Assembly: GCA_902596675.1 (NCBI GenBank)
Contig: CACJUO010000008.1
Coordinates: 1 to 57,327, forward strand
Source of the DNA: an uncultured Pelagibacteraceae bacterium
GTDB taxonomy: Bacteria; Pseudomonadota; Alphaproteobacteria; Pelagibacterales; Pelagibacteraceae
Length of the DNA stretch: 57,327 nt
Reading direction: 5' to 3'
Positions 1-57,327 of the stretch are shown one piece after another. The notes under the pieces were generated by a model, which saw only the letters and a list, made by a program, of their open reading frames with translations, did no database searches and had not been told where the DNA came from. Position 1 is the stretch's first letter. Each line of letters starts with the position of its first letter. The position numbers and the translations under genes are program-made.

Positions 1-146
1 AGAACCATGAGATATTCCAATTGTTAAAATTAAAAACAACGAAATTAGTAAGAAACTGCCTTCTCTCAGATATTTTATTCCAGATAAAAGTATACATAAA
101 TTAAAAAAAATTAAAGAGTGGTAAAAATTAATTCTAATCATTTAAT

Positions 147-1211
147 TTAAAAAAGTGCTTTAATAAAAACCCATTTAGGCATTTTTAATATTATTGATAA
201 ATCTTCAAATAAATTACTTCTATTCGATAAAAATTTTATAACAGTATTAGATTTATTATTAAACATCCTAAAAAAAATATTTGGCATTTTGCTTGGATTA
301 TTTTTAAGAACTTTTAAAAAAATATTATCAAGAAATTGATATTTTTTTTTAATTTGAAAAGTTTTCAATTTACTAATATTTTCGATATTTTCTCTTATAT
401 ATTTACTTTGTTCTTGAATATTTAGAAAAGTATAACCAGTACTTAACCTTGTCATACCACCAGCTGTTCCAATATTAACTTTATTTTTTACTTGGTCAAT
501 TGTTGGGTAAAAAAGAGGTATTGCACCCACTTCTTTGTATGTAATCTTATAATCTTTAATTTTAAGATTATTCTCAATATATTCTTTAATTTGCTGATCA
601 TAATCTTTTTGGGAATCGTCATTCATTTCTGATAACCATGTTGTTTCAACTAATGCTGTCTTTTTCGAATATGGAAGTGTATAAAAAAAATGAACACTTC
701 CTCTCTGTTCACAATCAAAATCCATTAGATTCATCATTTCTTCATCAAAAAATTCCTTTTTTGTCTCTATTTCTACCCCACAGAAATGTTGCCAAAGACT
801 AGATTTTTGATTATTTAAATTTGGGACACTATTAAATACCAAGGAGTTATCAAAATTTATATTTTGATCATTTTTGTGAAAGGAAATATTTTTATTTTCT
901 TTTAATTTGTTGTTAATCTTCTCATAAAATAACCCACTATCAATACTTTGATAATGATAATTATCGCACTCTAGATGTCTGGTTTTTTGAGGCACATTTA
1001 TGGAGAAATGTTTCCAATTTTTTTTTACACAATCCTCAAAATTATGTGGGAATGTTTTCCAAAAAGACCAAGTTTTATCTTTTTTATATTCATCTCTTGG
1101 CTCAATAATAGCTAAAGTTTTATTTTTTAACTTATTATTGATCTCTAATTCATATGCTAAAGATAATCCTGCACAACCACCACCAATTATGATAAAATCA
1201 AAATCTTTCAT
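147..1211 (-). CDS. crtY: Lycopene beta-cyclase
   Basis: Flavoprotein of 354 residues expected to cyclise both ends of lycopene to give beta-carotene, the precursor of retinal. The N-terminus carries a dinucleotide-binding GGGCAG loop at residues 10-15 after a hydrophobic strand. The stretch GTAGGMTRLSTGY in the C-terminal half matches the conserved CrtY signature seen in bacterial lycopene cyclases. Its start overlaps the end of crtB by 14 bases, so it is the last gene of crtI-crtB-crtY. No crtE or beta-carotene dioxygenase (blh) gene lies within the window. The family call is firm; that the product is used for proteorhodopsin retinal is inference from SAR11 biology. Confidence 0.93.
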   Translation of the reverse strand: MKDFDFIIIGGGCAGLSLAYELEINNKLKNKTLAIIEPRDEYKKDKTWSFWKTFPHNFEDCVKKNWKHFSINVPQKTRHLECDNYHYQSIDSGLFYEKINNKLKENKNISFHKNDQNINFDNSLVFNSVPNLNNQKSSLWQHFCGVEIETKKEFFDEEMMNLMDFDCEQRGSVHFFYTLPYSKKTALVETTWLSEMNDDSQKDYDQQIKEYIENNLKIKDYKITYKEVGAIPLFYPTIDQVKNKVNIGTAGGMTRLSTGYTFLNIQEQSKYIRENIENISKLKTFQIKKKYQFLDNIFLKVLKNNPSKMPNIFFRMFNNKSNTVIKFLSNRSNLFEDLSIILKMPKWVFIKALF

Positions 1212-2049
1212 TTAAATTTATTTCCTCACTAATTAATTCGTGTTCTTTATCTCTAAGGTGATTATGGTTTTTAATCAATGATAGTTTAAGCAAGTCATAT
1301 ATAGATAATAATGTTTGCAATATTTTGCCACTATTACTAACAAAAATTTTACCTGATTGGTTGTAATCTTGAATTGTTTGTTTCTTAATAATATTTTTAC
1401 CAATTTGCCTATAAACTCTTCTTGCTACTAAAATTGAAAATCTAAGATTTAATGGAATATCCTTTATTGAAGAAAAGCTACTATCATAAAATAAATCTGC
1501 AGTTGCCAATGTTTCTTTTATGGTTTCAAAATTATGTTTAATATAAAACCTTTTATTTTTAGAATCTTCTATTACATCTCTAGAAATATTTGTAAGCTGC
1601 ATTGCTATACCTAAATCTATAGCGGATTTAAGAGAGCTAGAGTTTGTAACATTTAGAATTTTTGCCATCATTAATCCAACAGTCCCCGCTACTCTATATG
1701 AATAAATTAATAATTCCTTCTTTGAACTTAATCTTACTTCATTTTGAATATCAGACTCCACACCATCGAATAAGTCTTCTACAATTTTTGTGGAAATATT
1801 ATATTCATCCATTAATACCCACATATTTTTAATTATATGGTTCTGAAATTCTTTATTGATAAAATTATTTTTGAAGTTTAAAAATCTTCTTAACTTAACA
1901 TCAATTATACCTTCGTCGTCTGCTATATTGTCTAAAGTTCTACAAAAATCGTATAAATTAGAACATTTCAAATAAGTTTCTTTTGGAAGAAAAAAACCAG
2001 CCCAGTTAAATGATTTTGCGTATATTGATAGAAAACTCTTTTTCTCCAT
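1198..2049 (-). CDS. crtB: Phytoene synthase
   Basis: Squalene/phytoene synthase family protein of 283 residues that condenses two geranylgeranyl diphosphates into phytoene. Two Asp-rich, Mg-diphosphate-binding motifs are visible: DNIADD near residue 40 and the DVIEDS segment following QLTNISR near residue 155. The start codon overlaps the crtI stop by one base and the 3' end overlaps crtY, which indicates tight translational coupling in the carotenoid operon. Length is normal for bacterial CrtB. Confidence 0.95.
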   Translation of the reverse strand: MEKKSFLSIYAKSFNWAGFFLPKETYLKCSNLYDFCRTLDNIADDEGIIDVKLRRFLNFKNNFINKEFQNHIIKNMWVLMDEYNISTKIVEDLFDGVESDIQNEVRLSSKKELLIYSYRVAGTVGLMMAKILNVTNSSSLKSAIDLGIAMQLTNISRDVIEDSKNKRFYIKHNFETIKETLATADLFYDSSFSSIKDIPLNLRFSILVARRVYRQIGKNIIKKQTIQDYNQSGKIFVSNSGKILQTLLSIYDLLKLSLIKNHNHLRDKEHELISEEINLNERF

Positions 2050-3506
2050 TACAAAATTTTGTCTAAGACTTTTGCTGAAGATAGTACTCCTGGCACACCT
2101 GCTCCAGGGTGAGTACCTGCTCCAACAAAATATAAACCATCAAAAATCTCTGATTTATTATGAAATCTAAAATAAGCTGATTGAGTAAATTTTGGTTGAA
2201 TAGAAAAACCTGAGCCATATTTTGTATTTAACTCTTTTTCAAAATAATCAGGAGTTAAGTAAAAATCCTCAACAATATTTTCACTTAGATTAGGTAGTAA
2301 ACTTTCCTCCATTTTTTTAATAACTAAGTTTTTCATTTTATCTCCCTCAATAGACCAGTCTATACCAGATTGGTTATTAGGAACTGGTACCAACACATAA
2401 AAACAATCATGATTATCAGGCGCCATCGATTTGTCTGTTGCTGTCGGTCTATGTAAATAGTAACTAATATCGTTATTTAATTTTTTATTGTTAAAAATAT
2501 CGTCCAAGTGTTCCTTGTACTTATCTCCAAATTTGATTGTATGATGTTCAACATCATCGTAAACTTTTTTGGTTCCAAAGTAATAAACAAACAAACCCAT
2601 TGAATATTCCATTCTTTTCATTTTCCAATTAAAAATAGAATTACTACTATTTGTGTCTGTTAATTTTGAGTAAACTGCAGGTGGATCTGCGTTACAAATA
2701 ACATTGTCTGTTTCTATTCTATCTCCATTATTAATTTCAACTCCTGTTATTTTATTTTTATTTGATATGATTTTATTTACTTCACAACCTTTTAATATTT
2801 TTATATTTTCTTCATTCATTAGTTTTTCCATGCCATTTATTATTTGACCAGTACCACCCATTGAATAGTGAATTCCCCATTTTTTTTCTAAATATAAGAT
2901 TAATCCATATATTGATGTTGTTGTGAAAGGATTACCACCTACCAATAGTGGGTGCATACTTAGTAATCTTCTTAATTTTTCATCTTTTATATAAGAGGAA
3001 ACCAAACCATAAACAGATTTATAACTCTTTAAATTAAATAAAGAGGGTATCTGCTTTAACATAAAAGAGGGTTTATCAAATGGAACATCTGATAGTTCAG
3101 TAAAACCTTTATCAAAAATCTTTTTTGTAAAATTAACTAAATTTTTATATCCATTTACATCTTTTTCGTTAATCTTTTTTATTTGATTAATCATTTCTTC
3201 TTCATTACCAGAATAGTCAAACTTAAAACCATCATCAAAAACAAATTGATACCAGGTTTTTAAAGATTTTATTTCTAAATAATCTTTTGAATTCTTGTTA
3301 AAAAGCTGAAATAATTCATCAATCAAGTAAGGTGCTGTTATCACAGTTGGACCACCATCAAATGTAAATCCATTTTTTTTAAAAACTCTTGCTCGTCCAC
3401 CTAAATCTTCATGTTTTTCAATCAAGGTTACATTATGGCCTTTAGCTTTTAACCTTAATGCTGCAGCCATACCACCAAAACCTGATCCTATTACTAACGA
3501 GTTCAT
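2049..3506 (-). CDS. crtI: Phytoene desaturase (CrtI type)
   Basis: FAD-dependent desaturase of 485 residues converting phytoene to lycopene. The N-terminal FAD-binding motif GSGFGGMAAALRLKAKG starts at residue 7. The C-terminal segment LYFVGAGTHPGAGVPG is the hallmark of bacterial-type phytoene desaturases. It is the first gene of crtI-crtB-crtY and begins only about 44 bases after the ATP synthase b-subunit gene, in the same direction, so the carotenoid genes may be read through from the FO genes. I see no strong promoter in that short gap. Confidence 0.95.
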   Translation of the reverse strand: MNSLVIGSGFGGMAAALRLKAKGHNVTLIEKHEDLGGRARVFKKNGFTFDGGPTVITAPYLIDELFQLFNKNSKDYLEIKSLKTWYQFVFDDGFKFDYSGNEEEMINQIKKINEKDVNGYKNLVNFTKKIFDKGFTELSDVPFDKPSFMLKQIPSLFNLKSYKSVYGLVSSYIKDEKLRRLLSMHPLLVGGNPFTTTSIYGLILYLEKKWGIHYSMGGTGQIINGMEKLMNEENIKILKGCEVNKIISNKNKITGVEINNGDRIETDNVICNADPPAVYSKLTDTNSSNSIFNWKMKRMEYSMGLFVYYFGTKKVYDDVEHHTIKFGDKYKEHLDDIFNNKKLNNDISYYLHRPTATDKSMAPDNHDCFYVLVPVPNNQSGIDWSIEGDKMKNLVIKKMEESLLPNLSENIVEDFYLTPDYFEKELNTKYGSGFSIQPKFTQSAYFRFHNKSEIFDGLYFVGAGTHPGAGVPGVLSSAKVLDKIL

Positions 3507-3550
3507 AATTTTGATTTTATATTATTTTAAGAAAATGTAACGTAATTAAG

Positions 3551-4045
3551 TTACGAATTAATTTTTTTTAATTCAGTCTTTGTTTCCTCAAGATTTTTTT
3601 CAAAAAGATTATCTAGTTTAGATTTATCAACAGTAGTTGTTATAATTTTTTTCACAGACGCTAGGGCAATTTTAACGGAAGTATCTTTGATTTCTTTAAT
3701 TGCCGCTTCCTTCATCTGATTAATTTTTGTTTGGGTTAAATTCTTCTTTATTTCAGAGGTTTTATGAAATTTTTCATTCATACTTATAACAAGTTGTTCA
3801 GACTCAGTTTTAGCTTGATCTAGAATTTTCTTGGACTCTACTTCAACAGAGTTAAGTTTAGCCTGAGCTTCATCTAAAAGTTTTTTTGAATCTACTCTTA
3901 ACTTTTCACTTTCGTCGATTTCTTTTTTTATATCTCCTATCATTTTTGTTAGGAGATTATTTATATTCTGAGGTATTTTAAAATATACCAATAGACCTAT
4001 AAAAATAAAAAACGATACTGCTACCCAAAAAGTTGCATCAAACAT
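3551..4045 (-). CDS. atpF: FO ATP synthase subunit b
   Basis: Peripheral-stalk subunit of FO (164 residues). It shows one N-terminal membrane helix (residues 5-25, FWVAVSFFIFIGLLVYFKIP) followed by a long charged coiled coil, the usual b-subunit plan. It overlaps the upstream b' gene by 8 bases. Two diverged b-type subunits (b and b') are typical of alphaproteobacteria. The catalytic F1 genes are not in this window, consistent with the split atp loci of alphaproteobacteria. Confidence 0.92.
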   Translation of the reverse strand: MFDATFWVAVSFFIFIGLLVYFKIPQNINNLLTKMIGDIKKEIDESEKLRVDSKKLLDEAQAKLNSVEVESKKILDQAKTESEQLVISMNEKFHKTSEIKKNLTQTKINQMKEAAIKEIKDTSVKIALASVKKIITTTVDKSKLDNLFEKNLEETKTELKKINS

Positions 4046-4625
4046 CTTTTCGCTCTTTGTTTATTTTTGATTGGTCTTCTACAATTGCTGCTATGCTGCT
4101 GCTATTTACCTCTTCGCCAATCAATTCTTTTATTAACTCAGCTGATGTTTCAGCTGCTATTTTATTTATTTTTTCACCTGATTTATTCTTTAGTTCGGAT
4201 AATTCCTTTTCTACTTCACCTATTTCTTCATCAAGATCTTTCTCTAATACAGCTCTTTTTTTATTGATGTCATCTATAATCTTTTCTCTTGAATCATTAA
4301 AATATTTTTTAGCTTTAAGTTTACTCTCTAAAATAATCTTTTTATATTCCTCAATTTTTTTTTGACTTTCTTCTTTTTGTTTATCTGCTGTCTCAATATT
4401 TTCAAGTATTTGTGATTTTCTAGTTTCCAAGTTATTGCCAATTTTTGGCAATATTACTTTTGTCAAAACGATAAAAAGTACTCCAAACGTGATGATAAGC
4501 CAGAAGATTTGAGATATCCAAAACTCTGGATTAAGTTGAGGCATACCACCACCTTCAGCAGCAAATACCGTATTAAGACATGCAAAGCATGCAATCAATA
4601 ATAAAATAACTATTTTTTTTAACAT
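4038..4625 (-). CDS. atpG: FO ATP synthase subunit b'
   Basis: Second b-type stalk subunit (195 residues). It begins with a signal-like hydrophobic segment (residues 4-22), then a Gly/Pro stretch, a membrane helix around residues 32-54 (FWISQIFWLIITFGVLFIVL) and a long Lys/Glu coiled coil. The PQLNPEFW sequence before the helix is characteristic of b' subunits in alphaproteobacteria. It lies 3 bases after atpE and overlaps atpF. The symbol atpG or atpF' is used variably for this subunit. Confidence 0.9.
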   Translation of the reverse strand: MLKKIVILLLIACFACLNTVFAAEGGGMPQLNPEFWISQIFWLIITFGVLFIVLTKVILPKIGNNLETRKSQILENIETADKQKEESQKKIEEYKKIILESKLKAKKYFNDSREKIIDDINKKRAVLEKDLDEEIGEVEKELSELKNKSGEKINKIAAETSAELIKELIGEEVNSSSIAAIVEDQSKINKERKDV

Positions 4626-4628
4626 TAA

Positions 4629-4856
4629 CTAAAATGCAAATAAAATAATCAACGCAACCACTAGTCCAAACAATCCTGTTGCTTCAGCTAAAGCAAATCC
4701 TAATAACAAGTTAGGGAATTGTTTTTGAGCTGCAGATGGATTTCTCATAGCGCCAGATAAGTAATTACCAAAGATAATTCCTATACCAACTCCCGCGCCT
4801 GCTAGTGCTATAGCTGCTAAACCTGCTCCTATCATTTTTGCTGCTTCTAGTTCCAT
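4629..4856 (-). CDS. atpE: FO ATP synthase subunit c
   Basis: Ring-forming proteolipid of 75 residues: two membrane hairpin helices joined by the polar loop RNPSAAQ, with the ion-carrying carboxylate at Glu58 in ALAEATGLF. Its short length is normal for the family. Unlike most genes in this window it has a perfect Shine-Dalgarno sequence, which fits the high number of c subunits needed per complex. Confidence 0.96.
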   Translation of the reverse strand: MELEAAKMIGAGLAAIALAGAGVGIGIIFGNYLSGAMRNPSAAQKQFPNLLLGFALAEATGLFGLVVALIILFAF

Positions 4857-4860
4857 TTTT

Positions 4861-4866
4861 CCTCCT
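4861..4866 (-). promoter_or_regulatory. Strong Shine-Dalgarno site of atpE
   Basis: The plus strand reads CCTCCT, i.e. AGGAGG on the coding strand, ending 4 bases before the atpE ATG and embedded in A-runs. It is a complete anti-SD match. Most other starts in the window lack a clear SD, so this site probably raises c-subunit synthesis relative to the a, b and b' subunits. Confidence 0.8.
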
Positions 4867-4874
4867 TTTTTTTA

Positions 4875-5609
4875 TTAATGGTGTAGATTTAATGCATCAT
4901 TTAAATAAATGCATGTTAAAATTGCAAACACATATGCTTGAAGAAAAGCAACTAGTATCTCCAAACCTGTAAGTGCAACCGAAAAACTAAGTGGAAGCCA
5001 TCCACCTATTACTCCTAAGCTTATAACAAAGCCTCCAAAAACCTTCATCATAGTGTGACCAGCCATCATATTTGCAAATAGTCTCACTGATAAACTAATT
5101 GGTCTACTTAAATACGAAATAATCTCAATAACAACTATTAGTGGAAGTAGAACCATTGGAACCCCACTTGGTACAAACAATTTTAAATATCCCAATCCAT
5201 GTTTGATGAATCCAATAATTGTAACTCCAATGAAAATAAATGCTGCCAACACAAATGTAACTATAATATGGCTAGTGACTGTAAATGCGTAAGGTATCAT
5301 TCCAAACATGTTGCAAAAGAGTACAAACATAAAAAGTGAGAAAATAAATGAAAAGTAAGGCTTTGCCTTTGATCCCGCTGTATCACTAATCATTTTAGCG
5401 ACAAAGGAATAACTTAATTCTGATAATAATTGTAATTTATCAGGTATTAGAGTTTTTTTCTTTGCTCCTAGATTAAAAATTATCAAAATAGCTAAAGAAC
5501 TAATAACCATGAATAAACTTGCATTAGTAAAAGAGATATCGACTGAGCCTAATTTAATTTCCGGACCAATTCTATAAACATTGAATTGGTACATTGGATT
5601 TGATGCCAT
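4875..5609 (-). CDS. atpB: FO ATP synthase subunit a
   Basis: Integral membrane subunit of 244 residues forming the proton half-channels against the c-ring. Five to six hydrophobic helices are visible. The essential arginine is in SLSVRLFANMMAGH near residue 180. A conserved final helix (LEILVAFLQAYVFAILTCIYL) completes the protein. It lies between atpI and atpE in the FO operon. Confidence 0.96.
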   Translation of the reverse strand: MASNPMYQFNVYRIGPEIKLGSVDISFTNASLFMVISSLAILIIFNLGAKKKTLIPDKLQLLSELSYSFVAKMISDTAGSKAKPYFSFIFSLFMFVLFCNMFGMIPYAFTVTSHIIVTFVLAAFIFIGVTIIGFIKHGLGYLKLFVPSGVPMVLLPLIVVIEIISYLSRPISLSVRLFANMMAGHTMMKVFGGFVISLGVIGGWLPLSFSVALTGLEILVAFLQAYVFAILTCIYLNDALNLHH

Positions 5610-5622
5610 TATATTCTCTTAT

Positions 5623-5898
5623 TTATTTTTGCATTTTTTTTGCTGATTTAATTACATTCATTATTCCTGCAATTACTCCTACAAAAAAAAATATTAAAAT
5701 TAACCATGGCTTAGTACCAAACCAATTGTCTAAAATAAACCCAATAATTGTCCCAACAGCAACTGCAGCAACTAATTCAGTGCTCATTTTAAAAGCATGA
5801 CCCATTCCAGATGTTGACGGCTCTTTACTCTCAGAATATTTGGATTTTGCTCTATTTTTTGCACTTTTAAGGCGAGTTTTAAAATCTTCCTCTTCCAT
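5623..5898 (-). CDS. atpI: ATP synthase protein I (AtpI/AtpQ-like)
   Basis: Small protein of 91 residues with a charged N-terminus and two membrane helices (residues 39-56 and 64-84). This matches AtpI-type accessory proteins that precede atpB and help assemble the c-ring. The motif LDNWFGTKPWLILIFFFVG is typical. It starts 5 bases after the SMC stop codon, tying the FO operon to the upstream gene. Confidence 0.85.
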   Translation of the reverse strand: MEEEDFKTRLKSAKNRAKSKYSESKEPSTSGMGHAFKMSTELVAAVAVGTIIGFILDNWFGTKPWLILIFFFVGVIAGIMNVIKSAKKMQK

Positions 5899-5902
5899 TA
5901 GC

Positions 5903-8476
5903 CTAAGCTACCATGCTCTCAGCTTTTTGAAGGTCAACAGCAACTAGTTGGCTTATTCCTTTCTCTGGCATCGTAACCCCATATAATCTATCCATTTTTG
6001 ACATAGTTAACGCATGGTGGGTTACTATTATAAATCTTGTCGAAGTAATCTTTGTCAGTTCATTTAATAGATTACAAAATCTTGTTACATTTGCATCATC
6101 TAGTGGTGCATCTACTTCATCAAGTACACAAATAGGGGATGGATTAGTAAGAAATACTGCAAATATCAAGGATAATGCAGTCAACGCTTGTTCACCACCA
6201 GAAAGCAAGGTAATGGATTGAAGTCTTTTACCAGGAGGACTGACTAGCATTTCCAAGCCAGCATCAAGTGGATCATCAGAGTCTACTAGTTCTAATTTAG
6301 CGCTACCACCATTAAATAATTTTGTGTAAACCTCATTAAATTTTCTACTCACTCTCTCGAAGGCGTCCAATAATCTTTCTCGACCTTTTTGATTAAGTTC
6401 AGTTATACTCTCCTTTAATTTTAATATTGCTGTAACAAGATCTTGTCTATCTTGTTCCATTTTTTTTATTTCAGTTTTATATTTTTCAGTTTCATCATCT
6501 GCTCTTAAATTAACAGATCCAAGTTTTTCTCTTTCTCTCTTTTTTTCATCTAGTAATTCTTCTTGGGTCAATAAATCTGGAAATTCTGTTCCTTTCTCTA
6601 AATTTGAATAATGAAGTATATTTTCCTCTTCAACGTTTAACTCTGTCATAACTCTTTCCAATAAGTCACTTCTTCTCTTGTTTAAACCTTCAATTGTTGC
6701 ACCTGAGCTAGCTTTCTTCTCTCTAATTTCTATTGAACTTTCTTTTGTATTATTTAACTGAACTCTAATTTCTGCAATATTTTTATCAATTTTTTCAACT
6801 AAAATTTCATTTTCATTTTTTTCATTTTCTGAAATTCTTAAGTTTTCAGAAATCTTTCCTTTTTTTTCTGCTTGAAATTCTGGTTGTTTTTCTAGATCGC
6901 TTAATTTATCTTCAAGCTTACTCTTTCTAGCATTAAGTTCATTAATCATTTTTTCAGAATTACTTAAAAGATTTTGCCAGCTTTCAAATTCTTGATCAAT
7001 TATACTTATTCGTTCTTTTCTTTTAACAGACTCTTTTTTAATACTTTGGTTTTTACTATAAGTTTCAGCATAATCATCCTGTAATTTTTTTATCTGATCA
7101 CTTTTTGATGTTAGAGTTGAAATTACATTATCATTTTCAATTTCTTTTACTTTCATTGTTAAGTAAGACAAATTAACTATACACTCATCTAAGATTTTTA
7201 TCGTCTGGTGATTTCTATTTTCAGAAACTAGTTTTTTTACTTCTTCGATTTGATTTTTTATGGTTTTAATAATTTCATAGTGTTTTTGTAATGACTCAGT
7301 ACTGAAACTTTCCAATAACCCATCCATTCTGCCTTGTTCATTCTTTAATTTTGATTTTGAATTTTCAAGGTCTTGATTTGAGAGTTTTTCAGTTTCATAA
7401 TATTTTGAGTCTGTATCAATTAGGATATTTCTCTCTTCTTTTAATCTTTTTTCATTTGAATTAGCATCAATTATAATGCTTTTTTCCCTATCAATATCTT
7501 CATCTATAACCTTTATAGAACTTTTGATTGAGTCTATCTCCTCACTTATCCTTGTACTTTCTTCATCTAAAGACTTCAGTTCAAGATTTAACCTTTGAAT
7601 CTTGGATAAATTTTCAATATTTTTTTGTCTTATAGGCTCTACTCTTTCAATTTCACTTTTAATTTTAGTCTCTAATTCACCAATTTGTTTATTAAATTCC
7701 TCAACTTTGCCATCTGCCTCATTATTTACTTCATTTTCTAAAGTTATTTCTCTATCAATTTCTACAAGTCTTAAATAATAAAGTCCCGCCTCTACTTTTT
7801 TAATTTCTTCAGAAATTAATTTATATTTTGCAGCTTCCTCGGCTTGTTTTTCTAAGTTTGCTAATTGTTTTTCCTGTTGTCTTCTTAATTCGTCGGCTCT
7901 TTTTAAATTATTTTCTGCTGCCCCTAATCTAATTTCTGCTTCATGCCTTCTAACATGCAAACCTGCAATTCCAGCAGCTTCTTCAAGTATAGCTCTTCTA
8001 TCTGATGGTTTTGCTGTAACTAATGCTCCAATTCTACCTTGACTTATCAGTGATGGTGAATGAGCACCTGTGGATAGATCTGCAAAAAACATTTGTGCAT
8101 CTTTTGCTCTAACTTCTTTGTTGTTTATGTAAAACTTAGACCCCCTGTCTTTTTCAATCTTTCTTCGAATTTCTATTTCCTCTAGATCGTTGTATTGGTG
8201 AGGTCCATTCTTATTTTCATTGTTCAAACTTAAAACTACTTCAGCAATATTTTTTGAAGGTTTGTTTGAGGTGCCTGAAAATATTACATCTTCCATTCCA
8301 GAACCCCTCATACTTTTTGCTGAAGTTTCTCCCATACACCATCTAAGAGCCTCAACTATATTTGACTTCCCACAACCGTTAGGACCCACGATTCCAGTAA
8401 GACCCTTTTCTATTAGAAAGTTTGTTTTTTCTGCGAAAGACTTAAAGCCATTTAATTGGATTTTTTTAAACTCCAT
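5903..8476 (-). CDS. smc: Chromosome segregation ATPase SMC, short form
   Basis: SMC-family ATPase of 857 residues for chromosome organisation. The head halves are intact: Walker A GPNGCGKS (31-38), Q-loop SQGRIG (145-150), signature LLSGGEQ (757-763) and Walker B CVLDEVDAPLDD (783-794). Between them lie about 530 residues of Lys/Glu-rich coiled coil. Typical bacterial SMC is about 1,150-1,200 residues with a 150-residue glycine-containing hinge; here residues 390-460, where the hinge should sit, look helical and polar, with no recognisable hinge and no CXXC zinc hook. The gene reads as intact with no frameshift. Partner genes scpA/scpB are not in the window. Confidence 0.92.
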   Translation of the reverse strand: MEFKKIQLNGFKSFAEKTNFLIEKGLTGIVGPNGCGKSNIVEALRWCMGETSAKSMRGSGMEDVIFSGTSNKPSKNIAEVVLSLNNENKNGPHQYNDLEEIEIRRKIEKDRGSKFYINNKEVRAKDAQMFFADLSTGAHSPSLISQGRIGALVTAKPSDRRAILEEAAGIAGLHVRRHEAEIRLGAAENNLKRADELRRQQEKQLANLEKQAEEAAKYKLISEEIKKVEAGLYYLRLVEIDREITLENEVNNEADGKVEEFNKQIGELETKIKSEIERVEPIRQKNIENLSKIQRLNLELKSLDEESTRISEEIDSIKSSIKVIDEDIDREKSIIIDANSNEKRLKEERNILIDTDSKYYETEKLSNQDLENSKSKLKNEQGRMDGLLESFSTESLQKHYEIIKTIKNQIEEVKKLVSENRNHQTIKILDECIVNLSYLTMKVKEIENDNVISTLTSKSDQIKKLQDDYAETYSKNQSIKKESVKRKERISIIDQEFESWQNLLSNSEKMINELNARKSKLEDKLSDLEKQPEFQAEKKGKISENLRISENEKNENEILVEKIDKNIAEIRVQLNNTKESSIEIREKKASSGATIEGLNKRRSDLLERVMTELNVEEENILHYSNLEKGTEFPDLLTQEELLDEKKREREKLGSVNLRADDETEKYKTEIKKMEQDRQDLVTAILKLKESITELNQKGRERLLDAFERVSRKFNEVYTKLFNGGSAKLELVDSDDPLDAGLEMLVSPPGKRLQSITLLSGGEQALTALSLIFAVFLTNPSPICVLDEVDAPLDDANVTRFCNLLNELTKITSTRFIIVTHHALTMSKMDRLYGVTMPEKGISQLVAVDLQKAESMVA

Positions 8477-8484
8477 TCAATGAC

Positions 8485-9066
8485 TTATATCAGTTTTTCT
8501 ATATATTTTTTTAATTTTTTATAGTTAGATGTATTTTCGAACTTTTCACCATTGATTATAAGCGTTGGTGTTGCCTCTATTTTGTAGTTTTTAGCTCCAT
8601 TGATTCGGTCTTCTAAAATAAAATCTTCAATTTTTGAGTCTGCAATGCAACTATCAAAATCTAATTTAAAATTTGATTCTTGAATTACCTTTTTTAGATT
8701 TTTGTTGAGTTCTTCAATTGTACTTCCTCTTACCCAGCTACTTTGATTTTTATATAAATGATGAAGTATTTCTGAATTTCCATCATTCTTACAATGAGCT
8801 ATCTTAGAAGCATTAAATGCAGCCATATCTAAAGGAAAATTTCTAAATTCTATTAAAATTAAACCTTTATCAATAAAATCGGTTTTTAAGTTAGGATAAA
8901 CATTTTTATGAAAATCTGCACAATGACTACATGTTAATGATTCAAAAACTATTAGTTTTACTTTTGCATCAACATTACCCTCGGTGATCGACTTAACATC
9001 TGCTTTTGCATAATGTATTACAAAAAATAATGAAATTATTATTGTATTTATTATTATTTTTTTCAT
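8485..9066 (-). CDS. DsbA-family thiol:disulfide oxidoreductase
   Basis: Periplasmic thioredoxin-fold protein of 193 residues. A signal peptide covers about residues 1-22 (cleavage near YAKA/D). The active-site CSHC motif is at residues 46-49, and a cis-Pro loop EATPTLIINGEKF lies near the C-terminus. The architecture matches the DsbA/BdbD 'thioredoxin_4' group rather than classical E. coli DsbA. It overlaps the upstream DUF721 gene by 4 bases and is followed by smc after 8 bases. Its substrates cannot be told from sequence. Confidence 0.88.
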   Translation of the reverse strand: MKKIIINTIIISLFFVIHYAKADVKSITEGNVDAKVKLIVFESLTCSHCADFHKNVYPNLKTDFIDKGLILIEFRNFPLDMAAFNASKIAHCKNDGNSEILHHLYKNQSSWVRGSTIEELNKNLKKVIQESNFKLDFDSCIADSKIEDFILEDRINGAKNYKIEATPTLIINGEKFENTSNYKKLKKYIEKLI

Positions 9067-9542
9067 CTTGATTTGAATATTTTATTTAATTCTAAAAGAG
9101 ATTTTTTAATCTTATCATTCTTAATATATGTAATCTTCTTAATATTTTTGCTTTTTGTCGCATTATTTATTTTGTTTTCTATTTTTTTTTTAAACTGTCC
9201 CTCAAAGGTTCTTAATTTTATATTATCGACTACGTCATAACCAAAAAATATATTAATTTTTTTTATTATTTCTTTCTTAGAGTATTCTAAATCTACTTCA
9301 TTTCCTCTTTTGACCATTATATTCAAACAGCTCCCATTTAATTTTGAATTTTTATATGATCTTGGATAAGAAACATTAAATAATTCTTTGCCAACAAGAA
9401 ATTTCCAATTGTCTAAAGTATTTGAAAAAATTTCACCTTTTTTGTTCAATATCCTTTTGGCTTTTTGGGGCAAAGTATCCTTAAAAGATCTTAGTCCTTG
9501 AACAGATTTAGTTCTCTGCTTAGTATTATATTTAAAATTCAT
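9063..9542 (-). CDS. DUF721 / DciA-like protein
   Basis: Protein of 159 residues matching the DUF721 family (RILNKKGEIFSNTLDNWKFL near the start and a predicted beta-rich middle), related to DciA, the ancestral loader of the replicative helicase DnaB. I chose the ATG at 9542 because the family homology begins soon after it; an upstream in-frame TTG-type start at 9554 would add only 4 residues. The start codon abuts the start codon of mutY on the other strand. Neither start has a visible Shine-Dalgarno site. A DciA role is inferred from the family. Confidence 0.75.
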   Translation of the reverse strand: MNFKYNTKQRTKSVQGLRSFKDTLPQKAKRILNKKGEIFSNTLDNWKFLVGKELFNVSYPRSYKNSKLNGSCLNIMVKRGNEVDLEYSKKEIIKKINIFFGYDVVDNIKLRTFEGQFKKKIENKINNATKSKNIKKITYIKNDKIKKSLLELNKIFKSR

Positions 9543-10529
9543 ATGACAAATCAAAACATACCAAATAAAATTTTAAATTGGTACGATAATAATAAAAGAG
9601 ACCTTCCATGGCGAAAAAAAGTCTCTAGATCTCAAAAAGAATATTTTACGTTAGTTAGTGAATTTATGTTACAGCAAACACAGGTAAAAACTGTAATACC
9701 ATATTTTCAAAATTTTATTTCTAAAATGCCAGATTTAAAAAGTTTATCAAGAGTAAGAGATGCTAAATTGATGAAATGTTGGGAAGGATTAGGATATTAT
9801 TCAAGAGCAAAAAATCTAAAAAGATCAGCAAAACATATTATAAATGAATTTAAAGGCCAGATTCCAAATAATGAGGATGATTTAAAATCACTTCCCGGAA
9901 TAGGAGATTATACATCTAAAGCAATTATGGCAATTGCATTCAATAAAAAAATAATTCCCTTAGATGGAAATGTTGAAAGAATTTTAAAAAGAGTATTTTA
10001 TTTAAAAAAAAAAAAAGAAATTTCTAAAGAAAATTTACATAAGAAAAAAACTTTTTTTGAAGAAACATCTAGAGCTAGTGATTATGCTCAAGCTATAATG
10101 GAAATAGGTGCATTAATTTGTAAACCATCCAACCCACTTTGTAATCAATGTCCGATTTCCGAAAATTGCAAATCTTTTAAGAAAAATGACTTTAAAGTTG
10201 TTAAAATAAATAAATTTAATAAACAAAAGTTTTTTGAAGCAAATATTTTTCAAAATAAGCAGAATAATTACTATCTTTTAAAAAATAGAAAATTTAATTT
10301 TTTAAAAGATATGCCTATATTCCCTATGAATGAGATACCTAAAATAGAATTCAAAAAACATGTAGGAAAAAGGATTAATATAAAAATGTCAAATATGGAC
10401 ATGAGAATTGCAATTAAGATGAAAAACAATTTACCAGAGAAGAGAGATGGATTTTTTCTAAATATTAAGGATTTAAGTAATTGGACTTTACCTTCGTTTA
10501 CAAAGAAAATACTTAATAGTATCAAATAA
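9543..10529 (+). CDS. mutY: A/G-specific adenine glycosylase
   Basis: Base-excision repair glycosylase of 328 residues that removes adenine opposite 8-oxoguanine. The helix-hairpin-helix LPGIGDYTSKAI and the catalytic Asp of IIPLDGNVERIL are present. So is the four-cysteine 4Fe-4S cluster, C-x6-C-x2-C-x5-C (CKPSNPLCNQCPISENC). The C-terminal NUDIX-like 8-oxoG recognition domain is short. The ATG at 9543 was chosen over an upstream in-frame start at 9498 because MutY homology (NKILNWYDNNKRDLPWR) begins immediately after it. Confidence 0.95.
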   Translation: MTNQNIPNKILNWYDNNKRDLPWRKKVSRSQKEYFTLVSEFMLQQTQVKTVIPYFQNFISKMPDLKSLSRVRDAKLMKCWEGLGYYSRAKNLKRSAKHIINEFKGQIPNNEDDLKSLPGIGDYTSKAIMAIAFNKKIIPLDGNVERILKRVFYLKKKKEISKENLHKKKTFFEETSRASDYAQAIMEIGALICKPSNPLCNQCPISENCKSFKKNDFKVVKINKFNKQKFFEANIFQNKQNNYYLLKNRKFNFLKDMPIFPMNEIPKIEFKKHVGKRINIKMSNMDMRIAIKMKNNLPEKRDGFFLNIKDLSNWTLPSFTKKILNSIK

Positions 10530-10533
10530 ATTA

Positions 10534-11664
10534 ATGAAAAAAATAGCAATTATTGGTGGAGGAATATCAGGATTATATTTTGCGAATATTTTAAATAATC
10601 AAAAAGATTTCGAATATCAAATATTTGAGAAAAAAGATAATTATAATTTTCTTGAAGGTTATGGAATTCAATTATCAGTAAACAGTATAAAATTATTAAA
10701 TAGTATAGGATTTAAAAATCTACCTGCATCTGAGGTCAGCTTTCCATCAAAAGTGAATTTCATACAAGCAAACAATTCCAAAAAAATATGTGATATAGAC
10801 CTTACACAATTTAATGATCCGTTAAATCGATACACAACACTAAAAAGATCAACATTATTAAAATTTTTATATAAAAATGTTCCAGAAAATCAGATTAAAT
10901 TTAATTCAAATATATCAAAAATAGAAAATGCTAATGGCTTCAGAATTACTTTGAATGAAAATAAACGTGAAGAATTTGATTATTTGATAATTGCTGATGG
11001 TATTTTTTCAAAAACGAAGTCATTAATATTAAATGAAATTACAAATCCAGAATATAACCTTTATGTTGCACTTAGGGGTAAATTAACAGGTCATTATGGT
11101 AGTGATATTTCAATATACATGGGATCAAATAGTCACTATGTGACCTATCCTGTAAATCAAAATAATGAACATAATTTTGTAGCTATTATTAAAAAAAAAT
11201 TACCATCAGATGAATTAAAAAATTATGATTTATTCAAATCTAAGGAATTTTTAGCATCTTTAGTATCAGGTTTGCAAAAAACATCTCAAATAACCTTGGA
11301 AAATTTAAGTGAATTGAAATCATTTCCTGTTTACGTTAGTAGCGACTTTCCAAGTCTAAATAAAAAAAATATATTTTTGTCAGGTGATGCTTTATTCACT
11401 TTCCCCCCATCATTTGCTCAAGGAGCTTCCCAAAGCATTGAAACAGCAAACGATATATTAAAAAGTATTTTGAGTGGTACAAATGAATTCTATCAAGAGA
11501 GGATTCGTAGAATTTCTTCTATAAATAATAAATCAAAGTTAAACCATTTTTCATTTCAATTATCAAATCCCATCAATATTTTTATTAGGAATAAAATTTT
11601 GAAATATCTCTCAAAAAATGAAACATTTCTTGAAAATTATTTGGGAAAAATTTACAGAGCTTAA
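10534..11664 (+). CDS. FAD-dependent monooxygenase family protein
   Basis: Flavoprotein of 376 residues in the PHBH/UbiH-type aromatic monooxygenase fold. It has the N-terminal GGGISGLYFANIL FAD loop (residues 7-19), the mid-protein DYLIIADGIFSKT (DG motif) and the C-terminal GDALFTFPPSFAQGASQSIE that binds the FAD ribityl chain. It begins 4 bases after mutY, and its 3' end overlaps ccrM convergently. Family members hydroxylate phenolic compounds or ubiquinone precursors; the substrate here is not readable from sequence, and the context (repair genes) does not help. Confidence 0.8.
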   Translation: MKKIAIIGGGISGLYFANILNNQKDFEYQIFEKKDNYNFLEGYGIQLSVNSIKLLNSIGFKNLPASEVSFPSKVNFIQANNSKKICDIDLTQFNDPLNRYTTLKRSTLLKFLYKNVPENQIKFNSNISKIENANGFRITLNENKREEFDYLIIADGIFSKTKSLILNEITNPEYNLYVALRGKLTGHYGSDISIYMGSNSHYVTYPVNQNNEHNFVAIIKKKLPSDELKNYDLFKSKEFLASLVSGLQKTSQITLENLSELKSFPVYVSSDFPSLNKKNIFLSGDALFTFPPSFAQGASQSIETANDILKSILSGTNEFYQERIRRISSINNKSKLNHFSFQLSNPINIFIRNKILKYLSKNETFLENYLGKIYRA

Positions 11665-12734
11665 TTAGTAGGTCTTAATCTTTGTCTTAATTCATCAATT
11701 GGTTTTAAAGAATTTCCAGATTTGTAATGCCAAAAAGTCCATCCGTTACAACTTTCTGCACCTATAATCTTTGCTGCAACTTTATGGATTGAACCCTCTG
11801 ATTGTTGATATTTTATACTTCCATCCACCATAATTTTAGCATTTACTTTTTTCTTTTGATCATAAATTTCTGTTCCAGGTTTAATCAAACCCATTTCAAC
11901 TAATGAACCAAAAGGAATTCTTGGTTTTGATCTATTATTTTGAAGTGTATCTAGATATTCATCTTTTATAACATCTGTATTGTCTAATCTTATTCTTGCA
12001 GCATCAAAATAATTTTTTTCTTTTTCAATTCCAAAATACTTTCTACCTAATTTTTTAGAAACAATAGCCGTGGTACCTGATCCTAAAAATGGATCTAAAA
12101 TAAAATCATTTTTATTTGATGAGGCTAATATTATTCTATGGAGTAACGCTTCTGGTTTTTGAGTAGAGTGGACTTTTTTTCCATTATTTTTTAATCTTTC
12201 TTTGCCATTACAGATTGGAAGGTTCCATGTAGATCTCATTTGGAGGTCATCATTTAAGCATTTCAATGATTGATAATTGAAAGTGTATTTCGACCCCTCA
12301 CTTTTTGATGCCCAAATAAGTGTTTCATGTGCGTTAGTAAACCTTGTTCCCCTAAAATTTGGCATTGGATTATTTTTATTCCAAATTACATCGTTTAGTA
12401 TCCAAAAACCTAAATCTTGGATTGTAGTACCCACTCTAAAAATATTGTGATAACTACCTATTACCCAAATTGATCCATTTTTTTTTAAAATTCTCTTACA
12501 TTCTTTTAACCAATCAAAAGTAAATTCATCATAACTTTTAAAATTTTCAAATTGATCCCATTTATCGTCTACAGCATCTACTCTAGATGTATCTGGTCTA
12601 ATCAATTCTTTTTTTAATTGAAGGTTGTATGGTGGATCAGCAAAAATAAGGTCAAAAGTTTCATCAGGAATTTTTTTTAATTCCTTTAAACTATCTCCAT
12701 TAATAATTTTGTTTTTCAATGATTGATTGCTCAT
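11661..12734 (-). CDS. ccrM: CcrM-type adenine-N6 DNA methyltransferase (GANTC)
   Basis: Orphan beta-class methyltransferase of 357 residues. The catalytic motif DPPYNL (FADPPYNLQ) is near residue 33 and the SAM-binding motif DPFLGSGTTA near residue 215, the beta-class order. A C-terminal domain (about residues 265-357, ending GWTFWHYKSG...) matches the extra domain of Caulobacter CcrM. No restriction partner is nearby. CcrM in alphaproteobacteria methylates GANTC in a cell-cycle-dependent way; GANTC specificity here is inferred from close family resemblance and from GANTC sites in its own promoter. Confidence 0.93.
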   Translation of the reverse strand: MSNQSLKNKIINGDSLKELKKIPDETFDLIFADPPYNLQLKKELIRPDTSRVDAVDDKWDQFENFKSYDEFTFDWLKECKRILKKNGSIWVIGSYHNIFRVGTTIQDLGFWILNDVIWNKNNPMPNFRGTRFTNAHETLIWASKSEGSKYTFNYQSLKCLNDDLQMRSTWNLPICNGKERLKNNGKKVHSTQKPEALLHRIILASSNKNDFILDPFLGSGTTAIVSKKLGRKYFGIEKEKNYFDAARIRLDNTDVIKDEYLDTLQNNRSKPRIPFGSLVEMGLIKPGTEIYDQKKKVNAKIMVDGSIKYQQSEGSIHKVAAKIIGAESCNGWTFWHYKSGNSLKPIDELRQRLRPTN

Positions 12735-12747
12735 TTTTTATTTATCA

Positions 12748-12776
12748 ATTAGACTCCAGTGTAGAGTCTTCGTCAA
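12748..12776 (-). promoter_or_regulatory. Predicted ccrM promoter with embedded GANTC sites
   Basis: On the minus strand a TTGACG -35 (12776-12771) is followed after exactly 17 bases by TCTAAT (12753-12748). The expected start of transcription is only about 7 bases before the ccrM ATG, giving an almost leaderless message. Two GANTC sites lie inside the core promoter: 12764-12768 in the spacer, and 12752-12756, which partly overlaps the -10. They form a perfect 6-bp inverted repeat (12751-12756 and 12764-12769). Methylation of these adenines could therefore feed back on ccrM expression. Confidence 0.6.
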
Positions 12777-12809
12777 CCTGAGATTGAAATATTTTGAGTC
12801 TACTTGTTA

Positions 12810-13388
12810 CTATTTTTTTTTAAGACTCAATATGTTGTGTGAAGGATTAAATGTTTTTCGATGAAATCTAGTTACTCCATATTTTCTAATAGCATTAATG
12901 TGATCTCTAGTCCCGTAGCCAGCATTTAAACCCCATTTATATTTTTTAAAACTTTCTGACATTTTGTACATCAGTTTATCCCTTGAAACTTTTGCAATTA
13001 TTGAAGCTGCTGATATTTCTTTAATTTTTTGGTCTCCTTTAATTATTGTTTTAATAAGATAATTTCTTAATTCTGGTGATTTATTTCCATCAATAAGTAC
13101 TAAATTTGGTTTAACTTTTAGTTTTTTTATAGCTCTCTTCATTGCTAATAAACTAGCATTTAAAATGTTTAGTTTTTCTATCTCCTTAACAGAGGCAGAT
13201 CCTATTGCCCAAGTAGAATTTTTTTTTATATATTTTGCTAATTTTTCTCTATCAATCTTAGTTAACTTCTTTGAATCTTTGATTTCTTTCTTTTTAATAT
13301 TTTTTTTAAGAATAACAGCTGCAGCATATACTGGACCAATTAAACTTCCTCGACCAACTTCATCAACTCCAGCTATTATTTTTTTCAT
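12810..13388 (-). CDS. rnhB: Ribonuclease HII
   Basis: Enzyme of 192 residues cutting RNA in RNA-DNA hybrids and single ribonucleotides in DNA. It has the family-defining AGVDEVGRGSLIGPV at residues 6-20 with the acidic pair Asp9/Glu10, then a further catalytic Asp in LVLIDGNKSP and the ASIIAKVSRD motif. Its ATG overlaps the stop codon of a 44-residue upstream gene as TAATG, so translation is probably coupled. Confidence 0.95.
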   Translation of the reverse strand: MKKIIAGVDEVGRGSLIGPVYAAAVILKKNIKKKEIKDSKKLTKIDREKLAKYIKKNSTWAIGSASVKEIEKLNILNASLLAMKRAIKKLKVKPNLVLIDGNKSPELRNYLIKTIIKGDQKIKEISAASIIAKVSRDKLMYKMSESFKKYKWGLNAGYGTRDHINAIRKYGVTRFHRKTFNPSHNILSLKKK

Positions 13389-13522
13389 TAAGTAATAAAA
13401 AAATGATATATAAGAACTCTAATTATCAAACCTTTAATAAAAGTAATCCACAATAATCCATAATTTGAAAGATTAAGTTTCTCTCTCCACCAATTTATAT
13501 ATTTTTTATGTATTTCTATCAT
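13388..13522 (-). CDS. Small uncharacterised protein coupled to rnhB
   Basis: Short reading frame of 44 codons, ATG at 13522, stop TAA at 13390-13388 overlapping the rnhB ATG (TAATG). It starts 7 bases after the uracil-DNA glycosylase stop, so it exactly fills the space between two co-directional genes. The N-terminal half is charged and aromatic (KKYINWWREKLNLSNYG); the C-terminal half is hydrophobic with a few basic residues (LLWITFIKGLIIRVLIYHFFI), resembling a single membrane-associated helix. I do not recognise a family. The coupling to rnhB and perfect fit argue that it is a real gene rather than chance. Confidence 0.65.
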   Translation of the reverse strand: MIEIHKKYINWWREKLNLSNYGLLWITFIKGLIIRVLIYHFFIT

Positions 13523-13529
13523 CGTAAAG

Positions 13530-14234
13530 TTAGACTGATATTCTTAATTCATCAATTTTCTTCCTGATTTGTTTTAAATCAGCCCAAGAATATTTTTTTT
13601 GTTCGGCTTGCCTTAATAAATATGCTGGGTGAAATGTGATCATTGTCAAGTATGTTTTATTATGAATGATTAAATTTTTCCAAACACCTCTTTCTTTTGA
13701 AATTTTTATCTTAGATCCAAAAAGTGATTCCATGGCTGTACTACCCATCAGAATTAAAATTTTAGGATCAATAATTAAAATATGTTTTCGAAGAAAATTC
13801 GAATATCTATTAATTTCTGAAGGCTCGGGCTTTCTGTTATTTGGTGGTCGATAATTAACTACATTAGTAATATAAATATCATTTCTTTTTATTTGAATAG
13901 CATCTAACATTTTATTCAATAATAGCCCAGCGTCTCCCACAAATGGCTTCCCTTGCTCGTCTTCTTTTTGGCCTGGACCTTCACCGATTACCATAATTTT
14001 ACTTTCGATGTTCCCATCAGCAAATACTAGTTGCGTAGCATTATTTTTCAGTTCACAATTATCTATATTTTCGATTTCATTCTTTAATTCTAAAAGAAGT
14101 TTTTTTTTATCTTCTAGCTGTAGTTTAGTTTTAAGTCTGTTAATTGGCTTATCGTTAAATATATATTCAATTTCATTTGAGTTAAAATTTTCAAGGTTTA
14201 ATATGTCATTTTGATTTTTGAGATTTATAGTCAT
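13530..14234 (-). CDS. Uracil-DNA glycosylase, family 4-like
   Basis: DNA repair protein of 234 residues. It contains the family motif GEGPGQKEDEQGKPFVGDAG (motif 1 with the activating acidic residue) and ITFHPAYLLRQ (motif 2 with the HP pair). Classical family-4 enzymes bind a 4Fe-4S cluster through four cysteines; here the equivalents in NVVNYRPP and INRYSNFL are Tyr and only one N-terminal Cys remains, so the cluster is probably absent. I chose the ATG at 14234; an upstream extension would overlap the divergent TPR gene and lacks family resemblance. Confidence 0.85.
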   Translation of the reverse strand: MTINLKNQNDILNLENFNSNEIEYIFNDKPINRLKTKLQLEDKKKLLLELKNEIENIDNCELKNNATQLVFADGNIESKIMVIGEGPGQKEDEQGKPFVGDAGLLLNKMLDAIQIKRNDIYITNVVNYRPPNNRKPEPSEINRYSNFLRKHILIIDPKILILMGSTAMESLFGSKIKISKERGVWKNLIIHNKTYLTMITFHPAYLLRQAEQKKYSWADLKQIRKKIDELRISV

Positions 14235-14244
14235 AATTTTAAAT

Positions 14245-15918
14245 ATGAAAATTTTTTTAGTAATTTTATCATTTTTAGCACTGCAGACCAGCACATATTC
14301 AAGTACTTCTGAAGATAATAAATTCAATCAAAAGTATCTTTCTAATTATTTTTCTGCTTTAGTTTCATCAGGTAATCAAAAAAATGAAGCAGCACTCGAT
14401 TATTTTAATTCATCTAAATTTCTTATCCAAAAACATGATAATTTTTTAAAAAAGTATGTATTTTCACTAGTTTTAAATGGACAAGTTAAAAAAGGAATAG
14501 ACCAAATAAAAATTTCAAAAAATGATATTAATTCAAATACCTTTGAGCTTAACCTTCTCCTTTTAGTTGATAGCTTTAAGAAAAAAGATTTTAAACAAGC
14601 CAATAAAAGAATCAAAGAATTTCAAATGGACAAAGATGATGGAACCTACGAATACGTAATTTACAAAATTTTAAAAGATTTTAATTATCTGTTTATTAAA
14701 AAAGAGGCTATTGAAGATAATAAATATGGATCATTAAGTTTAATTTCAACTGCTTTTCAGAATTGTTATTTAAACTCACCAAAAACAAATTCATATTTTG
14801 AAAGGTTATTAAATAGCTCTGATGGAGATTATTCGAGATATATGTATTTTTATTTTGCAAATCTGATTGAGAATAAAGATCTTAAAAAAGTAAATGAAGT
14901 ATCTAAAAGAATTGAACCATTAGGAGATAGTATATTATTACATCAAATAAAAGATTGGATCGATAGTGAAGATTATAAAAAATTTAAAACTCATTTCTCT
15001 TGTAAAAATGAAAATGATATTTTGGCTGAGATTTTTTATTTGGTATCTAATTTATTTTCTACTCAAAGTATTTTTGATCAGTCAAATTTTTATTTAAGAA
15101 TATCAGAATATCTAAATCCTAAATTTTATTTTAATCGGACCTTACTTGCTGAAAATTATTATTTAAATAAGAATAATTACCAAGCAAATAAAATTTTAGA
15201 AGATTTCAAAAAAAAAGATAAATTATATTTTTGGTATAAAACAAAAAAAATTGGCAGAATACTCTCTGAAGATAATTCAGAAGAAGAAGCTACAATTTAT
15301 ATTAAAAAGCATTTCAATTCTATAAAGTCTCCAACTTTAAAAATTCTTTACGACTATGCAAATATAAATAAAGGTTTTGAAAATTATGAAATTGCTATTG
15401 AATATTACACGGATTTAATGAAAAAAGTTGGAAAGAATTCTTATGCACTCTCAAGAATTCTTTACAGAAGGGGTGCCAGTTATGAAAGGATGGGTAACTA
15501 TGAAAAAGCCGACAAGGATTTGGTCAAAAGTTTAAAAATATATCCCAATGAACCATATACAATGAATTACCTTGCTTACAGTTGGTTAGAAAGAAATATT
15601 AAAATAGATGAAGCAATTGAAATGATACAATTAGCTTATAAACAAAAAGAAAATGATCCATATATTACCGACTCTGTTGGTTGGGGATATTATTTGATTG
15701 GCGATTATGTTAACGCAGAAAAATATTTAAAGAGGGCTTTGCAACTAATGCCAGACGACCCAATTGTAAATGATCACTACGGTGATGTTCTCTGGAGACT
15801 AAATCAAAAACTTCAAGCAAATTATTATTGGCGGGCTGTCTTAGAGTTTGATGAAACAGAAGATATAATGAAATCAAAAGTAAAATCAAAGTTATTACAA
15901 GGTTTAGAAAAATTATAA
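14245..15918 (+). CDS. TPR-repeat protein, probably exported
   Basis: Protein of 557 residues with a signal peptide (FLVILSFLALQTSTYS, about residues 3-20) followed by helical repeats. Clear tetratricopeptide repeats occupy the C-terminal third, for example SRILYRRGASYERMGNYEKADKDLVKSLKIYPNEP and the following units, ending near residue 530. Similar TPR proteins precede ispE in many alphaproteobacteria. It begins 10 bases from the divergent glycosylase gene, and ispE follows after 3 bases. A scaffold role in the periplasm or outer membrane is likely, but the partner is unknown. Confidence 0.78.
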   Translation: MKIFLVILSFLALQTSTYSSTSEDNKFNQKYLSNYFSALVSSGNQKNEAALDYFNSSKFLIQKHDNFLKKYVFSLVLNGQVKKGIDQIKISKNDINSNTFELNLLLLVDSFKKKDFKQANKRIKEFQMDKDDGTYEYVIYKILKDFNYLFIKKEAIEDNKYGSLSLISTAFQNCYLNSPKTNSYFERLLNSSDGDYSRYMYFYFANLIENKDLKKVNEVSKRIEPLGDSILLHQIKDWIDSEDYKKFKTHFSCKNENDILAEIFYLVSNLFSTQSIFDQSNFYLRISEYLNPKFYFNRTLLAENYYLNKNNYQANKILEDFKKKDKLYFWYKTKKIGRILSEDNSEEEATIYIKKHFNSIKSPTLKILYDYANINKGFENYEIAIEYYTDLMKKVGKNSYALSRILYRRGASYERMGNYEKADKDLVKSLKIYPNEPYTMNYLAYSWLERNIKIDEAIEMIQLAYKQKENDPYITDSVGWGYYLIGDYVNAEKYLKRALQLMPDDPIVNDHYGDVLWRLNQKLQANYYWRAVLEFDETEDIMKSKVKSKLLQGLEKL

Positions 15919-15921
15919 TTA

Positions 15922-16770
15922 ATGAGATTTGAAAAGATAAAATCACATGCAAAAATTAATTTATCTCTCAATGTAATAGGAAAAAGAAAATCGAAACTTC
16001 ACAATTTAGAAACACTAGTTGCATTTGTTGATTTACATGATCAAATATTAATAAAAAAAATAAATAACAAAAATCATGTTATAAAATTTACAGGACCATT
16101 CTCTAAGAAAATTCCAAAAGAAAATACAATTAGTAATTTACTCAAAATTCTGGATGAAAAAAAAAAATTAAGAAATCACAAATATTTGATTTCAATAAGA
16201 AAAAATATTCCTCAACAAGCAGGACTTGGTGGAGGCTCTATGAATGCTGCCTCTTTAATAAATTATTTTGAAAAAAAAAATAAAATCAATTTAACACTAA
16301 AGGAGAGATATAATTTATGTTCAAAAATAGGGTCAGATGTAATTTTGGGTATTGATCAAAAAAATTTAATTATTTCTTACAAAAAAAAAACTACAAAAAT
16401 CAAAAAAAATTTAAAAATTTTTACTTTGATGGTTAAGCCAAATTTTGGCTGTTCTACAAAAAGTATTTTTAACCAAATTAGACATTATTCAAAACCTCAA
16501 TTATCAAAAATAAGGTCAAAAAATATTGACTTTAATTTAATGTCGAAGTTAAAAAATGATTTAGAAATCATATCTACAAAAAAATATCCTAGACTTCAGA
16601 AACTTAGAGATTATTTTTTAAATATTGATAAAAATTCATGCGTAAGAATGTCAGGATCTGGCTCAACAATCGTTGGATATTTTAAGTCCAAAAAAGCCGC
16701 ACTAAATGCAAAGAAATTATTAAGAAAAAATTATAAAAACTATTGGTGTAATTTATCAAAAACTATATAA
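15922..16770 (+). CDS. ispE: 4-diphosphocytidyl-2-C-methyl-D-erythritol kinase
   Basis: GHMP-family kinase of 282 residues in the non-mevalonate isoprenoid pathway. The N-terminus KSHAKINLSLNV is the IspE signature. The ATP-binding loop is PQQAGLGGGSMNAAS around residues 94-108, and the C-terminal motif MSGSGSTIVGYF is present. It supplies isoprenoid precursors needed for quinones and the carotenoids made by the crt genes in this window. It is translationally close to the TPR gene. Confidence 0.95.
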   Translation: MRFEKIKSHAKINLSLNVIGKRKSKLHNLETLVAFVDLHDQILIKKINNKNHVIKFTGPFSKKIPKENTISNLLKILDEKKKLRNHKYLISIRKNIPQQAGLGGGSMNAASLINYFEKKNKINLTLKERYNLCSKIGSDVILGIDQKNLIISYKKKTTKIKKNLKIFTLMVKPNFGCSTKSIFNQIRHYSKPQLSKIRSKNIDFNLMSKLKNDLEIISTKKYPRLQKLRDYFLNIDKNSCVRMSGSGSTIVGYFKSKKAALNAKKLLRKNYKNYWCNLSKTI

Positions 16771-16802
16771 AGCTTTTTTTTTGTGATATATGAAATTAAT
16801 TT

Positions 16803-16876
16803 TGGGGTGTAGCCAAGTGGTAAGGCAGCGGTTTTTGGTACCGCCATCCTAGGTTCGAATCCTAGCACCCCAGCCA
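16803..16876 (+). tRNA. tRNA-Gln (TTG)
   Basis: Complete cloverleaf: acceptor TGGGGTG pairing with CACCCCA, D-arm GCC/GGC, anticodon stem GCGGT/ACCGC with loop TTTTGGT (anticodon TTG), canonical T-loop TTCGAAT, discriminator G and encoded CCA (16874-16876). The cca gene starts 3 bases after the 3' end, so the two are probably cotranscribed. Confidence 0.96.
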
Positions 16877-16879
16877 CTT

Positions 16880-18154
16880 ATGTACAATTTTTTTAGAAAA
16901 ATCTTTAAAACAAATAAAAAACTTACACCAAAAGATAGCTCTTTTTTAGGCATTTATAACAACACTCAAGTTTCAAAACTTTTTGAAGCGATATCAAATT
17001 ATAATAATGCAAGTGAAATTAGATATGTAGGAGGCTGTGTAAGAAAAATATTAAATCAAGAGGATGTGGATGACATTGATTTGGCTGTAAATTTAAATCC
17101 ACACCAAGTTAAAGAATGTTTGCAATCAAATAGCATAAAATTCTTTGAAACTGGCATAAAACATGGGACTATCACTGCAAATATAGGCCAAAAAAATTTT
17201 GAGATTACATCACTAAGAGAAGATGTGGATACCGACGGAAGACATGCACAAGTAAAATATACAACAGACTGGTTTAAAGATTCATTAAGAAGAGATTTCA
17301 CCATTAACTCTATTTATGCGGATAAAGATGGTAATTTGTTTGATCCAAATGGAGGTGCAAAAGATATAGAAGAGGGAAAGGTAATTTTCATTGGTAATGC
17401 AGATAATAGAATTCAGGAAGATTATTTAAGAATTTTGAGATATATTAGATTCTTTATAAATTACAGTAATTACCCTCATAATTTATCAGTAAAAAAATCA
17501 ATCAAGCAAAACATTTCTGGTGTAGCTAATCTTTCAAAAGAAAGATTAATGAGTGAATTAAAAAAAATTATTTTATCTAAAAATTTTTTACAACTATCAA
17601 AAGACTCTTTTTCATTAGAAATTCTAACAACAATTTTCCCTCAGCTTGTTAATCTTAATAATTTAGAAAAAATGAATGAATACTCAAAAAATATATTTAA
17701 AAAAAAAACATTTATTTTTTTAATTTCTTACTTAGTTATAGATGAAACTGATAATGCTAATTATTTTTTATTTAAGTACAACTTATCAAATGAAGATAAA
17801 AACAGAATAAAGTTTCTTATTGAAAATTATAAATTATTTTTAGAAAAAGACTATTTCAATAAAAAAAATCTTCAAAAGATTTTTTATTTTAATAATAAAT
17901 CTTATGTTATAGATTTAATAGATTTAAAAATTTTCAACTCTAAAACAGCACCAAAAAAACTAATTGAATTAAAAAAGTATTTTGAACAATTTGAGAAACC
18001 TATTTTTCCATTAAAAGCCCAGGATTTACTTGAGAAATACAAATTAAAAGAAGGTAAAGAATTTGGACAAAAAATTAGATTACTCGAGGAAATGTGGATA
18101 AATAATAGCTTTAAATTAAGTAATAAAGAAATTGATAACTTATTAAATAATTAA
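16880..18154 (+). CDS. cca: CCA tRNA nucleotidyltransferase
   Basis: Class II nucleotidyltransferase of 424 residues adding or repairing the tRNA 3' CCA. The catalytic head is clear: [11 protein letters not shown] with the metal-binding DDIDLAV, and the conserved [15 protein letters not shown] and RILRYIRFF segments. The C-terminal half is a helical tRNA-binding tail. The start codon is 3 bases downstream of the encoded CCA of tRNA-Gln, so tRNA 3' processing would leave a nearly leaderless message. A poly(A) polymerase is the usual alternative for this superfamily, but the context supports CCA addition. Confidence 0.9.
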
Positions 18155-18627
18155 ATATATTTAACGTCTTTTATCTCAAAATTTTTAACGCCTGCAGGAG
18201 TTTTAATTTCAACTAAATCACCCTTATTTTTACCAATCAGACCCATACCAACTGGCGATTTAAAATATATTAGTTTTTCTTTTAAATCTGCCTCATCTTT
18301 TCCAACAATCTTATATTTCACACTTTCGTCAGTATCTAAATTTTGCAGCATTATTGTTGAACCAAAAATAACTTTTCCATCGTTATCTAATTTAGAAACA
18401 TCAATAACATTTGCTCTAGCTATAATATCCTCAACTTCTTGTACTCTTCCCTCATTATGAGATTGTTGCTCTTTTGCAGCATGATATTCGGCATTTTCTT
18501 TAAGATCTCCATGTGATCTTGCTTCAGCAATGGCTGCAACTATTTCAGGTCTTTTCTTTTCTTTTAAGAAAATTAATTCTTTTTTTAATTTTTCCAAACC
18601 TTGAACTGTGATTGGTTCTTTTTCCAT
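18151..18627 (-). CDS. greA: Transcription elongation factor GreA
   Basis: 158-residue factor that stimulates RNA polymerase to cleave backtracked transcripts. The N-terminal coiled coil carries the acidic tip in [16 protein letters not shown] (about residues 38-53). The C-terminal FKBP-like domain ends in [21 protein letters not shown]. Length is normal. It overlaps the convergent end of cca by 4 bases and sits 3 bases after hemF. Confidence 0.97.
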
Positions 18628-18630
18628 AAT

Positions 18631-19458
18631 TTATTTCCATTTTGCAATAGGTGGTAATGACATTAAAATAGCTTCAACATTACCATTCGTTTGCAAACCA
18701 AACTTTGTACCTCTATCATAAAGTAAATTAAATTCAACATATCGACCTCTTTTTTCTAATTGAATTTCTCTTTGTTTATTTGACCATTTTTTTTTATATT
18801 TTTTTAATATTATTTCTCTAAAAATATTTTTAAAACTTATTCCTACTTCTCTTACAAAACTAAAATCATTTTCCCAATTTTCTTTTTTATAATCAAAAAA
18901 AATCCCCCCTATACCTCTTGGTTCTTTCCTATGTGGCAAGTAAAAATATTCATCACACCATTTTTTATATTTTTTATAAAAATTTTTATTATGTTTGTCA
19001 CAAGATTTTTTTAATTCATTATGAAACCATTTTTCTAAACTTTTATCTTTAAGGCAAGGTGTAACATCCATCCCTCCACCAAACCATCCATGAGAAGTAT
19101 AAATATATCTAGTGTTAAAATGCATAGCAGGAACATGAGGGTTTTTCATATGCATTACTACTGATATACCTGCTGCCCAAAAGTTTGGATTTTTATCTCC
19201 CCCAGGGATTCTGTTTCTAAACTGTTTTGAAAATTTTCCATAAACTTCTGAGAAATTCACTCCTACTTTTTCAAATATTTTTCCATTTTCTAATATCCTA
19301 AATTGTCCCCCACCTTCATTTGATTTTTTTCCTCTTTCCCAATCTTTAATTTTAAAGATATTTTTTTTACCCTCTATTTCTTCTATTTCTTGACAAATTA
19401 CTTCTTGCAAAGTCTTGAACCAATTACGAGCTAATTTTTTTTTAATTGTTTGATCCAT
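18631..19458 (-). CDS. hemF: Oxygen-dependent coproporphyrinogen III oxidase
   Basis: Haem-pathway enzyme of 275 residues, decarboxylating coproporphyrinogen III to protoporphyrinogen IX using O2. Conserved HemF blocks are visible: GVNFSEVYGKF, MKNPHVPAMHFNTRYI, WFGGGMDVTPCL, RGIGGIFFDY and GRYVEFNLLYDRGTKFGLQT. Its start overlaps trmL by 17 bases. Use of the aerobic enzyme fits an obligately aerobic surface-ocean cell, and haem demand fits the neighbouring bc1 genes. Confidence 0.97.
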   Translation of the reverse strand: MDQTIKKKLARNWFKTLQEVICQEIEEIEGKKNIFKIKDWERGKKSNEGGGQFRILENGKIFEKVGVNFSEVYGKFSKQFRNRIPGGDKNPNFWAAGISVVMHMKNPHVPAMHFNTRYIYTSHGWFGGGMDVTPCLKDKSLEKWFHNELKKSCDKHNKNFYKKYKKWCDEYFYLPHRKEPRGIGGIFFDYKKENWENDFSFVREVGISFKNIFREIILKKYKKKWSNKQREIQLEKRGRYVEFNLLYDRGTKFGLQTNGNVEAILMSLPPIAKWK

Positions 19459-19903
19459 AAATGTTTGATTGTCTTATATTTTCTGACAATACTATTGCAA
19501 CTGAAGATGCTAGGTTCAAGGATCTTTTTTTTTCAATCATAGGTATTTTTATCCTATTTTCTAACCTTTTATGTACCTTATCTGGAACACCGGCACTCTC
19601 TCTTCCAAAAAGCAAGGTATCGTCGCCTCTAAATTTAAATTCAGTATAAATTTTACTTGCCTTAGTAGTCATTAAAACAACCCTATCATTTTTTTTTGCT
19701 TCAAAAAATTCATCTGAACTTTTATAAATCTTCATCATCTTCTCATCCAGGTAGTCCATCACAACCCTTTTAAAACGTTTGTCACTGATTAAAAATCCAC
19801 AAGGTTCTATAATCTCTAGAACAGCTCCAAGGCACGAGCAAGTTCGAGCTATCGCAGCTGTATTTTGAGGTATATCAGGCTCATAAAGTGCTATTTTAGG
19901 CAT
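19442..19903 (-). CDS. trmL: tRNA (cytidine/uridine-34 2'-O)-methyltransferase
   Basis: SPOUT methyltransferase of 153 residues modifying the wobble ribose of tRNA-Leu. It starts with the typical KIALYEPDIPQNTAAIARTC and ends with the knot motif LLFGRESAGVP ... RSLNLASSVAIVLSE. I chose the ATG at 19903, just before family homology. In-frame ATGs at 19927 and 19936 are possible; the longer open frame that continues into petA is spurious, because it is antisense to the Rieske signal segment. It is divergent from petA. Confidence 0.9.
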   Translation of the reverse strand: MPKIALYEPDIPQNTAAIARTCSCLGAVLEIIEPCGFLISDKRFKRVVMDYLDEKMMKIYKSSDEFFEAKKNDRVVLMTTKASKIYTEFKFRGDDTLLFGRESAGVPDKVHKRLENRIKIPMIEKKRSLNLASSVAIVLSENIRQSNIYGSNN

Positions 19904-19997
19904 CGATTTAGTTTTTTTGTGTGTCATTGTTACCATGGAAAAATAACGTTTTTCTTCATATATGAAATCATATATTAAGAAAAAATTAAAATAATAA

Positions 19998-20516
19998 ATG
20001 TCTGATTCAGAAAAAAAAAAGCCAAATAGAAGAGATTTTATAGTTACAGCAACAACGGCAGCAGGAGCAGTCGGTGTTGGTGCAGTTGTTTGGCCTTTAG
20101 TTGACCAAATGAACCCTGATGCTTCTGTTAAAGCATTAGCAAGTACAGAAGTAGACATAAGTGCTGTAGAACCTGGGCAATCAATAACAGTTCTGTGGAG
20201 AGGTAAACCAGTTTTTATTAAAAGAAGAACTAAAGAAGAAATCGAAAGTGCAAGAGCAGTTGATTTAAGTGAATTGAAACATCCCGAAAAAGATGAGGAC
20301 AGAGCAAAAAATCCAGAGTGGCTTGTGATGTTAGGGGTATGTACTCACCTTGGATGTGTGCCTTTAACTGATAAAGGTGACTATGGTGCATGGTTTTGTC
20401 CATGTCATGGTTCACACTACGATACATCTGGAAGAATTAGAAAAGGGCCGGCACCAACCAATATGGAAGTGCCAAAATACGAATTTGTAAATAGCAATAC
20501 TATAAAGATTGGATAA
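19998..20516 (+). CDS. petA: Rieske iron-sulfur subunit of the bc1 complex
   Basis: 172-residue subunit carrying the 2Fe-2S cluster that takes electrons from ubiquinol. It has a twin-arginine export/anchor segment (NRRDF at residues 10-14 plus a hydrophobic helix) and the cluster ligands CTHLGC (115-120) and CPCHGSH (134-140). It is first in petABC, with 8 bases to petB. The 94-base gap to trmL contains the promoter region and a 12-bp palindrome at 19955-19966. Confidence 0.97.
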
Positions 20517-20524
20517 AAAATTTT

Positions 20525-21793
20525 ATGAGTGATCACGAATATACACCTAAATCAAAAGTTGGAAAATGGTTTAATGATAGACTTCCATTATTAACACTTG
20601 CAAATCATTTGACAGATTATCCAACTCCTAAAAACTTGAATTATTGGTGGACATTTGGAGGAATTCTTACTTTTTGCTTAATTACTCAAATAATTACTGG
20701 AATTGTTTTAGGCATGCATTATGTAGCTCACGCTGATTTAGCTTTTCAAAGTGTAGAACACATAATGAGAGATGTAAATTATGGTTGGTTAATAAGGTAT
20801 GTTCATGCTAACGGTGCATCTATGTTTTTCTTGGCTGTTTACATTCATATTTTTAGATCTTTGTATTACGGATCATATAAATCACCAAGAGAAGTTATTT
20901 GGATTATAGGGATGTTGATTTATTTTCTGATGATGGCAACTGCATTTATGGGATACGTTCTTCCATGGGGACAAATGAGTTTTTGGGGCGCAACAGTAAT
21001 AACTAATTTATTTAGTGCTATTCCTTTAGTGGGTGAGAGTATAACGAATTGGCTATGGGGAGGATATTCAGTTGATAATCCAACTTTAACGAGATTTTTT
21101 AGTTTACATTATCTGTTTCCATTTTTGATTTTAGGTTTAGTAGTTCTTCATATTTGGGCACTACATGTTCCTGGGAATAATAATCCTATTGGAATAGATA
21201 TAAAAAAACCGTCTAAGGATACAGTTCCATTTCATCCATATATAGTAATAAAAGATGCATTCGCACTTTTAATATTTTTATTAATATTTGCATTCTTTGT
21301 ATTTTTCTCACCAAATATTTTGGGTCATGCAGATAATTATATTGAGGCAAACCCACTAGTCACTCCTGCACATATTGTTCCTGAATGGTACTTACTACCA
21401 TTTTATGCAATTTTAAGATCAGTACCTGATAAACTACTTGGAGTGATTGCAATGTTCGCTGCAATATTCGTACTAGTAATTTTACCTTGGTTAGACACGT
21501 CTAAGGTAAGGTCAACAGTGTTTAGACCTATTTATAAACAATTCTATTGGTTTTTAGTTGCTGATGTTTTAATACTTGGCTATGTAGGCGCAATGCCTGC
21601 AGAGGGTATCTACTTGTTAATAGCTAGAGTTGCTACAGCTTATTATTTTGCACATTTTTTATTAATTCTTCCATTCTTAGGTTTTAAGGAGAAAACTACT
21701 CCGTTGCCGCTAAGTATAACTGAACCAATTTTAGGTGGATCACCAGATATGGCAATGGCTAGAGATAATTCTAACTATAAAGAAAAACTGTGA
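20525..21793 (+). CDS. petB: Cytochrome b of the bc1 complex
   Basis: Membrane subunit of 422 residues binding haems bL and bH. The four axial histidines are visible at residues 94 and 108 and at 195 and 209 (FSLHYLFPF ... VVLHIWALH). The Qo-site motif [16 protein letters not shown] is present. Eight membrane helices are expected. The stop codon overlaps the petC start as GTGA. Confidence 0.97.
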
Positions 21794-22575
21794 GAAACTT
21801 ATTTAAATTAACTTTTTTTTTCATATTAGTTTCATCTTTATCTTTTTCAAAAATCCACGCAGCTGGAGAGCAAAATGATCTGTTGGAAGTAGACTGGTCT
21901 TTTAAGAGCTTCTTTGGGAAATTTGATAGAGCATCTTTGCAAAGAGGATATCAAGTTTATGCAGAAGTTTGTGCTTCATGCCACTCACTTAAACATTTAA
22001 GTTATAGAAATCTTGCAGAAAAAGGTGGACCAGAGTTTACAGAACTTGAGGCTAAAGCGATTGCCTCAAATTTCGAAGTAACAGATGGACCAAATAGTGA
22101 TGGAGAAATGTTCGAAAGACCAGCTAAGTTATCTGATAAATTTGTAATGCCTTATGCAAATGTTCAGGAAGCAATTGCAGCAAATGGTGGAGCATATCCT
22201 CCAGATATGTCAGTGCTTGTAAAAGCAAGGGGTGGTGGAGCAAACTATATTTATTCTGTTTTAATGGGCTACGATGAACCGCCAGCAGGTATGGAGCTTG
22301 ATGATGGCGTGTATTACAACAAATATATGTATGGAAATAAAATTAAAATGGCATCTCCTCTGGATGACGACATTGTAGAATATTCAGATGGAACGAAAGC
22401 AACAGTAGATCAAATGGCCAAAGATGTAACAACTTTTTTACAGTGGACAGCTGAACCACATTTAGAGGCAAGACATAAACTAGGTTTTAGGGTGATTATA
22501 TATTTATCGGTGTTAACAATTTTAGTTTATTTCAGTATGAAAAAAATCTGGTCACGTATTGAAACGAAAGTTTAA
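21790..22575 (+). CDS. petC: Cytochrome c1 of the bc1 complex
   Basis: 261-residue membrane-anchored c-type cytochrome passing electrons to soluble cytochrome c. It has a signal peptide (about residues 1-24, cleaved near KIHA/A), a haem-binding CASCH at 61-65 and a C-terminal anchor helix ([16 protein letters not shown]). The start is a GTG overlapping the petB TGA, which suggests coupled translation. The last 24 bases overlap ychF on the opposite strand, an unusually long convergent overlap between two conserved genes. Confidence 0.96.
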
Positions 22576-23628
22576 AATATCTCCATCCTTAACAATATAT
22601 TCTTTACCTTCTAATCTCATTTTTCCAGCCTCTTTAGATTTTAACCATCCCTGATTCCTTAAAAAATCTTCATAAGAAATTGTTTCAGCTCTTATAAATC
22701 CTTTCTCAAAGTCAGAATGAATTTCCCCTGCAGCATTTGGTGCAGTAGAATCTTTTGTAATAGTCCAAGCTCTAGTCTCTTCAGGTCCTGATGTAAAAAA
22801 TGTTTGTAAGGATAAAAGTTCGTATCCTTTCCTTATTAATAAATTAAGTCCTGTTTCTGACATATTGATCATTTTCATATAATTTTTTTTTTCATTTTCA
22901 TCTTCTAATTGGTTTATTTGATTTTCTATATCTGCAGAAATTACCAATGTATTTTTTTCATCAAATTTTTTTATAAAGTCCTCAGTATATTTGTTACCTG
23001 ACTTAATACTCTCCTCGTCTACATTACACACATATAGTTTTGGTTTAGTACTTAGAAGTCCACTATTTTTTAAAATTTTTTCATCAAATTCATTTGTGAT
23101 TAATGTTAAATCACCATCCTCATCGATTATCTTTTGAGCTGCCTCCAGTAATTTAAGCTCTTCAATATCAACATTTTTTTTATTTTTTTTATCAAGTCTC
23201 TTATGTATCGACTCTAAATCAGCTAACTTCATTTCAGTTTCTATGATTTCTAAATCTCTAACAGGATTAACGTTAGGGTTAACATTTTGTATATCATCTG
23301 AGTCAAAACATCTAATCATATGTATAATTGCATCAACTTCCCTGATATGAGATAAAAATTTATTTCCTAGACCCTCACCTTTGGAAGCACCTTTAACAAG
23401 GCCGGCAATATCAACAAAAGAAATTGTTGTATTAATTTTCTTTTTTGAATCTGAAATTACAGCCAACTGATCAAGCCTTTCATCTGGAACTGCTACGATG
23501 CCAATATTCGGATCGATTGTACAAAATGGAAAATTTTCTGCTTGTGCCTTGTTAGAGTTTGTTAAAGCGTTAAACAAAGTAGACTTACCAACATTTGGTA
23601 AGCCAACGATTCCACATTTAAAACCCAT
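22552..23628 (-). CDS. ychF: Ribosome-associated ATPase/GTPase YchF
   Basis: Obg-family P-loop protein of 358 residues. G1 is GLPNVGKSTLFNAL (8-21), G3 is DIAGLVKGAS, and the usual G4 motif is replaced by the NVDE-type sequence typical of the ATP-preferring YchF/Ola1 branch. A C-terminal TGS domain (FEKGFIRAETISYEDF) is present. It is last in rplY-pth-ychF, starting 1 base from the pth stop. Confidence 0.95.
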   Translation of the reverse strand: MGFKCGIVGLPNVGKSTLFNALTNSNKAQAENFPFCTIDPNIGIVAVPDERLDQLAVISDSKKKINTTISFVDIAGLVKGASKGEGLGNKFLSHIREVDAIIHMIRCFDSDDIQNVNPNVNPVRDLEIIETEMKLADLESIHKRLDKKNKKNVDIEELKLLEAAQKIIDEDGDLTLITNEFDEKILKNSGLLSTKPKLYVCNVDEESIKSGNKYTEDFIKKFDEKNTLVISADIENQINQLEDENEKKNYMKMINMSETGLNLLIRKGYELLSLQTFFTSGPEETRAWTITKDSTAPNAAGEIHSDFEKGFIRAETISYEDFLRNQGWLKSKEAGKMRLEGKEYIVKDGDILNFRFNT

Positions 23629-24189
23629 TTAATTATTGTTAACTGTGCTAGAAAATAGGTCTAATTTTTTATCAATTAAGATAGTCAAGGATTCAATTAT
23701 ATTATTTGTAATTGTTTCTAAATGAACTTGTTCGTCTTCATTAAAGTCGTTTAGCACAAAATCAGAAACAGATATTTTATTTTCTGGTTTACCTATTCCA
23801 ATCCGAACTCTTGAATATTCTTTGCCAATAAACTTATCAATAGATGCAATTCCATTGTGACCTGCACTTGACCCACCAAATTTTGCTTTAATTTTTCCAA
23901 ATTCAATATCTAAGTCATCATGGAATACAATCACGTCTTCTGCATCGATTTTGAAATATTCAAGTAGTTCTCTTATGCAAATTCCAGAGTTATTCATAAA
24001 TGTAAGAGGTTTAATTGCATAAATTTTCTTATCGCCAATACTTCCAGTTGTTAACAATCCTTTAAATTTTGGTTTTTGCTTTGACAATCCAAATTTTTGG
24101 TTAATTGCATCCACAATCTTAAAACCAATATTATGTCTATTATTTTGACTATTTGGAGTCGGATTTCCTAAACCAACAAGTAACAACAT
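23629..24189 (-). CDS. pth: Peptidyl-tRNA hydrolase
   Basis: 186-residue enzyme releasing tRNA from dropped-off peptidyl-tRNAs. The N-terminal GLGNPTPNSQNNRHNIGF carries the conserved Asn and catalytic His. The FMNNSG and HDDLDIEFGKIK segments (with the activating Asp) and the GGSSAGHNGIASI block are conserved. Gene order rplY-pth-ychF is widespread in proteobacteria. Confidence 0.97.
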   Translation of the reverse strand: MLLLVGLGNPTPNSQNNRHNIGFKIVDAINQKFGLSKQKPKFKGLLTTGSIGDKKIYAIKPLTFMNNSGICIRELLEYFKIDAEDVIVFHDDLDIEFGKIKAKFGGSSAGHNGIASIDKFIGKEYSRVRIGIGKPENKISVSDFVLNDFNEDEQVHLETITNNIIESLTILIDKKLDLFSSTVNNN

Positions 24190-24225
24190 ATTAAATTAAT
24201 TTTGGAAAAAAAATTTCACTATTTA

Positions 24226-24942
24226 TTATTTTTTATCTGATGAAGTTTTATCTTCTTCTTTAGATTTATCACCCTCTGTCTTATCACCATCACTTGAAGT
24301 TTTTTCACTGCCTTCTGCAGCTGCATCTGCTCCTTCTGCGGCTTCACCTTCAGCCGTCTCTGCTGGTTTTTCTGGCTCTTTAACTACTGTAGGTGCAGCA
24401 ACTGTAGCAATTACAAAGTCTCTTCCTTGAATCGTAGGAGTAACATTTTCTGGTAAGTTGATTGATGAAATTTTTATACTTGTACCAATATCTAAACCCT
24501 CTAAATCCACAACAAGTTCGGTTGGAATATTTTCTGCAGGACATCTAAGTTCTACCTTACGTCTTACAATATTTAGCACTCCACCACGTTTAAGTCCTGG
24601 AGATAATTCATTATTTATAAATTTCACAGGTATTTCTAAAATAATTTTTCCACCTTTGACAATTCTCATTAAATCAAAATGAATTGGCTCATCAGTGACA
24701 GTGTCAAAAGAAATATTTCTAGTTAAGACCTTCTGTTCTTTGCCATCTAAATTAATAGAAATAACATTAGAAAGAAAATTTTCTTTATTTATTAAATTTT
24801 TTAGTTCTTTAGTAGTAATTGAAATTTTTTCATTTGGCAATTCTCCACCATAAACTATACCTGGCACATTACCCGTATTTCTCAGGTCATTCACTTGACC
24901 TTTAGTTTTTGTTTCTCTTATTGTTGCTTGTATTATGCTCAT
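24226..24942 (-). CDS. rplY: 50S ribosomal protein L25 (CTC form)
   Basis: 238-residue 5S-rRNA-binding protein. The N-terminal L25 domain (GNVPGIVYGGE near residue 26) is followed by the TL5/CTC beta domain. The last 50 residues are a low-complexity Glu/Ala/Ser/Lys/Asp tail of the kind common in alphaproteobacterial L25 proteins. It follows prs in the same direction and leads pth-ychF. Confidence 0.95.
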   Translation of the reverse strand: MSIIQATIRETKTKGQVNDLRNTGNVPGIVYGGELPNEKISITTKELKNLINKENFLSNVISINLDGKEQKVLTRNISFDTVTDEPIHFDLMRIVKGGKIILEIPVKFINNELSPGLKRGGVLNIVRRKVELRCPAENIPTELVVDLEGLDIGTSIKISSINLPENVTPTIQGRDFVIATVAAPTVVKEPEKPAETAEGEAAEGADAAAEGSEKTSSDGDKTEGDKSKEEDKTSSDKK

Positions 24943-24984
24943 AAATTGCAGGTTTTATACCGCAGTTTGGTAATTTTACAAGAT

Positions 24985-25917
24985 TTATTTAAATAGATCT
25001 GAGACAGATGTTGAATTAGAAATCCTTTTAATAGCCTCGGCTAGTAAGATTGATATTGATAATACTTCAATATTTCTTACTTTTTTTAGTTTGTCTGAAC
25101 TATCTATACTATCTGTAATAACTAAGTTTTTAATTTTTGAATTTTTTATCTTTTTAACTGCATCACCGCTAAAAACTCCATGGGTTGCATATACATGAAC
25201 TTCTTTTGCACCTCTTTTTAATAAAGCATCAGCTGCATTTACTATTGTTCCTCCAGAGTCAATTATATCGTCAGTTAAAATACAGACTTTATTTTTTACA
25301 TTTCCAATAACATTCATAACTTGCGATTTTCCAGGACTAGGTCTTCTTTTGTCTACAATTGCTAATCCAACATCTAGTTTTTTTCCTAAAGCTCTTGCTC
25401 TTTCAACTCCCCCCACATCAGGCGCAACACATATAATATTTTTGCTTTTGATTTTTCTTTTAATATGCTTTGCAAAGATTGGTGTAGCAAATAAGTTATC
25501 AACAGGAATGTCAAAAAAACCTTGAATTTGACCAGCATGCAAATCTACTGTTACTACTCTGTCAGCTCCTGCATTAGTTATTAGGTTTGATACTAATTTA
25601 GCAGAAATAGAAGTTCTTGGTACAACCTTACGATCTTGTCTCGCATACCCAAAATATGGAATTACTGCAGTGATATTTTTTGCAGAAGATCTTTTAAGTG
25701 CATCTATACAAAGAAGCAACTCCATTAAATTATCATTTGCAGGAGATGACACTGATTGAATTATAAAAATACTGTTACCTCTTATATTTTCGTTGATTTC
25801 AATATAAATCTCTCCATCTGCAAATTTTCTAATACTGGTATTTACTAATTTATTTTTTAGATTTTTTGAAATTTTATTACTTAGCTGTTTGTTGCTATTT
25901 CCAGTGAGAATTTTCAT
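24985..25917 (-). CDS. prs: Ribose-phosphate pyrophosphokinase
   Basis: 310-residue enzyme making PRPP from ribose 5-phosphate and ATP. The ATP flexible-loop and active-site segments FGYARQDRK and [14 protein letters not shown] are present, as is the PRPP-binding loop [16 protein letters not shown] near residue 218. Length is typical. It lies 42 bases before rplY and 14 bases after pgeF. Confidence 0.97.
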
Positions 25918-25931
25918 TTTTTGAGAAAAAT

Positions 25932-26684
25932 CTATTTAATCATAATTACAGAAATATTTCTACCATAATCATTTAATTTATTTTTAACTGATCTCCTAGC
26001 ACTGAAAAAGTTGTTACTTAATAAATATGTATCTTTTTTGATGATTTCAATGTTTTTAACCCCAAATTTCACAAGTTGCTCTTTAATATAATCTGTTAAA
26101 CTGAAATATATTTTATTTCTTTTAGTTTGAAAAAATTTTTTATTAGATTTTTCTTGTTTAATAAATTTATCCAAGAAATCATTTCTTACCTCATAGTTAT
26201 CTTTTCCTATACAAGGTCCAATTACAACTATTAAATCATTTAAATTGCTACCACTTGACTTGAATTTTCTTAATGTAGTTGATACTATTTTTTTGTATGC
26301 TCCCTTCCATCCTGCATGTAGCGCACTAATTAAATTATTAATTGGGTCATATATAAACACAGGAGCACAATCAGCTGTTAAAATTCCTAAAGCGATACCT
26401 TTTTTATTTGTTACTAATGAGTCACCTTTTAATTTTTTCTTTGGAACTTTGCTTATTTTAAAAACATTATTACTATGAATTTGATTTAACAATATAAGAT
26501 TATTTTTATTACAACCAATTTTAAGACACACCTTTTCTATGTTTTTTTTAACATCTTTAGTTTTATCTTTAGATCCTAGACCACAATTTAAACTTTTATA
26601 AATACCTTTTGAGAAGCCACCTTTTCGATTAAAGAAACCATGTTCTATTCTTTTGAATTTACCAAGTTTTTTTGATTTAAACAT
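25932..26684 (-). CDS. pgeF: Purine nucleoside phosphorylase/adenosine deaminase-like, YfiH (laccase-domain) family
   Basis: 250-residue protein of the YfiH/PgeF family. The zinc-site motif [14 protein letters not shown] (His and nearby residues), the HSNNVF block and [12 protein letters not shown] (the Asp-Cys pair) are all present. Family members act as purine nucleoside phosphorylase/deaminase, and E. coli PgeF edits peptidoglycan precursors; which activity matters here is unknown. The start overlaps the upstream methyltransferase stop by 1 base. Confidence 0.88.
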
Positions 26685-27766
26685 TATTCAAAACCAAAAA
26701 AATCATTATTTTTATTTTTGTATCCAAAAATCACTTTGAAAAGGTTTCCCATTTGCTTTTCCTCAAGAAGTCGAACTAAAGTTTCCCGCATATATTTTTT
26801 TTCTGCATTAGTCATTTTTTTTTCTAAAATCTGTGCTCTTTCAATAATACCCATTCTTTCTAAAAAAAACCTTTGAGTAACTATTTTTTTTACTTTTAGA
26901 TTATTTTTAAGGAAATATTCTTTTAACAAACTAAAATTTACTAGTGAGCTTATATCCGCCCTGCCAAGATTTTTTATCATTGCCTTATCTGAAATCTTTT
27001 TATTATTCATCACTGCTTGTATTGTGCTAGAGCTATTATTATTCAAATATCCATAATCTATAAGTAAAATACCACCTGAGAGTTTTGAAATTTTTTTAAT
27101 TATCGGATTTAATTCTAAAAATCCCTTTTTGGGAAATTCAATAAAATTGAGTTTTTTTAATGTCTGAAATGTCTTTATTTGAGAAATGTCTTTTTTGTTA
27201 CCTTTTATAAATTTTTCAATAATATCAATTTTGTTTTTCACCGAGTAACATTTTTCGAATAAATAGTTATTTCTATAAGAAAACTGTTTAATTGGGATTG
27301 CATCAAAAAACTCGTTTCCAAAAAAAATAACTGGACCCTCTTTTATTGAGCTGAAGTTTTTTATCCATTTAATATGCTTGTTATTTATGTTTTGTTTTTG
27401 CAATTTTTTTAAAAACGCACTTTTCTCATATAAATAAATTTTTACGGCTTTATTTAACTCAGGAAATTTTTTTAGAGTTTGAACTATAACTTTAGTTAAA
27501 CTCCCATCTCCTGGTCCAAGTTCTATAAAATTAAATTTTTTAGGCTTACCCATTTTCTCCCAGGTAGAAACCAACCATATACCTATAATCTCTGAAAATA
27601 GATTCGAAATAGTAGGAGAGGTTATAAAGTCTCCATTTTTACCAAATGGATTTTTATTGGAGTAATAACCTACTCTAGGCTTATATAGAATTTTTTCGAT
27701 AAAATCATCAACAGGTACAGGTTTTTTTGAGAGAATATTAAATTTTTTGAGATTTAGTTTCATCAT
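26684..27766 (-). CDS. SAM-dependent methyltransferase, MidA/NDUFAF7 family
   Basis: 360-residue class I methyltransferase of the family formerly called DUF185. The SAM-binding loop is FIELGPGDGSLTKVI (about residues 76-90); the GNEFFDAIPIKQF and LLIDYGYL segments are family-specific. In mitochondria the homologue NDUFAF7 methylates an arginine of complex I subunit NDUFS2, so a complex I assembly role here is plausible but unproven. It overlaps lgt by 29 bases. Confidence 0.85.
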   Translation of the reverse strand: MMKLNLKKFNILSKKPVPVDDFIEKILYKPRVGYYSNKNPFGKNGDFITSPTISNLFSEIIGIWLVSTWEKMGKPKKFNFIELGPGDGSLTKVIVQTLKKFPELNKAVKIYLYEKSAFLKKLQKQNINNKHIKWIKNFSSIKEGPVIFFGNEFFDAIPIKQFSYRNNYLFEKCYSVKNKIDIIEKFIKGNKKDISQIKTFQTLKKLNFIEFPKKGFLELNPIIKKISKLSGGILLIDYGYLNNNSSSTIQAVMNNKKISDKAMIKNLGRADISSLVNFSLLKEYFLKNNLKVKKIVTQRFFLERMGIIERAQILEKKMTNAEKKYMRETLVRLLEEKQMGNLFKVIFGYKNKNNDFFGFE

Positions 27767-28523
27767 TTCTTTTAAAATAAATTACAAACCCAATTAAAAT
27801 CATAATAGCACTTAACAGTATGCCCATGCTAACGTGTCCAAATAAATATCCAATTTGGATATCTGGCTCTCTAAAAAATTCGGAAGTAATTCTAAAACAC
27901 CCATAAAGTATTAAAAACATGAAAGAACAATTTCCAACTTTATAATTTTTGTTAAAAAAAATAAAATTCATCAAAATAAATAAGATAACTCCCTCTAGAA
28001 ATGCTTCATATAATTGAGAAGGGTGTCTCAACTTATCATCATAGTTTAGAAAAAAAACTCCCCAATTAGAATTTGTTGCTTTTCCTACTAATTCACCATT
28101 TATAAAATTTGAAATTCTACCAAATAGAATTCCTATAGGTGCAGTGACAGACACTAAATCTAAAAATACAAATATACCTTTCGCATTTTTTTTTGAAAAT
28201 AAATAACTAGAAATAATGACACCAATTAAGCCCCCATGAAATGACATTCCACCATTCCAGATCATAAATATTTCAATTGGCTTATTTAGAAAATATGGAA
28301 AATTATAAAAAATTACATATCCCAATCTTCCTCCGACAATAATTCCTATTATCAAGTATGTGATATAATCTTCAAATAATTTTAAAATTATACTGTCTTT
28401 AATAAGTATTTTTTTACAATATACCCAACCGAGAATGATTCCAAAAATATATGCTAGTGAATACCACCTGACACTTAAAGAGAATATTTCAAAAGCTACT
28501 GGGTCAAAATTATTAGTAAACAT
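27738..28523 (-). CDS. lgt: Prolipoprotein diacylglyceryl transferase
   Basis: Inner-membrane enzyme of 261 residues attaching diacylglycerol to the lipobox cysteine of prelipoproteins. Seven hydrophobic helices are visible. Conserved blocks are the GGMSFHGGLIG motif (with the essential His) and FGRISNFINGELVG (with the essential Arg/Asn/Glu). It leads the lgt-midA-pgeF-prs run. The window's own MlaA protein lacks a lipobox, so lgt must serve other lipoproteins. Confidence 0.96.
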   Translation of the reverse strand: MFTNNFDPVAFEIFSLSVRWYSLAYIFGIILGWVYCKKILIKDSIILKLFEDYITYLIIGIIVGGRLGYVIFYNFPYFLNKPIEIFMIWNGGMSFHGGLIGVIISSYLFSKKNAKGIFVFLDLVSVTAPIGILFGRISNFINGELVGKATNSNWGVFFLNYDDKLRHPSQLYEAFLEGVILFILMNFIFFNKNYKVGNCSFMFLILYGCFRITSEFFREPDIQIGYLFGHVSMGILLSAIMILIGFVIYFKRNDETKSQKI

Positions 28524-28573
28524 TTGTAAAATTTATTATAAGCTATTAAATATAATTTTAGTAAATAATTATT

Positions 28574-28816
28574 ATGTCAAAATCAAGATTCGTATTCGAT
28601 AAATTTGCAAAATTAATTGAGCAAGGTTTGATTAATTATAAAGATGTATCTGATGAAGTAATCACAATACTAAAATCTAAGAGAGATGAAATTGTATTTA
28701 AAATGAAACTTGCAAGCAAAGAAGAAGTCGATGTTTTAAATAAAAGAATGAGTAATCTTGAAAAAAAATTAGAAGAAAAACAGAAAAGAAAAAAAACTAG
28801 TAAGGTAAAGAAATAG
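28574..28816 (+). CDS. UbiK/YqiC-like accessory factor (BMFP family)
   Basis: 80-residue protein. The first half is hydrophobic/mixed; the second half is a strongly predicted coiled coil (KEEVDVLNKRMSNLEKKLEEKQ) ending in a Lys-rich tail. This matches the membrane-fusogenic BMFP family; the E. coli member UbiK assists ubiquinone synthesis. Upstream lies the divergent lgt gene at 50 bases. The 3' end overlaps the histidine-kinase gene by 20 bases convergently. Confidence 0.8.
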   Translation: MSKSRFVFDKFAKLIEQGLINYKDVSDEVITILKSKRDEIVFKMKLASKEEVDVLNKRMSNLEKKLEEKQKRKKTSKVKK

Positions 28817-30113
28817 TCACTTTTAACCCACCCAGTTTTGATTTATTAAAATGAATATCTCCACCATGAGACTTAATGATATCAGAAGATATAGATAATC
28901 CTAAACCAACACTTGATTTAGACTTAGACCTACTTTTATCTATTTTATAAAATGGTTTTGTAATGTTATGAAATTCTGATTTATCTACTCCAGGACCATC
29001 ATCATCAATTGATAAAAGAATAGTTGAATTTTTTTTTTGTAAATTAATTGATATTTTATTTGCGTATTTTATAGAATTATCTAGTAAATTATTTATGCAC
29101 CTTGTGATTAGATTTCTTCTTCCATTGAAATAGATTTTTTTTGAACTTTGTACCTCAATATTATCATTTTCATATTTTAAAATTGTGTCATTTAGAAGTT
29201 CTGAAATATCGAAAGTTTCAGTTTTATCTTTTGCGCCTGTGCTTGTAAATTGAAGATACTCATTGAGCATTTTTTCCATCTCATCAACATCTCTCGAAAT
29301 TTTTGATGATAAATCTTTATCTTTAATGACAGCAAGTTGTAGTTTTATCCTAGTAAGCGGCGTTCGCAAATCATGACTAATACCTGAGAGCATCTCAGAT
29401 CTTTGATTTAAGTGTCTTTGTATTCTTTTTCTCATTTTTTCAAATTCAAGACCAGCTTTTCTTATTTCTAAAGCTCCCGAAGGTCTAAATTCTTCAATAT
29501 CTTCACCCCTTCCAAATCTTTCAGATGCTTGAGCTAATTTTGTTATTGGCCTTGTTTGATTTTTTAAAAAAATCATTGCTATCGCTATCATCAAAATCGC
29601 TGGAATAGTAATCCAAAATGCAAAAATTCTTATAGAAGATACTTGAATTCTCTCTTTAGGAAAAAATATTTGCAAAACTCCATCTCTAAATTTGATTCTT
29701 AAATCTACAACTTCCTTATAGGAAATAGTGTTAAACCAATGTTGACCGATTTTAGGTTTTAATTCTCTCCTTAAAGTCCTATCCATCGGACTAAACCATC
29801 TCTCAACCTTTATATCTGGTAATTTTTCATTTTCTAAAAATCTTACGGAAAAACTAAAATTTTTGTTGTAAAGATCTGTAACTATTTTTTTATTATACTC
29901 ACTTTCATTATTATATATATCAATAATAGTAACTATTTCGCTAACCAAAGCTTTAGTTAACCCTTTATTTGTTTTAATCCATAAACTATCAAAAAATACT
30001 AATGAAATAGTGATTTGCAAAATTATTATAGGCACCGCAACAATTAGTAGTCCCCTATAAAATAATCTTTTAGGAAGTATATTTTTTATAAATTTACTGA
30101 ATCCAGAGAACAT
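28797..30113 (-). CDS. EnvZ-type sensor histidine kinase
   Basis: 438-residue membrane kinase. Two membrane helices (about residues 20-42 and 160-182) flank a periplasmic domain of about 115 residues, then HAMP, then the dimerisation domain with phospho-acceptor His247 in GISHDLRTP. The ATPase domain has the LDNSIKYA N-box, DDGPGVD, and GLGLSI. The arrangement matches the EnvZ/osmosensor group. It overlaps its response regulator by 20 bases and is the third gene of a marR-ompR-envZ operon. The signal sensed is not evident. Confidence 0.9.
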   Translation of the reverse strand: MFSGFSKFIKNILPKRLFYRGLLIVAVPIIILQITISLVFFDSLWIKTNKGLTKALVSEIVTIIDIYNNESEYNKKIVTDLYNKNFSFSVRFLENEKLPDIKVERWFSPMDRTLRRELKPKIGQHWFNTISYKEVVDLRIKFRDGVLQIFFPKERIQVSSIRIFAFWITIPAILMIAIAMIFLKNQTRPITKLAQASERFGRGEDIEEFRPSGALEIRKAGLEFEKMRKRIQRHLNQRSEMLSGISHDLRTPLTRIKLQLAVIKDKDLSSKISRDVDEMEKMLNEYLQFTSTGAKDKTETFDISELLNDTILKYENDNIEVQSSKKIYFNGRRNLITRCINNLLDNSIKYANKISINLQKKNSTILLSIDDDGPGVDKSEFHNITKPFYKIDKSRSKSKSSVGLGLSISSDIIKSHGGDIHFNKSKLGGLKVTISLPY

Positions 30114-30771
30114 ATCCTTCTCCCCTTATTGTTTGTAAGTATTTTGGACTTTTTGGTGTTTCTTCAATTTTTTTTCTAAGTCTAGTTACTATTACATCAA
30201 TAGATCTTTCTTTACTTAAATCTATAAAACTTGCAATTTCCTCTCTCTTAAAGATTTTACCAGGTGAATTTATCATTTTTTCTAATATCATTTTTTCAGT
30301 ATTGTTTATTTTGAAACTTTCACTATTTTTGTAAATTAGTAACTTTTTAAGATCTATTTTTATATTACCAAATTCAATCACTCTTTTAATTTCTAATGAT
30401 TTGGTTTTACTTAAAATATTATTTATTCTTAGAATTAACTCCTTAGGTTCGAAAGGTTTTGTTAAATAATCGTCTGCTCCTACTTCCAGTCCTTCAATTC
30501 TTTCAGCAGGCTCACCTTTTGCTGTCAACAACAAAATTGGAGTATTAATTTTTTTTTTATTGTCTTGAGTAAATTCTAATCCAGTTTTTCCCGGCATCAT
30601 TATATCTAGTACTATTAAATCAAATTTAATAACTTTAGTTTTTTCAAATGCATCATTCGAGTCTTTAGCGGTTGAAACAAGATAATTATTCTGGTTCAAG
30701 TATTCTTTTACCAGATCTCTAATTCTATCATCGTCATCTACAATCAATATATGGGCTTTAAAATTTTTCAT
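30094..30771 (-). CDS. OmpR-family response regulator
   Basis: 225-residue two-component regulator. The receiver domain has the acidic pocket DDDD (12-15), phospho-acceptor Asp56 in VLDIMMPG and Lys in LLTAKGEP. The C-terminal winged helix (about 130-225, ending TIRGEGYVLWIQ) is of the OmpR/PhoB type. It sits between the MarR-like gene (14-base overlap) and the kinase (20-base overlap). SAR11 genomes have very few two-component systems, so this one is likely global; the targets are not visible. Confidence 0.92.
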   Translation of the reverse strand: MKNFKAHILIVDDDDRIRDLVKEYLNQNNYLVSTAKDSNDAFEKTKVIKFDLIVLDIMMPGKTGLEFTQDNKKKINTPILLLTAKGEPAERIEGLEVGADDYLTKPFEPKELILRINNILSKTKSLEIKRVIEFGNIKIDLKKLLIYKNSESFKINNTEKMILEKMINSPGKIFKREEIASFIDLSKERSIDVIVTRLRKKIEETPKSPKYLQTIRGEGYVLWIQ

Positions 30772-31201
30772 TAATTATTTTTTTAAGCACTTTATCGAAA
30801 CTTATGACATCTTTAGACTCTGAACTTAAAAATGCATCATAAATTCTTTTCTTTTGTACAGAAAAAATCTCATCAAATATTTTTTTTCCTTGTTCTGTTA
30901 AATATACATGCTTTACTCTTGTGTCTATCTCATCTCTTTTAAATTCAATTGCTTTAATTTCAACCAAGTCATTTAGCACTCTATTTAAACTTTGCTTTGT
31001 GACTTTTAGTTTTCTTAGTAAACTTGAAATAGTTATGCCTTCATATAAAGATATAAGGTGAATTACTTTATTATGAGCAATTCCTAGTGCATGTTTATCT
31101 AAAACTTTTTTAGCATCAGCGACAGTTTCTCTATATCCATTGAATATTTTTTCGATATATTCTTTTAATTGATGATCTTTTAGATATAAAAGTTTTTTCA
31201 T
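30758..31201 (-). CDS. MarR-family transcriptional regulator
   Basis: 147-residue winged-helix protein. The DNA-binding core ITISSLLRKLKVTKQSLNRVLNDLVEIKAIEFKRD is flanked by helices for dimerisation, the MarR plan. It is the first gene of the operon with the OmpR/EnvZ pair and is divergent from ilvE across a 61-base AT-rich gap, where it could regulate itself or ilvE. No ligand can be inferred. Confidence 0.87.
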   Translation of the reverse strand: MKKLLYLKDHQLKEYIEKIFNGYRETVADAKKVLDKHALGIAHNKVIHLISLYEGITISSLLRKLKVTKQSLNRVLNDLVEIKAIEFKRDEIDTRVKHVYLTEQGKKIFDEIFSVQKKRIYDAFLSSESKDVISFDKVLKKIINEKF

Positions 31202-31215
31202 AATGGTAAGTTATA

Positions 31216-31244
31216 TTGACATATTATATATACAAAGATATTTT
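31216..31244 (+). promoter_or_regulatory. Predicted sigma70 promoter of ilvE
   Basis: TTGACA (31216-31221) is followed after 17 bases by TATTTT (31239-31244), in the gap between the MarR-like gene and ilvE. The -35 is a perfect consensus; the -10 is a fair match in AT-rich sequence. The ilvE ATG lies 19 bases beyond the -10. Confidence 0.5.
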
Positions 31245-31262
31245 TTCTAAAAAATAAATCAA

Positions 31263-32144
31263 ATGATACCGTTCGATAAAAGAGAAGGAAAAATCTGGTA
31301 CAATGGTGATCTTGTTGAATGGCAAGATGCTAAACTTCATGTCATAAGTCACGGTCTACATTATGCTAGTTTAGTTTTTGAGGGGCTAAGAGTTTATGAT
31401 AGTGAGATTTTTAAGTTAGAAGATCATACAGATAGGCTTTATCATTCAGCTAAAAGAATGGACATTACAATTCCTTATACAAAAGATGAAATTAACAAAG
31501 CATGTAATCAAATAATTAAAATACAAAATGTTCAGAATGGTTACGTAAGACCTTTTGCTTGGAGAGGAAGTGAAATGATGGGCGTGTCAGCTCAAAAAAC
31601 AAAAATTAATGTTGCAATCGCTACCTGGGAGTGGGGTGACTATTTCGACCCTAAGTTGAAAACTGAAGGAATTAAATTAAATATTTCTAATTGGCGTAGA
31701 CCAGCTCCAAATACTATTCCATGGGATAGTAAAGCAGCAGGTTTATATATGATTTGTACACTATCTAAGCATGAAGCGGAGAGACAAGGGTTTAGTGAAT
31801 CTTTAATGTTAGACCACGAGGATAATGTAGCTGAGTCAACAAGTGCAAATATATTTTTTAAAGATAAAAACGGAGAACTTCATACCCCAATTCCAGATTC
31901 TTTTTTAAATGGAATTACAAGACAAACAGTAATTGAATTAGCTAAATCAAAAAATATTAAAGTTCATGAAAGAAAAATAAAACCTGACGAATTAGCAAAC
32001 TTCGAAGGTTGTTTTTTAACTGGCACAGCTGCCGAAATTACACCAATATCACAAATCGCAGAAAATAATTATAAAGTTTGTGATGTTATTTTAGACTTAT
32101 TGTCTAGCTACGGAAAACTAGTAAGAAAAAAAAGAGCTGCTTAA
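31263..32144 (+). CDS. ilvE: Branched-chain amino acid aminotransferase
   Basis: Fold-type IV PLP transaminase of 293 residues for the final step of Ile, Val and Leu synthesis. The PLP lysine lies in the SKAAGLYM segment near residue 159; the family block ESTSANIFF and the GITRQTVIELA segment are present. Length matches bacterial IlvE. It stands alone, opposite the MarR-like operon. Its 3' end overlaps pgsA by 4 bases. Confidence 0.94.
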   Translation: MIPFDKREGKIWYNGDLVEWQDAKLHVISHGLHYASLVFEGLRVYDSEIFKLEDHTDRLYHSAKRMDITIPYTKDEINKACNQIIKIQNVQNGYVRPFAWRGSEMMGVSAQKTKINVAIATWEWGDYFDPKLKTEGIKLNISNWRRPAPNTIPWDSKAAGLYMICTLSKHEAERQGFSESLMLDHEDNVAESTSANIFFKDKNGELHTPIPDSFLNGITRQTVIELAKSKNIKVHERKIKPDELANFEGCFLTGTAAEITPISQIAENNYKVCDVILDLLSSYGKLVRKKRAA

Positions 32145-32725
32145 TTTTTATTGTCTTCAGATATTGCATGGTCAATACCTTTTCTTAAATATTCATAACC
32201 GGTATACAATGTAAGAAATGCAGAAAGCCACAATAAAATTATACCGATTGTTTGAGCATTATAATCTTGGAAATTTATAATTTTATTTCCAGTATCTCCT
32301 GTAAGCAAAACAGAAATTGAAAACATCTGAAGAAAAGTTTTAACTTTTGCTAAACTTGAAACAGGTAGTTTAACACTTCCTTTTGCCAAAAATTCTCTTA
32401 AACCAGAGATTAGTATCTCTCTTGTTAATATAATTATTGCAGCTATTACTTCATAATTTTTAATAGTTCCATCCATAACTAATAATATGAGTGCGGTTGC
32501 TACTATAATTTTATCTGCAATTGGATCTAGTAATTCGCCGAGTTTTGACTCTTCTTTAAACATTCTTGCTAAAAGTCCATCCAAGAAATCAGTAAATGAT
32601 GCGATTACAAATAAGGCAAATGGAATTACATCTCCATAAAATCCTGGCAAATAAAATGTGAAAACAAATATAGGGACAATTATAATTCTACCTATTGTGA
32701 GATAATTTGGAATTTTGATTTTCAT
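32141..32725 (-). CDS. pgsA: Phosphatidylglycerophosphate synthase
   Basis: Membrane enzyme of 194 residues committing CDP-diacylglycerol to phosphatidylglycerol. The CDP-alcohol phosphotransferase motif is complete: D-G-x2-A-R-x8-G-x3-D-x3-D spans [23 protein letters not shown]. Five to six membrane helices are predicted. It is the last gene of the uvrB...uvrC-pgsA run and overlaps uvrC by 4 bases; uvrC-pgsA linkage is common in proteobacteria. Confidence 0.95.
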
Positions 32726-34557
32726 TCGTGAAAGAAATTATATATCTTTTTAGCAACTTTTTCCTCAACTCCTTCAACTGTTTTAATCTCATCTAGGCTA
32801 GCAGATTCAACAGCTCTTGCTGAACCGAAATGGTTTAAAAGAGCTCTTTTTCTTATAGATCCAATCCCATCAATTTGATCAAGTAAAGACTTGCGTATAC
32901 CTTTTTTCCTTTTTGCTCTATGAGCGCTAATCGCAAATCTATGGGATTCATCTCTCAATCTTTGTAAGAAAAAGAGAGTAGGGTCGTTCTTTTCAAATTT
33001 GAATTCTCTACCATTATGAAAAAAAGTTTCATTTCCACTATTTCTGAATTTGCCTTTTGCAATTGCAATCATTGGAATATCATGAAGTCCTAATTCGTTA
33101 AGTGTTTCTCTTGCTACAGAATATTGCCCTTTTCCTCCATCGATTATTACTAAGTCTGGCATGGTCAAATAATTATCCTTCTCTTGAACAGCCCTTTTAA
33201 ATCGTCTATTTAAAACCTCACGCATCATACCATAATCATCTTGTTCATTCTTTTTAATCTTAATATTAAATTTCCTATATCTTTTTTTTATAAAACCTTC
33301 TTCTCCATATGTAATTAGTGCACCTACACTATTAGTACCCTGAATATGACTATTGTCATAAACTTCGACTAAATTAATATTATTTTCTAAATCAAATTTT
33401 TTAGATATATTATCAAAAAGCTCTTTATTATTTTGGCTTTCATAAATTTTTCTATTTAAGCTATCTTTTGCATTTTTGAGTGCTTGATTTACAACTTTAA
33501 GTTTAGATCCTTTTTTCGCTACTGAAATATTTATTTCTTTACTCTCTTTTTGTGAGAGTGTTTTCTCAATTAAAACTTTTTCTTTAATATCTTCACTTAA
33601 AATTATTGAGCTCGGTACACTTTTGTTTTCATAGAATTGAGAAACAAAGGAGTTAAGAATTTCTTTAATATTATCATCTGGATCATGTTTTGGAAAAAAA
33701 GCTTGGTTTCCCCAGTTTTGTTTTGATCGGTAAAAAAAAACCTGAATACATGTTTTACCAGACTCTTTGTAGGCAGCTATAACATCAGCCTCTACTAAGT
33801 TCGCTTCATTGATTCTTTGTGATGATTGAATAATATTTAAAGATTTTATTCTATCTCTTAGTATTGCAGCTTTTTCAAAATCCAAATCTTCACTAGCCTT
33901 TTCCATTTGGTTTGACAAATTTTTTTGAATTTTTCTTGATTTCCCTGATACAAATTCAATAGCATTGTCTACCGATAGTTTATATTCATCCTTTTCTATA
34001 TATCCAACACATGGCCCAGAACATCTCTTAATTTGATAAAGGATACATGGTCTATCTCTTTTTTTAAAAACTGTGTCATCACAAACCCTAAGCTGAAAAA
34101 TTTTTTGTATCATTTTGATGGTCCAGTTTGCGGATCCTGCTGAAGCAAATGGTCCAAAATAAAAACCCTCTTTAGTTTTTTTTCCTCTATGTCTTCTAAT
34201 TTGTGGCCAGTTATCTTGATTACCAATAAAAATAAATGGAAATGATTTGTCGTCTCTAAGTAGAATATTAAATCTAGGTTTATACTTTTTAATTAAGTTA
34301 GCTTCTAAAAGTAGTGCCTCACTTTCATTTGAAGTACTAGTAATCTCAATTTTAGTTGTTTGAGATAACATTCTTTCAGTTCTGATAATATGATTTTTTT
34401 CCAATACATAACTCTTTAATCTATTTGGTAAGTTTTTTGCCTTACCAACGTAAAGTATTTCGTTTTTAGAATTTAACATCCTGTAAACCCCAGGAAGTTT
34501 AGGTATTAGCGGTAACTCCTTTTTTATAGCATCTTTACCGATATCAGAGCTTATCAT
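32722..34557 (-). CDS. uvrC: Excinuclease ABC subunit C
   Basis: 611-residue dual-incision nuclease of nucleotide excision repair. Domains in order: GIY-YIG nuclease ([20 protein letters not shown]), a Cys-rich linker ([19 protein letters not shown]), a UVR UvrB-binding motif, the RNase H-like second nuclease ([18 protein letters not shown]) and a C-terminal helix-hairpin-helix. I chose the ATG at 34557 over a TTG start 10 codons earlier because nothing upstream is conserved. It overlaps folB by 14 bases. Confidence 0.95.
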
Positions 34558-34969
34558 GGCTTCTTTTTTTTGAAATTTGGATACCAACGGATGAACAATC
34601 TTTCATGATTTCTAATTTCTCAATTTGAAGACTTATTTTATCAATTCTTTTATCTTTGAATAATTCGTCGAATACATCTTCCGCTAATGTTTCAAGAAAA
34701 TTATAGTGTTTATTATTTACAAGTTTTTTTATCAATCTTACAATTTTTGCATAATTTACGATTGATTTAATATCTTTGTCGTTAGAGGGTTTTTTGTCTT
34801 CATAATTTACCTCTAAATTAAATTTTACTTTCTGGGTAGCTTTTTTTTCAAAGTCAAAATATCCAAGTTTTAAGTCAAGAATGAGCTCTTTAATTAGTAC
34901 CTTTTTTTCATAATTAAATAGAGTTTTATTTTTGTCAATTTTTACAATTTTTAGATTATTTTTTTTCAT
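34544..34969 (-). CDS. folB: Dihydroneopterin aldolase-like protein
   Basis: 141-residue protein of the FolB fold for folate synthesis, removing glycolaldehyde from dihydroneopterin. Visible blocks are [27 protein letters not shown] (N-terminal strand with the Gly-aromatic turn), the [13 protein letters not shown]-type segment, FLETLAEDV and the C-terminal Lys-rich strand. It lies directly after a FolM-like pteridine reductase (4-base overlap), which supports a pterin role. About 20 extra residues precede the core. Confidence 0.85.
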
Positions 34970-35705
34970 TCTTTTCCACCCATTATGTCTGGTGTTTGCC
35001 AGTTTAAATTTTGACCGCTATCAATAGCCAATACTTGTCCAGTAATAGATATATTTTTTATAAAAAAGTCAACAGCATTACATATCTGTTCAACATCTAC
35101 CTGTCTTTTTAATGGAGTTGCCATGTATTGTTTTTTGAAATGTTTCTCACTTTGCCTCTTGTTTTTGATTGTAGGACCTGGCGCAATACCATTTACTCTT
35201 ATTTTTGGAGCTAAACTCATTGCACTAGTTTTTGTTAAAGTATAAAGACCAGTTTTACTGATAGTATAAGAAAAAAAGTATGGTGTTAGTTTAAATACTC
35301 TTTGATCAATTATATTTATAATATTATTATTATTATTTGCCCTTATATTTTTAGCAAATTCTTTTGATAAAAGAGCAGGTGTTCTTAAATTAGTTCTTAA
35401 GTGATGCCCCCAACTATCAGTAGTAAAATTTTCTAATTTGTCATTTTCAAAAAGTGATGCATTGTTTATCAGACAATTAAAATATTTAAGTTTTCTTTTT
35501 GAAAACTTAACAATTTTATTTACATCTTTTTCTACACTCAAATCTCCTTTTACTAAATAAACCTTTGTGCCATTTTGTGATAATTCTTTTTTAAGGATTT
35601 CTGCTTTTGTTTTTGATCTATTAAAATGAATAACTATTTCAACCCCTTCGCCAGATAGTTTTTTAGCAATAGCAGCACCAATCCTAGTGGCTCCACCTGT
35701 AATAA

Positions 35706-35724
<19 letters not shown>
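34966..35724 (-). CDS. Short-chain dehydrogenase, FolM/pteridine reductase-like
   Basis: 252-residue SDR. The nucleotide loop is TGGATRIG rather than the usual TGxxxGxG; TGxxxRxG is typical of pteridine reductases (PTR1/FolM). The catalytic Tyr-x3-Lys is in [12 protein letters not shown], and NNAS is conserved. Adjacent folB supports a dihydromonapterin or dihydrofolate reductase role. Specificity is inferred from the loop and context. It overlaps uvrB by 19 bases. Confidence 0.82.
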
Positions 35725-40115
<4,391 letters not shown>

Positions 40116-40127
40116 GTAATTGTAAAA

Positions 40128-40511
40128 TTATTTTGATTTTCTTTTTTTTTCTAAGCCAAAAACAGGAGAATTCCTGAATCTCAGAACTAGTATAGCTATT
40201 GCAATTAGCACGATTGCTCCGGCTTCATACAGCAATACTTCTGGATTTATTGATTTTCCTTGCAATATTATAAATCTAGCAAGTGCTGTTATGGCAATAA
40301 ACAATGGTAGTGTTATTTGAATGGATTGACTTTCCCAAAATACTCTAACCATTGCTAAAACTTCTAAGTATAGAAAGAGTAACAGCAAATCAGCTAAAGT
40401 GACTTTTTGAACTTCAACCATTTGATATATTTCTATACCGAATGCAATAACAGTAGCCCCAAGTATTATTACTAAAGCCAATAACTGAATTTGTTTTACA
40501 ATATTCTCCAT
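40128..40511 (-). CDS. PsiE-like membrane protein
   Basis: 127-residue integral membrane protein with four predicted helices. The pattern resembles phosphate-starvation-inducible PsiE proteins, including the LYLEVLAMVRVFW stretch and a C-terminal LVLRFRNSPVFGLE. The molecular role of PsiE is not established. I see no clear Pho box upstream. It lies between trxB and the DFR-like gene in the same direction. Confidence 0.72.
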   Translation of the reverse strand: MENIVKQIQLLALVIILGATVIAFGIEIYQMVEVQKVTLADLLLLFLYLEVLAMVRVFWESQSIQITLPLFIAITALARFIILQGKSINPEVLLYEAGAIVLIAIAILVLRFRNSPVFGLEKKRKSK

Positions 40512-40537
40512 AAAATTATTTTATAAATGATATTCAA

Positions 40538-41485
40538 TTAATTTGCAGCTAAATATTTTTCTGCCTCTAATGCTGCCATACAGCCCATTCCTGCTGCAGT
40601 TACTGCCTGCCTATAAATTTTATCTTTCACATCTCCAGCTGCGTAAACTCCTGGAATGTTAGTCTCGGTAGAATCGCTTTTAGTAATTAAATAACCTGTA
40701 CTATCCATTTCTAGCTGATCTTTAAATAAAGATGTAGCAGGATCATGTCCAATAGCTATAAATAATCCATCTATCTTTAAATCTGACGTTTCATTAGTTT
40801 TAACATTTTTAATTTTTAATCCTTTTACATTTTTTGGGTCATCATCACCTATCACTTCTTCAACAACAGAGTCCCAAATAATCTCAATTTTTTTATTTTC
40901 CATTAATTTTTTTTGTAATAGTTTTTCAGCTCTAAGTTCATCTCGTCTATGAATTAATTGTACCTTTGATGCAAATTTTGTAAGAAACATAGCTTCTTCT
41001 ACTGCAGCATTTCCCCCGCCAACAACTGCAACTGTTTTATCTTTGAAAAAAAAGCCATCACATGTTGCACATGCTGATACTCCAAATCCCTTAAATTTTT
41101 GTTCAGATTCAATGTTTAACCATCTTGCTTGTGCTCCAGTTGAAATAATAATTGAGTCTGCAGTATATTTTTGTCCTCCATCACCAATTGCTTCAAACGG
41201 TTTAGACTTTAAATTTACCGATTGGATATGATCTTCAACTAAATCGGTTCCGACTGCTTTTGCCTGCTCTCTCATTTGTTCCATCAACCAAGGTCCTTGA
41301 ATAACATCTGCGAATCCAGGGTAGTTTTCAACATCAGTAGTTATTGTTAATTGACCACCCGGCTGCATACCTGCAACTAACATTGGTTTAAGCATAGCTC
41401 TAGCAGCATAAACAGCAGCAGTATAACCAGCTGGCCCTGATCCAATTATTAACACTTTTGTATGTTTAGTTGGTTTTTCACTCAT
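40538..41485 (-). CDS. trxB: Thioredoxin reductase
   Basis: 315-residue flavoprotein transferring electrons from NADPH to thioredoxin. The FAD loop GSGPAGYTAAVYAARA begins at residue 16, the redox-active CATC is at 139-142, the NADPH loop is VVGGGNAAVEEA, and the C-terminal block GVYAAGDVKDKIYRQAVTAAGMG is conserved. Length is standard. It would supply reducing power for repair of oxidised thiols. Confidence 0.97.
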   Translation of the reverse strand: MSEKPTKHTKVLIIGSGPAGYTAAVYAARAMLKPMLVAGMQPGGQLTITTDVENYPGFADVIQGPWLMEQMREQAKAVGTDLVEDHIQSVNLKSKPFEAIGDGGQKYTADSIIISTGAQARWLNIESEQKFKGFGVSACATCDGFFFKDKTVAVVGGGNAAVEEAMFLTKFASKVQLIHRRDELRAEKLLQKKLMENKKIEIIWDSVVEEVIGDDDPKNVKGLKIKNVKTNETSDLKIDGLFIAIGHDPATSLFKDQLEMDSTGYLITKSDSTETNIPGVYAAGDVKDKIYRQAVTAAGMGCMAALEAEKYLAAN

Positions 41486-41505
41486 ACAGGTCTATATAGT
41501 AAATA

Positions 41506-42450
41506 ATGAGCAAATTAAAAGGTATATTATTGACTGAGGGTATGCACGGCATGCTTAGCCAAGTAGAAGGCTTAGCTAAAGCTCTTGATCTTGATTTTAC
41601 TCACCATAAGGTTGAACTTAAAAGTTTATGGAATTTGATTCCGCCAAAGTTTACACCAATTTCTCAAAATGTTTACAAAAAAATAAACTATTCGGATTTT
41701 GATATAATAATTTCTTGTGGAAGAAAAAGTATAATTCCATCAATCCATTTAAAAAGTATCTCAAACAAAAAAGTTTTTAATATTCACATACAAGATCCAA
41801 AAATAAACTTTGATTATTTTGATTATATTGTAGCACCCGAACACGACGGAATAAATGGTTCAAATATCATTAATACAAAAGGTGCAATTCACTATCTTAC
41901 AAAAGACGAAATAGAGGAAAATAAGGATTACTTAAACTCATTTGTAAAAAAAGATAAAAGAAAGATTTGGTGCTTAATTATGGGTGGACCAACTAAATAC
42001 TATGATTATTCAACAAAAAACATGAAACATATTTTTTCAATTTTCTATAAGCTTTTAAAGAAAAAGGATTTTCAACTTGTCATAGTTCCATCAATGAGGA
42101 CACCATTAAATACCATTCATTATGCAAAAGAATTTTTTGGTGAAAATCATACAGTTATAATGAATGTAGATAAAAAAGCTTACTTATCCGCTTTAGCCAT
42201 TTCAGAGAACATTATAGTTACTTGTGACTCAAGCTCAATGATCTCTGAAGCTGCTTTAACAGGAAAACCTATTTATATTGCAAATATTTTGCCTAAAAAA
42301 AATGATATTCGGTTCCAAAGATTTCGAAATCTGTTTAGAGATTTAAATATCACTAGAAATCTTGGAGAAGATATCGAAAATTGGACCTATCAAAGTCTTG
42401 ATGAAACTAATAGGGTAGCAAAAATTATAAAAGAAAAAATTAATTATTAA
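41506..42450 (+). CDS. ELM1-family protein (GT-like)
   Basis: 314-residue protein of the ELM1 (mitochondrial fission ELM1-like) family, with an N-terminal half resembling nucleotide-sugar enzymes and a C-terminal glycosyltransferase-B-like segment including VTCDSSSMISEAALTGKPIYI. Plant ELM1 binds dynamin-related proteins at mitochondria, whereas bacterial members are often linked to LPS or capsule genes and suspected to be glycosyltransferases. The downstream 2OG oxygenase shares an overlapping TAATG junction. Biochemical function is unknown. Confidence 0.75.
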   Translation: MSKLKGILLTEGMHGMLSQVEGLAKALDLDFTHHKVELKSLWNLIPPKFTPISQNVYKKINYSDFDIIISCGRKSIIPSIHLKSISNKKVFNIHIQDPKINFDYFDYIVAPEHDGINGSNIINTKGAIHYLTKDEIEENKDYLNSFVKKDKRKIWCLIMGGPTKYYDYSTKNMKHIFSIFYKLLKKKDFQLVIVPSMRTPLNTIHYAKEFFGENHTVIMNVDKKAYLSALAISENIIVTCDSSSMISEAALTGKPIYIANILPKKNDIRFQRFRNLFRDLNITRNLGEDIENWTYQSLDETNRVAKIIKEKINY

Positions 42451-43115
42451 TGTCATTTTTAAACTCAATACTAAACGACTCAAAAAAATTTGTTAATCCA
42501 TTTGAGCATTGGGAATTAAATAAACCTTTAACAGATGATCAAATAAACGAGATAATAGAAGCAGATATATCTGACCCAGCAAAACATAACCTTGATTATG
42601 ATGGAACCAGAGCTATTGATGGAGGTGAGGGAAAATTTAGAGAAGGAATTTCAGACGGTGGAAAAGCTTTAAAATTTCGATGTTTTGTAACTCATGAAAA
42701 TACCAGAGAATTTCCAGGTCTAACAAATTTAATTAAAGAACTTCAAAGTAAAGAAACTCATCTAAAAATTTCTGAATTAATCAATAAAGATTTGTCTAAT
42801 TCTTATGTACGAGTTGAGGTTATATGTGATCGAGAAGGTTTCTGGCTGAAACCACATTGTGATATTAAGGAAAAACTTATGTCATGTTTATTATTCGTTA
42901 ACAAACATAATGAAAGTGAGGAACTTGGTACAGATTTTTATGATAGTGATTTAAAACTAATTAAAACATTACCTTACAAAGATAATTATGGATATTTTTT
43001 TTCTAGCGGACCCAATACTTGGCATGGAATGGAAAAGAAAGAAATAATAAAAGAGAGAAGGTGTTTACAAGTAAATTATGTGACTTTTAAAACTGATTGG
43101 AAAGTTGATAATTAA
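42450..43115 (+). CDS. 2-oxoglutarate/Fe(II)-dependent oxygenase family protein
   Basis: 221-residue protein with a double-stranded beta-helix iron site: His-x-Asp in LKPHCDIKEK and a distal His in TWHGMEKKE, followed by Arg of KERRCLQVNYV, which would bind 2-oxoglutarate. It begins inside the ELM1 stop (TAATG). The substrate is unknown; the neighbour suggests a glycan or lipid headgroup. The 3' end overlaps the Anbu gene by 4 bases convergently. Confidence 0.75.
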   Translation: MSFLNSILNDSKKFVNPFEHWELNKPLTDDQINEIIEADISDPAKHNLDYDGTRAIDGGEGKFREGISDGGKALKFRCFVTHENTREFPGLTNLIKELQSKETHLKISELINKDLSNSYVRVEVICDREGFWLKPHCDIKEKLMSCLLFVNKHNESEELGTDFYDSDLKLIKTLPYKDNYGYFFSSGPNTWHGMEKKEIIKERRCLQVNYVTFKTDWKVDN

Positions 43116-43837
43116 TTTTCCCAATCAAATCTAGGAAATGTATCAAATACTTTAAAAATTCCCTCAGACCAGGTGTTACAGACTTTAGAATAATCTTCAT
43201 CATCTAAACTTAAACATTTTAATGACGCTAATTTATTTTCATCTTTTTTATAAATTGCAAAATCAATGGGCGGACCTACGGTTAAGTCACTTTTTAAAGT
43301 AGAGTCCATAGAAATTAGTGCACACCTTGATGCATCACCAATTGATACATCTGGTTTAATAACTCTATCAAGTATTGGTTTGCCATACTTAACTTCACCA
43401 ATTACAAGATAAGGTTTACTATCTGCTGGTCTTATATAGTTTCCCTGAGGATATATAAGATAAAGCTCTGGCTTTTGTCCTTTTATTTGACCACCTATTA
43501 TAAAAGTTGAACCTAAAAGCACATCATCAGTATTTATCCCTTGAGGAGATGAATGTTTTATATTTAGACTTCCCACATAAGATGCAATTTGTTCAAAGTC
43601 TTTACACGTATTCAAATTAAGTATCCCCGATGAGCTTTTTAAATCCTTCTCTACAGATTTGTAAACAGCTTGCGATGTTCCTAAATTTCCTGATGTTACT
43701 ATTACTATTGTTCTATCACCAACATCATGAGTAAACATTTTTGAATAAATATTTACATTATCTAAACCTGCATTGGTTCTTGAATCTGATGCGAAGACTA
43801 ATCCTTCATTTGTTTTTATTCCAATACAGTATGTCAT
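43112..43837 (-). CDS. Anbu (bacterial proteasome-homologue) peptidase
   Basis: 241-residue protein of the proteasome beta/HslV superfamily. After Met removal the N-terminal Thr1 is exposed; Asp17 (FASDSRTNAG) and Lys32 (IYSKMF) fit the Ntn catalytic set. The sequence MTYCIGIKTNEGLVFASDSR is the Anbu signature rather than HslV. Divergently placed is a circularly permuted ATP-grasp gene, the usual Anbu partner. The usual extra partners (alpha-E domain protein, transglutaminase-like protein) are not found here. Confidence 0.88.
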   Translation of the reverse strand: MTYCIGIKTNEGLVFASDSRTNAGLDNVNIYSKMFTHDVGDRTIVIVTSGNLGTSQAVYKSVEKDLKSSSGILNLNTCKDFEQIASYVGSLNIKHSSPQGINTDDVLLGSTFIIGGQIKGQKPELYLIYPQGNYIRPADSKPYLVIGEVKYGKPILDRVIKPDVSIGDASRCALISMDSTLKSDLTVGPPIDFAIYKKDENKLASLKCLSLDDEDYSKVCNTWSEGIFKVFDTFPRFDWEN

Positions 43838-43856
43838 TAGCGATTTTTATTTAAAA

Positions 43857-43886
43857 ATGACATAATTATCAAATATTTTATGTCAT
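43857..43886. repeat. 9-bp inverted repeat in the Anbu/ATP-grasp intergenic region
   Basis: Perfect arms ATGACATAA (43857-43865) and TTATGTCAT (43878-43886) are separated by 12 bases. The same TATGTCAT unit recurs at 43830-43837, overlapping the Anbu start codon. The repeat lies about 20 bases upstream of the Anbu ATG and 57 bases upstream of the ATP-grasp ATG, so it may be an operator for both promoters. No regulator is encoded next to it. Confidence 0.6.
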
Positions 43887-43943
43887 AGCAGCTATTTGTA
43901 TTTAGCAATTGTTTTACAATTCATTTTATAAAAAAATTACTAG

Positions 43944-45389
43944 ATGTCTGTTTCTCTATGGAAAAGTTATGACTCAAAATCCGCATATGATGGATATTTG
44001 ACAGAAGAAAATAAGATTAGAAAACATGCTAGAATAATGACTGGCATTTTAGAAAGACATGGAACAAAAAAACTTCAGGAAATTGAAAAAAATTGTCAAA
44101 GCACCATAAGTGCCAGAGGTATTAATTTTAGGGTTTATGCAGCAAATAATAGAGCAGAGGAAAAAAAATGGCCATTAGATATCATACCAAGAATTATTCC
44201 AAAGTCTCAATGGAATAAAATATCAAGAGGATTAATTCAAAGAGTAAAAGCATTAAATTTATTTATCGATGATGTTTATAATAAAAAAAAAATTTTTAAG
44301 GATAAGGTGGTACCAAAAGAATTAATTTTTAATTCACCTTATTATTTAAAAGAATGTGAAGGTTTTTCTCCAAAGTATAAAGCTTGGGCAAATATATCAG
44401 GAATTGATTTAATAAGAAATATTAATGGAGAATATCTAGTTCTTGAAGATAATTTACGTGTCCCATCTGGGGTATCTTATATGTTAGAAAATAGAATGGT
44501 AATGAGGGATGTATTTCCCGAATTATTTACACGATATAAAGTTTCCTCTATACACCAATATTCAAATAAACTTTATCAAAGTATGGTTGAGTGCATACCA
44601 AAAAAAACTGAAAATCCTCATATGGTTGTTTTGACACCAGGCATTTACAATTCAGCATACTTTGAACATTCATTTTTAGCTCAACAAATGGGAATAGCCT
44701 TGGTGGAAGGTAAAGATTTATTTGTCGAAAATGATTTTGTTTATATGAAAACAGTTAAAGGAAAATTAAAAGTTGATTGTATATATAGAAGACTAGATGA
44801 TACTTATCTTGATCCAAAAGTATTTAATAAAGAATCGCTCATCGGAGTTCCTGGTTTATTTAAATGTTGGAAAAAGGGAAATGTTGGGATTATTAATGCC
44901 CTTGGAACTGGAGTTGCAGATGATAAGGCTGTTTACTCTTATGTTAATAAAATGATTGTCTATTATTTAGGTGAGCAACCTAAATTAAACCAAGTGGAAA
45001 CATTTTTGTGTGAAAACAAAGTTCATAGACAACATGTAATTGAAAATATAGCTAAACTTGTAGTTAAACCAGCAAATGCTTCAGGAGGGTATGGAATAAT
45101 GATTGGTCCGAAGGCACCAAAAAAAGAGCGAGAGGAGATGGTAAAAAAGATTAAAAAAAATCCTCGAGAATTTGTAGCTCAACCTTTAGAAATATTATCA
45201 ACAATACCGACTATTTGTGAAAATGGTATTGAGCCAAGACATTTAGATTTAAGGCCTTTTATATTAACTGGCAAAACTTCCTATGTTACAACTGGCGGCC
45301 TTACAAGAGTTGCCTTGAGAAAAGGAAGTACCATAGTAAACAGTTCTCAAGGAGGTGGGTCTAAAGATACAATGGTTGTGGATGCTTAG
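43944..45389 (+). CDS. Circularly permuted ATP-grasp protein (DUF404/DUF407 type)
   Basis: 481-residue protein of the type 2 circularly permuted ATP-grasp group. Conserved features include [12 protein letters not shown], a [21 protein letters not shown]-grasp core, [17 protein letters not shown] (nucleotide-binding loop) and the C-terminal [13 protein letters not shown]. Predicted to be an ATP-dependent carboxylate-amine ligase. It is divergent from Anbu. In many bacteria it is followed by alpha-E and transglutaminase genes; here carB follows convergently, with a 4-base overlap. The product is unknown. Confidence 0.85.
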
Positions 45390-48300
45390 TTTTCTTGAAG
45401 CGCTTTAACTTTAAGTTTTTTAGTCTTAAGAGCATTAATTGCTTCTAAAAATGAATATGCAGAAGACATATTTGTACAATATGGAATTTTATTAGCTAAG
45501 GTTCCTCTTCTTAAAGCTTTTGCATCACTTATTCTATTTTCACTATTTCCACCACCAGTATTAATTACCAAAGAGATTTTTTTTGAATTAAGCACATCTA
45601 CTATATGAGGTTTGCCACTACTCACTTTATTAATTTTTCTGCACTTCATGCCATTTTTTACCAAAATACTTGCGGTCCCTTTAGTTGCCGATAAAGAAAA
45701 ACCTAACTTTAATAATCTTTGTGCAACACCAATTATTTCTTGCTTATGAGAGTCTTTAACAGATAAAAATGCTAAACCTTTTGTTGGCAATGAATTTGCT
45801 GCTGCTATTTGACTTTTGGCGATTGCCATACCAAAGTCATCATCAAACCCCATTACTTCTCCAGTAGATTTCATTTCTGGTCCAAGTAATAGATCGCTAT
45901 CAGGAAATTTATTGAATGGAAATACAGCTTCTTTGACTGCAAATTTTTTATTTGTTTTATATTTTAATTTGTACTTTGAAAGTTTTTCTCCTGCCATAAT
46001 TCTCGATGCAATTTTAGCTAGTGGAACCCCATTAGCTTTTGAAACGAATGGAACTGTTCTACTTGCTCTTGGGTTTACTTCTATAACAAATATTTCATCC
46101 TTTTTTATTGCAAATTGAATATTTAAAAGCCCTTTAACTTTTAGCGCTAATGCTAATTTTCTAGTTTGGATTTTAATTTCTTTTAAAAGATTATCTTTGA
46201 TTGATACTGGAGGTAAGCAACATGCTGAGTCCCCAGAATGAACTCCTGCTTCTTCAATGTGTTGCATGATACCTGCAACATAAACATCCTTACCATCAGA
46301 GATAGCATCTACATCAACTTCCATAGCATGATCTATGAATTTATCAATTAAAATTGGATTTTGCTCTGAAGCTCTGAAAGCCTCATTTACAAATTTTTTA
46401 AGTTGGCTTTTATCATGAACTATTTCCATCGCTCTTCCACCCAAGACATACGAAGGTCTAACAACAACTGGAAGTCCAATTCTTTCGCTTATTCTGATTG
46501 CCTCATCAAATTTATTAGCTATACCACTTTCGGCTTGTTTTAAATTCAGTTTGATTAATAGATCTCTAAAACGATCTCTATCCTCTGCTAAATCAATTGA
46601 ACCATATTGAGTACCAAGTATTGGTAATTTGTTTTGATGCAAAAATTTTGCTAGTTTAATTGGAGTTTGACCTCCAAATTGAGCAATAACTCCAATAAGA
46701 TTTCCTCTTGATTTTTCTTTTATAATAATATTTTGAACATATTCCTCTATAAGAGGTTCAAAGTATAATCTATCGCTCGTATCATAATCTGTCGAAACAG
46801 TTTCAGGGTTGCAATTAACCATAATTGTCTCAAATCCAGCTTCCTTAAGAGAAAAGCTTGCCTGACAACAGCAATAATCAAACTCTATGCCTTGTCCAAT
46901 TCTGTTTGGACCTCCTCCAAGAATAATTATTTTTTTCATATTACTAGGATCGGCCTCACACTCAGTATTCATTGAAAAATTTCTTTGATACGTTGAATAC
47001 ATATAAGGAGTAAAAGATTTAAATTCTGCTGCGCAAGTATCTACTTTTTTAAAGACTGGCAAAACTTTAAGAGCAACTCTTTTAGATCTAACTATTTTCT
47101 CTTTAATTCCCGTAAGTTTTGATAATTTTTTATCTGAAAAACCAATGGATTTAACTCTATTAAACTCATTGAATGTTTTTGGAATTCCTCTCTTAATTAT
47201 ATTTTTTTCTTCATCAACAAGATCTTTAATTTGATTTAAGAACCAAGGATCAACTTTTGATAGTTTATATATTGTATTTAATGGAATATTTTTCCTAAAA
47301 GCTTCACCAATTAATAATAGTCTATTTGGAATGCTAACTTTTAAATTTTTTAAAATCTCTTTTTTTGAATAATTAAAAAAATTGTCCAGTCCTGATAATC
47401 CAGTTTCTAATGAAACTAAAGCTTTTTGGAAGGATTCTTTAAAATTTCTACCAATTGCCATTGCTTCTCCAACCGATCTCATTGATGTTCCAAGTACAGC
47501 TTTGGTGTCAGAAAATTTCTCAAATGTAAATCTAGGTATTTTAGTAACCACATAATCAATTGTTGGTTCAAATGAAGCGGGGGTTACCTTTGTTATTTCA
47601 TTTTTTAATTCATCAAGAGTGTATCCAACTGCAAGTTTAGCAGCTACTTTTGCAATTGGAAAACCTGTGGCTTTAGATGCTAGAGCTGAGGATCTTGATA
47701 CCCTTGGGTTCATCTCAATTATAACCATTCTTCCATTTCTAGGGTTAATTGCAAACTGTACATTTGATCCTCCAGTCTCAACCCCAATTTTTCTTAAACA
47801 AGCAATAGAGGCATTTCTCATCACTTGATACTCTTTGTCTGTAAGTGTTAATGCTGGAGCTACAGTTGTTGAGTCTCCAGTATGTATTCCCATTGGATCC
47901 ACATTTTCTATAGAACAAATGATTATACAGTTGTCATTTTTGTCTCTAACAACTTCCATTTCAAACTCTTTCCACCCCTCTAAAGACTCCTCTATTAAAA
48001 CTTGATTTTGAGGTGACTCACTCATTCCATTTCTTACAAGTTTAAAGAATTCTTTTTTACTTTTTGCAATACCTCCGCCTAATCCACCCAAAGTGAATGA
48101 AGGTCTTATAATTGCAGGCAAACCAATTTCTTTTAAACATTTCGAGGCATCTTTGAAATTATTTATAATCCTTGATTTGGGTAAATCTAAACCAATGTCA
48201 GACATATTTTTTCTGAACTTTTTCCGGTCCTCAGCGTTTTCAATTGCTTTTGATTTAGCTCCAATTAGTTCAATTTTATATTTTTTAAGTAGACCAGCTT

Positions 48301-48610
48301 TTTCTGCACTTATTGCTAAATTCAAAGCTGTCTGGCCGCCCATAGTAGGAAGAATTGCATTCGGCTTTTCTTTTTTAATCACTTTTTCAAGAACTGGAAT
48401 TGTAATAGGCTCTATGTAAGTTTTATCAGCAACTCCAGGATCTGTCATAATAGTTGCAGGATTTGAATTTATTAATACTACCTCAAAACCCTCATCTTTA
48501 AGAGCCTTACAAGCTTGTGTACCTGAATAATCAAATTCACATGCTTGTCCAATTATTATTGGGCCTGCACCTATAACTAATATTTTTTTAATGTCTTTTC
48601 TTTTTGGCAT
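45386..48610 (-). CDS. carB: Carbamoyl-phosphate synthase large subunit
   Basis: 1,074-residue subunit making carbamoyl phosphate for arginine and pyrimidines. Two homologous ATP-grasp halves are visible, each with a preATP-grasp entry ([22 protein letters not shown] and [21 protein letters not shown]). The C-terminal allosteric MGS-like domain begins near residue 930. It overlaps carA by 23 bases, and the ammonia tunnel partner is therefore coexpressed. Confidence 0.97.
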
Positions 48611-49781
48611 ATTTTTTTATATCTTGAATAAAGTTTTTAAATAAATATTGACTATCTTGTGGTCCAGGATTTGCTTCTGGGTGATATTGAACCGAAAAAA
48701 CTGGTCTATTTTTTAGTCTTATACCTTCAATAGTATTATCAAAAAGTGACTTGTGGGTTATTTGAATTTTTTTAGATAAGCTTTTTTCTATCACAACGAA
48801 ACCGTGATTTTGGCTTGTAATCTCAACTTTGTTGTTAATTAAATTTTTTACTGGATGATTTGCTCCCCTATGGCCTAACTTCATTTTTTTTGTTTTAGCA
48901 TTTAATGCTAAAGCTAAAATTTGATGGCCCAAGCAGATCCCAAAGATTGGATAATTCCACTTTATTAAATTTTGTATAGTTTTAATTGCATATTTACCAG
49001 TTGCTGCCGGGTCACCTGGACCATTCGATAAAAAAATTCCATCTGGTTTTAATTTTGAAATCTCCTCAGCGGTTGTTTTGCAAGAAACTATTTTTACATC
49101 ACAATTATAATCAGAAAAATATCTTAAAATATTTTTTTTAATTCCGTAATCAATTGCAACAATCTTAAATATTTTTTTGGTATTTTTTTTATATCCAGTC
49201 TCTTTTCTCCAAGTTTTAAAACCTTTCCATGAATAAGTTTTTTTTGTTGATACTTCTTTTGCAAGATCCAGACCATTTAGACCAGGCCATTTAATTGAGA
49301 AATTAATTAATTTTTTTATATTAAATTTGCCTGTTTTGTTATTTGAGATTGTTCCTTTTGGAGCGCCTTTATCTCTTATAAAATTTGTTAAACTTCTAGT
49401 GTCTAATCCAGTTAAACCAACTATTTTATTTTCTTTAAGCCACTCATCTAATGTTCTTAAAGCCCTGTAATTCGAGGGAGAAGTAATCTCAGAATTAAAT
49501 ATAGCACCCTTTGTCCAAACTTTGTCTGACTCCAAATCCTCATTGTTGGTTCCAACATTTCCAATATGAGGGAATGTAAAGTTGATAATTTGTCCAGCAT
49601 ATGAAGGGTCAGATATTATTTCCTGATATCCAGTCAAAGAAGTATTAAAACAAACCTCTCCGGTTGCTGTACCTTGATATCCAAGGCCAATACCTTTGAA
49701 AATTAGTTTATTATCTAGAACTAAAATACCCGTATTAAATGGATGATTAATTGCAATTTTATTTTTTTGTTTTTTGATCAA
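48588..49781 (-). CDS. carA: Carbamoyl-phosphate synthase small subunit
   Basis: 397-residue glutaminase subunit. The class I amidotransferase nucleophile is in [14 protein letters not shown] and the His-x-Glu pair is in [11 protein letters not shown]. The N-terminal [27 protein letters not shown] block is CarA-specific. The only in-frame start before the homology is a TTG at 49781, directly preceded by an in-frame TAA, so a TTG start is likely. The 124-base upstream gap carries a 12-bp palindrome at 49786-49797. Confidence 0.95.
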
Positions 49782-49905
49782 TTACAACTCATGAGTTAAA
49801 GGTCTATACAATAAAACCTTTTTTTGCGCAACATATCTAATGTATATTTTGTAAAAAAAATATTTTTTCTTTTTGAAGAATATTTTGAATACGCTAAAAT
49901 TAAAT

Positions 49906-50370
49906 ATGTCATTAAGAGAAAGTATAGAGTCAGACTACAAAACAGCTTTAAAATCTAAAGATAAAAATAAAATATCAACTTATAGGTTAATTTTATCTGG
50001 TATTAAAGATTTAGATATTAGCAATAGATCTGGGGCAGAAAAAAAAGAGACAGATGATGAAGATATTAAGAAGTTATTAAAAAAAATGATTAAACAGCGT
50101 AGCGAATCAATTGAATTGTATAAAAAAAATAATCGTAAGGATCTTCAAGATATAGAAGAACAAGAAGTTGCAACAATTAGCAGATATTTACCTAAACAGA
50201 TTAGCGAGGAGGATACTAAGAAAATTTGTGAAGAAGTGGTAAAATCAACAGGCGCAAACTCAATTAAGGATATGGGAAAAGTTATGGGTGAATTAAAGAA
50301 AAATAATGCTGACAGTATCGATTTTTCTAAAGCTGGAGCAATTATAAAAGAATTATTACAGCAAAAATGA
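49906..50370 (+). CDS. yqeY: GatB/YqeY domain protein
   Basis: 154-residue helical protein of the YqeY family, homologous to the tRNA-binding tail of GatB. MSLRESIESDYKTALKSKDK opens the domain, and the EIATISRYLPKQISEE-like stretch (EVATISRYLPKQISEED) is diagnostic. I chose the ATG at 49906; the TTG-type start at 49873 adds 11 unsupported residues. It overlaps dnaG as ATGA. A yqeY-dnaG-rpoD order is a common variant of the macromolecular synthesis operon. Confidence 0.9.
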   Translation: MSLRESIESDYKTALKSKDKNKISTYRLILSGIKDLDISNRSGAEKKETDDEDIKKLLKKMIKQRSESIELYKKNNRKDLQDIEEQEVATISRYLPKQISEEDTKKICEEVVKSTGANSIKDMGKVMGELKKNNADSIDFSKAGAIIKELLQQK

Positions 50371-52142
50371 AATACCCAAAAGAGTACTTACAAGAAATAA
50401 AAACTAGATTAAAAATTTCAACTGTAGTTTCAAAAACAGTTAGTTTAAAAAAGAGAGGAAAGGAATATGTTGGCCTTTCACCATTTAAGACTGAAAAAAC
50501 ACCATCATTCACAGTAAATGATGAAAAGGAATTTTATCATTGCTTTAGTACTGCAGAGCATGGAAATATTTTTGATTTTGTAATGAAGACTCAAAATCTT
50601 AAATTTGGAGAGTCAGTCAAATATTTAGCAAATTTAGCAGGGATGAGGCCTTATACATTTTCAAAAGAGGATGAGATCAGAGAAGAAAAGTGGAACAAAT
50701 ATAAATTGATATATGCAAAATACGTTGAATTTTATCATCAAGATCTTTTTAAAAACCCTTTAGCAAAAGAAGCAAAGGACTATTTAAAAAATAGAAATTT
50801 AACTATTGAAGAAGTAAAGAAATTTAAAATTGGATATGTTTCAAATGATGAAAACTTTAAAGAGGAAATTTTAAAGGAATTTACTGAAACTGAAATCAAA
50901 GAAACAGGATTATTTTATTTCGATGAAAATAAAAAAAAATATGTAGATAGGTTTAGAGACAGAGTAATTTTTCCAATAAATAATATTTCAGGTGATCCAA
51001 TAGCTCTTGGAGGCAGAATATTAAAAGATAATAAGTACCTTGCAAAGTATATTAACTCACCAGAAACCCCATTTTTCAAAAAAGGATCTAATCTTTATAA
51101 TCTAGATTTTGCAAGAAAACTTTCAAACAATATTGATAACATATTTCTTGTTGAAGGCTATATGGATGTCGTTGGTCTAAGTAAAAATAAAGTAGAAAAT
51201 GTAGTTGCAAATCTGGGTACTTCTTTAACTACAAGACAAATATTAACTCTTAATCAATTTTTTCAACATATCACTGTTTGTTTTGATGGTGACGAAAGTG
51301 GGTATAAAGCAGCTTTAAGAGCAGCAGAAAATTCTATTGTTGAATTAAAACCGGAAAAAGAAATTTCATTTTTATTTTTACCCAACAAACATGATCCAGA
51401 TAGCTATGTTAATGAAAAGGGAAAGGATTTTTTTGAAGATTTTTCTAAAAATAACTCTGTGCCAATTCATAAATTTATATTTAATCACTATTCTAAAGAA
51501 ATGAATGATAACCCTTCATCAAGAGCTATTTTTGAAAAAAAATTAAGATCAATTTCATCAACAATTAAAGATGAATTCATTAGAAAGTATGTGCTAGAGT
51601 ATTTCTTAGAAAAAATTTCTGAATTAACACCAAATACAAACTTTAAATATAATAAAAATTACTCAAAACTTACAAAATCACTCAAATCAACTCAGAATTA
51701 TTATAATGAAACAAAGTCTTTATCAGCCATTGATATAAAGGAATTTTCTTTTCTATATATTTTACTAAAAAAGCCTGAGCTTATAAGAGATAATTTTAAT
51801 TTAATTGAAAATGTAAAATTATTTAGTAGTGAAAATAAATTATTACTTGAAGAAATTATTGACCAAACAAATAATTTTGAAAGTTCTAATTTAGAAAGTT
51901 TAAAAATTGATCAGGGTTTGATAGACAGAGTTTTAAAGTATGCATCTATTAAACACATATTCATTAAATATTTAAATGACGATGAAAAAATTCTTGAAAT
52001 TCTATCTGAGTTGATAAGAGATTTAAAAAATCATGAGCTAGAGATAAGGATTGAAGAGCTAGAATCAAGATTTTCGAAAGATTTGAGTGAAGCAACATTT
52101 AATGAGTTAAAAGAGCTTAAAAAACTACAAAAAATCAATTAA
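50367..52142 (+). CDS. dnaG: DNA primase
   Basis: 591-residue replicative primase. The N-terminal domain should have CHC2-type zinc ligands; here the four positions are Ser38, Lys41, Cys59 and Thr62 (GLSPFKTEKTPSF ... YHCFST), so only one Cys is left. The RNA polymerase domain and TOPRIM core are intact: FLVEGYMDVV and CFDGDESG with the acidic residues. Other alphaproteobacteria also lack some of these ligands, so this is probably lineage-typical. The C-terminal helicase-binding domain is weakly conserved. Confidence 0.95.
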   Translation: MKYPKEYLQEIKTRLKISTVVSKTVSLKKRGKEYVGLSPFKTEKTPSFTVNDEKEFYHCFSTAEHGNIFDFVMKTQNLKFGESVKYLANLAGMRPYTFSKEDEIREEKWNKYKLIYAKYVEFYHQDLFKNPLAKEAKDYLKNRNLTIEEVKKFKIGYVSNDENFKEEILKEFTETEIKETGLFYFDENKKKYVDRFRDRVIFPINNISGDPIALGGRILKDNKYLAKYINSPETPFFKKGSNLYNLDFARKLSNNIDNIFLVEGYMDVVGLSKNKVENVVANLGTSLTTRQILTLNQFFQHITVCFDGDESGYKAALRAAENSIVELKPEKEISFLFLPNKHDPDSYVNEKGKDFFEDFSKNNSVPIHKFIFNHYSKEMNDNPSSRAIFEKKLRSISSTIKDEFIRKYVLEYFLEKISELTPNTNFKYNKNYSKLTKSLKSTQNYYNETKSLSAIDIKEFSFLYILLKKPELIRDNFNLIENVKLFSSENKLLLEEIIDQTNNFESSNLESLKIDQGLIDRVLKYASIKHIFIKYLNDDEKILEILSELIRDLKNHELEIRIEELESRFSKDLSEATFNELKELKKLQKIN

Positions 52143-52206
52143 AAAATAACCAGAATCCAATAGATTTTTTTGATTTTAGCATTATATACATTCTGAACTT
52201 TTTATT

Positions 52207-54048
52207 GTGGAACGTATAATTACAAAATCATTTGCGAGATTAATGGGCAGAGGTGTCCATAGGGGCTTCATAACTCATGAAGAATTAAATAAATCTCTAG
52301 GAAAAAGAAATCTGTCAAATGAAAATTTAGAGCAAGCCTTTATACATATTCTTGATGAAAAAATAATATTAGTCGAAAAAAAAGCTGACTTTAAAGTTTT
52401 AAGAAAAAAAGATAACGGCACCAAAGAAGAAGGCAAATCAATTGAAAAAAGTGACGATCCAATTCGAATGTATCTTCGAGAGATGGGAGGAGTGGAGCTT
52501 CTTTCTAGAGAAGGCGAAATAGCAATAGCCAAAAGAATTGAGGCTGGTAAAGACGTTATGTTAAATGCTCTCTCGCAAAGTCCAATAACAGCTCAACAGT
52601 TTTTTGAATGGAATAATAAACTTCAAAATGATGAAATTTTAGTCAGAGAAATTATTGATATTGATACTAATTATATGGAGGATGAGGATACTGGTCAGAG
52701 TGCAAAACAAAAAAAATCAGATGATGGAAATGAAAATCAGGTTAATGAAGAGGGTAATTCCAACAACAATGATGATGATGAGTTTAACCCAACTCTTGCT
52801 GCAATGGAAACTGAGATAAAGCCAAAGGTATTGAAAACAATTTATAATCTAACTAAAGATTACAACAAGCTAATAAAATATCAAAACGAAAAATTAGAAT
52901 GTACTTTAAATTTAAAATCTTTTTCTCCATCCAAAGAAAAAAATTATAAGAAAATAGTTGATGATATAATAGAAAACATAAAAACTCTTCAGTTGTCACC
53001 TTCAGTATTAGAGGAATTGGTACAAAAACATTATGTAGAAAATCGTAAAATAGTATCGTTAGAAGGAAATTTATTGAGACTTGCAATAAATGAAAAGATT
53101 TCAAGAGACGAATTTATAAAATTTTATGTTGGTAATGAGATAAACCCAAAACTGAAAAGCTTTTTAGATACCAATGAAGTTTGGAAAAAATTTTTTCAAA
53201 AACATAAAACAGAGTTTAAAAATATTAGGGACAGACTAATCGAAATAAGTAATAAGCTTGGAATTTCAGTCACAGAATTCAAATTAATGGTGAGTAGAAT
53301 TCAAAAAGGTGAGAAAGAATCTAGAATTGCCAAAAAAGAGATGGTGGAAGCTAACTTAAGACTCGTTATATCAATTGCAAAAAAGTACACCAACAGAGGA
53401 TTACAATTTTTAGATCTTATTCAAGAGGGAAATATAGGTTTAATGAAAGCAGTTGATAAATTTGAGTACAGAAGAGGTTATAAATTTTCGACATACGCGA
53501 CTTGGTGGATAAGGCAAGCAATTACAAGATCAATCGCAGATCAAGCTAGAACTATAAGAATACCAGTTCACATGATTGAGACAATTAATAAAATTGTTAG
53601 AACTCAAAGGTTGATACTTAGTGAATTTGGAAGAGAAGCGACACCAGAAGAGCTTGCAAAAAAATTGAGAATGCCTTTAGAAAAAGTCAGAAAAGTCTTA
53701 AAAATTTCTAAAGAACCCGTATCACTTGAAAAACCAGTTGGTGACGAGGAGGATAGTAGTTTAGGTGATTTTATAGAGGACACCAAGGCATTAGCACCTC
53801 TTGAGCAAGCTATAAAATCAAATTTGAGTGAAGCTACTACCAAAATACTATCAACTCTTACCCCCAGAGAAGAGCGTGTTTTAAGGATGAGGTTCGGAGT
53901 GGGTATGAACACGGATCATACATTGGAAGAAGTTGGGTTGCAGTTTTCTGTTACGAGAGAGAGAATACGTCAAATTGAGGCTAAAGCATTAAGAAAATTG
54001 AAACATCCTAGTAGATCTAAACAACTTAAAAGTTTCTTAGAGAGTTAA
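52207..54048 (+). CDS. rpoD: RNA polymerase sigma70 factor
   Basis: 613-residue primary sigma factor. An N-terminal region 1.1-like domain, region 1.2 ([21 protein letters not shown]), an acidic Asn/Asp linker, region 2 ([13 protein letters not shown]...[35 protein letters not shown]) and regions 3-4 (ERVLRMRFG...[18 protein letters not shown]) are in order. The start is a GTG at 52207. It is last in yqeY-dnaG-rpoD and is followed 3 bases later by tRNA-Val. Confidence 0.97.
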
Positions 54049-54050
54049 TA

Positions 54051-54125
54051 GGGCCGTTAGCTCAATAGTAGAGTACTGCATTGACATTGCAGGGGTAGTT
54101 GGAGCGTAACCAACACGGCCCACCA
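54051..54125 (+). tRNA. tRNA-Val (GAC) with atypical D- and T-loops
   Basis: All four stems pair: acceptor GGGCCGT/ACGGCCC, D-stem GCTC/GAGT (one G-T), anticodon CTGCA/TGCAG with loop TTGACAT (anticodon GAC) and T-stem GTTGG/CCAAC; CCA is encoded. The T-loop is AGCGTAA instead of TTCRANT, the D-loop is AATAGTA, lacking the GG pair, and the last variable-loop base is A rather than C. The combination is unusual; see findings. Confidence 0.85.
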
Positions 54126-54143
54126 TAAATTAATTATCTATAA

Positions 54144-54170
54144 TTGATAACTATGTAAAAATGATATAAT
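54144..54170 (+). promoter_or_regulatory. Predicted promoter of tRNA-Met
   Basis: A perfect TATAAT (54165-54170) lies 17 bases before the tRNA, with TTGATA (54144-54149) upstream; the 15-base spacer is shorter than optimal. It lies in the 62-base gap between the two tRNAs. Confidence 0.45.
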
Positions 54171-54187
54171 TAAATGTCAGTTTATTT

Positions 54188-54264
54188 GGGCCTGTAGCTC
54201 AGTTGGTTAGAGCAGTACACTCATAATGTATTGGTCCCAGGTTCGAGTCCTGGCGGGCCCACCA
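54188..54264 (+). tRNA. tRNA with CAT anticodon (tRNA-Met, or Ile2)
   Basis: Canonical cloverleaf: acceptor GGGCCTG/CGGGCCC (one T-G), D-loop with GG, anticodon stem GTACA/TGTAT with loop CTCATAA, T-loop TTCGAGT and encoded CCA. It is not an initiator because it has a standard 1-72 pair and lacks the three-GC anticodon stem. Elongator Met and lysidine-type Ile2 share the CAT anticodon; I cannot decide from this sequence alone. The mlaC stop lies 1 base beyond the CCA. Confidence 0.93.
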
Positions 54265-54265
54265 A

Positions 54266-54856
54266 CTATTTAATAATAAATTCTTCCAAAGATTTAAAAA
54301 GATAATTTATATCTTCCTCATTATTTTGTAATATAGATTTAAATTCTTCTTTTTGAGTTCTTGCTAAGCTCAATCCCTCAACTATAAGATCTCTTATTAA
54401 AGGTCTATCAGGATTTTTTGTATATATTCTCCAATCTATTTTTATCTCAGGATTTTTAGATGTTTTTTCTAAAATAGTACTTACAATTGTATATTTTTCA
54501 TTAATTTTTTTTTCTGATACAATGCTTATTTTTGGATCTGAGTAATCTACTAATCTACTTGAAAAGCTTTTCAAAAAATAACTTTTAAAGAGTTTCTTAT
54601 ATTTAATTTTTTGATTCTCATTTAAATTTTTACGGTATTTTCCTAATGTATACATTCCAATGCCATCAATATCTACGCTGGTTTCTGCAATATTATTTAA
54701 TTTAATTATTTTAGATTCAACTGGATCAGAGCTTGATAAAATGACTGAAGCTTCATTAACTATTTCACTAATTAATTTACTAGGTTCTTTAGCAAATGAT
54801 ATATTATTTAAAAGTAAAATAAGAAAAAAAAGAGAAATTATTTTGAGTTTACTCAT
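54266..54856 (-). CDS. mlaC: MlaC-like phospholipid shuttle protein
   Basis: 196-residue periplasmic protein of the MlaC/Ttg2D family that carries phospholipid between outer and inner membranes. A signal peptide covers about residues 1-22 (LFFLILLLNNISFA/K). The middle has the FKSYFLKSFSSRLVDY segment and the C-terminal WRIYTKNPDRPLIRDLIVEGLSLARTQKEEF that is family-typical. It follows mlaA in the same direction. The inner-membrane MlaDEF genes are not in this window. Confidence 0.88.
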   Translation of the reverse strand: MSKLKIISLFFLILLLNNISFAKEPSKLISEIVNEASVILSSSDPVESKIIKLNNIAETSVDIDGIGMYTLGKYRKNLNENQKIKYKKLFKSYFLKSFSSRLVDYSDPKISIVSEKKINEKYTIVSTILEKTSKNPEIKIDWRIYTKNPDRPLIRDLIVEGLSLARTQKEEFKSILQNNEEDINYLFKSLEEFIIK

Positions 54857-54862
54857 TAATAA

Positions 54863-55666
54863 TTACTGGGTATCTATTTCTTCCCAATCATCATCATTCA
54901 TAGTTTCAGTGGTTTCATCTGAATTTAAAATTTTTCTTTTCCTGTCTTGTAAATATAAACTTCTAACAGATGCATATAAGTCCATAGAATTATTCTCAAG
55001 ACTATCAAAGGCCTCTAAATTTTTTGCTCTAAAATCAACTCCAGCGGTTAATCTAGAATAATAATAATCTGAATTTTCAAAGTATTTAGTATCATTTGCT
55101 ATTGTAAGATTATACCATGCATCACCACCACTAAAATTAGCAAGTGATCCTATTGTATCTCTTACTGTTGTTGGACCAAGAACAGGTAATACAAAATAAC
55201 ATCCCTCTTTTACCCCCCAAGTTCCAAGGGTTTGTCCATAATCTTCTTTATCAAGTTTGTTTAATCCATAATAAGAAGCTACATCAAAAATTCCTGCAAT
55301 TCCAAGTGTAGTATTAATAGAAAATCTTAATGTATTTATGCTAGCTTCTTTAAATTGACCCTGTAAAATATTATTTGGTATGGTTACAACATTTGATAAA
55401 TTACTTAGAGCATTACTAGTTCCAGATCGTATTGGCTTAGGTAAAAGTCTGTAACCTTTAGCTACTGGTTTAAAAAAAATTTTATCTAATCCCTGATTAA
55501 ATGCAAATATACCTCTATTAACAGTTTCAAAACAATCTTTAACCTCAGCACTTTGATCTCTTGTTTTACTATTTATTTCTAAGGTTCCATCCGATCCTGC
55601 ATACGAACTTAGGGTATAAAATTGAGAAATTACTAAAATTATAAATAGTGTTAAAATCTTTTTCAT
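54863..55666 (-). CDS. mlaA: MlaA/VacJ-family outer-membrane lipid asymmetry protein
   Basis: 267-residue VacJ-type protein. Family blocks include DCFETVNRGIFAFNQGLDKIFFKPVAKGYR (near residue 42), RFSINTTLGIAGIFDVA, DYGQTLGTWGVKEGCYFVLPVLGPTTVRDTIG. The N-terminus has a signal peptide (residues 1-23) but no lipobox cysteine at its end (SSYAGSDG), unlike E. coli MlaA, which is a lipoprotein. It pairs with mlaC 6 bases downstream. The missing lipid anchor is noted in findings. Confidence 0.9.
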   Translation of the reverse strand: MKKILTLFIILVISQFYTLSSYAGSDGTLEINSKTRDQSAEVKDCFETVNRGIFAFNQGLDKIFFKPVAKGYRLLPKPIRSGTSNALSNLSNVVTIPNNILQGQFKEASINTLRFSINTTLGIAGIFDVASYYGLNKLDKEDYGQTLGTWGVKEGCYFVLPVLGPTTVRDTIGSLANFSGGDAWYNLTIANDTKYFENSDYYYSRLTAGVDFRAKNLEAFDSLENNSMDLYASVRSLYLQDRKRKILNSDETTETMNDDDWEEIDTQ

Positions 55667-55721
55667 TAAAGCCGTTTATATTATATCTTCTATTTATTTA
55701 AAGATTTAATTGTTGGAAATA

Positions 55722-56459
55722 ATGCAGAAAAATGTTGAAAAAATGACTTTTAATTACTCGCCTAATTTTGATCTCAAAAAAAGAGATAAAAAGAAAATAA
55801 AGTATTTAATTTATCATTATACTGGAATGAGAAATGATAAACTAGCAATTAAAAAGCTAACTAGTTTTAATTCTAATGTGAGTTGTCACTATTATATAAC
55901 TAAATCAGGTAAACTTATACAAATGGTTCCTGATTTATATGTTGCTTGGCATGCTGGAAAGTCTTTCTGGGGTAAGAATAAGTCAATAAATTACCAATCT
56001 ATTGGTATTGAAATTTCAAATCCTGGTCACGGATATGGGTATAGAAATTTTAGTCACAAACAAATAAAATGTTTAATTAGAATTTCAAAATCAATAATAA
56101 AAAAATACAATATAGACAAAAATAATATTTTAGGCCATTCAGATATAGCTCCTTTAAGAAAAAGAGATCCAGGAGAAAAATTTCCTTGGAAATTTTTAAA
56201 CAAAAAAAATATTGGTGTTTGGCATAATGTTAATTTTAAAAAACTAAGATCATCAAGAAAAAAAAATTCTAAAGAAAATTTAAGTAAATTTATAAATTAT
56301 TTAAAAAAGATAGGTTATAATATTGAATACTCTAATTTTAAAGAACTTAAAAAAATAATAAAAGTTTTTCAAATGAGGTTTAGACCTGAGCTAATAAATG
56401 GAAAATTAGATCTTGAATGCTTTAATATTGCAAAATCCCTTAATAATAGTAAATATTAA
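55722..56459 (+). CDS. N-acetylmuramoyl-L-alanine amidase (AmpD/Amidase_2)
   Basis: 245-residue zinc amidase cleaving muropeptides. Zinc-site and catalytic residues are visible: His in LIYHYTGM, His in LGHSDIAPLRKRDPG with Lys and Asp. A C-terminal extension of about 60 residues resembles a peptidoglycan-binding type helical domain (LKKIIKVFQMRFRPELINGKLDLEC). I chose the ATG at 55722; an ATG at 55743 is also possible. No signal peptide is seen, so a cytoplasmic recycling role like AmpD is plausible. Confidence 0.82.
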   Translation: MQKNVEKMTFNYSPNFDLKKRDKKKIKYLIYHYTGMRNDKLAIKKLTSFNSNVSCHYYITKSGKLIQMVPDLYVAWHAGKSFWGKNKSINYQSIGIEISNPGHGYGYRNFSHKQIKCLIRISKSIIKKYNIDKNNILGHSDIAPLRKRDPGEKFPWKFLNKKNIGVWHNVNFKKLRSSRKKNSKENLSKFINYLKKIGYNIEYSNFKELKKIIKVFQMRFRPELINGKLDLECFNIAKSLNNSKY

Positions 56460-56493
56460 TTTATTGAATTATATTAAAAAATTTGTATTGTTT

Positions 56494-56853
56494 GGTCGCC
56501 AGATAAAAGACTTATCGCTTTAATTTATTAAAGAGGAAAGTCCGGGCTCTACAAAGACACAGTGCCAGTTAACTACTGGCGGGGGCAACCCTAGGGATAG
56601 TGCCACAGAAAATAAACCGCCTTATCAAGGCAAGGGTGAAAAGGTGTGGTAAGAGCACACCGGCTAGGTTGGTAACAGCTAGCGCATGGAAAACCCCACT
56701 GGGAGCAAGACTGAGTAGAGATGACACTGTTAGAAATAACAAAAAGCAGTCTTTGGCTAGTCATCTGGGTTAGTTGCTTGAGCCTTAAAGTGATTTAAGG
56801 CCTAGAGAAATGATAAGTTTAAATGACAGAACCCGGCTTATATTTTATCTGGC
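56494..56853 (+). ncRNA. rnpB: RNase P RNA (class A)
   Basis: Catalytic RNA of RNase P. The ends pair perfectly: GCCAGATAAAA at 56498-56508 with TTTTATCTGGC at 56843-56853. The conserved core elements GAGGAAAGTCCGGGCTC (P4 5' half, about 56532-56548), the AGAGCACACCGG segment, and ACAGAACCCGGCTTA (P4 3' half, about 56826-56840) are present. It lies between the amidase gene and mraZ. Exact ends are approximate. Confidence 0.93.
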
Positions 56854-56880
56854 ACAAATATATTCTTACAATCCAAGCTC

Positions 56881-56911
56881 TTAGTTATCTAAATCACTAA
56901 TTATTTTTTTT
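56881..56911 (+). terminator. Possible terminator after rnpB
   Basis: A weak hairpin TTAGT (56881-56885) / ACTAA (56896-56900) is followed by TTATTTTTTTT. The stem is only 5 A/T-rich bp, so it is a marginal call. Confidence 0.3.
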
Positions 56912-56962
56912 AAATTCGGAAGTATAGAACAAATCAAGAATATACGTGAATGATTTTAATTG

Positions 56963-57005
56963 TTGACGATTATATTTAAAACCCATAATATCCCATAATA
57001 TCCCA
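56963..57005 (+). promoter_or_regulatory. mraZ promoter with three phased CCCA repeats
   Basis: TTGACG (56963-56968), 17-base spacer, TAATAT (56986-56991): a good sigma70 promoter 34 bases ahead of the mraZ ATG. Over it lie CCCATAATAT units with CCCA at 56982, 56992 and 57002, spaced exactly 10 bp. On the minus strand these read TGGG with a 6-base gap, matching the TGGGN direct repeats bound by MraZ in E. coli, so autoregulation is likely. Confidence 0.7.
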
Positions 57006-57024
57006 AATATGGAATTTATGGATT

Positions 57025-57327
57025 ATGTTTTTATCTACTTACGAAAACAAATTAGACAAAAAAGGAAGGGTATCCGTGCCTGCTAGTTTTAGAAGCTATC
57101 TGTCAAATATGGGATATAACGGAATTGTATGTTTTCCATCCTTTAATAATCAATCAATTGAGTCTTGGCCACAAGACAGAATTGAAAAAATTTCAAATGC
57201 AATAGACTCTCTAAATCCATTTGAGGATAAGAAGGATTATTTTGCAACCTCAATACTATCAGAAAGTATTAATTTACAATTTGACGGTGAAGGAAGAATT
57301 CTTATTACAGAAAAATTATTAAGACAT
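57025..57327 (+). CDS. mraZ: Transcriptional regulator MraZ (partial, window ends)
   Basis: First 101 codons of the AbrB-like regulator at the head of division/cell-wall (dcw) clusters. The start MFLSTYENKLDKKGRVSVPASFR is the first MraZ repeat; the second repeat is seen in INLQFDGEGRILI. The gene runs off the window, so completeness and downstream mraW/ftsI cannot be verified. The upstream repeats are its probable own operator. Confidence 0.92.
   Translation, partial: MFLSTYENKLDKKGRVSVPASFRSYLSNMGYNGIVCFPSFNNQSIESWPQDRIEKISNAIDSLNPFEDKKDYFATSILSESINLQFDGEGRILITEKLLRH

Follow-up and report, generated by a model that had tools for sequence, protein, structure and literature searches.

A conserved SAR11 tRNA-Val(GAC) with A18, G55 and exchanged nucleotides 54 and 58 shares its elbow module with phage tRNAs

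The window analyzed here, a stretch of 57,327 nucleotides from an uncultured Pelagibacteraceae bacterium, encodes a complete tRNA-Val(GAC) in which nucleotides of the tRNA elbow have changed together: A18 and G55 stand in place of G18 and U55, A54 and U58 have exchanged places, and G19 and C56 are kept. The tRNA is conserved within its genus, and phages carry the identical module. We conclude, with a probability of roughly 0.7, that it is a functional valine elongator tRNA whose elbow would be built from G19-C56, A18-G55 and A54-U58, would be independent of Psi55 and would have been permitted by the loss of TruB, the Psi55 synthase. A search of titles and abstracts in the open-licence literature returned no report of an A18/G55 tRNA; an earlier report of TruB-less SAR11 bacteria is possible.

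Sequence and predicted fold of the tRNA-Val(GAC) gene

ARAGORN named the gene tRNA-Val(gac) and placed its ends exactly at 54051 and 54125 on the plus strand; the Rfam tRNA model (RF00005) matched positions 54051 to 54122 with 53.6 bits, the gathering score being 29, and marked no broken pairs. The gene reads GGGCCGT TA GCTC AATAGTA GAGT A CTGCA TTGACAT TGCAG GGGTA GTTGG AGCGTAA CCAAC ACGGCCC A CCA, a class I cloverleaf with stems of 7, 4, 5 and 5 bp, anticodon and T loops of 7 nt and a 3' CCA encoded at 54123 to 54125. All 21 stem pairs are standard, pair 10-25 being G-U. The anticodon GAC (54083 to 54085), which reads GUC and GUU, lies in a normal loop, TTGACAT (54081 to 54087), and A35, C36 and A73, which we take to be the main valine identity elements, are kept.

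The D-loop, AATAGTA (54064 to 54070; A14 A15 U16 A18 G19 U20 A21), has A18 (54067) in place of G18, followed by G19 (54068). The T-loop, AGCGTAA (54103 to 54109), comprises A54 (54103), G55 (54104), C56 (54105), G57 (54106), U58 (54107), A59 and A60 (54109). With A18 and G55 the tRNA lacks the G18-U/Psi55 pair of a canonical TPsiC-type elbow, and with A54 and U58 it lacks the reverse-Hoogsteen U54-A58 pair; G19 and C56 are both present and could form the canonical 19-56 pair. The variable region, GGGTA (54093 to 54097), ends in A48 (54097), which stands opposite A15 (54065), giving A/A at 15/48. Having A18 with G55 and G19 with C56, the tRNA belongs with the A18/G55 elbow group of phages described below, and it shows neither the unpaired stems nor the loops varying among relatives that mark a degenerate or pseudo-tRNA.

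A sequence-only reading of the window had described a complete tRNA-Val(GAC) with intact stems, an encoded CCA, a normal anticodon loop and non-canonical D- and T-loops, and ARAGORN, Rfam and the sequence bear this out; the 54/58 swap, G55, the retained C56 and G19 and the A-A at 15-48 that it listed are all present. Its account of a D-loop without G18 was right in that G18 is gone, but position 18 is still occupied: an A has taken the place of the G in a loop of 7 nt. A60, in place of the usual pyrimidine, is a change beyond those it listed. It had also asked about a second tRNA-Val(GAC): no further tRNA-Val, GAC or UAC, was found in the window's genome, an assembly that is 74% complete and gave 23 tRNA matches.

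The gene begins 2 nt after the stop codon (54046 to 54048) of rpoD, which encodes a sigma-70 family primary sigma factor (52207 to 54048, plus strand, with a provisional predicted start; NCBIfam NF004208, RpoD, 1.5e-234). The next gene, tRNA(CAT), lies at 54188 to 54264 on the plus strand (ARAGORN, Rfam) and has a canonical elbow (G18 G19 and TTCGA); rpoD and then tRNA(CAT) are found in 20 of the 21 loci from sister genera and family f2. A simple scan detected no promoter-like or terminator-like site within 53900 to 54300, and because no promoter-like site was seen and the spacing is 2 nt, the tRNA is probably carried on the rpoD transcript. The other two tRNAs in the window scored 65.3 and 72.7 bits with Rfam, against 53.6 bits for tRNA-Val(GAC); genes of this kind may score too low in tRNA searches geared to TTCRA. 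Elsewhere in the window, there is an Rfam match to the bablM sRNA (12731 to 12800, minus strand, 53.3 bits) and an RNase P RNA of class A (56499 to 56856, 296 bits), the latter about 2.4 kb downstream of tRNA-Val(GAC).

Covariation of elbow positions in viral tRNAs

Covariation was analyzed in 1471 unique viral tRNAs, after removal of those that matched any search pattern and those with T-loops of other than 7 nt. A18 occurred with G55 in 109 of them and with U55 in 6, and G18 with U55 in 1214, with C55 in 29 and with G55 in 5; the other 108 D-loops either had AG in a longer loop (27 G55, 15 U55) or were of further kinds (11 G55, 54 U55, 1 C55), and they follow the association less closely. 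For the four main 18/55 cells, Fisher's p is about 1e-145, with phages taken as independent and kinship uncorrected. The contigs had been fetched for unusual tRNAs, which inflates the share of A18 but not the 18-55 association itself.

Among the 313 tRNAs with a 7-nt D-loop, positions 18 and 55 had the highest mutual information of the 49 D-loop/T-loop position pairs (0.475 bits; 0.010 after shuffling), followed by 19-56 (0.198 bits; 0.005 after shuffling), and every other such pair gave at most 0.082 bits. Positions 19 and 56 were A-U in 7 of these tRNAs, U-A in 1 and C-G in 1. Within the T-loop, 54-58 ranked first (0.145), followed by 54-60 (0.135); the 54-58 combinations in the viral set were U-A (1397), A-U (33), A-A (21), C-A (10), G-G (4) and others (6), and A60 accompanied 22 of the 33 A-U cases. 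The separate covariation of 18-55 and of 54-58 argues for two separate switches, both of which are thrown in the Pelagibacter tRNA. It also supports the suggestion, made from the window sequence alone, of co-adapted tertiary contacts, since each pair covaries in viral tRNAs of many isotypes.

Two other structural ideas were set aside. An antiparallel Y20-G55 pair as a new contact was rejected because 20-55 carried 0.027 bits against 0.015 after shuffling and A20 occurs with G55, and a GNRNA-type pentaloop in the T-loop was dropped by inspection because the copy from genus g6 has U59 (AGCGTTA).

Phage tRNAs with A18 and G55

A pattern requiring A18 with AGCGTN, and allowing any anticodon, matched 17 viral contigs, and the corresponding pattern with G18 matched none; one GG/AGCGT phage tRNA (L539) was later parsed by ARAGORN. 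The 17 contigs carry tRNAs for Val(GAC), Val(TAC), Asn, Met(CAT) and Lys, with differing acceptor stems. The view in the sequence-only reading that there was no similar tRNA proved wrong, the module in phages being identical.

When nucleotide 55 was left free and the pattern specified nothing beyond A18, G19, the Y and A after them, and C56, at least 120 viral loci matched. The 115 loci obtained from this pattern alone yielded 80 unique matches, of which 2 were dropped and 78 kept at least 18 of 21 stem pairs; among these 78 well-paired tRNAs from the matches listed, 75 had G55, 2 had U55 and 1 had C55. Their 54-58 combinations were U-A, G-G, C-A or C-C and never A-U, which makes the full Pelagibacter signature with A54-U58 the rarer phage form. 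Over all viral loci, A18/G55 tRNAs comprised 185 unique sequences from 80 contigs and, as named by ARAGORN, all 20 isotypes; 152 of the 185 keep U54-A58 (TGCRA).

In several contig stretches, G55 was present in nearly every tRNA: 18/18 in L488, 14/15 in L474, 13/14 in L574, 13/16 in L534 and 10/12 in L580. By the D-loop rule, A18 was assigned in 12, 10, 10, 9 and 6 of these, respectively, the rest having longer or odd D-loops. These counts suggest that certain phages may have switched almost all of their tRNAs to a G55 elbow.

Well-known phages were rejected as carriers: in 11 regions from GenBank phage records, none of 120 parsed tRNAs had G55 (114 GG/U55, 5 other/U55, 1 AG/U55), and the group is known from contigs, with no isolate among the records fetched. 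A blastn comparison of the window tRNA with the collection of phage records gave no match at an E value of 0.01. Apparent counterexamples with A..AG and TTCRA were also discarded, because a one-base slip of the pattern accounts for them: GG is present in each of the 83 matches read (from 80 of 120 loci).

Three side observations concern phage tRNAs. L580 and L532 have TGAGA or TGAAA T-loops, in which C56 is changed to A, together with odd D-loops such as AAAATACA, AATCACA and GAGAATCA; a U19-A56 pair may possibly accompany G55 in them. Four contigs (L308, L310, L315 and L312) have tRNAs with a CTA anticodon, called Pyl by ARAGORN, near an A18 tRNA-Val, and these are probably amber suppressors. 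The isolate phages Breeniome (L602), Astolliot (L597) and Stenotrophomonas phage DLP_6 (L598) have ATCGTNN T-loops in which 54 and 58 are swapped and G18 and U55 are kept.

Conservation and history in Pelagibacterales

The sequence-only reading had named canonical loops in all related strains as one finding that would speak against it; such loops are not general among the relatives, although most sister-genus genomes read and a few of the genus itself have them. In the order-wide sample, a D-loop pattern search found the A18 D-loop in 70 of 76 same-genus genomes, the window's genome included, with 2 canonical (G118, G240) and 4 giving no GAC match (G141, G253, G303, G322); counts per genus are our own tally of result rows. 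The G18 pattern occurred in 4 of 151 genomes of the genus in the family-wide sample (G118, G240, G503 and G037, by our own row count). Among Pelagibacterales loci not chosen by T-loop, AGCGT was present in 51/51 with an A18 tRNA-Val(GAC) and TTCRA in 91/91 others, with no mixed case; these are counts of loci, with repeats, and leave out 120 stretches selected by T-loop. The usual T-loop of the A18 tRNA is AGCGTAA, with AGCGTTA in G265 (g6). The other parsed Pelagibacterales tRNAs have G18/U55 in 88/88 unique sequences, and of 337 genomes across the class, the A18-plus-AGCGTN form was found in three, each a member of the window's genus.

Among the 18 genomes from other genera of the family, tRNA-Val(GAC) was canonical in 12 and of the A18 form in G265 and G291, and no GAC tRNA was found in G229, G302, G301 and G311; in the sister-genus loci read, the canonical gene did not adjoin rpoD. 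Matches in family f2 came from 40 of 53 genomes and had a G18 D-loop. The A18 tRNA of G291 (g5; L234/L611) is identical to a variant from the window's genus and adjoins tRNA(CAT), the genes flanking it on its contig have few matches among the fetched loci, and it may have been transferred or misbinned.

A tree of rpoD (91 rows, a few genomes appearing twice) placed the canonical G503 as the deepest branch of the genus and the canonical G037 at the next fork, where its order relative to an A18 pair and the rest of the genus is left open; this is a tree of one gene with some weak forks. Of the A18 rows, it includes 8 chosen variants and 55 taken at random; one duplicate locus and rpoD fragments shorter than 480 aa were removed. 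The canonical G118 and G240 are nested inside the A18 group, which implies that the A18 state can be reversed or exchanged. The A18 label needs four changes on the tree, one of them owed to G308, in which the A18 tRNA lies away from rpoD. A single gain of A18 in the genus with two later returns or allele exchanges fits this pattern. The canonical tRNA of G037, which is also downstream of rpoD, differs from that of the window only in the D-loop, nucleotide 48 and the T-arm, and this restriction points to change in place.

The same comparison bears on the possibility that the tRNA or its loops came from phages, the module having been selected, initially in phages and later in the bacterium, to escape an enzyme that reads the elbow, such as a T-loop nuclease, a surveillance factor or a modification enzyme. 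The contigs with G55 in almost every tRNA (L488, L474 and L574) would suit this history, and the A18 tRNA of G265 agrees with phage contig L318 at 52 of 57 positions (8 to 64), against 49 of 57 with the window tRNA. However, the 5' strands of the G265 and L318 acceptor stems agree at 1 of 7 positions, and given the limited difference between G037 and the window tRNA, no import of a whole gene is needed there. Ten phage open reading frames beside A18/G55 tRNAs included an HNH endonuclease, a methyltransferase, a helicase, a NUDIX protein, a radical SAM protein and a weak glycosyltransferase-like match, some giving no hit, and no elbow-reading nuclease was identified among them. We regard a phage origin as unlikely.

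Relaxed selection, also raised by the sequence-only reading, would make the gene an early pseudogene, with tRNA-Val(UAC) reading the whole GUN box and the GAC loops left to drift. The four same-genus genomes without a GAC match might suggest that the tRNA is dispensable: a covariance-model search found no GAC tRNA among the loci read, and each of the four has a tRNA-Val(UAC). This makes for a weak test, because three of them (G253, G303 and G322) also lack rpoD in the assembly, which weakens the argument from dispensability; there, the absence may be an assembly gap. G141 (L204) is the sole one of the four with an rpoD locus but no tRNA-Val(GAC), as relaxed selection would allow; in other genera, G301, G311, G229 and G302 likewise gave no GAC tRNA. 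By eye, the place of the tRNA downstream of rpoD in G141 is taken by a glycosyltransferase-like reading frame. Among the loci read, no tRNA-Val(UAC) was seen in any genome with the A18 form.

Signs of decay are lacking in the tRNA itself. The identical 75-mer is present in 151 fetched loci (loci rather than genomes, some overlapping and the window included), and the Pelagibacterales A18 tRNAs comprise seven variants of 75 nt and one of 76 nt with the D-loop AATAGTTA. Across the seven, 147/147 stem cells are paired and 9/9 varying pairs have changed on both sides; the search pattern itself dictates the loop core, the final two pairs of the T-stem and some of the D-stem, so those positions are uninformative. 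The AGCGT core was likewise constant in all 51 A18 loci that had not been picked by that loop, and drift would not be expected to arrive at the phages' loop solution. The tRNA-Val(GAC) is neither an error nor a relic and is under selection. With two-sided stem changes throughout and the A18 D-loop in 70 of 76 genomes, relaxed selection is not supported; it is already largely refuted, and we give it very little credence.

Non-canonical elbows occur in tRNAs with roles outside translation, and an elbow changed so as to evade EF-Tu or the ribosome would be in keeping with such a role, for example as an aminoacyl donor or a sensor. Against this, no same-genus genome of the order-wide sample has a second tRNA-Val(GAC) by the D-loop pattern, an extra match in G317 having been rejected on inspection as not tRNA-like. 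A18/G55 occurs across all 20 phage isotypes, which is easier to reconcile with translation than with a single special role. The ribosome reads the G19-C56 face (PMC4810234), and this pair is kept; a role outside translation is very improbable. A sequencing or assembly artefact is refuted by the identical sequence in 151 loci of many assemblies, including the single-contig genomes G204, G205, G213 and G012.

TruB and other T-loop modification enzymes

The TruB family (PF01509) had no match in any of the 76 same-genus genomes or of the 11 from g6 and g7 (0/87 together), whereas it was present in 7/7 genomes of g3 to g5, 42 of 53 genomes of family f2 and 14/14 control genomes; it was found in all seven other genera. 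Among the 98 genomes that gave no match, the survey identified 20 by name, of which 7 are single-contig, and we take its sample to be the order-wide D-loop sample from their equal size, 10 genera and handles. The stricter TruB model, TIGR00431, agreed in 9 genomes. TrmA-type PF05958 was found in 0/9 genomes against 12/14 controls and TrmFO above its cut-off in 0/9 against 7/14. Thus, T-loops of all tRNAs in g1, g6 and g7 cells may be unmodified at positions 54 and 55.

The substrate motif of TruB is given in PMC7912444 as 53-GUUYRANYC-61; the window tRNA reads G53 AGCGUAA C61 and departs from it. In the rpoD tree, g1, g6 and g7 form a clade with support of 96/77, and in the simple reading, TruB would have been lost once at its base, with the A18 tRNA arising later inside the clade. 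Loss of TruB is not sufficient, because g6 and g7 lack the enzyme and mostly have a canonical tRNA-Val(GAC), and because G18/U55 is universal among the other Pelagibacterales tRNAs parsed. Nor is it strictly necessary, because G291 has both TruB and an A18 tRNA, with the reservation about its origin given above.

Discussion

In the canonical elbow, as passages of PMC4810234 and PMC7912444 describe it, G18 contacts Psi55, G19 pairs with C56 and nucleotide 57 lies between. In our preferred reading, that of a functional elongator with an alternative elbow, RNase P would cut the tRNA-Val(GAC) from the rpoD transcript, as the 2-nt spacing and the want of a promoter-like site suggest; ValRS would charge it, given that A35, C36 and A73 are retained, and the charged tRNA would read GUC and GUU. 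In its elbow, G19-C56 would be retained, A18-G55 would replace G18-Psi55, with the donor side of the contact moving from position 18 to position 55, and A54-U58, together with A60, would close the T-loop instead of the reverse-Hoogsteen U54-A58 pair. Because neither U54 nor U55 is needed, such an elbow would be independent of the enzymes that make T54 and Psi55. Loss of TruB in the clade would have removed one constraint that holds U55, and the swap would then have been fixed in a single tRNA. The sequence, its conservation, the compensated stem changes, the covariation of 18-55, 19-56 and 54-58 and the lack of TruB matches are observations; from these we infer the pair geometry, the expression, charging and decoding of the tRNA, and any part that TruB loss played as a cause.

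A broader proposal, to which we give slightly better than even odds, is that the elbow has a second solution that does without modification, namely A18-G55 either alone or together with A54-U58. Some phages would have converted nearly whole tRNA sets to it, and the SAR11 lineage would have fixed it in one tRNA after loss of TruB; the 18-55 pair would then be one of at least two interchangeable states. If this is true, the pair is no fixed feature of tRNAs. What is novel would be a tRNA with an alternative set of tertiary pairs, A54 alone being already known from eukaryotic initiators.

SAR11 bacteria are among the most abundant in the ocean. A conserved natural replacement in a SAR11 genus and in phage tRNA sets, combined with no detected TruB, makes the purpose of the 18-55 pair and of Psi55 testable. 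The A18/G55 sequences also offer ready-made tRNAs that may not depend on, or may hide from, enzymes that read the elbow.

Compared with known tRNAs, the closest to that of the window are the canonical tRNA-Val(GAC) of sister genera and of four same-genus genomes, which share its anticodon loop, A73, CCA and stem lengths and, in G118, G240, G503 and G037, also its acceptor stem and its position downstream of rpoD; they have G18 G19 with TTCRA, whereas the window tRNA has A18 G19 with AGCGT. The sister-genus loci read lie away from rpoD and mostly have a GTTC/GAAC-type D-stem. The IMG/VR phage tRNAs of the A18/G55 type with AGCGTNA share both A..AG..A and AGCGTNA and include Val, Asn, Met, Lys, Pro, Ile, His, Glu, Gly and others; A18/G55 phage tRNAs as a whole differ from the window tRNA in acceptor stem and mostly in isotype, and most keep U54-A58. 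We know of no name for this group. Phage tRNAs with ATCGTNA T-loops, such as those of Mycobacterium phage Breeniome (tRNA-Gly and -Asp) and Pseudomonas phage Astolliot (tRNA-Met and -Val), share the A54-U58 swap, mostly with A60, but unlike the window tRNA, they retain G18 together with U55.

The Steinberg group has reportedly described suppressor tRNAs, obtained by selection, in which the D- and T-loops are altered. Eukaryotic initiator tRNA has a purine-purine A54-A58 pair, according to PMC7912444. It shares A54 with the window tRNA, which differs by U58, G55 and A18. A60 is likewise found in the eukaryotic initiator. tRNAPyl and mitochondrial type II tRNAs also depart from G18/Psi55, as described in PMC7609411, but they lose G19-C56 or the whole D-T contact, whereas the window tRNA keeps G19 and C56 in a standard cloverleaf. 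G18-Psi55 and U54-A58 are treated as tRNA constants, and Psi55 is called universally conserved, in passages of PMC4810234 and PMC7912444; the identical swap in a SAR11 tRNA and in phage tRNAs suggests, at the level of sequence, that a second naturally occurring design of the tRNA elbow exists.
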